DNA of 43,959 nt, taken from NCBI GenBank assembly GCA_012728595.1, contig JAAYEU010000083.1, positions 1 through 43,959 on the forward strand, given 5' to 3'. The notes beneath the pieces are model-generated. The model made no database searches. It was given only the letters and a program-made list of their open reading frames with translations, and was not told the DNA's origin. Positions 1 through 43,959 of this stretch are shown piece by piece; position 1 is the first letter of the stretch, and every line of letters begins with the position of its first letter. The translations under genes and the position numbers were made by a program. The stretch is from Tissierellia bacterium. Lineage in GTDB: Bacteria; Bacillota; Clostridia; Tissierellales; Tepidimicrobiaceae.

Positions 1-78
1 ACCTTATGTAACCCTTATGTAACCTATTTTTATGAGAATATGGTATACTAGGGGCAAAAGGGAAAGGAGTGTTTGTAA

Positions 79-1095
79 ATGGATAGGATGAAAAGCTATC
101 TTATTTTAACCTTGGTAGTCTCCCTAGTCTTAAGTCCCCTAGTAACTGAAGCTGACGGTAATCAGCCAATAGACTTCACCCCCATAGACAATCCAATAGA
201 TCTGGATTTTCCAGACTATATTATACCAGATTATATTAGATATGATGGAAAGGTTGCCGACATTAGTACGGATGAAAATCTATTTTCCATTTGGGTTACA
301 GATGATGAAGAAGATCCCTATAGTGGAATGGTCCTATATATTACACAGGATACCATCCTACTAGAGGATGAAAGCAATGATTTCATCTCTAGGGATGAAT
401 TAGAGCTAGGCATGGAAATCACCACCTACTACCATAAGGATACAGTTATGTTGATGACTGCACCCCCCAGACTGGGAGCAGATATTATAGTAGTAAGGAA
501 AGGTGAAAATCCAGATTTAATCTATGTATCTAAATTCGATGAGAGTCTTTTAAGCTCCGATAAATCTTTGAGATTAAACCCATCAGAGGATACCCTTATA
601 ATCGATAGGGAAGGGAATTCAATAGAAAAGGAAGACATAGTAAACAGGCATTTAATTGTCTTTTACACGCTAGTTGCCGAAAGTTTTCCAGCCCAAACTA
701 CTCCTAATAAGATAATCCTGTTAGATAAAGAGGAATTGGAAATAAGCGTTTGGGATAAAATCTCAATAGAGCAAGAGGAGCTTAAGCTTAACAGTCCAAT
801 CTATAAGAATAGTCAGGAGGTAATCATGGTACCTCTAAGGCAGCTAGCTGAAAAGTTAGGATACCAAGTTAAATGGATTACCGATACTAGGACTGTTGAT
901 TTAACAAAAGATGATTACTTAATAAGCCTTACAATAGGGGAAGAAAGCTATACCCTAAAGGGTAGACCTATAAACTTAGGCATAGCGCCAGAACTTACAA
1001 ATTCCACAACCTATGTTCCCATTGAATTCTTACAGAGCATAATGGGAATAGATTTAGAGATATTAAAAACAGGCATACTAAATATACGCAAGTAG
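79..1095 (+). CDS. Secreted protein with C-terminal copper-amine-oxidase-N-like (stalk) domain
   Basis: 338 aa ORF with signal peptide; C-terminus 'VPLRQLAEKLGYQVKWITDTRTVDL...TTYVPIEFLQSIMGI' is typical of the stalk domain; RBS aaaggag upstream. Confidence 0.8.
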   Translation: MDRMKSYLILTLVVSLVLSPLVTEADGNQPIDFTPIDNPIDLDFPDYIIPDYIRYDGKVADISTDENLFSIWVTDDEEDPYSGMVLYITQDTILLEDESNDFISRDELELGMEITTYYHKDTVMLMTAPPRLGADIIVVRKGENPDLIYVSKFDESLLSSDKSLRLNPSEDTLIIDREGNSIEKEDIVNRHLIVFYTLVAESFPAQTTPNKIILLDKEELEISVWDKISIEQEELKLNSPIYKNSQEVIMVPLRQLAEKLGYQVKWITDTRTVDLTKDDYLISLTIGEESYTLKGRPINLGIAPELTNSTTYVPIEFLQSIMGIDLEILKTGILNIRK

Positions 1096-1107
1096 TAAAT
1101 TAAACTG

Positions 1108-1149
1108 AAAAGGAGAAAAAGGGTCAAAAAACTCTTTTTCTCCTTTTTG
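1108..1149 (+). terminator. Rho-independent terminator
   Basis: aaaaggagaaaaagg...ctctttttctccttttt inverted repeat with T-run after the stalk-domain gene. Confidence 0.7.
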
Positions 1150-1196
1150 TTCTAACTTTAGGAGATGGTTAATAAAATAATTGTAATATAAGCATT

Positions 1197-1955
1197 TTGG
1201 GAGGAAAGATGGTAAGAAAGCCAAGAGTGTATGTAATAAAGCTGAATAGGATGGCCATAATTTTGATAGGATTACTAGCTCTTATTTTACTAGCTTATGT
1301 GATACTTACAAATCAAAGGGTAATTGATGTCTTTAACCACAAGCCAAACGTAAAGACCATTGTAGTGGATCCGGGCCATGGTGGAATAGATGGAGGTACT
1401 GGCAAAAGGGGAGATATTTTGGAAAAGGATATCAATTTGGACATAGCTATTAAATTGAAAAAGGAATTAATAGTGGAGGGCTTCAACGTAATAATGACTA
1501 GGGAAAGGGATGAATCCCTAGAAGAACTAAGCCAGATAAAGGCCTCCAGATATAGAAGGGATTTAGATGCCAGAAGGGCTATAATAGATGCTAACAGGCC
1601 TGTGGTCTATGTAAGCATCCATGTCAATTCCAGCACAAGTCCTTCTGCTAGGGGAATAAAGATTTACCATTATCCTGGCTCGGAAGATGGTAGAGAACTG
1701 GCGGAGAAACTAGCCCAAGCAATAGATACCTACCTATACGGCCAATTCTTGAAGGATGAAAGCTTGAGGGCTGAAGTGCTATATGAGGACTTTTACATAC
1801 TAAGAGAGCCTAAATATACAGGAATATTATTAGAGGCAGGCTTTATTACCAATCCAGAGGAAAATAGGCTATTAAAGGATGAGGGCTATAAGGGAAAACT
1901 AGCCTATGCTATAAAGAAAGGAATACTGGAGTATTTAAAAGAAGCCAAGCGGTAA
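1197..1955 (+). CDS. cwlD: N-acetylmuramoyl-L-alanine amidase CwlD (Amidase_3)
   Basis: N-terminal TM segment then 'TIVVDPGHGGIDGGTGKRGDILEKDINLDIA...VSIHVNSS...LLEAGFITNPEE'. Start probably the ATG at 1209. Confidence 0.88.
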   Translation: MGGKMVRKPRVYVIKLNRMAIILIGLLALILLAYVILTNQRVIDVFNHKPNVKTIVVDPGHGGIDGGTGKRGDILEKDINLDIAIKLKKELIVEGFNVIMTRERDESLEELSQIKASRYRRDLDARRAIIDANRPVVYVSIHVNSSTSPSARGIKIYHYPGSEDGRELAEKLAQAIDTYLYGQFLKDESLRAEVLYEDFYILREPKYTGILLEAGFITNPEENRLLKDEGYKGKLAYAIKKGILEYLKEAKR

Positions 1956-1979
1956 AAAATACTGCCTGGCTTCTTTTCT
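1938..1979. terminator. Bidirectional terminator between convergent genes
   Basis: aaaagaagccaagc...gcctggcttctttt inverted repeat. Confidence 0.7.
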
Positions 1980-1988
1980 ACATATTTA

Positions 1989-3527
1989 TCAATTATTTCC
2001 TATTAGCCTCCTAAGTGGATTTTTAGGAATAGCTTTGCTTACATATAGGGTGAGTAGGTAGCATAAAGTCCCCATGACCAGGCTTAATAGAAAAGCCCAG
2101 GAGTAATTGACTCCAATTCCAAACAATAGATTAGTTCCATGGTGGATAACAAAAATCATAATAAGGGTAGCTAATAGGGGTTTAATGACTATATCAAGCC
2201 AATCTACTTTCAATTTCATCATCTTCCTAATAGTTATTACATCCAATAAAACTACAGTAGCTCCCGATGTTAGGAATCCTAGGAAAAAACCATTAATTCC
2301 AAAACGGGGGTTGCCTACTAGATAGTATATGGCAAGGATTTGAATCAGCATGCCTAAAATCCTATGAAGGGTAACTGCTACATGCCTTTTCAGACCATTT
2401 AAGACCCCTGATAGGGTATGCTGCAAGGCCATAAATAAAGTTCCATAGGCCATAATACTTAAAAATTTTCCCACCTTCAAATCCCTATAGAGTAAAAACC
2501 CCAATGGTTCAGAAAAGAATACATATAAGCCCGTTAGGGGAATGGCCCCCATTAGGGTTATCTTGATGGAAAATAGAGTATTCCTCTTTACATCCCCATA
2601 GTTTTTCAAAGCCATCTGTTCCGATAGATTTGGAACCAGATTTATTACCATGGCTGATGTTATCATGAAAGGGAGGGTGATTAAGGGCATGGTCATACCA
2701 GTAATCCTTCCAAAGGTGGCCACGGCTTCTGTATGGGAATAGCCTATCTTCATAAGCCTTTGAGGCATTAATAAAGAATTTAAAAACCTAAGGATCACAT
2801 TCAACAGATTAGACAAGCCTAGGGGTATGGCTATTGGTATGATTTGCCTCACTATGACCTTAAGAGGAATTATATTGGATTTAATGATTTTTTTCCTCTT
2901 CCAGGTCTTGAGCATAAAATTAAGCCAGATCAAATCGAATATCTCTCCAACGCTAATTCCAGCTAAGGCGATGAGGGCTCCATAAAAGGGTTTAACAGGA
3001 TATATATAATAGAGTAACCCTAGTATAATTACAAATCTGGTAACATATTCGATTATCTGGGAGATGCTAGGGATCATCACCAATTTTAAGCCATAATAAT
3101 ACCCCCTAATAATAGAGCTTATGGATATGACTATTATGGCTGGTATTAAAAGGTATAGCCCAAGAACCATTTTTTCATCTTTAAATACCCTTATTGAAAT
3201 ATCCTCTCCATATATCACTATGATGCTGCTAAATATTAAGGATAGAATCAAGGTCATAACAAAGGCAACCTTAAATGTCTTATCTACTCCATAGCTATCC
3301 TTCCTAGAGTTATACTCTGCCACTAATCTAGATACAGCCGTTGGGATTCCAACGGTAGACACTATTAAGAAGACCATTAATATGGACATGGCCATTTGGA
3401 ATAGACCCATGGCCTCAGCCCCGATGAATTTGGACAACATGACATCATAAATAAAATCGATTGTCTGTACCAGGAAGTTTATCACAAGCAAAATCATGGA
3501 ACCCTGTACAAAATCCCTTTCCTTCAA
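1989..3527 (-). CDS. spoVB: Stage V sporulation protein B / MATE-like polysaccharide flippase
   Basis: 512 aa, about 12-14 TM; 'GAEAMGLFQMAMSILMVFLIVSTVGIPTAVSRLVAEYNSR' and 'GVLNGLKRH' typical of SpoVB. Confidence 0.85.
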   Translation of the reverse strand: MKERDFVQGSMILLVINFLVQTIDFIYDVMLSKFIGAEAMGLFQMAMSILMVFLIVSTVGIPTAVSRLVAEYNSRKDSYGVDKTFKVAFVMTLILSLIFSSIIVIYGEDISIRVFKDEKMVLGLYLLIPAIIVISISSIIRGYYYGLKLVMIPSISQIIEYVTRFVIILGLLYYIYPVKPFYGALIALAGISVGEIFDLIWLNFMLKTWKRKKIIKSNIIPLKVIVRQIIPIAIPLGLSNLLNVILRFLNSLLMPQRLMKIGYSHTEAVATFGRITGMTMPLITLPFMITSAMVINLVPNLSEQMALKNYGDVKRNTLFSIKITLMGAIPLTGLYVFFSEPLGFLLYRDLKVGKFLSIMAYGTLFMALQHTLSGVLNGLKRHVAVTLHRILGMLIQILAIYYLVGNPRFGINGFFLGFLTSGATVVLLDVITIRKMMKLKVDWLDIVIKPLLATLIMIFVIHHGTNLLFGIGVNYSWAFLLSLVMGTLCYLLTLYVSKAIPKNPLRRLIGNN

Positions 3528-3617
3528 AAGACCACCTCTAATTATTTCCCTATTATATAGTTATTTATATGCAGCTGATAAATAAAAAGAATCAAATCAA
3601 GGGCTTAACTATTCCCG

Positions 3618-3645
3618 TTGACATCATACCCCTCTGTAGTATAAT
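3618..3645 (+). promoter_or_regulatory. SigA-type promoter TTGACA-N16-TATAAT of the CC/Se selenoprotein gene
   Basis: TTGACA 3618-3623, TATAAT 3640-3645; ATACCCCTCTGTAGTAT 3626-3642 lies in the spacer. Confidence 0.6.
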
Positions 3646-3674
3646 AGGATAAAAGAGGAAGGGAAGGAATAAAG

Positions 3675-3950
3675 ATGGAAATCCTTATCGATAGAAAAGC
3701 CAGGGAATATATAGAAAAGGCCAGTGAGGATAAGGCTATCACTATCGAACTCAGCCTGATTCCCAAGGGATGACTAACTTCCTTGCAACCATCGGTTCAG
3801 TTGGGAAAACCTGAAGATGAATCCTCCTACCATTTGTATCATTCAGATGGCATTAGGATATACCTTTCGCCGGAGCTGAGGGAGGAAATTGACGAAATCA
3901 GGGTTAAATTGATGAAATTTTTTAAGCTTCGACACCTATATATAGATTGA
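3675..3950 (+). CDS. CC/Se-motif family selenoprotein (in-frame TGA = Sec33)
   Basis: Reading through TGA 3771-3773 gives MEILIDRKAREYIEKASEDKAITIELSLIPKG-U-LTSLQPSVQLGKPEDESSYHLYHSDGIRIYLSPELREEIDEIRVKLMKFFKLRHLYID*, one frame on both sides of the TGA; RBS gaagggaagga. Not in the ORF track. Confidence 0.72.
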
Positions 3951-4009
3951 ATGTAAATGGGGTCTAATATATTATAATATTCATAGCAATAAAATATTGG
4001 AGGTTTAAT

Positions 4010-5128
4010 ATGAAAAAGGGGATATGGATTTTCCTTCTACTGATATTATTACTCCCTTTAAAGGCGCAAGGGGAATATATGGAGCCAACTGAAATACATA
4101 TGGAAAGGGCTGTAGTTTTAGAAGTAGAGGAAGGGGAGAAAATTGAAGAAGTAGAGGGCATAACAGCCCAAGTTCAATATGTAAGAGTTGAAATTCTTAG
4201 CGGGAAATTTAAAGGTCAAACGGTCCATGTGGAAAACCACCTATCCCATAATATGGCCTATGATATTCCAGTGAAAGCAGGGGATAAGGTAGTAGTGGGA
4301 ATTGAAGAATATGAAGATGGTTTTGTAGAAGTCTACATATCTGACTATGCTAGGCAGAGCTATATATCCTATCTATTAGCTTTATTCATACTATTGATAA
4401 TCTTCATAGGCAGACAAAAGGGGATTAAGGCGGTAATAACCTTAGCTATAACTGTTTTTATAATTTTAAAGCTAATGCTTCCCCTGATGTTAAGGGGAAT
4501 AAACCCAATACCTATTTCTGTTTTAGCTTCCATATTAATTACCCTAATCACCATTCTAATCATTTCAGGCCTTAATGTTAAGAGCATATCTGCCATTGTA
4601 GGGACTACTAGCGGTGTGATTATTGCTGGAATAATAGCCTATTTTGTAGGCAGCCAGGTAAGGTTAACGGGCCTTAGCGGCGAAGAAGCTACCATGCTGA
4701 TGTTTATCCCCCAAGGGGTGGATTTCGATTTTAGGGGTCTATTATTCTCCGGTATAATACTGGGAGCCTTAGGGGCCATAATGGATGTGGGAATGTCCAT
4801 AGCTTCATCCATAGAGGAGATCCACAATGCCAATAAAAACTTTACAAGGAAGGAACTCTTCAATTCCGGGATGAATGTAGGAAAGGATATAATGGGTACC
4901 ATGACCAATACTCTTATATTGGCCTATACTGGTAGCTCTATTCCCCTATTACTCCTATTCATGGCTTATGAAACCTCTCTGATAAAGGTAATCAACCTAG
5001 ATATTATTGCAACGGAGATAGTTAGGTCCCTTTCTGGAAGCATAGGGTTGGTTTTAACCATTCCATTGACTGCTTTAGTATCCACCCTTTTAATAAAGAG
5101 GGAAAATCCCAAGGAGGAAGGTTTCTAA
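4010..5128 (+). CDS. YibE/F family membrane protein
   Basis: Signal peptide, N-terminal beta domain and about 7 TM; 'MDVGMSIASSIEEIHNAN' and 'GKDIMGTMTNTLILAYTGSSIPLLLLF' typical of YibE/F. Confidence 0.88.
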   Translation: MKKGIWIFLLLILLLPLKAQGEYMEPTEIHMERAVVLEVEEGEKIEEVEGITAQVQYVRVEILSGKFKGQTVHVENHLSHNMAYDIPVKAGDKVVVGIEEYEDGFVEVYISDYARQSYISYLLALFILLIIFIGRQKGIKAVITLAITVFIILKLMLPLMLRGINPIPISVLASILITLITILIISGLNVKSISAIVGTTSGVIIAGIIAYFVGSQVRLTGLSGEEATMLMFIPQGVDFDFRGLLFSGIILGALGAIMDVGMSIASSIEEIHNANKNFTRKELFNSGMNVGKDIMGTMTNTLILAYTGSSIPLLLLFMAYETSLIKVINLDIIATEIVRSLSGSIGLVLTIPLTALVSTLLIKRENPKEEGF

Positions 5129-5536
5129 CTAGGATATATAAAATCCAAGCTTAAAACTTAAGCTTGGATTTTTTTCTCCTTCAAAAGCCCTGCGTAAAAT
5201 CCATTTTTCGATTTTCTTGCCATCTTCCTCATAGATTTTCCATTCTATAGGTAGACTATAGGCAAACTCGACTACCTCGTTATTCATAATAGGTATATCC
5301 ACATCTAAGGAATGAGCCATGGTCATTCTATCGATCCTTTGAAAACCGCCGATTACAGCAACAATATTCTGGCCCCTTCCTACCTTTTCACCTGGAAAAC
5401 AGTTTTGACCTAAAGCTATTCCATTTAAAGGAATTATGCTGGTGTTGTCAGGGCCTCTGTGTTTAATTTTTTCCAAAATATCTTTCACCAACTCATAACT
5501 ATCTTCCCTATGGCAAACCCCAGCTATACCACTCAT
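5129..5536 (-). pseudogene. Internally deleted asparagine-synthetase-like remnant
   Basis: 135 aa joins an AsnB N-terminus (MSGIAGVCHRED...KHRGPDN) to the AsnB C-terminus (GFQRIDRMTMAHSLDVDIPIMNNEVVEFAYSLPIEWKI); the middle of the enzyme is missing. Confidence 0.75.
5139..5176. terminator. Terminator hairpin
   Basis: aaaatccaagcttaaaacttaagcttggattttttt; overlaps the 3' end of the asparagine-synthetase remnant. Confidence 0.7.
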
Positions 5537-5720
5537 AATATTAAAATCACCTCAATTATAAATTATCAACAAAAAAGGATTTATGGAAAATAATTCCATT
5601 AAATCCCTTTTATAAATACTACCATATCATTATATATATGTAAAAGACTAAGAAAATTATTTATATTGTAAAGTTCTATAATAGAAAATATAGACAGAAT
5701 AGAAATTAAGTCTGGTATTA

Positions 5721-5770
5721 TTGACACCAGCTTAAAATAAGGTTACAATATTATTGGCATATGCCAATAA
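5721..5770 (+). promoter_or_regulatory. SigA-type promoter plus 20-bp perfect palindrome upstream of mrp
   Basis: TTGACA 5721-5726, 17-bp spacer, TACAAT 5744-5749; palindrome TTATTGGCATATGCCAATAA 5751-5770. Confidence 0.7.
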
Positions 5771-5789
5771 GTTACGGAAGGAGATAAAA

Positions 5790-6614
5790 ATGGCCGATTG
5801 CAATAATTGCCCAGTAAAGGATAATTGTACATCTCAAGATACTTGTACCATAAAGAATAATCCCTATAATTTTGTAAAGAATATCATAGGTGTAATGAGC
5901 GGTAAGGGTGGAGTAGGCAAATCCACTATCTCTGCCTTAATTGCCAAGGACTTAAGCCATAAAGGATATAAGGTAGGAGTTATGGATGCTGACATTACAG
6001 GTCCAAGTATTCCAAGGCTGTTCCAGATAGAGGGAAGAAGGGCTACAGCTAACGAACACGGAATAATTCCCATAACCACCCAAGATGGTATTAAGGTAAT
6101 GTCTTTAAACCTACTGATGGATGAAGAGGATAAGCCAGTTATCTGGAGAGGACCTATTCTATCCAGCATAGTCCAGCAGTTCTGGACTGATGTATTATGG
6201 GGAGAATTAGATTATCTAATCATAGATATGCCGCCAGGAACGGGAGATGTGGCCTTAACGGTTATGCAATCCATCCCCATATCTGGCATAATAATGGTTT
6301 CTGTACCCCAAGATTTGGTTTCCATGATTGTAGCAAAGGCTGTTAATATGGCTAAGAGGCTAAACATACCAGTCTTAGGCGTAGTTGAAAACATGAGCTA
6401 TGTATTATGTCCCGATTGCAAGAAGAAAATCCAGATATTTGAAGGGGAAAATACGGAAAACTTCCTTCAAGAATACCAGCTAGACCTATTGGGTGAGCTG
6501 CCTATGGGTAAGGATATTGCCAATATATCCGTCAACGGCAATTCAGAACTGTCAGAAGAGGTAAAGGATATCTTTAATAGTATAAGCACTAAGATAATTA
6601 ATACCTTCAACTGA
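5790..6614 (+). CDS. mrp: Mrp/NBP35-family Fe-S carrier P-loop ATPase
   Basis: 'NIIGVMSGKGGVGKSTISALIA', 'YLIIDMPPGTGDVALT', 'GVVENMSYVLCPDC'. Start placed at ATG 5790 (RBS ggaaggag), not the upstream TTG used by the ORF track. Confidence 0.92.
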   Translation: MADCNNCPVKDNCTSQDTCTIKNNPYNFVKNIIGVMSGKGGVGKSTISALIAKDLSHKGYKVGVMDADITGPSIPRLFQIEGRRATANEHGIIPITTQDGIKVMSLNLLMDEEDKPVIWRGPILSSIVQQFWTDVLWGELDYLIIDMPPGTGDVALTVMQSIPISGIIMVSVPQDLVSMIVAKAVNMAKRLNIPVLGVVENMSYVLCPDCKKKIQIFEGENTENFLQEYQLDLLGELPMGKDIANISVNGNSELSEEVKDIFNSISTKIINTFN

Positions 6615-6631
6615 ACATAAGGGAGGTTAAT

Positions 6632-7066
6632 ATGGCAAGACCAGTTAAGTGTAGAAAAATAGAATTTCTTCCCCATATAAACTTATTTTTGCCCCAAGGC
6701 CAGGAAGGTGGAGAAAAAGAAGGAATAATATTAAGGTTAGAGGAGTTGGAAGCCCTTCGGTTAAAGGATTTAAAGGGCCTATCCCAGCAGGAGTGTGCCC
6801 ATGTAATGGAAGTGTCAAGACAAACCTTCCAAAATATTTTGGAAGGGGCCAGGAAGAAGGTGGCAGAAGCCTTAGTAAAGGGTTTACCCCTCCAAATAAA
6901 AGGAGGAGATTTTGCCTTCCAATCCTGCCAATTCCAGTGTAGCCTTTGTAAGGCTACCTATAAAATCAACTTTATAAGGGACAAGTCCAACTGTCCCCTG
7001 TGTAAGTCAGACCAAATAGTATGCCTTAACAGAAAGGCTGAGTGCAGTAGACATTGTAAAGGATAG
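6632..7066 (+). CDS. DUF134 family protein (HTH plus C-terminal Cys-rich domain)
   Basis: 'MARPVKCRKIEFLPHINLFLPQG' and 'LEELEALRLKDLKGLSQQECAHVMEVSRQTFQNILEGARKKVAEALVKG' typical of DUF134. Confidence 0.9.
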   Translation: MARPVKCRKIEFLPHINLFLPQGQEGGEKEGIILRLEELEALRLKDLKGLSQQECAHVMEVSRQTFQNILEGARKKVAEALVKGLPLQIKGGDFAFQSCQFQCSLCKATYKINFIRDKSNCPLCKSDQIVCLNRKAECSRHCKG

Positions 7067-7122
7067 TATAAACCCCTATGTTTTTGGCAAAGATAAGATA
7101 ATAAAAACATGGGGGGATATTC

Positions 7123-7398
7123 ATGGATAGACCAAAAGATCATTATAGAAAAAAGGCCCAAAGGATTTTAGAATATGTAAATCTCTTATCTAGTAAATTC
7201 AAGGCAGAAGAAAAGACGGAAGATGAAAAGATGATAGAGAGCTTAAAAAAGGCCCACGAGGAATGGAAGAATAAGGAGGTTTATTTCCAATCGGTATCAG
7301 ACCCAGATCTAGTAGACCATGCCATCTATGAACTAGAGGCCTCTAAGATTAAATACATCTACCTACTTAAAAAGGTAAAGGAAAGAAATATTAGGTAA
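7123..7398 (+). CDS. YaaL-like (DUF2508) protein
   Basis: Small helical protein directly upstream of bofA; sequence features and synteny. Confidence 0.65.
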   Translation: MDRPKDHYRKKAQRILEYVNLLSSKFKAEEKTEDEKMIESLKKAHEEWKNKEVYFQSVSDPDLVDHAIYELEASKIKYIYLLKKVKERNIR

Positions 7399-7453
7399 TA
7401 TTTACTCGACTTGTCCCCTATTATATAATATAGAGTTAATGAGGGGGGATATA

Positions 7454-7714
7454 ATGGAGATTGGTTCCTTATTGGCCTTCGTATTTGGCTTATTCTTACT
7501 ATATATTGTGGGCATAGCCTTGGTAATTCCCATTAAGCTGATAGTAAAGTTAATAGTGAATGGGGTTTTGGGAGGAATTCTATTACTGATGGTAAACCTA
7601 ATAGGTAGCTTTATAGGTATAAGCATAGTGATAAATCCTTTGACTGCTGTAATTGCAGGAGTCTTTGGTATACCGGGTATTTTATTACTATTGATAATCC
7701 AACATATTTTATGA
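7454..7714 (+). CDS. bofA: Pro-sigmaK processing inhibitor BofA family protein
   Basis: Small membrane protein '...LIVNGVLGGILLLMVNLIGSFIGISIVINPLTAVIAGVFGIPGILLLLIIQHIL'; start at ATG 7454 after gagggggg. Confidence 0.88.
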   Translation: MEIGSLLAFVFGLFLLYIVGIALVIPIKLIVKLIVNGVLGGILLLMVNLIGSFIGISIVINPLTAVIAGVFGIPGILLLLIIQHIL

Positions 7715-7792
7715 TTTTAGCCTTAAATTTGCAAATATTCTCTATATCTGGTATAAATATAATATACAAATAAATAGCGAGGGGGTAGCAAC

Positions 7793-8443
7793 ATGGCAGC
7801 AATTAAAATACAAGCTGAAAGAAGGACAGGGGTAGGAAAGAATAAAGTTGATAAGCTTCGTCAAGAAGGCTTAATTCCAGGTGTTGTATACGGTAAAAAT
7901 GAAGATACGGAACATATCCAAGTTTCTGGAAAGGATTTTACTAGAGTTTATAATATTGCAGGCACAACCACTATGATAGATTTAGAATTAGATGGAGATG
8001 TATCACCTGTATTAATTAAGGAGGTACAAACTCATCCATTTAAGAATCAATTCTTACATGTGGATTTCCAAAAACTTAAGATGGATGAAAAGATTAAATT
8101 AACCGTTCCTATTACATTAATAGGTAGGGAAAATATCCAACAGACAGATGGAGTATTGGTTCAACAGTTAGACGAAATCGAAATCGAATGTTTCCCGAAG
8201 GATATTCCTGAATCTGTAGAAGTAGACGTATCCAATATTGACTTTAACAAACCTGTCCTTATATCAGATCTAGAAATTTTCACCAATGAAGATATAACCA
8301 TATTCAGAGAAGCAGACGACGTAATAGCTAGTCTAGTAGAAGCTGCAGCTCCAGCTGTAGATGAGGAAGAAGATGCAGAAGCAGATGTAGATGCAGCTGA
8401 TGTACCAGTAGTTGGCGATGAAGAAGCAGGAGACGAAGAATAA
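7793..8443 (+). CDS. rplY: 50S ribosomal protein L25/general stress protein Ctc
   Basis: 'GVGKNKVDKLRQEGLIPGVVYGKNEDTEHIQV...QFLHVDFQKL' and acidic C-terminal tail. Confidence 0.93.
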   Translation: MAAIKIQAERRTGVGKNKVDKLRQEGLIPGVVYGKNEDTEHIQVSGKDFTRVYNIAGTTTMIDLELDGDVSPVLIKEVQTHPFKNQFLHVDFQKLKMDEKIKLTVPITLIGRENIQQTDGVLVQQLDEIEIECFPKDIPESVEVDVSNIDFNKPVLISDLEIFTNEDITIFREADDVIASLVEAAAPAVDEEEDAEADVDAADVPVVGDEEAGDEE

Positions 8444-8460
8444 TATAGTTTAATTGGAAT

Positions 8461-8497
8461 GGAACAGATAGGCATATATGCTTATCTGTTTTTTTGT
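8461..8497 (+). terminator. Rho-independent terminator
   Basis: aacagataggcatatatgcttatctgttttttt. Confidence 0.8.
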
Positions 8498-8541
8498 TTG
8501 CTATAATCTATAAGTTCCATTAAAATAGGGTTAAGGGGGGA

Positions 8542-9033
8542 ATGTCGATGGAGCAATTGATAGAGAGGGAAAAAAGGCCCTTCCTTAAACTATTGGTTAT
8601 AATACTGACTTTTGTAATATTGGTAGATTTCACAATATTCCTAATAAACCGATATATAGAAGGTCTTTCCCCTTATGTATCCACTATACTAACCATAATA
8701 CTGGTGGTTGTAAGTTGTAGCTATATATTGATTAAGTATTTCTCAAATTACCTATACTTAATAGAGGGCAATGAGCTTTTATTCTTTCGAGTAATAGGAA
8801 GGAGGAAGTTTTTAATCCTTAGAATAGATGGAGCGGATCTAACTTCAATTAAATCCTATAATAAGAGGGAAGAATATGACTACAACTTTACCTTCGACAA
8901 AAAAGGGGAAGGGGTTTATATAGGAAGTTGTCTATCCAATGACAAGGAGATTAGCTTTTTATTTTCTCCCAATCAAGATATGCTAAGGAAGTTAAGGAAA
9001 ATGGCAAAAAAAAGGGGTGAAAAAAATGGGTAA
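8542..9033 (+). CDS. Uncharacterised two-TM membrane protein
   Basis: 163 aa, RBS aagggggg, two hydrophobic segments then a soluble domain; its 3' end overlaps the next gene. Confidence 0.65.
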   Translation: MSMEQLIEREKRPFLKLLVIILTFVILVDFTIFLINRYIEGLSPYVSTILTIILVVVSCSYILIKYFSNYLYLIEGNELLFFRVIGRRKFLILRIDGADLTSIKSYNKREEYDYNFTFDKKGEGVYIGSCLSNDKEISFLFSPNQDMLRKLRKMAKKRGEKNG

Positions 9034-10432
9034 AATATTATCAGCCTATTTGTTTCCACACCCTCCCATTATAATCGAAGAAGTAGGTGGGAAGGAAAGG
9101 AAAAAGGCAATAAAGACCTTGGAAGGCTGCCAAGCATTAGCTCGGGATATAGGAGAGAAAAAGCCTAGCACCATAATCCTTGTTACACCTCATGGTCCCT
9201 TATTTAGAGATGCCATATCCATATCCACAAGTCCCACATTGGAAGGGGATTTTGGAGACTTTGGAGCAGCCCATGTAAGGTTAAAGTTTGAAAACCATCT
9301 AGGATTGGTTAAGGATATTTTGCTGGAAAGCGGTAAGAAAGATATCCCCGTTGCCAATGTTAATAAAGATCTGGCTGAAAGCTTTAATATTAGCCTAAAA
9401 TTGGATCACGGTGCATTAGTACCCCTATATTTTGTGGATAAGCTATATAAGGACTTCAAACTTATCCACATAACCTACGGCCTATTATCTCCTAAAAAAT
9501 TATATGGCTTTGGCCAACTACTGCAGGAAGTAGTTCTAAAATCAGAGGAAAGTGCCATACTCATTGCTAGTGGAGATCTATCCCACAAATTATCCCATAG
9601 TGGTCCCTATTCCTATTCACCCTATGGCGAAAAATTCGATAAACAAATTGTTAATCTTTTGGAAAAAGGCGATTTTAAATCCATTGTAACCTTCGATCTA
9701 AGCTTAAGTGAAAAGGCCGGGGAGTGTGGCCTTAGGACTTTAATGATCCTTTCAGGCTTTATAGATGGGTTTAAGACTATACCACAAGTAGTGTCCTATG
9801 AAGGCCCCTTTGGAGTAGGCTACTGTAATGCTAAGTTTACGGTATTAGATGATAAGGAAGAGAAAATAATAGATGAAATAACCCGGATAGAGGAGGAAAG
9901 GATCCTTAAAGCTCGACAAGGGGAAGATGAATATGTAAAACTGGCTAGACTAAGCTTAGAACATTATGTTAAACATAAAGAGAGGATTGAAATTCCTGAA
10001 GGATTGAGCCAGGAGCTTTTAACAAATAGGGCTGGAGTTTTCGTCACCCTCAAGAAGGACGGCATGTTAAGAGGGTGTATAGGGACTATAGAGCCAACCC
10101 AAGGGAATATAGCCTTGGAGATAATAGAAAATGCCATCAGCGCTGGAATGAAGGATCCACGCTTTGAGCCCGTTGAGGAGGAGGAACTACCCTACCTGAT
10201 CTATTCAGTAGATGTCTTAATGGAGCCAGAACCCATTAGCTCAATGGAGGAATTAGATGTGGAAAAATACGGAGTAATAGTATCTAAAGGCTTTAGAAGG
10301 GGGCTTTTACTTCCTAATATAGAAGGAGTAGACACTCCACAAGAGCAGGTTAAAATTGCTCTACAAAAAGCCAATATATCGGAGTATGAGGATTATAAGC
10401 TAGAGCGTTTTGAGGTAATAAGGCATTTTTAA
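9026..10432 (+). CDS. AmmeMemoRadiSam system protein: MEMO domain fused to AMMECR1 domain
   Basis: N-terminal 'SAYLFPHPPIIIEEVGG...ASGDLSHKLS' (MEMO); C-terminal 'GVFVTLKKDGMLRGCIGTIEPTQGNIALEIIENAISAGMKDPRFEPV' (AMMECR1). Confidence 0.9.
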   Translation: MGKILSAYLFPHPPIIIEEVGGKERKKAIKTLEGCQALARDIGEKKPSTIILVTPHGPLFRDAISISTSPTLEGDFGDFGAAHVRLKFENHLGLVKDILLESGKKDIPVANVNKDLAESFNISLKLDHGALVPLYFVDKLYKDFKLIHITYGLLSPKKLYGFGQLLQEVVLKSEESAILIASGDLSHKLSHSGPYSYSPYGEKFDKQIVNLLEKGDFKSIVTFDLSLSEKAGECGLRTLMILSGFIDGFKTIPQVVSYEGPFGVGYCNAKFTVLDDKEEKIIDEITRIEEERILKARQGEDEYVKLARLSLEHYVKHKERIEIPEGLSQELLTNRAGVFVTLKKDGMLRGCIGTIEPTQGNIALEIIENAISAGMKDPRFEPVEEEELPYLIYSVDVLMEPEPISSMEELDVEKYGVIVSKGFRRGLLLPNIEGVDTPQEQVKIALQKANISEYEDYKLERFEVIRHF

Positions 10433-10445
10433 GGGGGTTTAAATT

Positions 10446-11420
10446 ATGGAATGCATGTATTATGAAAAAATGGAAGACAATCTAGTAAGATGTCTTTTAT
10501 GTCCTCATAGATGCATAATCAAGGATGGCAATACGGGCATATGTAGGGTCAGAAAAAATGTAGAGGGGACCTTGATTTCCTTAAACTATGGGAAGATTAC
10601 ATCCTATGCTTACGATCCCATAGAAAAAAAACCCCTATACCACTTCTATCCCGGCTCTAACATACTATCCATTGGAAGCTTTGGCTGTAATCTAGCCTGT
10701 GATTTTTGTCAAAACTGGGAAATAGCCCATGAAGAATCTCTAACTATGGAAATAGAGGATGAGGATGTAATAATATTGGGCAGGGCTAGGGGGTCCATTG
10801 GAATTGCCTATACCTACAATGAACCTACCATATCCTATGAATATGTCTACCATATGGCCAAGCTGGCAAGGAGGGAAGGGTTAAAAAATGTTTTAGTAAC
10901 CAATGGCTATATCAATGAGGAACCATTAGAAAGGCTACTACCCCATATAGATGCCATGAACATAGACTTAAAGGCCATAAGAGACGATTATTATAAAACC
11001 ATATGTAAGGGTAGTTTAGAACCGGTTTTAAAGACTATCCAGCAGGCAGTAGGCAAAACCCATGTAGAAATTACCACCCTGATAGTAGAGGGAAAAAATA
11101 GCAGCCATGAGGAAATAGAGGAGTTAGCCAAATGGATAAGCAGTATCGACAAATCCATACCCCTCCATTTGTCTAAATACTTCCCAGCCTATAAGATGAA
11201 GTTGCCAGAAACTACCTATGATACCCTGGTAAAGGCAAAGAAGATTGCCAGGGAGTATCTGGATTATGTGTATATAGGCAATGTATGGGGAGTTGATAAT
11301 AACAGCTATTGTCCTAATTGCATGAATCAGATTGTAAACAGATACGACAAGGGTGAAATAAAAGGTATAGAAGGCGGACAATGTACTAAATGTGGCCAGA
11401 AAATAAATATAGTATATTAA
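10446..11420 (+). CDS. AmmeMemoRadiSam system radical SAM enzyme
   Basis: 'CNLACDFCQNWEIAH' CxxxCxxC motif; 'YTYNEPTISYEYV'; C-terminal 'CPNCMNQ...CTKCGQKI'. Confidence 0.92.
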   Translation: MECMYYEKMEDNLVRCLLCPHRCIIKDGNTGICRVRKNVEGTLISLNYGKITSYAYDPIEKKPLYHFYPGSNILSIGSFGCNLACDFCQNWEIAHEESLTMEIEDEDVIILGRARGSIGIAYTYNEPTISYEYVYHMAKLARREGLKNVLVTNGYINEEPLERLLPHIDAMNIDLKAIRDDYYKTICKGSLEPVLKTIQQAVGKTHVEITTLIVEGKNSSHEEIEELAKWISSIDKSIPLHLSKYFPAYKMKLPETTYDTLVKAKKIAREYLDYVYIGNVWGVDNNSYCPNCMNQIVNRYDKGEIKGIEGGQCTKCGQKINIVY

Positions 11421-11513
11421 ATTCTTCTAGCCAAGCACAAAGGGGATTATTGTGAATAATATATAATAATAGGGCAATAATCCTAGTAAACAAGTTGTCG
11501 AGGGGCTGATTTT

Positions 11514-11708
11514 ATGTATTGTAAACTCTGTAATGAAAAGGGAGAGAGTAGCATAAACCTTCTTGGAACCAACCTCTGCATGGACTGTTTTAGGGCTATT
11601 GCTAATACTCCTATTTCCCATAAGAAATACGATTATTATAAGGAATTAGTAAAGGAGATTTTAAAAGAATATATATATCAGAGGACAAACTTAGACCCCG
11701 TTAAGTAA
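11514..11708 (+). CDS. Sigma-G inhibitor Gin (CsfB)
   Basis: 64 aa with two CxxC motifs (MYCKLCNEKG...LCMDCFRAIA); immediately upstream of the decarboxylase-tmk-darA cluster as in other Firmicutes. Confidence 0.8.
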   Translation: MYCKLCNEKGESSINLLGTNLCMDCFRAIANTPISHKKYDYYKELVKEILKEYIYQRTNLDPVK

Positions 11709-11724
11709 AGGCGGGGTTAAATTT

Positions 11725-13167
11725 TTGATTTTATTTGATAGGAAGGTGGACTCTATGAAAACACCCATTTTAGATGAGCTTAAGAAACTGACAAGGGAAA
11801 AACCCATCTCCTTCCATACCCCTGGCCATAAGGGGAAGAACACTTTAGCCAATTGGAAGGAATTGATACCTCAAATAGATTTAACTGAACTGCCTGGCTT
11901 GGACAACCTTCATGACCCTAGTGGGGTTATAGCTGAAAGCTTGAAGCTAGCGGCTAAAAGCTTTGGGGCCAAGGAAACCCTCTATTCCGTAAACGGCACT
12001 ACAGGAGGCCTCTACATAGCCTTAGCTGCCATAACTAAGCCAGGAGATAAGATACTAATCCAAAGAAACTCCCACAGGTCCATCTACAACGGGGCCATAT
12101 TAAATAGGTTGGATATAGAATATATCTATCCCAACTACAATAAAAGATATGGACTCTTCACAGGAGTAAACCCAAAGGCCATAGAAAAGAAGCTTAAAGA
12201 GGATTCCAATATAAGGGCGGTAGTCATAACCTATCCCAACTACTACGGCATCTGTTCCCATATAAAGGCAATAGCAGATATAGTCCACAAATATGATAGA
12301 ATATTATTAGTAGATGAGGCACACGGAAGCCATTTTGTCTTTTCCGAACGACTGCCTATGTCTGCTTTAGAAGGGGGAGCAGACCTATCCGTCCAAAGCA
12401 TACATAAAACTTTACCAAGTTTTACTCAAACCTCCATGATTCATGTGGGCTCTAAGCGGGTAGATATAGAAAAATTAAAATCCATGTCTTCCCTTTACCA
12501 AACCACCAGTCCTTCCTATCTATTTATGGCATCCTTAGAAATAGCAAGGGCCTATATGGAAGGGGAAGGAAGGGAGAGGTTAGAAAGGAATATCCTATTT
12601 ATAGAAGAGCTAACAGAGCAACTGAATGAAAAGGATAGAATCCATGTCTTTACAGGGGATGAAGAGGATAAAAGCATATTTGACAAGGATATAACTAAAA
12701 TACTATTTGCCATAGACGGAATACCAGCACCTAAAGTAAGCCAAATCTTAAGAAGGGATTACAATATCTATCTGGAGATGGAGGATGATAGATACTGCTT
12801 AGCTTTGGCAAGCCTTATGAACGAAAAGAGGGATTTTCAGCTATTGAAGGAAGCCCTGATGGATATAGCTGATAGGGAATATTGTCACCAGGAATATAGC
12901 CAAGCAGTTGACATATTTAAACCAGAAATAATGCTCCCTATATATGAGGCCTTTTATAAGTCCAAGAGGGTGATAGATTTAAAGCAAAGCATAGGAAAGA
13001 CTTCGGCAGCCTTTATAATTCCTTACCCACCAGGTATCCCCCTTCTATGCCCAGGAGAAAGGATTACAGAAGGTCTAGTGGACTATTTAGAATTCTTAAT
13101 GGATAAAGGAATAGAAATAATCGGATTAATAGGCTATAATAAAGAAAAAATAGAAGTAATAGACTAA
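11725..13167 (+). CDS. Aminotransferase class I/II-fold Orn/Lys/Arg decarboxylase
   Basis: 'FHTPGHKGK', 'LYSVNGTTGGLYIAL', 'LLVDEAHGSHF', 'SIHKTLPSFTQTSMIHV'. Start may be ATG 11755. Confidence 0.92.
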   Translation: MILFDRKVDSMKTPILDELKKLTREKPISFHTPGHKGKNTLANWKELIPQIDLTELPGLDNLHDPSGVIAESLKLAAKSFGAKETLYSVNGTTGGLYIALAAITKPGDKILIQRNSHRSIYNGAILNRLDIEYIYPNYNKRYGLFTGVNPKAIEKKLKEDSNIRAVVITYPNYYGICSHIKAIADIVHKYDRILLVDEAHGSHFVFSERLPMSALEGGADLSVQSIHKTLPSFTQTSMIHVGSKRVDIEKLKSMSSLYQTTSPSYLFMASLEIARAYMEGEGRERLERNILFIEELTEQLNEKDRIHVFTGDEEDKSIFDKDITKILFAIDGIPAPKVSQILRRDYNIYLEMEDDRYCLALASLMNEKRDFQLLKEALMDIADREYCHQEYSQAVDIFKPEIMLPIYEAFYKSKRVIDLKQSIGKTSAAFIIPYPPGIPLLCPGERITEGLVDYLEFLMDKGIEIIGLIGYNKEKIEVID

Positions 13168-13182
13168 GAAGGGAATGACTAG

Positions 13183-13821
13183 ATGTTGAAGGGAATATTT
13201 ATTACTTTAGAAGGACCAGATGGGTCAGGCAAAAGTACCATCATGAAAATGGTAGCCGACCATCTGAGGAAGAAAAATTTAGATATTTTATGGACCAGAG
13301 AACCAGGAGGAACTCCGATAGGTGAAAGGATTAGGGATATAATATTGGATGATAATAATCAAGATATGGCCTTTGAAACGGAAGCCCTTTTATATGCTGC
13401 ATCTAGAGGACAGCACGTCCACGAAAAGATTTTGCCAGCCTTAGAAAAGGGGCAAATCGTACTATGTGAAAGGTTTATACTATCCAGCTTAGCCTATCAG
13501 GGTGTAGGGAGGGGACTGGGAATAGAAAGGGTAAAGGCTATAAACGACTTTGCCATTAAAGGCCTTAGGCCAGATTTAACCCTCTTCTTCCATGTAGACC
13601 CAGCCACTACTCTACAGAGGAAGACTTCAAAAAAAGGGGGAGATAGACTGGAAAAGGAAGGGGTAGACTTTCACAAAAAGGTATATGATGGGTATATGGA
13701 ACTATTAGACAAATATCCAGAGGATATTCAAATAATAGATGCCACTAAACCCATAGAGGAAGTATTTAAGCAGAGCATTAGCCATATAGAGAAAATTCTT
13801 AAAAGGAGGGGTGTGGAATGA
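13183..13821 (+). CDS. tmk: dTMP kinase
   Basis: 'GIFITLEGPDGSGKSTIMKMVADHL', 'TREPGGTPIGERIRDIILD', 'CERFILSSLAYQGVGRGLG'. Confidence 0.95.
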   Translation: MLKGIFITLEGPDGSGKSTIMKMVADHLRKKNLDILWTREPGGTPIGERIRDIILDDNNQDMAFETEALLYAASRGQHVHEKILPALEKGQIVLCERFILSSLAYQGVGRGLGIERVKAINDFAIKGLRPDLTLFFHVDPATTLQRKTSKKGGDRLEKEGVDFHKKVYDGYMELLDKYPEDIQIIDATKPIEEVFKQSISHIEKILKRRGVE

Positions 13822-14144
13822 AACTTATAATTGCCATCGTTCAAGACCAAGATGCTCCAGGCCTAATAGATGATTTGACTGAAAATGAATATAGGGTAAC
13901 CAAATTAGCCTCTACTGGAGGATTCTTAAAATCTGGCAATACCACCCTTTTAATGGGTGTTGAGGATGAAAAGGTGAAGGATGTAATAAGGATAATAGAG
14001 GATAACTGTAAAACAAGGGAAATGACCACATCTTTATTGACGGTCAATATGCCAGGGGAAACCTATATGCCATATCCATTGGAAGTTAAAATTGGAGGGG
14101 CTACCCTATTCATATTAGATGTGGTAGAACACCTAAGAATTTAG
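13818..14144 (+). CDS. darA: Cyclic-di-AMP receptor DarA/PstA (YaaQ family)
   Basis: 'MKLIIAIVQDQDAPGLIDDLTENEYRVTKLASTGGFLKSGNTTLLMGVEDEKV...YMPYPLEVKIGGATLFILDV'; ATGA overlap with tmk. Confidence 0.92.
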   Translation: MKLIIAIVQDQDAPGLIDDLTENEYRVTKLASTGGFLKSGNTTLLMGVEDEKVKDVIRIIEDNCKTREMTTSLLTVNMPGETYMPYPLEVKIGGATLFILDVVEHLRI

Positions 14145-14176
14145 AAATATCAAAGAATGTCTTTGGAGGGATTTAG

Positions 14177-14461
14177 ATGAGGTTGATAATAGCTATAGTA
14201 CAGAATGAATTTTCACCAAAGCTAATAAAAAGCCTTACAGCAAAAAATTATAGAACTACAAAGCTATCATCTACAGGAGGTTTTTTGAAATCAGGAAACA
14301 CCACCCTCTTAATAGGGGTCGAAACTGAAAAAGTTGATGAGGTAATAGAGATTATAAAAGAGGAATGTAAAGGCAAAAAGGTGAAAAATGGTGAAAAGGA
14401 AGTAACGGTAGGGGCTGCCAATATATTCATACTTGATATGGAAGACTTTATGAAGATATAA
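14177..14461 (+). CDS. Second DarA/YaaQ-like protein with shortened loop
   Basis: 'MRLIIAIVQNEFSPKLIKSLTAKNYRTTKLSSTGGFLKSGNTTLLIGVETEKV...GAANIFILDM'; clear tandem paralogue of 13818..14144. Confidence 0.9.
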   Translation: MRLIIAIVQNEFSPKLIKSLTAKNYRTTKLSSTGGFLKSGNTTLLIGVETEKVDEVIEIIKEECKGKKVKNGEKEVTVGAANIFILDMEDFMKI

Positions 14462-14475
14462 CGGTGGAGGATTTT

Positions 14476-15453
14476 ATGGACTTCAACGACATTGTTGGAC
14501 ACCAAAGAATTATAAAAAATTTACAAAAGGCTATAGAAAGGGGGCATCTATCCCATTGCTATCTATTTGAAGGAGAAGGTTCCTTAGGAAAAAAGAAGGT
14601 AGCCTTAGCCTTTGCAAAAACCCTACTCTGCAAGGAAGAAGACCTTACTCCTTGCAATAGATGTAAATCTTGTTTGAAATTCGATAGTGGGAATCATCCA
14701 GATTTAATATTAATAGAGCCTGAAAAGGGCTTGATTAAGAAAAAGCTAATAGACGATTTGATAAAGGATATGAATAAGGCTCCTTATGAGAGTAAAAGGA
14801 GGATCATAATCATAGACGATAGCCATGACATAGGGATAGAAGGACAAAATGCCTTGTTAAAGACTTTAGAGGAGCCCCCATCCTATATCAATATCATCCT
14901 CATAAGCCATAATAGCAACAACCTTATACCTACCATTTTGTCTAGATGTGAGATAGTTAAGTTTACTCCCATTGAAAGTGAAAAGATAGTAAATCTCCTG
15001 ACCAATAAATATGGAAAGACTGAGGAAGAAGCCCATTTCATTGCCAATTTTACCAAGGGGAGCATAGGAAAGGCCATAGCTCTTTGTCAATCCGATTCCT
15101 TCTTTGAAAAAAGGGATGAGATCATCCAGATTGTTGGGAGTATATTACAGGGAGATAAGACTAAAATATTTAACTCCATGGAATTCTTTTCAGAACACAA
15201 AGATGACTATCATGAATTATTGGACATTATCCTTTATTGGATTAGGGATTTGATAATATACCAAGAGACCAGGGATTCTAATTTAGTCCTAAATAAGGAC
15301 AAAATTCCATTAATATTAAATATCCCCAATTTAAAATTGGACAGGATTAATGGTATAATAGATACTATAATAGAAACTAAACAGAATATCGATAGAAATG
15401 TAAATTATCAACTTGCTATAGAAACTATGCTTTTAAAATTTCAGGAGGTTTAG
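14476..15453 (+). CDS. holB: DNA polymerase III delta' subunit
   Basis: 'DIVGHQRIIKNLQKAIERGHLSHCYLFEGEGSLGKKKVALAFAKTLLCKE...ALLKTLEEPP'. ATG 14476 after ggtggagg preferred over GTG 14464. Confidence 0.92.
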   Translation: MDFNDIVGHQRIIKNLQKAIERGHLSHCYLFEGEGSLGKKKVALAFAKTLLCKEEDLTPCNRCKSCLKFDSGNHPDLILIEPEKGLIKKKLIDDLIKDMNKAPYESKRRIIIIDDSHDIGIEGQNALLKTLEEPPSYINIILISHNSNNLIPTILSRCEIVKFTPIESEKIVNLLTNKYGKTEEEAHFIANFTKGSIGKAIALCQSDSFFEKRDEIIQIVGSILQGDKTKIFNSMEFFSEHKDDYHELLDIILYWIRDLIIYQETRDSNLVLNKDKIPLILNIPNLKLDRINGIIDTIIETKQNIDRNVNYQLAIETMLLKFQEV

Positions 15454-15456
15454 TAT

Positions 15457-16377
15457 ATGATAACAGTTGTAGGTGTAAGGTTTAAAAAGGCAGGAAAGAT
15501 CTATTATTTCGATCCAGATTCCTTAGATATAAATAAAGACGATTATGTAGTAGTTGAGACGGCTAGGGGGATTGAATTTGGTAACGTTACAGTAGGGCCT
15601 AAGCAGGTTTCAGAAGATGAAATAGTCCAACCCTTAAAGAAGGTTATAAGGGTTGCCCAGGAGGAAGACTTTATAATCCATCAGAATAATAAGGAAAAGG
15701 CTAAAGAGGCCTTCAAGATTTGTGAAAGAAAAATAGCAGAACACGGCCTAGAGATGAAGTTGATAGATGTAGAGTATACCTTTGATAATAATAAGGTAAT
15801 CTTCTATTTTACAGCCGATGGCAGGGTAGATTTTAGGGAGCTGGTAAGGGACTTAGCCGCCATCTTTAAGACCAGAATAGAGTTGAGGCAAATCGGTGTA
15901 AGGGATGAAGCTAAGATGATTGGGGGGCTAGGCCCTTGTGGTAAGCCCATATGCTGCGCTACCTTTTTAGGGGAATTTGAGCCAGTTTCCATCAAGATGG
16001 CCAAGGAGCAAAGCCTATCCCTAAACCCTAGTAAAATCTCCGGCTTGTGTGGCAGGCTTATGTGCTGCCTAAAATATGAACAGGAGGTATATGAAGAGTT
16101 ACTTAAAAACATACCAGCGGTAGGCAGTATAGTTTTAACCCCTGAAGGTAAGGGAACGGTAATAGAAACTTTTACCCTATTGCAGATGGTTAAAGTAAGG
16201 GTAAAGCTTGAAGACGATACGGAGGAATTGGTTAATTATAAAGTAGACGAGATAATATTAACCGATGAAAAGGACCCCGATTATGAAGTAGAAGAAGAGG
16301 AAGATATAGATGACATAGAGAATATAGAAAATTTAGAAGATGTGGAGGATATTGAGGAAATAGAGGAGATAGACTAA
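15457..16377 (+). CDS. ricT: PSP1 domain protein RicT/YaaT
   Basis: 'GGLGPCGKPICCATFLGEFEPVSIKMAKEQSLSLNPSKISGLCGRLMCCLKYE'; acidic C-terminal tail. Confidence 0.93.
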   Translation: MITVVGVRFKKAGKIYYFDPDSLDINKDDYVVVETARGIEFGNVTVGPKQVSEDEIVQPLKKVIRVAQEEDFIIHQNNKEKAKEAFKICERKIAEHGLEMKLIDVEYTFDNNKVIFYFTADGRVDFRELVRDLAAIFKTRIELRQIGVRDEAKMIGGLGPCGKPICCATFLGEFEPVSIKMAKEQSLSLNPSKISGLCGRLMCCLKYEQEVYEELLKNIPAVGSIVLTPEGKGTVIETFTLLQMVKVRVKLEDDTEELVNYKVDEIILTDEKDPDYEVEEEEDIDDIENIENLEDVEDIEEIEEID

Positions 16378-16483
16378 GGAGAACAAAAATAATCTTTAAT
16401 TACAAGAATTACCCTTTAATTATTAGCAGTAAAATGATAAAATTAAATCGTGGCATGAGACAAGGGTTTAGGGGGTGAAAAGT

Positions 16484-16651
16484 TTGGCATATGTAATTCA
16501 TGATTCATGCATTGCTTGTGGAGCTTGCGAGGCTGAATGCCCTACTGAAGCTATAAGCGCAGGAGATATCTATGTTATCGATCCAGATAAATGTATCGAT
16601 TGTGGCGCTTGTGCTAACGTATGTCCAGTAGACGCACCTCAACCAGAATAA
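16484..16651 (+). CDS. 2[4Fe-4S] ferredoxin
   Basis: TTG start after aggggg; (M)AYVIHDSCIACGACEAECPTEAISAGDIYVIDPDKCIDCGACANVCPVDAPQPE*. 55 aa; absent from the ORF track. Confidence 0.93.
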   Translation: MAYVIHDSCIACGACEAECPTEAISAGDIYVIDPDKCIDCGACANVCPVDAPQPE

Positions 16652-16662
16652 TAAACAAAATA

Positions 16663-16689
16663 AAAAGGCCCTGGAAAGGGCCTTTTTTA
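16663..16689 (+). terminator. Rho-independent terminator
   Basis: aaaaaggccctggaaagggcctttttt. Confidence 0.85.
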
Positions 16690-16708
16690 GTAATAGAGGA
16701 GAATGGAT

Positions 16709-17542
16709 ATGGAAAAAGGAATTCTTTATATATGCCCTACCCCAATAGGCAATTTAGAGGATATAACCCTAAGGACCCTAAGAGTATTAAGGGAAGTAGA
16801 TTTAATAGCAGCAGAAGACACTAGGCGTACTATTAAACTATTAAATCACTATGAGATAAAAAAGCCCTTAACCTCCTACCATGAACACAATAAGAAAGCC
16901 AAGGGAGAGTTTCTAATTGAAAAATTAAAGGAAGGAAAGTCCATTGGTCTTGTAACCGATGCTGGTATGCCCGGCATATCCGATCCAGGAGAGGATTTAA
17001 TCAAACTAGCCATAGAAAACGCCATAGAGCTAGTAGTCCTGCCAGGACCAACGGCATCCATTACCGCCTTGGTAAACTCCGGCCTTCCTACGGGGAAATT
17101 TGCCTTTGAAGGATTTTTGCCCTCTAAAAGGAAGGAGCGGATTAAGGAATTGGAGAGCTTAAAGGATGAAACAAGGACTATAATAGTCTACGAAGCCCCC
17201 CATAGGTTGTTATCCCTTCTAAAGGATATAAAGGAAACTCTAGGGGATAGGAGGATATCCATATCTCGAGAACTAACCAAAATCCATGAGGAAACCTTTA
17301 GAGGCTGCGTATCAGAAGGGATAAAGAAATTTGAAGCTGAAAAGCCTAAAGGGGAGTTCGTACTCATTATAGAGGGAGCCCAATTAAAAGAGGGGGACCA
17401 ATTTGAGGATATAAGTCTTGAGGAGCATATAAAATTATATATGGAAGAAGGCCTTACTAAGAAGGATGCTATTAAAAAGGTAGCCAAAATAAGGGGCATA
17501 CCTAAGAACACAGTCTATAAGGAGAGCCTAAAAATAAAATAA
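16709..17542 (+). CDS. rsmI: 16S rRNA (cytidine(1402)-2'-O)-methyltransferase
   Basis: 'LYICPTPIGNLEDITLRTLRVLREVDLIAAEDTRRTIKLLNHY', 'GLVTDAGMPGISDPGEDLI', 'VVLPGPTASITALVNSGLP'. Confidence 0.94.
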   Translation: MEKGILYICPTPIGNLEDITLRTLRVLREVDLIAAEDTRRTIKLLNHYEIKKPLTSYHEHNKKAKGEFLIEKLKEGKSIGLVTDAGMPGISDPGEDLIKLAIENAIELVVLPGPTASITALVNSGLPTGKFAFEGFLPSKRKERIKELESLKDETRTIIVYEAPHRLLSLLKDIKETLGDRRISISRELTKIHEETFRGCVSEGIKKFEAEKPKGEFVLIIEGAQLKEGDQFEDISLEEHIKLYMEEGLTKKDAIKKVAKIRGIPKNTVYKESLKIK

Positions 17543-17572
17543 TACCCGTCCAAATTGGCGGGTACTAGTTTT
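17543..17572. terminator. Bidirectional terminator between rsmI and abrB
   Basis: tacccgtccaaattggcgggtactagtttta. Confidence 0.6.
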
Positions 17573-17816
17573 ATTTTCTTAGCTCCTCTCTACAAGCTGG
17601 GCAGATATTCTTTCCTTTAAAGGAAGTTACATCCTTAGCTTGTCCACAGAAGATGCAGGCAGGAGCGTATTTCTTTAATATTATTTGCTCTCCTTCCACA
17701 AAGATCTCCAAAGCATCCTTTACATCGATGTCTAGATGCCTTCTTAACTCGATAGGTATAACAACCCTACCAAGTTCATCTACCTTTCTTACTATCCCCG
17801 TTGACTTCATAATCAT
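17571..17816 (-). CDS. abrB: AbrB-family transition-state regulator
   Basis: 'MKSTGIVRKVDELGRVVIPIELRRHLDIDVKDALEIFVEGEQIILKKYAPACIFCG'. Confidence 0.93.
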   Translation of the reverse strand: MIMKSTGIVRKVDELGRVVIPIELRRHLDIDVKDALEIFVEGEQIILKKYAPACIFCGQAKDVTSFKGKNICPACREELRK

Positions 17817-17952
17817 TCCTCCTAATATAAAAATTTAATAAAATCGACTAAATTCTACATAAAAACAATACCATAAATTCCAAAATAAGTCAACATAAAA
17901 TGTTATTTTGTCATTAAAAATTTTATTTTATCATCTTTTAAGAGGTGAGAAG

Positions 17953-18948
17953 ATGTATAATGTTAATGAAGAGCTGAAAGAGAAGATAATCAATTTAAAT
18001 AAATTGTTGTTGGACAAATATAGGGAAATTTTTTCCCTAGACGGAACGACTCTTAGAAATTTCATCCAAAGGGAAATAGGAGAGGTTAAGAAAATTAATA
18101 GACTTTCCCAAGAGGAATTAAGCCATATTACAAAAAAGGGAGGCCTATTGGGGGTCGATGGTTCCAATAACAGGGTAGGAGGAGCCTATCCTCACTTTGT
18201 AGAAATCTACCAGGCTTTAGCCAAGTCTACAATCCATGCAAATGAGCCCATCTATAAAACCGACTTTTACAGCCCCCTCTGTCCAGAAAATGAGAATAGG
18301 GACAACTTAGAAAATCCCCTGGAAGAGGACCAATCCATTAGGAGTAAAAAGCTTTCCGCCATAGAGGTAGAGGTTGCCCTAGAGGGAGTAAGAAGGTTTA
18401 AACCCTATGCAGTAATAATGGATGGTTCCCTTATCCGTTACGATATAGAATGCTACGATAGATGGCAGGAATTGAGAGAGGAGTGCGAAGAAAAAAATAT
18501 TATATTAATCGGAGTAATCAAGGATATCAAAACCTATATAATAGGGGATTTATTGGTTAAGAATGGCTTATTATCTAAAAGGGAACTCTTCTACGATCGG
18601 GAATTGCTATATGGCCTATTGGAATATGGGGAGATAATAGAAATTTCCGCTGGAGTGACCAAAAAAGCCCAAGAAGGTTTTGCTTCCTTGTTTATGAGGA
18701 GTTCAAAAGCCCCAAGCGTAATAGGGATGGACATCTTAGACAGCCAAAGGGAGTACTTAGAGGAGATGGCAAGGCTTGTATTGACCCTTACTCCACAGGA
18801 TGGCCGGGGAGTACCCTTATGGATAGATATAGTGGATAGGGAAGTAAGGATAACCGACCAATTGATAAGGGGGTTACTGGAAAGCTATTTGGATAGGGAG
18901 ATATTAGAAAAACTATTCATATCCGAAAGGGATAAAAGGACTTTATAG
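17953..18948 (+). CDS. nurA: NurA domain nuclease
   Basis: 'KKGGLLGVDGSNNRVGGAYPHFVEIYQALAKS', 'AVIMDGSLIRYDIE', C-terminal 'VPLWIDIVDREVRITDQLI'; start at ATG 17953 (RBS aagaggtg). Confidence 0.85.
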   Translation: MYNVNEELKEKIINLNKLLLDKYREIFSLDGTTLRNFIQREIGEVKKINRLSQEELSHITKKGGLLGVDGSNNRVGGAYPHFVEIYQALAKSTIHANEPIYKTDFYSPLCPENENRDNLENPLEEDQSIRSKKLSAIEVEVALEGVRRFKPYAVIMDGSLIRYDIECYDRWQELREECEEKNIILIGVIKDIKTYIIGDLLVKNGLLSKRELFYDRELLYGLLEYGEIIEISAGVTKKAQEGFASLFMRSSKAPSVIGMDILDSQREYLEEMARLVLTLTPQDGRGVPLWIDIVDREVRITDQLIRGLLESYLDREILEKLFISERDKRTL

Positions 18949-18959
18949 GAGGGATTAAG

Positions 18960-20798
18960 ATGAAGGTAGTAGGTATTACTACTCAGCAGGAAGTATATGT
19001 TGGCTCTAAGGAGAGAAATTTTAGGATAAATGAATTTTTAATAATAGAGGATCCCTACCAAGGGGATTTAATCGGTGAGGTGGTAGAGGCTCAAAGCTAT
19101 AATAAATATATGCCCTTATCCATGCATGGAGAACTGGCCGATAGTTCAGTAATAAATTCACTTAAGGCCATAGGCTACAATATAGAGGAAGATACCATCT
19201 ATATAGCTAAAATAAGGCTTTTAAATGAAGCCCTGTACCCCATAGAATCTGGTTCCGATGTAAGAATTCCCTCCTTTGAAGAGGTAAAGGATTTGATGAT
19301 TAGGTCAGCAGCAGATGAAGGTCTGGTACTTGGGATTATTAAAAATACTGATCAGATGGCAGAAAATATGGATGAAGAGTATAAGGACCTACTATATACC
19401 TTTGAAGAAGGGAAGCTCAAAAAACAAAGGGACATACCCTATATATTCGACATAAAATCCATGCACCAATATCCCCATATAGGGGTTTTTGGTGGTTCTG
19501 GCTCTGGGAAGTCCTTTGGCCTTAGGGTTATATTAGAGGAACTAATGGAACTAAATATACCCACCTTAGTCTTGGACCCCCATTTTGAAATGGATTTTAG
19601 TCAAATAAGCCCTTATCTTCCTAAGGAAAAGGCTAAGGATTATAAGGACAGGTTTAAGTGTCTACAGGTAGGCCACCATGTGGGAGTCCGTTTTGAGGAC
19701 TTATCCCGCTCAGATATAAAGAACCTATTAGGAGCCTCCAGTCCTCTAACAGACGCCATGAGCAATGTGGTGGACATACTATTTAGAGGAAGGGAATCCT
19801 ATAATAGCTTTTATAATAGACTAAAAATGCTGGCCGAAGCCCAGGAAGAAGGTTCTCTAGATAGAATACAGAGAAGGATTGATGAAAGCGCTAACGATTT
19901 AGATAGGGAAGGATGGCAAAAGAGGAAGGAGCTCTTCCTAAACTACGATAAGACCTGCCCCTATAGTTCTGTTAGGGGGATTATATGGAGGTTAACTAGA
20001 TTGGAGAATGAGGGCATATTTAGTAAGGACATTAGGCCTATAGAAGAAGGCTTACATATGGGGAAATTGATAGTGGTCCAAGGAAGCACCAGAATACTAC
20101 AAGTCTTTAGCACCTATCTATTGAACAACCTATACCATAAGAGAAGGGATTATAAGGATGCCCAATATAAAAACACCACTGCCGAATATTTCCCTCCCTT
20201 TATAGTGGTTACCGATGAAGCTCATAACTTTGCCCCTAAAGGATATGAGCCTCCATCTAAATCCATATTAAAGGAGATATCCCAGGAGGGTAGAAAATAC
20301 GGTGCCTTTTTAATATTGGCCACCCAAAGGCCTACCCTATTAGACGAAACCATTACGGCTCAGTTAAATACTAAGTTTATATTTAGAACGGTAAGGGCCT
20401 CGGATATTGAAACCATAAAGGAGGAGACGGATATAACCGTAGAGGAAGCTAGGAGGCTTCCCTATTTAAGGACGGGAGATGTATTCATATCGGAAGCTTC
20501 CTTGGGTAGAACCATATTTGCTAGAATCAGAGCTGCCAACACCACCAGTCCCCACAGGGAGAATCCTTTCGAGGAATTGAGAAACAAATTGATGGAAGAC
20601 GATAACAAATTTTTACAAGTAATACAGGATAAATTGCCGATTAATGGAGATGATTTTATAAATGTAATAAAGGAGATAGAAAAGGAAACAGGGGAAACCT
20701 ACCCCATAACCCTATTTGAGGAGAAATTAGAGGACCTAGTAGAAAAGGGATTGTTAAAGAAAAAGAAGACTCCATTTTTCAACATCTATACTAAATAA
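18960..20798 (+). CDS. herA: HerA-like DNA translocase/ATPase
   Basis: 'HIGVFGGSGSGKSFGLRVILEELMELNIPTLVLDPHFEMDF', 'IVVTDEAHNFAPKG', 'SQEGRKYGAFLILATQRPTLLDETITAQLNTKFIFR'. Confidence 0.9.
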   Translation: MKVVGITTQQEVYVGSKERNFRINEFLIIEDPYQGDLIGEVVEAQSYNKYMPLSMHGELADSSVINSLKAIGYNIEEDTIYIAKIRLLNEALYPIESGSDVRIPSFEEVKDLMIRSAADEGLVLGIIKNTDQMAENMDEEYKDLLYTFEEGKLKKQRDIPYIFDIKSMHQYPHIGVFGGSGSGKSFGLRVILEELMELNIPTLVLDPHFEMDFSQISPYLPKEKAKDYKDRFKCLQVGHHVGVRFEDLSRSDIKNLLGASSPLTDAMSNVVDILFRGRESYNSFYNRLKMLAEAQEEGSLDRIQRRIDESANDLDREGWQKRKELFLNYDKTCPYSSVRGIIWRLTRLENEGIFSKDIRPIEEGLHMGKLIVVQGSTRILQVFSTYLLNNLYHKRRDYKDAQYKNTTAEYFPPFIVVTDEAHNFAPKGYEPPSKSILKEISQEGRKYGAFLILATQRPTLLDETITAQLNTKFIFRTVRASDIETIKEETDITVEEARRLPYLRTGDVFISEASLGRTIFARIRAANTTSPHRENPFEELRNKLMEDDNKFLQVIQDKLPINGDDFINVIKEIEKETGETYPITLFEEKLEDLVEKGLLKKKKTPFFNIYTK

Positions 20799-20835
20799 GT
20801 TCATATTTGGGTGCCAGGCACCTAATAATGAACTT
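20797..20835. repeat. Compound palindrome with GGTGCC-A-GGCACC core
   Basis: AAGTTCATATTTGGGTGCCAGGCACCTAATAATGAACTT: perfect 8-bp outer arms and 6-bp inner GC-rich dyad, starting at the herA stop codon. Confidence 0.7.
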
Positions 20836-20882
20836 GTGGAATATTTTAGAAAATGCCTAGTAAAAATTACAAATAAACTACA

Positions 20883-20918
20883 AGCCCCTTTCATATATTT
20901 TATGGAAAGGGGTTTTTC
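20883..20918 (+). promoter_or_regulatory. Hairpin with T-run directly before the spmA start; covers its Shine-Dalgarno
   Basis: CCCCTTTCATA...TATGGAAAGGGG followed by TTTTTCT then ATG 20920. Confidence 0.6.
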
Positions 20919-20919
20919 T

Positions 20920-21495
20920 ATGCTCAATACCATCTGGTTTATAATGATATTCGTTGGGATCCTATACGGGGCATTGACTGGCAACTTGGGGGAGATAAAC
21001 AATATTATTTTAAAAGAAGCCCAAGAAGGGGTTAGCTTTGCCATCAGCCTTATTGGCATAATGGGCTTTTGGTTAGGGCTAATGAATATTGCTGAAAAAT
21101 CAGGCCTCATCAAAAATATTGCCAAAGGATTTAGACCTATAATGAAGATTATCTTCCCCGATATACCAAGAAACCACCCAGCTGAAAGCTGGATACTGAT
21201 GAACTTTATAGCCAATATGTTTGGGGTGGGAAATGGGGCTACTGCCTTTGGCCTTAAGGCCATGAAGGAATTGAATACCTTAAATACCAACAAAAAAAGG
21301 GCTACCAATGCCATGGCTATGTTCTTAATAATCAATATGTCCTCCCTCCAATTGGTACCCTTAACCGTAGTCAAGCTAAGGCATGATTATGGCTCCATAA
21401 ACCCAACTGGAACAATAGGAATAACCTTGCTAGCTACCTCACTGTCTACCATTATAGCTATAATAATAGGGAAATTGTTGGAGGGAAAAGATTGA
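20920..21495 (+). CDS. spmA: Spore maturation protein A (nucleoside recognition domain)
   Basis: 'MLNTIWFIMIFVGILYGALTGN...GFWLGLMNIAEKSGLI...MNFIANMFGVGNGATAFGLKAMKEL'. Start could also be ATG 20902. Confidence 0.9.
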   Translation: MLNTIWFIMIFVGILYGALTGNLGEINNIILKEAQEGVSFAISLIGIMGFWLGLMNIAEKSGLIKNIAKGFRPIMKIIFPDIPRNHPAESWILMNFIANMFGVGNGATAFGLKAMKELNTLNTNKKRATNAMAMFLIINMSSLQLVPLTVVKLRHDYGSINPTGTIGITLLATSLSTIIAIIIGKLLEGKD

Positions 21496-22019
21496 TGTTA
21501 GAGATAATATCCTTAAGCATAGTACCTTTTATGGTATTGATAATTTTAGTCCATGGATATATAAAGGGGATAGATTTATACAATACCTTCATCGAAGGGG
21601 CCATGGAAGGCTTTAAGACGGCAATAAAAATAATGCCCTACTTAATAGCCATATTCATAGCCATAGGCATCTTTAGGGCTTCAACCGCCTTAGATATCTT
21701 CACAAGCCTTCTAGAACCTATTATTGGCCTAGTTGGAATACCAAAAGAAGTCCTCCCCCTAGTAATAATAAGACCCCTATCAGGTTCAGGTGCCCTAGGA
21801 GTAGTAAGAGACATAATAGCCAACTACGGCCCCGACTCCTATCCAGGAGTTATAGCTTCAATAATGATGGGTTCCTCAGAAACCATCTTCTACACCTTAA
21901 GCATCTATTTTGGCTCCATAGGAGTAAAAGACTACAAACATACCTTAAAAGCGGCCTTATTGGCTTATGTAATTTCTATTTTTACAACAATACTTATTTG
22001 TAATTATTTTTATTTATAA
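21495..22019 (+). CDS. spmB: Spore maturation protein B
   Basis: 'GAMEGFKTAIKIMPYLIAIFIAIGIFRASTALDIF...RPLSGSGALGVVRDII'; start overlaps the spmA stop. Confidence 0.92.
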   Translation: MLEIISLSIVPFMVLIILVHGYIKGIDLYNTFIEGAMEGFKTAIKIMPYLIAIFIAIGIFRASTALDIFTSLLEPIIGLVGIPKEVLPLVIIRPLSGSGALGVVRDIIANYGPDSYPGVIASIMMGSSETIFYTLSIYFGSIGVKDYKHTLKAALLAYVISIFTTILICNYFYL

Positions 22020-22086
22020 AACAGTTAGCTTGTGTAAAAAAATCATGAATTGTAAATTGTTAATTGTCCAGCTTGTATTAAAATTT

Positions 22087-22286
22087 GGTGGTAGTCACCA
22101 GCATATTTATAAAGAACGGCATCTCCGGCGAAAGATTTGGCCAATATCACGACACGGGGAAAAATAGGTTTGCAAACTCGCTTCGCTCAAACAGTGCAAA
22201 CCTAAACAATTTTTCCCCTTAGTCGGATATTGGCACAAATCTTCCGCAAGTCGAGCCTTTTCTTTATAAATATGCCTCCTTCTGCC
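22087..22286. repeat. Structured inverted-repeat element, copy A
   Basis: Nested arms CATATTTATAAAGAA/TTCTTTATAAATATG, CCAATATC/GATATTGG, CGAC-AC-GGGG/CCCC-TTA-GTCG and AGGTTTGCA/TGCAAACCT. Confidence 0.85.
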
Positions 22287-22351
22287 ATGAATACTTACAT
22301 ATAGGTGTTAGTTAAGAATTATCACAAGTTTTTAATTTGCAAGCTTAAGCA

Positions 22352-22540
22352 AGACATATTTGGGAAGATAAGCCCCGACTTATGAGAGATTCGTTTGAAG
22401 TATCCGACTAAGGGGAGAAAACCGTTTGGCCGCTTCTGAAAGCGACAGCGGTTAAGCGGCCGTTTTCTCCCCGTGTCGTGATACTTCTCGAATCTCGAAT
22501 CGGAGGTGGCGTTCTTCCCAAATATGTCGTGATAGCCACC
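22352..22540. repeat. Structured inverted-repeat element, copy B (opposite orientation to A)
   Basis: Arms CATATTTGGGAAGA/TCTTCCCAAATATG, GAAGTATC/GATACTTC, CGAC-TAA-GGGG/CCCC-GT-GTCG and GGCCGCTT/AAGCGGCC; its reverse complement aligns with copy A. Confidence 0.85.
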
Positions 22541-22543
22541 TAT

Positions 22544-22574
22544 ATTCAATGTACAATTCACAATTCACAATTCA
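22544..22574. repeat. ACAATTC heptamer repeats bordering copy B
   Basis: attcaatgtacaattcacaattcacaattc; related gaattgtaaattgttaattgtcc at 22047-22069 borders copy A. Confidence 0.7.
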
Positions 22575-22575
22575 A

Positions 22576-22603
22576 AATATTAGGCGACTGAAGGTTGCCT
22601 AAT
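22576..22603 (-). terminator. Putative terminator of the 3D-domain gene
   Basis: Minus strand ATTAGGCAACCTTCAGTCGCCTAAT followed by ATTTT. Confidence 0.5.
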
Positions 22604-22604
22604 C

Positions 22605-23630
22605 CTATTCTAAAATGTACACTTTTACTTTCCTTCTGCCAAATTGTCTTACTTCTTTGGCGGTGTTGAAGAATAGATCAATTCTATTCCCTTTGATTGC
22701 CCCGCCTGTGTCCTCTGCTACACAAAAACCATAATCTGGTGTTCCATCAAGGCTTTCCACATATAATTTAGTTCCTAGGGGTATTACCCTTGGATCCACT
22801 GCAACTACTCCCGGTCTGGCCTTAGTACCTGAAGCTGTAATGCCATAGTATTTGTCCCCAGGCCTTTTGCCAGTACTTTCGTAGGACAAGTCATATGCAG
22901 TTGCTACCATGGTAATGGCCTTTTTATACCTTATATTTCCCCTAGAAGAAGCTAAGATGCTTTTAGTTCCCTTTTCTACAATATGAGGAACGGCTTCTTT
23001 GACAATCTCTTCTTCTATAATCTCCTTAGCTGTCAATTGGCCATTTTCAAATACTTTTTTCACCTTTATCCTCTTAAGGCCATCCTGTCCTTCTTGTATT
23101 GTGTTTTCAGTGCCTATATCCAGCCTATCGTTCTTCCTTACTATGTTCTCATGAGGAATTGCCTCCTCATGTTCTTCCACTACCTCATTGACCCTTACCA
23201 CCAGTATTTCTGAACCTGGAGTAGTTACCTCATCAAGGGCTGGATAAGTATAATCCTTCTCTCCTAGTTCCACCTTTAAATCCTCTAATATATCTCGGAC
23301 TTTAGTGTGAACCGACTCTACCTCATGCTTTTTATCTCCAAATGCTAATATATATGGTTTAGGCGTCTTTATGATAATATTCATATTGTTTTCCACTTTA
23401 GCATCTAATGGTAGGTTGATATATGCACCCTCTTTTAGTTCAATATTTGCTTCTTTAAGGACATCCCCTACAGTATCTCCATGGGTGACAATATTCCTCT
23501 CCTCCCCATCTATGGAGATGGTAATGTCCTTAGCAGTGTGCATATATACCCCTAAAGATAGAGTTGCAGTTATAGCGAGGACAGTCAACATCTTAATATG
23601 TTTTGCTTTTGTGACTGTAAAGTTTTCCAT
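22605..23630 (-). CDS. YabE-like cell-wall protein: DUF348 repeats, G5 domain, 3D domain
   Basis: 'ITISIDGEERNIVTHGDTVGDVLKEANIELKEGAYI', G5 segment, and 3D motif 'TASGTKARPGVVAVDPRVIPLGTKLYVE...AEDTGGAIKGNRIDLFF'. Start at ATG 23630 (MENFTVTKAK). Confidence 0.9.
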   Translation of the reverse strand: MENFTVTKAKHIKMLTVLAITATLSLGVYMHTAKDITISIDGEERNIVTHGDTVGDVLKEANIELKEGAYINLPLDAKVENNMNIIIKTPKPYILAFGDKKHEVESVHTKVRDILEDLKVELGEKDYTYPALDEVTTPGSEILVVRVNEVVEEHEEAIPHENIVRKNDRLDIGTENTIQEGQDGLKRIKVKKVFENGQLTAKEIIEEEIVKEAVPHIVEKGTKSILASSRGNIRYKKAITMVATAYDLSYESTGKRPGDKYYGITASGTKARPGVVAVDPRVIPLGTKLYVESLDGTPDYGFCVAEDTGGAIKGNRIDLFFNTAKEVRQFGRRKVKVYILE

Positions 23631-23899
23631 AATTTTACCTCCTATATTTTGACTAGATAGTATTCTATTCAAAATGAATTTTGATGTCAAATAAAAACCC
23701 ATAAAATGGAAGGAAAAAAGGGAAAAGTTAATAAAAATTAAATCTTCCTTTATTATTTCCCATACTTTTCAATATATTCTGAAAACCTGACAATATGGAA
23801 AAATTGGGTATTAAAGGCCTATTTATATGGTAAAAAATAGCAGAGAATTAGCTTTTAAATTTCAAGCCTAAAAAATTGTTAAGTTTTTGTAATAAATAA

Positions 23900-23926
23900 G
23901 AAATGCCCCATTAGGGCATTTCCTAT
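23900..23926 (-). terminator. Terminator-like hairpin
   Basis: gaaatgccccattagggcatttc. Confidence 0.6.
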
Positions 23927-24219
23927 TCCATTTCCTCCATGTAATAATTAATGGTTTGTTCTATATGGCCAGTTTCATGATCCATTGGAAGATAATAATG
24001 AGAATACCTACCACATTGCATCATGCAAACCCTTATACAATCTCTAAGCATAGGATCCATCATAGGACAAGGCATGTAGGGCATGGGATCGTAAGGCATC
24101 ACCGGTTCATATGGCATAGGGTCATAAGGCATTGGATGGTAGTAATCCCGTCTACAAGGGTCCATTGGATACAATGGTGGTACTGCAGGATGGGTTTGTT
24201 CATAAGCTTGTGGATACAT
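23923..24219 (-). CDS. Met/Pro/Tyr/Asp-rich repeat protein, possible spore coat protein
   Basis: MYPQAYEQTHPAVPPLYPMDPCRRDYYHPMPYDPMPYEPVMPYDPMPYMPCPMMDPMLRDCIRVCMMQCGRYSHYY...; RBS aaggag upstream of ATG 24219. Confidence 0.7.
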   Translation of the reverse strand: MYPQAYEQTHPAVPPLYPMDPCRRDYYHPMPYDPMPYEPVMPYDPMPYMPCPMMDPMLRDCIRVCMMQCGRYSHYYLPMDHETGHIEQTINYYMEEME

Positions 24220-24354
24220 CAAATCACTCCTTAAAAATATAACTAATATTATTATATGAAAAAGATAAATACTGGTCACAAGAATAAAACGCCTTGACAA
24301 ATTAAGACTTTTACTGTATATTTTTGAAGTAAATAAAGAAAGATAAAATAAAAG

Positions 24355-24612
24355 GTAATGAAGGGAAGAGTAGGTTTAATCTGAGACCTTAGAGAGCTGG
24401 GGGAGGTGAAAGCCAGCGTCGAGGATTATTCCGAACATGGCCCCTAAACTTTACAGCTGAAGGCTAGTAGGCCGTAACGGTAGCACCCGTTATCATGTGC
24501 CGGGTTATGTATGTAACCTACTGAGGTTTAAACTGCGAAGTTTAAACGAATTAGAGTGGTAACACGAAATGTAAGCTTTCGTCTCTATATAGATGATGAA
24601 AGCTTTTTTTGG
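24355..24612 (+). ncRNA. T-box leader upstream of metG
   Basis: T-box core agagtggtaacacg (24553-24566), terminator aagctttcgtctc...gatgatgaaagctttttt, Stem I-like gtgaaagccagcg, and GAACATGGCC with candidate Met specifier AUG. Confidence 0.88.
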
Positions 24613-24646
24613 TTTAGAGCTATAATAAGGTGAAGGAGGAGTTAAG

Positions 24647-26560
24647 ATGAAAAAATACTACATTACAACGCCTATATACTATCCTAGCGACAACTTGCAT
24701 ATAGGGCATACTTATACCACAGTAGCAGCAGATACTCTAAAAAAGTTTAAAATCGCTCAAGGCTATGATGCCTATCTTGTAACTGGTTCCGATGAGCACG
24801 GTCAAAAGATTCAACAAAAGGCTAAGGAACATAATATGGAACCAAAGGAATATGTAGATAAGATAGTAGCGGATATTAAAAAGCTTTGGGATATGTTAGA
24901 AATCTCCTACGATGAATTCATCAGGACTACCGATAAGGAACATGAAAAGGCAGTACAAAAGATATTCAAAACCCTCTACGACAAGGGAGATATCTATAAA
25001 TCCCATTATGAGGGTATGTATTGTACTCCTTGTGAAGCCTTTTGGTCGGAAAGCCAGTTGGTGGATGGAAAATGCCCTGACTGTGGCAGAGAAGTTCACT
25101 TAGCTAAGGAGGAAGCCTATTTTTTTAGACTATCCAAGTATAGGGATAGACTTATTAAACTCTTTGAAGAAAATCCAGACTTCTTACAGCCGGAATCTAG
25201 AAGGAACGAAATGCTAAATAACTTCCTAAATGAAGGCTTAGAGGACCTCTGTGTATCCAGAACTAGTTTCGACTGGGGTATAAAGGTGCCCTTTGATCCT
25301 AAACATGTAGTCTATGTTTGGATAGATGCTCTAACCTGCTATATTTCCGCCTTAGGCTACGGAAGCAAAGATGATGAAAACTTTAAAAAGTATTGGCCAG
25401 CAGATGTCCATCTAGTAGGAAAGGAAATAGTAAGATTCCATACCATCATATGGCCAGCCCTCTTGATGGCCTTAGATATAGAATTGCCTAAGAAGGTATT
25501 TGGCCATGGCTGGATATTATTCGAAGACGATAAGATGTCTAAATCCAAGGGTAATGTCATCTATCCCGAGCCTATAATAGAGCTTTATGGAATAGATGCC
25601 TTTAGATATTTCCTACTGAGGGAATTTTCCTTTGGGCAAGATGGCTCCTTCTCCAGGGAGAAATTCTTGCAAAGATTAAATTCAGATTTAGCCAACGATT
25701 TAGGAAACCTAATAAGTAGGACTGTAACCATGGTAGAAAAATATAATGGAGGACTTCTACCCAGCCCAGTAAAAGAAGAAGAAGTAGATAAGTCATTAAT
25801 AGAGATGGCAACTAAGGCATCCGATAAAGTGGAAAAATATATGGATGAATTGAACTTTAGCCAGGCCTTAGAGGAAATTTGGAAGGTAATTAGAAGGACC
25901 AATAAATATATAGATGAAACCACTCCATGGATATTGGCAAAGGAAGGAGAAAAGGAAAGGTTAGATACGGTATTATACAACCTAACTGAAAGCATAAGGA
26001 TAATAGCCCACTTGATAAACCCATTTATGGGAAGAACCTCAGAAGAGATATTAAATCAAATTGGATTCAAGGAGAAATTAGATTGGCAGGATACTAAAAA
26101 GTGGGGTAAAATGGAAGCAGGAACTAAATTGACCAGAGGAAAGGTACTCTTCCCAAGGCTGGATATTCAAAAGGAGCTTAAAAAGCTTAACGAAGCCAAT
26201 GAAAAATTGATAGAAGAAAGGAGCAAAAAAGTGGAAGAATATATATCCATAGATGATTTTGCAAAGATTGAATTAAGAGTAGCAGAAATAATAGAAGCTA
26301 AGGACCATCCAAAGGCCGACAAACTTTTAATATTAAAGCTTAAGGTAGGAGAAGAGGAAAGACAGGTGGTATCGGGAATAAAGGAACACTATAAAGCAGA
26401 AGACCTAGTAGGCAAGAAGGTAGTAATCGTAGCAAACTTGAAACCCATTAAGCTTAGGGGAGAAGAATCAAAGGGAATGGTATTAGCTGCAGAAAAGGAT
26501 GGTAAGTTGACCTTGGTATCCACCCTTGAGGATATAGATTCCGGTGCTAGCATATCATAA
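24647..26560 (+). CDS. metG: Methionyl-tRNA synthetase
   Basis: 'YYITTPIYYPSDNLHIGHTYTTVAADTLKKF', 'KMSKSKGNVIYPEPI', C-terminal tRNA-binding domain. Confidence 0.97.
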   Translation: MKKYYITTPIYYPSDNLHIGHTYTTVAADTLKKFKIAQGYDAYLVTGSDEHGQKIQQKAKEHNMEPKEYVDKIVADIKKLWDMLEISYDEFIRTTDKEHEKAVQKIFKTLYDKGDIYKSHYEGMYCTPCEAFWSESQLVDGKCPDCGREVHLAKEEAYFFRLSKYRDRLIKLFEENPDFLQPESRRNEMLNNFLNEGLEDLCVSRTSFDWGIKVPFDPKHVVYVWIDALTCYISALGYGSKDDENFKKYWPADVHLVGKEIVRFHTIIWPALLMALDIELPKKVFGHGWILFEDDKMSKSKGNVIYPEPIIELYGIDAFRYFLLREFSFGQDGSFSREKFLQRLNSDLANDLGNLISRTVTMVEKYNGGLLPSPVKEEEVDKSLIEMATKASDKVEKYMDELNFSQALEEIWKVIRRTNKYIDETTPWILAKEGEKERLDTVLYNLTESIRIIAHLINPFMGRTSEEILNQIGFKEKLDWQDTKKWGKMEAGTKLTRGKVLFPRLDIQKELKKLNEANEKLIEERSKKVEEYISIDDFAKIELRVAEIIEAKDHPKADKLLILKLKVGEEERQVVSGIKEHYKAEDLVGKKVVIVANLKPIKLRGEESKGMVLAAEKDGKLTLVSTLEDIDSGASIS

Positions 26561-26571
26561 GGAGTGAAAAG

Positions 26572-27339
26572 ATGTTAATAGATAGTCATGCACACTTAGA
26601 CGATAGAAGGTTTGATAGGGATAGGGATAGGCTAATTAAATCCCTAAAGGAATTTGGAGTAGAATTGGTGATAAACCCTGGGGCGGATTTAAGCTCCAGT
26701 ATAAAGGCAGTATCCTTAGCGGAAGAATACGATAATATCTATGCAGCAGTGGGGGTACATCCCGACTCGGCTAAGGAGATGGATGAATCCACCATAGGGC
26801 TACTTAAGTCCTTTACTAATAGGGAGAAAGTGATAGCCATAGGGGAAATTGGTCTAGACTATTATTACGATAATTCTCCAAGGGATGTCCAAAGAAAGAG
26901 ATTTATTGAACAACTTAACTTAGCCAAGGAAGTTAACCTTCCCGTCATAATCCACTCCAGGGAGGCCAATAAGGATACCTTCGATATACTAAAGGAAGCC
27001 CAAGATGGCAGTCTAAGAGGGGTTATGCACTGTTTTTCAGGTAGCGTAGAAATGGCCATGGAATATATAAAGCTAGGTTTCTATATATCCCTAGCAGGGC
27101 CGGTAACCTTTAAAAACGCGAGGGTCCCCAAGGAGGTAGCAAAAGCCGTTCCCTTAGATAAATTAATGATAGAAACTGATGCTCCCTATCTAACCCCAGA
27201 ACCCTACAGAGGCAAAAGAAACGAGCCTATATATGTAAGATATGTAGCTGGAACCATAGCAGAACTAAAAGGACTAACCTTCGAAGAAGTAGCCAAACAA
27301 ACAGCGGAAAATACTAAGAGGTTGTTTAACATAGTTTAA
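26572..27339 (+). CDS. tatD: TatD-family DNase/hydrolase
   Basis: 'MLIDSHAHLDDRRFDRDRD', 'AIGEIGLDYYYDNSPRDVQ', 'LMIETDAPYLTPEPYRGKRNEP'. Confidence 0.95.
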   Translation: MLIDSHAHLDDRRFDRDRDRLIKSLKEFGVELVINPGADLSSSIKAVSLAEEYDNIYAAVGVHPDSAKEMDESTIGLLKSFTNREKVIAIGEIGLDYYYDNSPRDVQRKRFIEQLNLAKEVNLPVIIHSREANKDTFDILKEAQDGSLRGVMHCFSGSVEMAMEYIKLGFYISLAGPVTFKNARVPKEVAKAVPLDKLMIETDAPYLTPEPYRGKRNEPIYVRYVAGTIAELKGLTFEEVAKQTAENTKRLFNIV

Positions 27340-27340
27340 T

Positions 27341-27455
27341 CAATTGACAATTGACAATGGACAATGGACAATTTTAAACAATTGACAGTGTACAATTGAC
27401 AATGGACAATTAATTGTCAATTGTCAACTGTCCATTGTCCATTGGGAAAAGGGGT
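27341..27455. repeat. CAATTGA/CAATGGA heptamer repeat array forming a large hairpin
   Basis: caattgacaattgacaatggacaatggacaatttt...caattgacaatggacaatt|aattgtcaattgtcaactgtccattgtccattg. Confidence 0.85.
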
Positions 27456-27464
27456 TGTGTTCAC

Positions 27465-28010
27465 ATGATCAAAGAAATAATAGTGGTAGAGGGAAGAGAT
27501 GATATTGCTGCGGTAAAAAATGCGGTGGAGGCGGAGGTAATTGCTACTGGTGGGTTTGGGTTTGACAGGAAGTTTATAGAAAATCTCAAAAAGATTGCAG
27601 AAAAAAGGGGGATAATCGTTCTAACTGACCCAGACCATGCCGGGGAAAGGATTAGAAGGATTATAAGTGAGAATATTAAAAATTGCAAACATGCCTTCCT
27701 TCCTCAAGGGAAAGCTTTAAAAAAAGGGGACATAGGCGTAGAAAATGCCAGCAAGCAGGATATAATAGAGGCTATAAATAAGGCTAGGCCCATGATGGTA
27801 GATAGGAGAGAAGAGTTCACAAAAGAGGACCTATTAGAATTAGGCCTAATAGGAGGGAAGGATAGTAGGAAAAAAAGAGAAGTTCTAGGAAATATTTTAG
27901 GAATAGGCTATGGAAATTCCAAGCAATTTCTAAATAGGCTCAACCATTTTGGCATCACTAAGGAAGAATTTATAAAAGCTTTGGAGTTGATGGAAGAAGA
28001 TGAAGGATAA
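27465..28010 (+). CDS. rnmV: Ribonuclease M5
   Basis: TOPRIM 'MIKEIIVVEGRDDIAAVKNAVEAEVIATGGFGF...VLTDPDHAGERIRRII'. Start moved to ATG 27465, outside the repeat. Confidence 0.92.
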   Translation: MIKEIIVVEGRDDIAAVKNAVEAEVIATGGFGFDRKFIENLKKIAEKRGIIVLTDPDHAGERIRRIISENIKNCKHAFLPQGKALKKGDIGVENASKQDIIEAINKARPMMVDRREEFTKEDLLELGLIGGKDSRKKREVLGNILGIGYGNSKQFLNRLNHFGITKEEFIKALELMEEDEG

Positions 28011-28869
28011 AAGATTATACTCCCCTAAGTATGTGAGGGAGATTTTGGATAAGTACGGCTTTAAATTTTCTAAAAGCCTTGGACAGAACTTTCTTATAGA
28101 CGGAAATATCTTAAGAAAGATATCCCAAGGGGCAGGTATTACAAAAGAAGACTATGTATTAGAAATAGGGCCTGGCATTGGTACCCTTACGGAAGAGTTG
28201 GCCTTGAGTGCAAAAAAGGTGGTAGCTGTGGAATTAGACGACACCCTCTTACCCATACTAGATGAAACCTTAAAGGATTATCCCAATGTGGAAATAGTCC
28301 ATGGGGATATTTTGAAGGTGGACATAAAGAAATTAATAGATGAAAGATTAGGAGGAGGGCCTATTAAGGTAGTGGCCAATCTGCCCTATTATGTAACCAC
28401 CCCTATTATAGCCCGACTAATAGAGGAAGAATACAATATAGAGTCTATAACCGTAATGGTACAAAAGGAAGTAGCGCAGAGGATGGTAGCACCACCGGGA
28501 AATAAGCAGTATGGTTCCATCACAGTATTTGTGAATTTTTATACAAATCCTGAGATACTTATGACCGTACCTAAAACGGTTTTCATGCCCAGACCTAAGA
28601 TAGATTCAGCTGTAATCCGATTAAAGATAAAGAAGGACCTTCCTTTAATCGACAGAAAAGCTTTCTTTCAAGTGGTAAAATTGGCCTTCAACCAGAGGAG
28701 GAAGACCATTTTAAACTCCTTATCCAATAATCCTTGGGGCTTGGATAAGGAAGAGATAAAAAGCCTACTTAAAAAGGCTCAAATTCCCTCAGATAAGAGG
28801 GCAGAAGATTTAAAAATTGAAGATTTTATCCAGATTAGTGAAACATTACCCTCCTTAGACATATATTAA
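28000..28869 (+). CDS. rsmA: 16S rRNA dimethyladenosine transferase
   Basis: 'KSLGQNFLIDGNILRKISQGAGITKEDYVLEIGPGIGTLTEELA...VVANLPYYVTTPII'. Confidence 0.96.
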   Translation: MKDKRLYSPKYVREILDKYGFKFSKSLGQNFLIDGNILRKISQGAGITKEDYVLEIGPGIGTLTEELALSAKKVVAVELDDTLLPILDETLKDYPNVEIVHGDILKVDIKKLIDERLGGGPIKVVANLPYYVTTPIIARLIEEEYNIESITVMVQKEVAQRMVAPPGNKQYGSITVFVNFYTNPEILMTVPKTVFMPRPKIDSAVIRLKIKKDLPLIDRKAFFQVVKLAFNQRRKTILNSLSNNPWGLDKEEIKSLLKKAQIPSDKRAEDLKIEDFIQISETLPSLDIY

Positions 28870-28896
28870 TATAAAGATTAAAAAGGAGGGTTATTC

Positions 28897-30171
28897 ATGC
28901 CAAGGGAATATACATACTTCAGGAAATACATCATCCTAAAGAAGGATTATACGAATATAGAGAATATTAATCCAAGGGGGCATGCAAAGTTAGAAGTCAG
29001 GGGGAATAGGGCAGTTTTAAACCTCAATCTGGATAATTGCGAACAAGAAAATTACTATAGGGTATACTTATTAAGGGAGATAAATGGTAGAATAGAAGAA
29101 GAGGACCTGGGTAGAATCTTTACAGATGATAGGGGAAGGGTTAGGGCTGATATCCCTCTAAACTTAAGGGAATTGAAGTCAAAGGGCTTTCCCATAGATA
29201 AAACTAATGCTATCCTTATAAGAAGGGGTATATCTTTATTATTAGCTGGCTATATTGATAAGGATAATAAAATCATAGATAGCTTTATAGAAAATCTTAT
29301 GGAGGAAAGGCTAGGATCCTTGCCAGAAGAAGGAATTGAGATTGAGGATGTAGAAGAAGTAATAGAAGAGGCAGTTGAAAAAATAGAAGAGGATGTAAAA
29401 GAAGAAATTGTAGATGGTGTAGAAGAGGAAGCAGTGGATGAAGAAATAATTAAGGAAGAAGTTGTGGAAGCAAAGGTGGAAGAAGAAATAATAGAAGAAG
29501 AGGAAGAAGAACATAAGGAAGAGGAAATTGACGATTCTAATGAGCAAGACCAAGAAGAAATGGTAGTCCAAGAATCAACTGAACCCATTATGGATTTTGA
29601 TTCCAGTCATGTGGACAAAGGGGATATAAAAGAAGAAATAGTGGAAAAGATAGAGGAAGAAAGAATAGAAGAAGCTTCTTATATGAGCAATTATGAGGAA
29701 TTAGAATACATGAGGCGGTTACACCATAAAAAGCAGATGACCAATTATATTTTGAGCGTATTGAGGTTTTTCCCCCAGGTACAACCTTTAAAAATATACC
29801 TAAGGAATTATACTTGGTGGAGAATTGAAGACGATGGAACCCAGCCCTATAGGGGCTTTCTACCCTACTACAACTATTTGATGAGCACCGATTATAAGTA
29901 TCCCTTTCTAGAAAATGCAACTACCTGTATGGAACAAATTAGCAAATACGGCCATTATCTATTTGGCTTATATAAGGAAGATGGCGATGTAAAGCTATAC
30001 GTCTATGGAGTGCCAGGAAGATTTACATCGGAGGAACATCCCTTTAGAGGTATTACGGGTTTCAATACTTGGTATGATTGTGTAAACGGAATAGGATATT
30101 GGGTTTTATATATCGATCCAATAAAGGGGAAGGTGATATACCCTATAAATCCAATGGTACCATCCTATTAA
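28897..30171 (+). CDS. Two conserved domains joined by a long Glu-rich linker; function unknown
   Basis: N-terminal about 145 aa domain, E/V/I-rich segment (29325-29700), Trp/Tyr/Gly-rich C-terminal domain 'FPQVQPLKIYLRNYTWWRIEDDGTQPYRGFLPYYNYL...GYWVLYIDPIKGKVIYPI'. Confidence 0.75.
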   Translation: MPREYTYFRKYIILKKDYTNIENINPRGHAKLEVRGNRAVLNLNLDNCEQENYYRVYLLREINGRIEEEDLGRIFTDDRGRVRADIPLNLRELKSKGFPIDKTNAILIRRGISLLLAGYIDKDNKIIDSFIENLMEERLGSLPEEGIEIEDVEEVIEEAVEKIEEDVKEEIVDGVEEEAVDEEIIKEEVVEAKVEEEIIEEEEEEHKEEEIDDSNEQDQEEMVVQESTEPIMDFDSSHVDKGDIKEEIVEKIEEERIEEASYMSNYEELEYMRRLHHKKQMTNYILSVLRFFPQVQPLKIYLRNYTWWRIEDDGTQPYRGFLPYYNYLMSTDYKYPFLENATTCMEQISKYGHYLFGLYKEDGDVKLYVYGVPGRFTSEEHPFRGITGFNTWYDCVNGIGYWVLYIDPIKGKVIYPINPMVPSY

Positions 30172-30199
30172 GGGCTACCAAGAAGGGAGGTAAAAAACA

Positions 30200-30556
30200 A
30201 TAGATCATAAGAATACATGCAGCGGATCTGGTGTAGACAGTAAGGTGTTAAAAGAAATCAAGGAAGGCCTGTATGAAGAGGAGACCTTCCATCTGCTAGC
30301 TCAGACCTTTAAGGCCTTAGCAGATCCTACTAGGCTTAAGATAATATACCTTTTAGCCAAATCGCCCTTGTGCGTCCATGACATTGCAGATTTATTGGAC
30401 ATGACTCAATCGGCTATATCTCATCACTTAAGACTTCTTAGGAATTTAAGATTGGTAAAGTTTAAGAAGGAAGGAAAATCTGTCATATATTCCTTAGATG
30501 ACGACCATGTTCTACAATTGTTCCATCAAGGATTAGACCATGTAAAGCACGATTAA
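30200..30556 (+). CDS. ArsR/SmtB-family metalloregulator (possible ATA start)
   Basis: 'EEETFHLLAQTFKALADPTRLKIIYLLAKSPLCVHDIADLLDMTQSAISHHLRLLRNLRLVKFKKEGKSVIYSLDDDHV'. In-frame upstream: ata GAT CAT AAG AAT ACA TGC AGC, 9 nt after GGGAGG. Track start is GTG 30245. Confidence 0.88.
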   Translation: MDHKNTCSGSGVDSKVLKEIKEGLYEEETFHLLAQTFKALADPTRLKIIYLLAKSPLCVHDIADLLDMTQSAISHHLRLLRNLRLVKFKKEGKSVIYSLDDDHVLQLFHQGLDHVKHD

Positions 30557-30613
30557 ATTTTACTTAGAATCATATAGCTTAAAGTTCATATGTAACTATT
30601 TCAGTTTTACCCC

Positions 30614-30653
30614 ATAAAAAAGATGAGGGCTATATACTTTCCCTCATCTTTTT
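30614..30653. terminator. Bidirectional terminator
   Basis: aaaaaagatgagggctatatactttccctcatcttttttt. Confidence 0.8.
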
Positions 30654-30911
30654 TTCGCATCTGCATCTTTCACATACCAGTTCACTTGCTTGAGTAAGAG
30701 CAGCAAGTACTGATATTCTCCTCTGTCTATCCAATAAAAAGGCCTTCTTTTCAGCATCGGTGGCATTAGACAAAAAATACACTGGCGGAAGATTATTCAG
30801 TGCAGTGGATTTTACATCCCTCTCATAATTAGGATTAGTACAATTTGAACAAATATGTCTTATATCCTGAAAAATATCATCTACTAAAATCTCCATATAA
30901 TTTTGAACCAT
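30630..30911 (-). CDS. comFB: ComFB-family late competence protein
   Basis: 'MVQNYMEILVDDIFQDIRHICSNCTNPNYERDVKSTALNNLPPVYF' plus C-terminal 'CERCRCEKK'. Confidence 0.82.
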   Translation of the reverse strand: MVQNYMEILVDDIFQDIRHICSNCTNPNYERDVKSTALNNLPPVYFLSNATDAEKKAFLLDRQRRISVLAALTQASELVCERCRCEKKMRESI

Positions 30912-31066
30912 ATAACCATTCCCCTAATAATAATCATCTTGTTAAGATAAAGAACTTGGTCCTAATAATTATAGTACTTTATTACCATAAAGTCAATGAC
31001 AAATGGATAAAAAATTTGATTAATATACCTATTTTAAGGGTAGCATATAATCATGAAGCTTATATC

Positions 31067-31096
31067 TTGACAAAGCATACCCTGTGGGGGTACAAT
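31067..31096 (+). promoter_or_regulatory. Promoter with ATACCC-N5-GGGTAC dyad upstream of the glutaredoxin-like gene
   Basis: TTGACA 31067-31072, TACAAT 31091-31096, dyad ATACCCTGTGGGGGTAC 31077-31093. Confidence 0.7.
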
Positions 31097-31133
31097 AGGA
31101 GTAGAACATAATCATTTTGAAGGAGGAATGTAA

Positions 31134-31364
31134 ATGTCAAACGTTGTTGTCTATACAAGTTCTACTTGTCCATACTGTGTTTCAGTTAAAGAGTACTTAG
31201 AAGAAAAAGGAGTATCCTATACTGAAAAGAATATTTCTACAGATGTAGATGCAAGAAAAGAACTAATGAGAATGGGACATATGGGAGTTCCGGTAACGAT
31301 AGTTGATGGTGAAGAAGTAGTAGGATTTGACAAAGGAAGATTAGATCAATTGCTAGATAAATAA
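31134..31364 (+). CDS. Glutaredoxin-like protein (Cys form, CPYC active site)
   Basis: MSNVVVYTSSTCPYCVSVKEYLEEKGVSYTEKNISTDVDARKELMRMGHMGVPVTIVDGEEVVGFDKGRLDQLLDK. Confidence 0.93.
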   Translation: MSNVVVYTSSTCPYCVSVKEYLEEKGVSYTEKNISTDVDARKELMRMGHMGVPVTIVDGEEVVGFDKGRLDQLLDK

Positions 31365-31376
31365 TTAGGTAAGTCA

Positions 31377-31410
31377 AAATCTCCCCTAGTATTAGGGGAG
31401 ATTTTACTTT
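31377..31410. terminator. Bidirectional terminator
   Basis: aaaatctcccctagtattaggggagatttt. Confidence 0.8.
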
Positions 31411-31413
31411 TCA

Positions 31414-31599
31414 TTATTCATTTAAGGCTCTTAATAATTCATCCACATCTATACCATGAACCATTGCGGCTTCTTCAACGCTTTCCATTTGGCTAGCAGG
31501 ACAGCCTATGCATCCTAACCCAAAGCTTAATAGAGTCTCTACCGCTTCTGGTTTATTGCGAATAATTTCTCCAATAAGCATGTCTTTTGTGATTTCCAT
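31414..31599 (-). CDS. DUF1858 domain protein
   Basis: MEITKDMLIGEIIRNKPEAVETLLSFGLGCIGCPASQMESVEEAAMVHGIDVDELLRALNE. Confidence 0.9.
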   Translation of the reverse strand: MEITKDMLIGEIIRNKPEAVETLLSFGLGCIGCPASQMESVEEAAMVHGIDVDELLRALNE

Positions 31600-31760
31600 C
31601 TTTTACCCTCCTTAATTTAGACTCATATATATATTACCACAAAAAATATAGTATTAACAGCATAAATTAACTGGAAAAGAAACAAAATAATCTAAATATT
31701 AACTGAAGAATGTATAAAAATCTTGTAGAATGGTTAATCTTATAGCAGGAGGTGAAGGAT

Positions 31761-32168
31761 ATGGATAATGAAGATAGAAACAGGGATAGAACCCCGGAAA
31801 GGACGCACAATAGGACAGATGATATGACCAATAATTGGAGTATTGGGGAAATTCTAATAAGGATTTTGGTAACTGCGATAGTAGTGGGAATAGCAGCCTT
31901 TTTAACTCCGGGTTTTTCTGTAGACAATTTATGGAGCTTGATATTAGCCGCAGTAGTCATAGCAGTGTTAGATTACCTAATACAGAGGTTTACTGGAGTA
32001 AATGCAACGCCCTTTGGTAGAGGTATTACAGGCTTTATTGTAGCTGCACTCATACTATACGCTACCAAATTCATAGTGCCAGGATTTAACATATCCGTAT
32101 GGGGAGCCATAATAGGAGCTTTGGTAATTGGCATAATAGATGTGATAATACCAGGAGATGTCATGTAA
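31761..32168 (+). CDS. Phage_holin_4_2 (YvlD-like) membrane protein with charged N-terminus
   Basis: Four TM segments 'ILIRILVTAIVVGIAAFLTPGFSVDNLWSLILAAVVIAVLDYLIQRFTGVNATPFGRGITGFIVAALILYATKFIVPGF'. Confidence 0.85.
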   Translation: MDNEDRNRDRTPERTHNRTDDMTNNWSIGEILIRILVTAIVVGIAAFLTPGFSVDNLWSLILAAVVIAVLDYLIQRFTGVNATPFGRGITGFIVAALILYATKFIVPGFNISVWGAIIGALVIGIIDVIIPGDVM

Positions 32169-32211
32169 AAAAACCCTCTAACTTTAAGTTGGAGGGTTGA
32201 AATTTTTTAAG
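32166..32211 (+). terminator. Rho-independent terminator
   Basis: aaaccctctaactttaagttggagggttgaaattttt. Confidence 0.75.
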
Positions 32212-32233
32212 AAATGATGTAAAATGATTAAAG

Positions 32234-32250
32234 ATACCCGTAAGGGGTAT
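32234..32250 (+). promoter_or_regulatory. ATACCC-N5-GGGTAT dyad upstream of the HesB-like selenoprotein
   Basis: ATACCCGTAAGGGGTAT, overlapping a -10-like TATAAA at 32248-32253. Confidence 0.7.
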
Positions 32251-32286
32251 AAAGGAGACAAGAAATCATAGAGGGAGGAATGGATT

Positions 32287-32583
32287 ATGAAGGTAGAAAT
32301 AACTGATGTGGCCAAAGAGGAGCTTAAAAAGGTACTGGCATCCAGAAAGGATAATAAACCTCTAAGGATTTATATTGCAGGCTATGGTTGAGGCGGCCCA
32401 TCTTTTGGATTGGCTCTGGATGAGCTAAAAGAAGGGGATGAAAAGGTGGAAGTAGGTGAATACACCTTTTTAATAGAGGACTATCTAGCAGAAAACTTTA
32501 GCTCCTTTACCATAGACTACAGCAATAACTGGTTAAGGAAGGGATTTACAGTAATACCCGATGGCAGGGTTTCATCCTGTTAA
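32287..32583 (+). CDS. HesB/IscA-like selenoprotein (in-frame TGA = Sec35)
   Basis: Reading through TGA 32389-32391: MKVEITDVAKEELKKVLASRKDNKPLRIYIAGYG-U-GGPSFGLALDELKEGDEKVEVGEYTFLIEDYLAENFSSFTIDYSNNWLRKGFTVIPDGRVSSC*; RBS gagggagg. Not in the ORF track. Confidence 0.88.
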
Positions 32584-32594
32584 ATCCACCTCTT

Positions 32595-32626
32595 AGAATA
32601 GGCAACTAAGGGCCTATTCTTTTTTT
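32595..32626 (+). terminator. Rho-independent terminator
   Basis: agaataggcaactaagggcctattcttttttt. Confidence 0.8.
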
Positions 32627-32730
32627 ATTTAACATAAGTAAAAATCTATGTTACAATGATATATAGTTGTTAAATAAATTTTCTCTTGAACTTTTAGTAG
32701 AAATTTTGTAATCTATTAGTGTGATTGAAA

Positions 32731-32862
32731 CCTTAGGAGGACTTAAGGAGGTGATGATTAGTGGATTCTGGGCCTTTACCCGGGCATAAGTTTAAGCTTT
32801 ATGAACAAAATAATAAGAAGAACCCTAGTCATTACCTCAGGCTAGAGTTCTTCTGAGGGGGG
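32731..32862 (+). promoter_or_regulatory. mgtE 5' leader: 11-codon uORF and mutually exclusive hairpins
   Basis: uORF 32754-32789 (MISGFWAFTRA*) with RBS aaggagg; hairpin AGAAGAAC...GTTCTTCT (32816-32854); competing CCTCAG (32835-32840)/CTGAGG (32853-32858) covering the SD. Confidence 0.65.
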
Positions 32863-32867
32863 TTAAT

Positions 32868-34205
32868 ATGAATGAAAGAAGACTAAAGGAATTAATCCAA
32901 CAAAAAAGGTACGTTACACTAAAAAAAGAGTTGGAAGAGTTAAACCAAGTAGACATAGCTGAACTATTGGAGGAATTGGATGTTCACACTGCTTTATTGA
33001 TATTTAGAATGCTTTCTAAAGATCTAGCAGTAGAGGTATTTGCCCATTTTTCCGTAGAACACCAGAGAAACATCATAGCTAAGGTAACGGATAAGGAATT
33101 GAAGGATATAGTAGAGGAATTGTTCTTTGATGATATGATCGATATCATTGAGGAGATGCCTGCCAATATAGTCAAGAAGATTTTAAAGCACGCTAAGGAG
33201 GAAGAAAGAAGCCTTATCAACCAATTCTTGAAATACCCACCTGAATCGGCGGGCAGCATAATGACCATAGAGTATGTAGACTTAAAAAAGCATATGACGG
33301 TGGGGGACGCCTTAAGGCATATCAAAAGGACAGGGCTTGATAAGGAAACGGTCTATACCTGCTATGTAACGGATAAAAATAGGAAGCTGGAAGGGATTGT
33401 ATCCTTAAGGAAATTGGTAATAAGCGATGAGGATAAAAGCATTGAAGAGATAATGAATAAGGATGTAATCTATGTTACTACTCATGACGACCAGGAAACG
33501 GTAGCCAATGTATTTAAGAGATATGGATTCTTGGCTTTACCGGTTGTAGATAAAGAGGAGAGATTGACTGGAATAATCACCGTTGACGATATAATGGATG
33601 TTATAGACCAGGAAGCTACGGAGGACTTCCAAAAGATGGCGGCTATGGCTCCATCTGAAGAAAGATATTTGGATACTAGCATACTCAACTTGGCTAAGCA
33701 TAGGATTGTCTGGTTGTTAGTACTGATGATTTCTGCCACCTTTACAGGAAGAATAATAAGGAAGTATGAGGATGTACTCCAATCAATCGTAGTATTAACG
33801 GCTTTTATTCCCATGCTGATGGACACCGGAGGAAACTCTGGAAGTCAATCTTCAACCTTGATAATCCGTGGCTTGGCCTTAGGGGAAATAGAACTAAAGG
33901 ATGCCGGCAGGGTATTATGGAAGGAGTTTAGAATTAGTACAATAGTTGGTCTCATCCTTGCCATAGTAAATTTTTTTAGAATCTATTTATTTGATACCGT
34001 AGGTCCAATGGTGGCCCTTACTGTTTCATTTACCCTATTCTTAACGGTAATTATAGCCAAGGTAGTAGGCTCACTACTACCTATAGCAGCTAAAAGATTA
34101 GACATCGACCCAGCCATAATGGCAGGGCCCCTAATCACAACAGTGGTGGATGCTTTAAGTTTGATTTTATATTTCAAAATAGCATCCTGGATACTTGGAA
34201 TATAA
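32868..34205 (+). CDS. mgtE: Magnesium transporter MgtE
   Basis: MgtE N domain, CBS pair 'YVTTHDDQETVANVFKRYGFLALPVVDKEERLTGIITVDDIMDVI', TM 'FIPMLMDTGGNSGSQSSTLIIRGLALGEI'. Confidence 0.97.
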   Translation: MNERRLKELIQQKRYVTLKKELEELNQVDIAELLEELDVHTALLIFRMLSKDLAVEVFAHFSVEHQRNIIAKVTDKELKDIVEELFFDDMIDIIEEMPANIVKKILKHAKEEERSLINQFLKYPPESAGSIMTIEYVDLKKHMTVGDALRHIKRTGLDKETVYTCYVTDKNRKLEGIVSLRKLVISDEDKSIEEIMNKDVIYVTTHDDQETVANVFKRYGFLALPVVDKEERLTGIITVDDIMDVIDQEATEDFQKMAAMAPSEERYLDTSILNLAKHRIVWLLVLMISATFTGRIIRKYEDVLQSIVVLTAFIPMLMDTGGNSGSQSSTLIIRGLALGEIELKDAGRVLWKEFRISTIVGLILAIVNFFRIYLFDTVGPMVALTVSFTLFLTVIIAKVVGSLLPIAAKRLDIDPAIMAGPLITTVVDALSLILYFKIASWILGI

Positions 34206-34206
34206 T

Positions 34207-34248
34207 TGAAAGCTGGTTTCTATTGGATTTAGAAACCAGCTTTTATTA
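34207..34248 (+). terminator. Rho-independent terminator
   Basis: aaagctggtttctattggatttagaaaccagctttta. Confidence 0.8.
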
Positions 34249-34353
34249 TTAACAGGATAAATCATTTGCCACTATTAGACTAATTATATCATATTTATCA
34301 CTTATTAAAGTAATTTTCATAATATGTATTAACAAGGATTAGGGGGTAATAAG

Positions 34354-35697
34354 ATGGAAAGCTATTTCAAAATAAGATATATAAATAGAAGAAATCATGA
34401 AGAATTGGAAATGCCCCTGGAGAAAATGGTTGGCATATTATTGAGCTTGGAAATGGATACTAATTTTCATATAGAGGCTTTAAAGGCTCAGGCCATAGCA
34501 ATTAGGACAAACTTAGTAAAAAACCCTATTGTAGAAGGAGAAGGCATGATAGAAGGCTGGGAAAAGGATGATGAAAATAAGGGTAAAATAAAGAAAGCTG
34601 TAGACGATACCCAAGGCTTGGTAATTCTTTTTAATGACAAGCCTATAGATGCAAAGTACCACTTATCTTGCGGAGGGAGTACTGAAAACTCGGAAAATGT
34701 AGTAAACCATAGGATAGCCTATCTTCGGCGGGTTTTATGCGAGCATTGTAAGAACAATATCTACTGGAGAAGGGAAAAGGATTTTACCCTGGAGGATATG
34801 GAAAGGCTCTTGAAGGTTAAGTTCCCTAAAATGGATATAGGCACAGAATCTGAAATAATAGGCTTTATAGAGGATATTGAAAAGGACGAGCATGGAAGAG
34901 TAAAATCCCTCAGGGTAGCAGGAGAAAAAATTTCTGGCAAGGAATTGGCTAAACTATTGAATTTAAACTCTACCAGATATTCCATTTTTCCAACAGGAGT
35001 AAAGTTCATCACAAGGGGAAAAGGGCATGGAATGGGACTTTGCCAATATGGAGCAAATGTAATGGCCGAAATGGGCTATACCTATTTGGATATACTGAAA
35101 TATTATTTTACGGGCACTGAAGTAAGAAAACATATATTACCCAGTATAAAAAAACCTCTTTATGGGAAAACAATAATAATAGACCCGGGCCATGGGGGGG
35201 AAGATGAGGGATATAAGGGAGATACTACTGGACTTTTAGAAAAGGATTTAGCTCTTAAATTATCCTTAAGATTAAAAGCTGAGTTAACAGACTTGGGGAT
35301 GCAAGTCCATTTGACTAGGGAAGAGGATATTACCCTATCCATTACCGAAAGGATTGAAGAAGCCAATAGGATAAGATCCGATTTCTTTATAAGCATCCAT
35401 GCGGATTACTTTAACAGTTCCAGCTTAAAGGGTTGCGAAATATTCCACTTTAGAAAGGATTATAATAGCCAAAAATTAGGCTTCCATATACTGAGGAACT
35501 TAAAGGATAAGGATATTGTAACCAGAGGAGTAAAGGAGGGAAATTTTTATATTTTTAGGGGTGTCAGTACCAGTTCCCTCTTGATAGAAATTGGGTATTT
35601 ATCCAATCCAGACGAAGAGCAGAAATTTTTAGATGAAAGCTATTTGGAATCCATCGTTCAAGGAATAGTTGAAGGAATTATAGAATATTATAAATAA
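34354..35697 (+). CDS. SpoIID/LytB domain fused to N-acetylmuramoyl-L-alanine amidase (Amidase_3)
   Basis: N-terminal 'GILLSLEMDTNFHIEALKAQAIAIRTNLV...YHLSCGGSTENSENV...TRGKGHGMGLCQYGANVMAEMGYTYLDILKYYFTG' (SpoIID); C-terminal 'TIIIDPGHGGEDEGYKGDTTGLLEKDLALKLS...ISIHADYFNSS...LLIEIGYLSNPDEE' (Amidase_3). Confidence 0.92.
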   Translation: MESYFKIRYINRRNHEELEMPLEKMVGILLSLEMDTNFHIEALKAQAIAIRTNLVKNPIVEGEGMIEGWEKDDENKGKIKKAVDDTQGLVILFNDKPIDAKYHLSCGGSTENSENVVNHRIAYLRRVLCEHCKNNIYWRREKDFTLEDMERLLKVKFPKMDIGTESEIIGFIEDIEKDEHGRVKSLRVAGEKISGKELAKLLNLNSTRYSIFPTGVKFITRGKGHGMGLCQYGANVMAEMGYTYLDILKYYFTGTEVRKHILPSIKKPLYGKTIIIDPGHGGEDEGYKGDTTGLLEKDLALKLSLRLKAELTDLGMQVHLTREEDITLSITERIEEANRIRSDFFISIHADYFNSSSLKGCEIFHFRKDYNSQKLGFHILRNLKDKDIVTRGVKEGNFYIFRGVSTSSLLIEIGYLSNPDEEQKFLDESYLESIVQGIVEGIIEYYK

Positions 35698-35701
35698 AAG
35701 A

Positions 35702-35778
35702 TTGACAAACCATTCCTTTCATAGTATAATATTAATTTATTTGACAACATGTACAAATTATGATATAATTTGTACATG
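35702..35778 (+). promoter_or_regulatory. Tandem consensus SigA promoters upstream of veg; second overlaps a 31-bp palindrome
   Basis: P1 TTGACA-N17-TATAAT (35703-35730); P2 TTGACA 35741-35746 -N17- TATAAT 35764-35769; palindrome CATGTACAAATTAT-GAT-ATAATTTGTACATG 35748-35778. Confidence 0.8.
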
Positions 35779-35839
35779 AGTGTCCCTTACACTCCTTCTA
35801 GCCCCTGTTATAGGGAATAAGCAATGGAAGGTGGTTACT

Positions 35840-36109
35840 TTGTTAGAGAAGAATAGTTTAGCTAAAATTAGAAAGAACGTAGAGGATTGTGTCGGAAAAA
35901 GGGTAATACTGAAAGCCAATAAGGGAAGAAAGAAAACCACTATTAGAGAAGGTATTTTGGAAGAAGCGTATCCGAGTTTGTTTGTAGTAAAAATTTCTAA
36001 TCAATTTGATGCAGTAAGAAGAGTATCCTATACCTATTCAGACATACTGACAGAAACGGTGGAAGTCACAATTTGCGAAGATGATGATAGACAGATAAAA
36101 ATAAGTTAA
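35840..36109 (+). CDS. veg: Veg protein
   Basis: 'SLAKIRKNVEDCVGKRVILKANKGRKKTTIREGILEEAYPSLFVVKISNQFDAVRRVSYTYSDILTETVEV'; TTG start after ggaaggtgg. Confidence 0.9.
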   Translation: MLEKNSLAKIRKNVEDCVGKRVILKANKGRKKTTIREGILEEAYPSLFVVKISNQFDAVRRVSYTYSDILTETVEVTICEDDDRQIKIS

Positions 36110-36139
36110 AAAAACAAGACCGCGGTCTTGTTTTTTTAA
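36107..36139. terminator. Rho-independent terminator
   Basis: aaaaaacaagaccgcggtcttgttttttt, perfect hairpin. Confidence 0.88.
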
Positions 36140-36153
36140 TGCCCATTTCTGTC

Positions 36154-37563
36154 TTATACTTCGAAGAAATATCTGACATTGGATTTGGGAATTTTATTGG
36201 CGATTAACTTTCCAATATCTATTGCCATTTTAAAGGATTCATCATCCTGATAGGTTATGAAGAAATACCATTTTTCAAGGGTTACAATCCTGTAACGGTA
36301 TATACAGGAATCTAAAAAGGTATGTAAAACGTCCTTGTAGGAGTTTGTGTCTAAGAATTGACAATCCAACTTAATATTAATCTGAAAATCAGACGTTTCG
36401 CTGAAATTCACCAATAAATCGATATTTTGCCAGTTGAAGTAGCATTTGCCATTCTTGGTCTTAAAGTTGTTTGCATTTAGCACATTGACCACAGCACCCC
36501 TTGGGGGAGGTTGTGGAGTTATCTTGTCGAACTTATATAGGTATTTCATCTTAACGAAGTTATCAAATAAGGAGGTAGTCTTCCAAAGGTCATCTTGGGC
36601 GTAATCGGGTAGCATGACTTCCTTAATATAGTCCTCAATTATATGGGATATGCTGGATAGTTCCAGTTCCTTAGAATCGAATTCCGACTCCATATAGGCC
36701 AAGCATCTTTTCTTATGCTCCAAGGGATTTACCCCATACCACCGTCGAAAATGTTTGTAATAATATTTTACGTCTGAAAAGCCACACTTCTCCGCTATGG
36801 CCGATAAGCTCATGTTGGTAGTTAGAAGTAGAAATTCAGATTTTAGGGTCCTTTCATAATTTAGCCTTTCATTGAAACTAAAATGGCTTAAATTCTTCCA
36901 AAGGTGGGAGAAGTAATTTTTGGTTATGAATTCCTGTTTTGCTATATCGTCTAGTGTAATTCTTTCATGATAATGCTCATCTATGTACTTGACTATCCTA
37001 TGGTACCTGTCCAACTGCAGGGGACTGATAAAATCATTGCTTTTTTTTAAGAATTGCAGCCAATTAAACTCTTGTACCATTGATGCTACCAGCTGATACA
37101 CCGAATCCAGGGTCAATTCTTTAGGATATTGGTCTTCATTCATCAGATCGGTAAGCACACTTACCAATAGGGTTCTAAATCTGGTCTTATATCCTTTTCT
37201 TATAGGGTCATCAAAATTATCGCTTTCAATCTTAATATTGCCTTCAGAATACATATTGTTTCTAAAGAACATATACTTAATGTATTCAAAGTACTGTTCA
37301 AAATAGTTAAGATCGATGTGGATAATGGCTATTATGGATTCTGCTTCGCTCCTTATGGAATGGATGGTTTTATTGTTTATAAACCAGAAATCCCCTTCTT
37401 TGACCAAAATGTGTTCAAAGTTGGCAGTTACCTCAACGGAGCCTTTGATGGGCATCAAGATTTCTGTTACGTCTTCATGCCAGTGGATGGGATACTTCTT
37501 AAGGGATTGAATAGTAACGGTAAAGGGCATATGGTCTTTGAACTGGATAATTTCTTTTTTCAT
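36154..37563 (-). CDS. AraC-family regulator with N-terminal cupin and C-terminal extension
   Basis: Cupin 'YPIHWHEDVTEILMPIKGSVEVTANFEHILVKEGDFWFINNKTIHSI'; HTH 'ITLDDIAKQEFITKNYFSHLWKNLSHFSFNERLNYERTLKSEFLLLTTNMSLSAIAEKCGFSDVKYYYKHFRRWYGVNPLEHKK'; start ATG 37563. Confidence 0.92.
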   Translation of the reverse strand: MKKEIIQFKDHMPFTVTIQSLKKYPIHWHEDVTEILMPIKGSVEVTANFEHILVKEGDFWFINNKTIHSIRSEAESIIAIIHIDLNYFEQYFEYIKYMFFRNNMYSEGNIKIESDNFDDPIRKGYKTRFRTLLVSVLTDLMNEDQYPKELTLDSVYQLVASMVQEFNWLQFLKKSNDFISPLQLDRYHRIVKYIDEHYHERITLDDIAKQEFITKNYFSHLWKNLSHFSFNERLNYERTLKSEFLLLTTNMSLSAIAEKCGFSDVKYYYKHFRRWYGVNPLEHKKRCLAYMESEFDSKELELSSISHIIEDYIKEVMLPDYAQDDLWKTTSLFDNFVKMKYLYKFDKITPQPPPRGAVVNVLNANNFKTKNGKCYFNWQNIDLLVNFSETSDFQINIKLDCQFLDTNSYKDVLHTFLDSCIYRYRIVTLEKWYFFITYQDDESFKMAIDIGKLIANKIPKSNVRYFFEV

Positions 37564-37948
37564 CTCTTCACCTTCCCTATCCCCTCCATTATAACATATT
37601 AAAGGAATTCTGGCTAAAATGAAAAAAATCCGACATAAGTCGGATTTTAATAGGGAAATGAGCAAGCTTTTTTGCTCATACGGGGAAGAAAGATCTTTTG
37701 GAAGTCTTCATCTATAATTATATGTCGAAATTTACCCAAATGTAAATAGGACTATAGAAGGATAATAATCCAAGAATATCCAATATGTGACTAGATAAGT
37801 AAAGATCTTAAGGGGAAAGTCTAATTATAGTACTTTATGTCTAATTTTCATTCCCCTATAGCTACTTAATTTTATTCATCTTTTTGGACATTAACTCATA
37901 TACTTTTTCATAGGATGTATAAAGGAGTTTAATAGGGGAGGTTAGAAT

Positions 37949-39490
37949 ATGGAAATAATCAAGGATACCCTAAAAGTAGAAGAACAGAAGGGGTTTGAAG
38001 AGATAGAATCATTAATTGAAACGGAAATCTACCTAGACCAAACCAAGGCAGAAGTAGGCGAGATTCTTTGGACCGATGGAAAGGTGGAAATACTAAGTAC
38101 CAAGATAATAGCGGATAAGATATTGGTTAACGGCTTGTTAAAGATCAAGGTAATATATAGATCTAAAGAAGAAGAGTTAAACATATATAGCTTGGAGACC
38201 AATAGGGATTTTAGAGAGGAAATAGAAATAGAGGGAATAAAGGAAACCATGATAGGAGAGGTAAAAGCCAATTTAGAATACATAGAATACCAGTTGGAGG
38301 ATGAAAGGAAGATTTCACTAGTAGCTCTGGTAAAGTTGTCAGGCAAAGTTGAAGAGACTAATATGGTGGAGATAATTGAAGGGCTATCAGGGGCCGACAA
38401 TCTCCAACTACTAAAGGAAAAAATCAAGTATAACGATGTATTAATGAGGGATGAATCCTACGCCTTAATAAAGGAGGCCTTTGAAATCGGAGAAGCTCAA
38501 CCGGAAATAGAGGAAATTCTAAAATTAGACCTACACCCCTATGAAAAGGAGTACAGCATTTCAGCAGATAGGATAATAGTGTCTGGAATAGTGGAATGTT
38601 CAATCATCTATTTTGGAGACAACAAGCTAAATTCAATAAAGCGAGAAATTCCCTTCACCCATTTCATAGAGCTAGCTGATATTCAATACGATTCAAAATG
38701 CCAGTTGAACATGGAAGTGGTAAGCGGTGAATATGAAATAAGGGAAAATCTAGAGGGCAGTTTAAAGATTATAGACCTAGAGCTTAAGGTAAAGATAAAT
38801 TCTAAGGTATATAATCAAAAGGAAAAAGAGGTTATAATCGATGCCTACTCTACCAATAGGAAGGTAAATCTACAGGCAGAAGAGATAAGGATAATGGAAA
38901 ATATAAAAGATATTGTCAATAGGGAAAATATTTCTAAGGAGATAGCTGGAGACTTTTTCAAGGAGATATACTTAATAGAGTCCAATTCCACCATAATTGA
39001 CAGCCAATATGTAGAGGATAAGGTGCTGGTAGAAGGGATATTAAGCCTCAATATCTACTATTTGGATAACATTGAGGAGGATATTAAGACGGTTAAGGAG
39101 GAAATACCCTTCAAATCCTATATTACTGCTGAAGGGCTGGATAGCCATGTAATTATAAATACCGAAACTAGCCTAGAGGAGTTAAATTATAGCTTAAGGG
39201 ACAATATACTCCATATAGATGGAACCATTAAGAACCATGTATTTATAAATAGGGAAAGAAGGATTAATATAATAACTGAAATTGAGGAGACAGATGAGAT
39301 AATAGATAAGAAAAATAGGCCTAGCATAATAATATATATGGTGCAAAAAGATGATATCCTGTGGGATATAGCCAAGCGCTATAATACCACCGTAGAGGAG
39401 ATAATAGAATCCAACAACATACTCTCTCCAACAAGCCTAATGCCAGGGGAAAAGATAATCATAGAAAAGAAAGTTGAAATGGAATTCTAG
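37949..39490 (+). CDS. sipL: DUF3794 (SPOCS)/LysM protein, SipL-like spore morphogenesis protein
   Basis: Repeated SPOCS-like segments and C-terminal LysM 'YMVQKDDILWDIAKRYNTTVEEIIESNNILSPTSLMPGEKIIIEK'; adjacent to ispE. Confidence 0.85.
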   Translation: MEIIKDTLKVEEQKGFEEIESLIETEIYLDQTKAEVGEILWTDGKVEILSTKIIADKILVNGLLKIKVIYRSKEEELNIYSLETNRDFREEIEIEGIKETMIGEVKANLEYIEYQLEDERKISLVALVKLSGKVEETNMVEIIEGLSGADNLQLLKEKIKYNDVLMRDESYALIKEAFEIGEAQPEIEEILKLDLHPYEKEYSISADRIIVSGIVECSIIYFGDNKLNSIKREIPFTHFIELADIQYDSKCQLNMEVVSGEYEIRENLEGSLKIIDLELKVKINSKVYNQKEKEVIIDAYSTNRKVNLQAEEIRIMENIKDIVNRENISKEIAGDFFKEIYLIESNSTIIDSQYVEDKVLVEGILSLNIYYLDNIEEDIKTVKEEIPFKSYITAEGLDSHVIINTETSLEELNYSLRDNILHIDGTIKNHVFINRERRINIITEIEETDEIIDKKNRPSIIIYMVQKDDILWDIAKRYNTTVEEIIESNNILSPTSLMPGEKIIIEKKVEMEF

Positions 39491-39553
39491 TAGTAAATTG
39501 GCTTTTATGGTATAATTTATCCGTTAGTTTACTTAACTTAAAGGAGAATAAAA

Positions 39554-40405
39554 ATGGATGAAATAGTACTAGATTCATATGCTAAAATCAATTTAGCCTT
39601 AGATATCCTATATAAAAGAGACGACGGATACCATGAACTCAATACCATAATGCAGCAGATAGATTTAAAGGATAGGATAATAATAAGAAATAGGAATAAG
39701 GGAATCCATATCCAGTGTGATAATAAAGATGTGCCCTTGGATGAGAATAACTTAGTCTATAAGGCCTGGGAAAAGATTAAGGAAAAGACGGGGATTAATA
39801 GGGGGATACAAATAACAATAGAGAAGAAAATCCCTGTGGCTGCTGGTTTAGCTGGGGGTAGTAGCAATGGAGGGGCAGTCCTTAAAGGCTTAAATCTACT
39901 ATGGGATTTAAAGCTTTCAGATGAGGAATTGATGGCCATAGGAAAGGAAATTGGGGCCGATGTCCCCTTCACCATAATGGGTGGCACCGCCTGGGCTAAG
40001 GGCATAGGGGAAAGGCTTACAAGGCTCAATAGCTTCTCAGGAAAGATGGTGCTTTTAGCCAATATGGGCATACCCGTTTCTACTGAATGGGTATATAAGA
40101 ATATGGATTTAAAGTCCATTAATAAAAGGGTTGATATTGAAAGCTTAATAAGATATATGGAAGAAGATGACTTGCTTAGCCTTGCAAAAAACATGGAAAA
40201 TGTGATGGAAGCAGTGGTCATAGAAAAATATCCTCAGATAGAAAGGATTAAGGAGGATATGATTAAATTTGGGGCCTTAGGAAGCTTAATGAGCGGTAGC
40301 GGACCTACCGTCTTTGGGCTCTTTGACGATGAGGAAAAACTTCATAGGTGTAAAAGGGAGTTGGAGAAAAAAATTCCCAATGTTCTGGTAGCCAAAACCA
40401 TTTAA
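39554..40405 (+). CDS. ispE: 4-diphosphocytidyl-2-C-methyl-D-erythritol kinase
   Basis: 'SYAKINLALDILYKRDDGYHELNTIMQQIDLKD', 'KKIPVAAGLAGGSSNGGAVLKGLN', 'GSLMSGSGPTVFGLF'. Confidence 0.96.
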   Translation: MDEIVLDSYAKINLALDILYKRDDGYHELNTIMQQIDLKDRIIIRNRNKGIHIQCDNKDVPLDENNLVYKAWEKIKEKTGINRGIQITIEKKIPVAAGLAGGSSNGGAVLKGLNLLWDLKLSDEELMAIGKEIGADVPFTIMGGTAWAKGIGERLTRLNSFSGKMVLLANMGIPVSTEWVYKNMDLKSINKRVDIESLIRYMEEDDLLSLAKNMENVMEAVVIEKYPQIERIKEDMIKFGALGSLMSGSGPTVFGLFDDEEKLHRCKRELEKKIPNVLVAKTI

Positions 40406-40458
40406 TGGCGTATAATAAACCCACTTTCTGTTAATTATATTAACAGGGGGTGGGTTTT

Positions 40459-40665
40459 TTGAATAGGACTATACCCGTTTTTAAAAATTCATTTGGAAAT
40501 TACACCATAATACTCTTTATTTTAGTTGCCCTATTTTCCCTTATAGTAGATGGTCCAAAGTATAATAAAAAGGGATTCGTTAAGGAATATAGGATAGTTA
40601 GAATCATATCCTACCTATATATAAGCCTTGGAATAATAATATTCGTATTTTTACGCTTGGTGTAG
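40459..40665 (+). CDS. Small two-TM protein upstream of the gerA operon (CLC_0170-like)
   Basis: TTG start after acaggggg; two TM segments separated by 'VDGPKYNKKGFVKEYRIVR'. Confidence 0.65.
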   Translation: MNRTIPVFKNSFGNYTIILFILVALFSLIVDGPKYNKKGFVKEYRIVRIISYLYISLGIIIFVFLRLV

Positions 40666-40674
40666 GAGGAGAAT

Positions 40675-42180
40675 ATGGAAGAGCTTTCTAAAGACTTAAA
40701 TACCAACTTACAAATGTTAGAGGAGATTTTTAAGGATGTAGACGACTTGGTATTCCGCCTGGTAGAGTTAGGGGAATCTAAAACCAAGGCGTGTTTTGTA
40801 TTTATAGATGAACTGATAGATGGGGCCAGATTAAGTGAATATGCAATTCAGGCGGTTCTTATTGACGATAAGAAAGACTTCAATTTAAAACTATTTACAT
40901 CCAACTTAATAAAGAATTTAGCCAATAGGGAAATTACCATATCGGAGGTAAAAGAGGAAGAGGATTTAGGGAATATAATAGATGCCATCTTATCAGGGCA
41001 GACGGTACTTTTTGTTGAAAAAGAAAAAAAGGCCCTTCTATTGGAGACGAGAGGGTTTCCTACTAGGGGTATAAGTGAGCCTGAGTCGGAAACGGTAGTT
41101 AGAGGCCCTAGGGATGGCTTTGGAGAAAACCTAAAGATGAATATGGCCCTGGTTCGCCGGCGTATTAGGGACCCTAAATTAAAGGTGAAGATGAAGAAGG
41201 TAGGAAGAAGGTCTAAGACGGATATTGCCATAATGTACATTGAGGATATTATAAATGAAAACATATTAGAGGAAGTCAATAAAAGGATTGAACAGATAGA
41301 TATAGATGCAATCCTTGATAGCTCCACACTGGAGTTTCTAATAGAGGATAATTATCTTTCCCCCTTCCCTCAGATAGAAGTTACGGAAAGGCCAGACACT
41401 GTAGCAGCTTCCATTTATGAAGGAAGGGTGGGTATCTTAGTCGATAATACCCCCTTTGCCCTAATAGCTCCAGTTACTATTGGTGCCATAATGCAGGCAG
41501 CAGAAGACCATTATAGCAGATGGACTATCACATCCTTTATAAGGCTTTTAAGGATTTTTGCCGTCTTTTTAGCAGCCTTGGCCCCTGCCTTTTACATAGC
41601 CATGACATCCTTCCATCCAGGATTAATACCTACAAGGCTAACCTATTATCTAGGAGCTAGTAGGATTAATGTGCCCTTTCCTGCAGTGGTAGAGGCCTTT
41701 TTAATGGAGATAACTATAGAGGTATTAAGGGAGTCGGGTACTAGATTAGCAGGACCAATAGGTTCTACCATAGGGATAGTAGGCGGATTGATAATAGGTC
41801 AGGCATCAGTAGAAGCCGGTATAGTAAGCCCTCTTATGATAATCATAGTAGCTATAACCACCATATCGGTTTTTGCCCTACCTAACTATGAATGGGCTTC
41901 AGGTTTTAGATTCATAAGGTTTGCATATATGATTTTAGCGGCCATATTTGGTTTATATGGAATAATGTTAGGAATTGTGGTCCTATTCGTCCATTTAGCT
42001 AAGATGGAAAGCTTTGGGATACCCTATACAGCCCCCTATTCTGGTTTAGGCCTTAGAGAAGGGGATTTAAAGGATACCTTAATAAGGGCACCCCTACAGA
42101 AATTAAAATACAGACCTAGGTTTACACTTCCTAAAGATAAGAAAAGGATGGGAGATATAAAGAATGGAAAAGAAGAATAG
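40675..42180 (+). CDS. Spore germination protein, GerA family A subunit
   Basis: 'VRGPRDGFGENLKMNMALVRRRIRDPKLKVK', 'PFPQIEVTERPDTVAASIYEGRVGILVDNTPFALIAPVTI'. Confidence 0.95.
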   Translation: MEELSKDLNTNLQMLEEIFKDVDDLVFRLVELGESKTKACFVFIDELIDGARLSEYAIQAVLIDDKKDFNLKLFTSNLIKNLANREITISEVKEEEDLGNIIDAILSGQTVLFVEKEKKALLLETRGFPTRGISEPESETVVRGPRDGFGENLKMNMALVRRRIRDPKLKVKMKKVGRRSKTDIAIMYIEDIINENILEEVNKRIEQIDIDAILDSSTLEFLIEDNYLSPFPQIEVTERPDTVAASIYEGRVGILVDNTPFALIAPVTIGAIMQAAEDHYSRWTITSFIRLLRIFAVFLAALAPAFYIAMTSFHPGLIPTRLTYYLGASRINVPFPAVVEAFLMEITIEVLRESGTRLAGPIGSTIGIVGGLIIGQASVEAGIVSPLMIIIVAITTISVFALPNYEWASGFRFIRFAYMILAAIFGLYGIMLGIVVLFVHLAKMESFGIPYTAPYSGLGLREGDLKDTLIRAPLQKLKYRPRFTLPKDKKRMGDIKNGKEE

Positions 42181-43258
42181 AATATCTAATCAACAGTTAA
42201 AGGCCTTATTGGTTACTACCGTAATTGGGATAGGAATATTATCCTTACCTAGTGAAGTGGCTGTAGCCTTAAACAACGATGGCTGGATTGCCATTCTCAT
42301 AGGTGGCTTAATCCCTGTACCCTTCATAATGATTATGGATAGGCTGTTTAAAATGTATCCTAAGAAATCCTATTTTCAAATAACTAAAGAGGTAATGAGT
42401 CCTTTTGTAGCCTATATTTTTTTTATAGTGTTTTTTATCTATACCATAGTTGTAATAGGCTATATCCATAGGGTATTTGCAGAGGTGATAAAGGCCTATT
42501 TATTGGAAAATACCCCTATAAAGGTAATACTCATAACCATGCTAGTGGCCGTCTCCTATGCAGCCCGATCCAGGCTTGAGGTTCTAGCTAGGGTGGCAGT
42601 AATGATATACCCCATAATATTGGGTTTCCCTATTTTTCTATTGGTAGTCAATCTGCCAAACTTAGACTATACCAACATACTTCCTATTTTTCAATTAGAT
42701 ATAAAACAGATACCCAACGGGATATTCACAGCCTATTTCGCCTACCTTGGATTTGAGATCACAACATTGGCCTTCAATATCACAGAAGACAATACTAAAT
42801 CTGTAAAATACACCTTAAGAGGCTTGTTTACTGTAATAGGAGTATATTTAATCGTATTCTTTGTAACCCTATCTCAATATGGGGTATTTCAGCTTAAAAG
42901 AGGGATATGGCCTTCCATAGACGTCATTAAAGAAGTGGATCTACCAGGATACTTTGTAGAAAATCTAGATGGAATAGTATTGGCCATCTGGGTATTGGTG
43001 GTTTACAGTAGCTTGGGCCCCTTTTTTCATACTTCTGGAATCATATTAAAGGAGATATTTAATACCAAAACCCATGAAGTATTTATCCCCTTTTTAATAC
43101 CCATTACATTTGTAATTTCAATAATACCAGATAACTTAGTCGTAGTTACTAAAGTTATGGCTAGGATTTTAGAGTATCTAGCTTTTATTGTAAGCATTAT
43201 ACTACCTGTTGTTATATTTATAGTAGCCTATATTAAAAAGAGGAGGGTAAAGACATGA
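42164..43258 (+). CDS. Spore germination permease, GerB family
   Basis: About 10 TM 'RISNQQLKALLVTTVIGIGILSLPSEVA'; start overlaps the A subunit by 17 nt. Confidence 0.93.
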   Translation: MEKKNRISNQQLKALLVTTVIGIGILSLPSEVAVALNNDGWIAILIGGLIPVPFIMIMDRLFKMYPKKSYFQITKEVMSPFVAYIFFIVFFIYTIVVIGYIHRVFAEVIKAYLLENTPIKVILITMLVAVSYAARSRLEVLARVAVMIYPIILGFPIFLLVVNLPNLDYTNILPIFQLDIKQIPNGIFTAYFAYLGFEITTLAFNITEDNTKSVKYTLRGLFTVIGVYLIVFFVTLSQYGVFQLKRGIWPSIDVIKEVDLPGYFVENLDGIVLAIWVLVVYSSLGPFFHTSGIILKEIFNTKTHEVFIPFLIPITFVISIIPDNLVVVTKVMARILEYLAFIVSIILPVVIFIVAYIKKRRVKT

Positions 43259-43959
43259 AAAAAAAGATAATCATTGTTGGGTTACTCTCCCTTATATTTT
43301 TATCTGGATGTTGGGATAAGGTTGAAATAGATCAGAGGATATTCGTATCCACTATAGGGGTAGATCTCCATGAGGAAAGTGGTATGAAAAAATACATGGT
43401 AACCTATGAATATCCCAATATTAATGCCATTGGTAAAAATGCTACCGAGGACCAAAAGGTCTATGTTCATTCTACTCCTGCCAGCAGCATATTCCAAGCG
43501 GGAAGGGAATTAAGTACCCAGGTCCCTTTTCCCTTTTACTATAAACACCTGAAGGTCTTAATCCTAGGAGAGAAATTATTAAATGAGGAAAAAATGGTTC
43601 GTCAAGTAATAGATGAGTTAAATAGGGATACTAAGGTAAATAAAAATATTCAGATTTTAGCAGCAGAAGGAAAGGTTAGCGATATTATAAATGCAAATGT
43701 TATACGGGCACAGACTACAGATGGAGTCCTGTATTCTACCGTTAAGAACAATAGAACTTCTGGGAAATACACAGCCCAAACTTTAACAGGCCTTATCTCA
43801 GCACTGGATTTTGCCGGAGCAACTGTAATCCCTAGGGTTACAGTGGAAGGCGATAGGTATTCAGTTTCTGGAGGATGTTTATTAAAAAATTATAAACATG
43901 TAGCCTGGCTGGATGAAAAGGAAAATAGGGGCCTTAGCTTTGTAAGAGGACAAGTGGAA
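43255..43959 (+). CDS. Ger(x)C family spore germination lipoprotein (partial, runs off the window)
   Basis: MKKKIIIVGLLSLIFLSGCWDKVEIDQRIFVSTIGVDLHEESG... lipobox LSGC; ATGA overlap with the B subunit; no stop before the window end. Missing from the ORF track. Confidence 0.93.
   Translation, partial: MKKKIIIVGLLSLIFLSGCWDKVEIDQRIFVSTIGVDLHEESGMKKYMVTYEYPNINAIGKNATEDQKVYVHSTPASSIFQAGRELSTQVPFPFYYKHLKVLILGEKLLNEEKMVRQVIDELNRDTKVNKNIQILAAEGKVSDIINANVIRAQTTDGVLYSTVKNNRTSGKYTAQTLTGLISALDFAGATVIPRVTVEGDRYSVSGGCLLKNYKHVAWLDEKENRGLSFVRGQVE

Follow-up and report, generated by a model that had tools for sequence, protein, structure and literature searches.

The intergenic DNA at 22087-22540 of the window is probably a single copy of a non-autonomous mobile element with ends that fold as single-stranded DNA (ssDNA). 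The window is the whole stretch of DNA analyzed, 43,959 nucleotides from a Tissierellia bacterium, and in it the element occupies the gap between two convergent genes, whose stop codons flank it: one gene is spmB-like (ending at 22019) and the other yabE-like (ending at 22605). Its two hairpins, A and B, face each other across a spacer and, judging from sequence comparison, form the opposite ends of a single composite element. An earlier note on this DNA had described two divergent copies of a structured element without coding potential; we found that there are indeed two hairpins and no coding potential, but that the hairpins are better read as the ends of a single unit than as independent copies.

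Architecture and conserved fold of the element

The element has the following parts:

22087-22540, no strand: the whole two-hairpin element (A-> spacer <-B); the convergent pair recurs elsewhere, and the outer ends are approximate
22087-22100, + strand: left TIR-like end, outside hairpin A, GGTGGTAGTCACCA, a GTGG.AGTCCCCG-like block
22101-22275, + strand: hairpin unit A (covariance model 184 bits; MFE z -11)
22123-22126, + strand: CTCC, 5' side of the outer asymmetric internal loop of A, conserved opposite AAGTCG while the adjacent stems vary
22149-22155, + strand: extrahelical A, CGAC and inner-loop AC of hairpin A (facing TTA at 22219-22221), kept in nearly all family units
22180-22186, - strand: tip of A, bottom strand GCGAAGC
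22248-22253, + strand: AAGTCG, 3' side of the outer asymmetric internal loop of A, conserved opposite CTCC
22287-22351, no strand: spacer of ~65 bp separating the hairpins, its A-side part common to locus L010
22354-22527, - strand: hairpin unit B (covariance model 193 bits; MFE z -10)
22442-22449, + strand: tip of B, read as GCGACAGC on the bottom strand of this unit
22527-22540, - strand: right TIR-like end, outside hairpin B, GGTGGCTATCACGA, a GTGG.AGTCCCCG-like block

The self-complementary arms quoted in the earlier note were readily confirmed, those at 22101-22116/22260-22275 being 100% and those at 22350-22368/22513-22531 95% complementary. Complementarity also extends between the hairpins, reaching 75% over the 63 nt of 22102-22164/22464-22526. 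In many copies a GTGG.AGTCCCCG-like block immediately flanks the hairpins on the outside, and the length of the spacer in the other copies varies between 16 and ~200 bp. Inverted heptads, (GAATTGT)n and (ACAATTC)n, stand on either side of the element at 22047-22068 and 22547-22575; they are apparently a separate intergenic repeat, since similar heptads occur at the unoccupied site in the relatives G017 and G010.

The convergent hairpin pair was seen again at six loci (L010, L011, L026, L062, L063, and L087), and such pairs are present in the genomes G002, G003, G009, and G014. On contig C127 of the window's own genome the order is reversed, B preceding A, at 95-96% identity. G009 has a locus at which two hairpin subtypes are paired and another at which they stand in the opposite order, which indicates that the two ends are distinct subtypes. 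A genus from another family of the order (G031, G057, and G072) carries several copies of a ~490-bp sequence that likewise consists of two facing hairpins with TIR-like ends, AGTACTTTCTTTTAACATAGTGC, outside them, and its stems are entirely different; there the two hairpins are evidently copied together, as a single unit. TIR-like ends outside the hairpins also occur in G011 and G017. Deletion forms at L018, L019, and L003-L005 keep both ends and have lost the middle, short forms that would be expected from internal deletion of a two-hairpin unit.

Copy A can be aligned over its full length with the reverse complement of copy B, at ~69% identity. RNA folding gave -93.1 and -99.7 kcal/mol for A and B (z -11.3 and -10.4), values matched by 0/200 shuffles, and folding of the window hairpins with DNA parameters gave z -10 to -13 on both strands. 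The earlier note had claimed that the copies changed yet remained paired, and once 55 units were aligned this proved to be far above chance: 94.8% of pair cells were standard, and double compensatory changes, affecting both sides, were found in 47 of 53 pairs, a result reached by 0/500 shuffles. The covariation score of the 55 units was 0.467, as against 0.165 when shuffled and ~0.09-0.11 when the alignment was slid by one column, a shift that also lowered pairing to ~50%. One such change converts CGAC/GTCG to CGGC/GCCG, both sides jointly, in G005, G009, and G015. The constant parts are those left unpaired, namely CTCC facing AAGTCG, the extrahelical A, and AC facing TTA. Covariation across the 55 units therefore supports the earlier proposal that selection acts on structure and not on sequence.

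Distribution and mobility

A DNA search returned 15 matches, some of them partial, in the genome that carries the element and was also positive in 18 of 41 relatives. With a covariance model built from 16 units, the hairpin was detected in 15/20 genomes of the window's family, with up to 18 copies. A second model, built from 55 units, matched 39/199 genomes of the order in 25/78 genera, a count that includes some doubtful weak matches because the arrays of family f4 score despite their different internal loops. These f4 arrays are tandem, direct repeats of similar long hairpins with a period of ~270 bp (L149, 1292-2008; L147, 919-1617); they have the same tip and different internal loops and were treated as possibly a separate class, so that the weakest order-level matches may belong to a neighboring, different kind of hairpin. 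Exact-pattern matches came from Clostridium sp. Cult3, Tissierellia MAGs, and one Candidatus Epulonipiscium MAG. Thus the covariance-model search suggested in the earlier note, which had named a lack of further copies as counting against its reading, yielded many. The Rfam comparison that it had also suggested provided no match describing the element, as all matches to it, taken at E up to 5, fell far below the cut-off. Rfam over the window recorded only a T-box elsewhere, a leader at 24349-24589 (119.9 bits) directly 5' of a 637-aa ORF (24647-26560) that is probably metG. Literature searches for the tip sequence and for hairpin repeats of Clostridia returned nothing relevant.

Comparison of insertion sites showed occupied and unoccupied states. 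The spmB-yabE gap measures 585 bp in the window, 540 bp in G009, and 5-103 bp in ten family relatives, and the hairpin pair that fills it in G009 has stems unrelated to those of the window. In principle, the two occupied sites could be ancestral, with losses elsewhere. A site at fliW is filled in G031 and G057 and short in G072. The copies are nearly all intergenic (2/59 fall inside an ORF call), and their flanking genes are in tandem in 37 cases, convergent in 18, and divergent in 4, so that divergent promoters are avoided. No target-site duplication was found in the G031/G072, G017/G012/G019, and G057/G031 comparisons, which lacked a clean base-level junction; the sole close-relative comparison available for junctions involves a deletion remnant and not a clean empty site. 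In G011 and G017 the left end is sharp (TATGAATTATGTGTCG...) and the right end similar (TTAGGTGTCGTA...). A search for an autonomous copy by TIRs alone found none, its TIR-only matches in G011 being contig ends; longer copies could be hidden there, because the assembly of Clostridium sp. Cult3 (G011) has contigs that break off within the element. No recombinase belonging to the element was found either.

Most copies in the genus of G031, G057, and G072 fall within a region of 50-70 kb with many flagellar genes and not on the dnaA contig (G072, C7, 107-178 kb; G057, C19, 45-96 kb; G031, C43, 19-70 kb). In G002 (contig C152, locus L026), a hairpin pair at 565-1115 sits exactly between perfect parS-type sites, TGTTTCACGTGAAACA, at 471-486 and 1175-1190. 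Clustering at the origin of replication, hinted at by these parS sites and by a DnaA-like fragment at L177, was rejected, as the G031 copies lie off the dnaA contig and dnaA of G017 lies 580-760 kb from the copies. An origin in phages or plasmids was also rejected, since phages, plasmids, and viral contigs contained no match to the element. A cargo transposon was considered for L060, where a pair flanks an M29-type aminopeptidase-like gene; two separate insertions are equally likely because this gene adjoins ordinary metabolic genes. A common bacterial repeat, GTCATCCTGAG...GAAGGATCTTGA, occurs near several hairpin copies (in the right flanks of L143-L146 and L156).

Nature of the fold and competing explanations

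An RNA fold tolerates G-U but not A-C mismatches, with the reverse holding for the other strand, whereas a DNA fold favors neither. Over 67 units, which are related and hence phylogenetically non-independent, we counted 74 G-T and 68 A-C mismatches, and three subsets restricted to pairs predicted on both strands gave ratios of 14:18, 14:15, and 10:11; SAM riboswitches from genomes of the same family, used as a control, gave 45:0. The tip GC-G(N)1-2A-GC was found on the bottom strand of 78/110 units and on the top strand of 1, with a mean of 1.1 in shuffles, and four further units carry CCC-G(N)1-2A-GGG, in which the stem is altered beneath the same loop. These tips comprise 38 triloops and 40 tetraloops, of which 7/40 are GNRA. 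GNA and GNNA loops closed by at least two G-C pairs form ultra-stable DNA mini-hairpins (PMC4686876), and in both window copies the bottom strand folds slightly better than the top as DNA. Earlier work on the STAXI motif likewise drew on tip loops in weighing ssDNA against RNA, with the argument running the other way (PMC2864571). Together, the mismatch symmetry and the DNA-type tip loops disfavor a structured RNA and suggest that the hairpin shape is used as folded ssDNA. The mobile element and the DNA-structure element, two of the three options in the earlier note, are thus supported jointly, and its third, a structured RNA, is disfavored. A structured non-coding RNA, or an RNA processing or terminator hairpin, spread as a repeat would fit the extreme stability of the RNA fold, the strong covariation, and the location of most copies downstream of genes, but neither strand has the G-U excess of the riboswitches, the triloops and non-GNRA tetraloops do not suit it, no U-tract terminator is present at the hairpins, and Rfam holds no match; we regard it as improbable. 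Arm-to-arm correction during replication could also be a source of mismatch symmetry, and a neutral origin, in which template-switch correction keeps the arms of long palindromes complementary without selection, would account for both that symmetry and the common palindrome-type deletions. Such correction would, however, be expected to remove features that are in fact conserved, namely the asymmetric loops, the tip restricted to the bottom strand, and the extrahelical A, and this origin seems to us very improbable.

Two further explanations concern how the element moves. It could be an ordinary MITE, mobilized by a DDE transposase acting on double-stranded TIRs, with the hairpins as passengers or as cis enhancers of transposition or expression. 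TIR-like ends flank the hairpins in G011, G017, and the G031 genus, which argues for this, as do the internal-deletion forms that retain the ends only; terminal inverted repeats, multiple copies, lack of coding capacity, and insertion-site polymorphism were all observed. We nevertheless consider it rather unlikely because it leaves unexplained both the bottom-strand DNA tip loops and the ~175-nt folds that keep their asymmetric loops across families despite stem turnover, and because the analysis revealed no transposase that bears such TIRs. Movement of a REPIN-like or TIRtron element by a Y1 (HUH) transposase of the RAYT/TIRYT type would supply the single-strand mechanism that suits the DNA evidence. 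Y1 transposase-family genes, mostly of 260-320 aa, occur in 18/20 family genomes, and inverted palindrome pairs at extragenic sites are as in REPs (PMC3116915, PMC3733652). But the covariance model found no full hairpin at 24 Y1 loci, and its two or three matches there were short or weak; several Y1 genes bear other TIRs; the GTAG tag is not conserved; and G005 has hairpins and no Y1 match, while G008, G016, G018, and G019 have Y1 genes and no hairpins. With no full hairpin beside the Y1 genes, different TIRs on several of them, and a distribution that does not follow that of the hairpins, a link to RAYTs is unproven. We judge this explanation unlikely.

The Tissierellia RAYT/TIRYT-like Y1 genes have long TIRs of their own (GGGACAAGGGGTC..., CCGTCCCC...), as at L254 (1248-1283/2205-2240), L253, L261, L266, and L271, and are apparently TIRtrons. 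At L266, a 60-nt partial hairpin match (2340-2399) lies between the TIR arms of a TIRYT element, the only such association.

Our preferred explanation remains a mobile element with ends that fold as ssDNA, akin in kind to MITEs and REPINs but long and elaborately structured. Its unit would run from a TIR-like end through a ~175-nt hairpin, a short spacer, and an opposite-orientation ~175-nt hairpin to another TIR-like end. The bottom strand of each hairpin would become exposed as ssDNA, for example at replication forks, and would fold together with its GNA/GNNA DNA mini-hairpin cap; the asymmetric loops, kept constant while the stems vary freely, would then form the shape by which a recombinase or transposase acting in trans recognizes it. 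This enzyme would move the element or take the facing hairpins as its left and right ends. The sequence data show the copying, the filled and unfilled sites, the structure, and the strand bias; the enzyme and the step of ssDNA recognition are what we infer. More tentatively, the element may represent an undescribed mobile class, widespread in Clostridia and Tissierellia, whose ~175-nt ssDNA end folds are read by shape by an enzyme outside the Y1, IntI, and DDE pairings, with stems free to change in each genome and the loops, extrahelical base, and GNA/GNNA cap held; this possibility is still a doubtful one. There is a real chance that the recognition system is new. If the preferred explanation is right, this would be an unusual instance of sequence comparison by itself distinguishing folded DNA from folded RNA, by mismatch symmetry and strand-specific DNA tip loops. 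It would add to the order a large structure-read mobile element, none having been described in the literature searched, and make it testable which enzymes recognize ssDNA by shape. It would also warn that covariance models of bacterial intergenic regions may capture DNA elements that look like RNA.

Comparison with known systems

In the IS200/IS605 family, ssDNA hairpins serve as recognition sites, a likeness to the present element, but IS605 hairpins are short and are not terminal inverted repeats. The element shares with MITEs such as Correia and ERIC its small size, non-coding nature, intergenic location, TIR-like ends, hairpin fold, and deletion derivatives (PMC10969869). It differs from them in its two separate facing hairpins, its DNA-type tip, and a fold conserved across families with rewritten stems. 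REPINs and REPs with their RAYTs are also extragenic inverted palindrome pairs with several types per genome (PMC3116915, PMC3733652), mostly found between tandem or convergent genes and proposed to move as single strands. REPs are, however, 20-40 bp long with a conserved GTAG or CGTC tag (PMC3116915, PMC3733652), whereas the units described here are ~175 nt long, have conserved internal loops, lack a conserved tag, and have no full hairpin beside Y1 genes; GTAG appears at some ends only (GTGGCTGTC, GTGGCAGTT), with others elsewhere. TIRtrons, the TIRs of TIRYT genes, are similarly long, sometimes self-complementary, and found as dimers and clusters (PMC3733652), but the TIR-bearing Y1 genes in these genomes have other, shorter TIRs (e.g., GTGGGACAAGGGGTCAGACC in L254), and the 24 Y1 loci contained no full hairpin.

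Integron attC sites are, like the element, imperfect palindromes with extrahelical bases, a variable tip, and poor sequence conservation, read by shape as a folded bottom strand (PMC2727003). At 57-142 nt (PMC2727003), they are much shorter than the units described here, which occur in facing pairs and apparently outside any cassette array, and no attC R-box consensus (RYYYAAC/GTTRRRY) was visible by eye at the aligned ends. The element resembles REPINs or attC sites in manner and apparently belongs to neither family.
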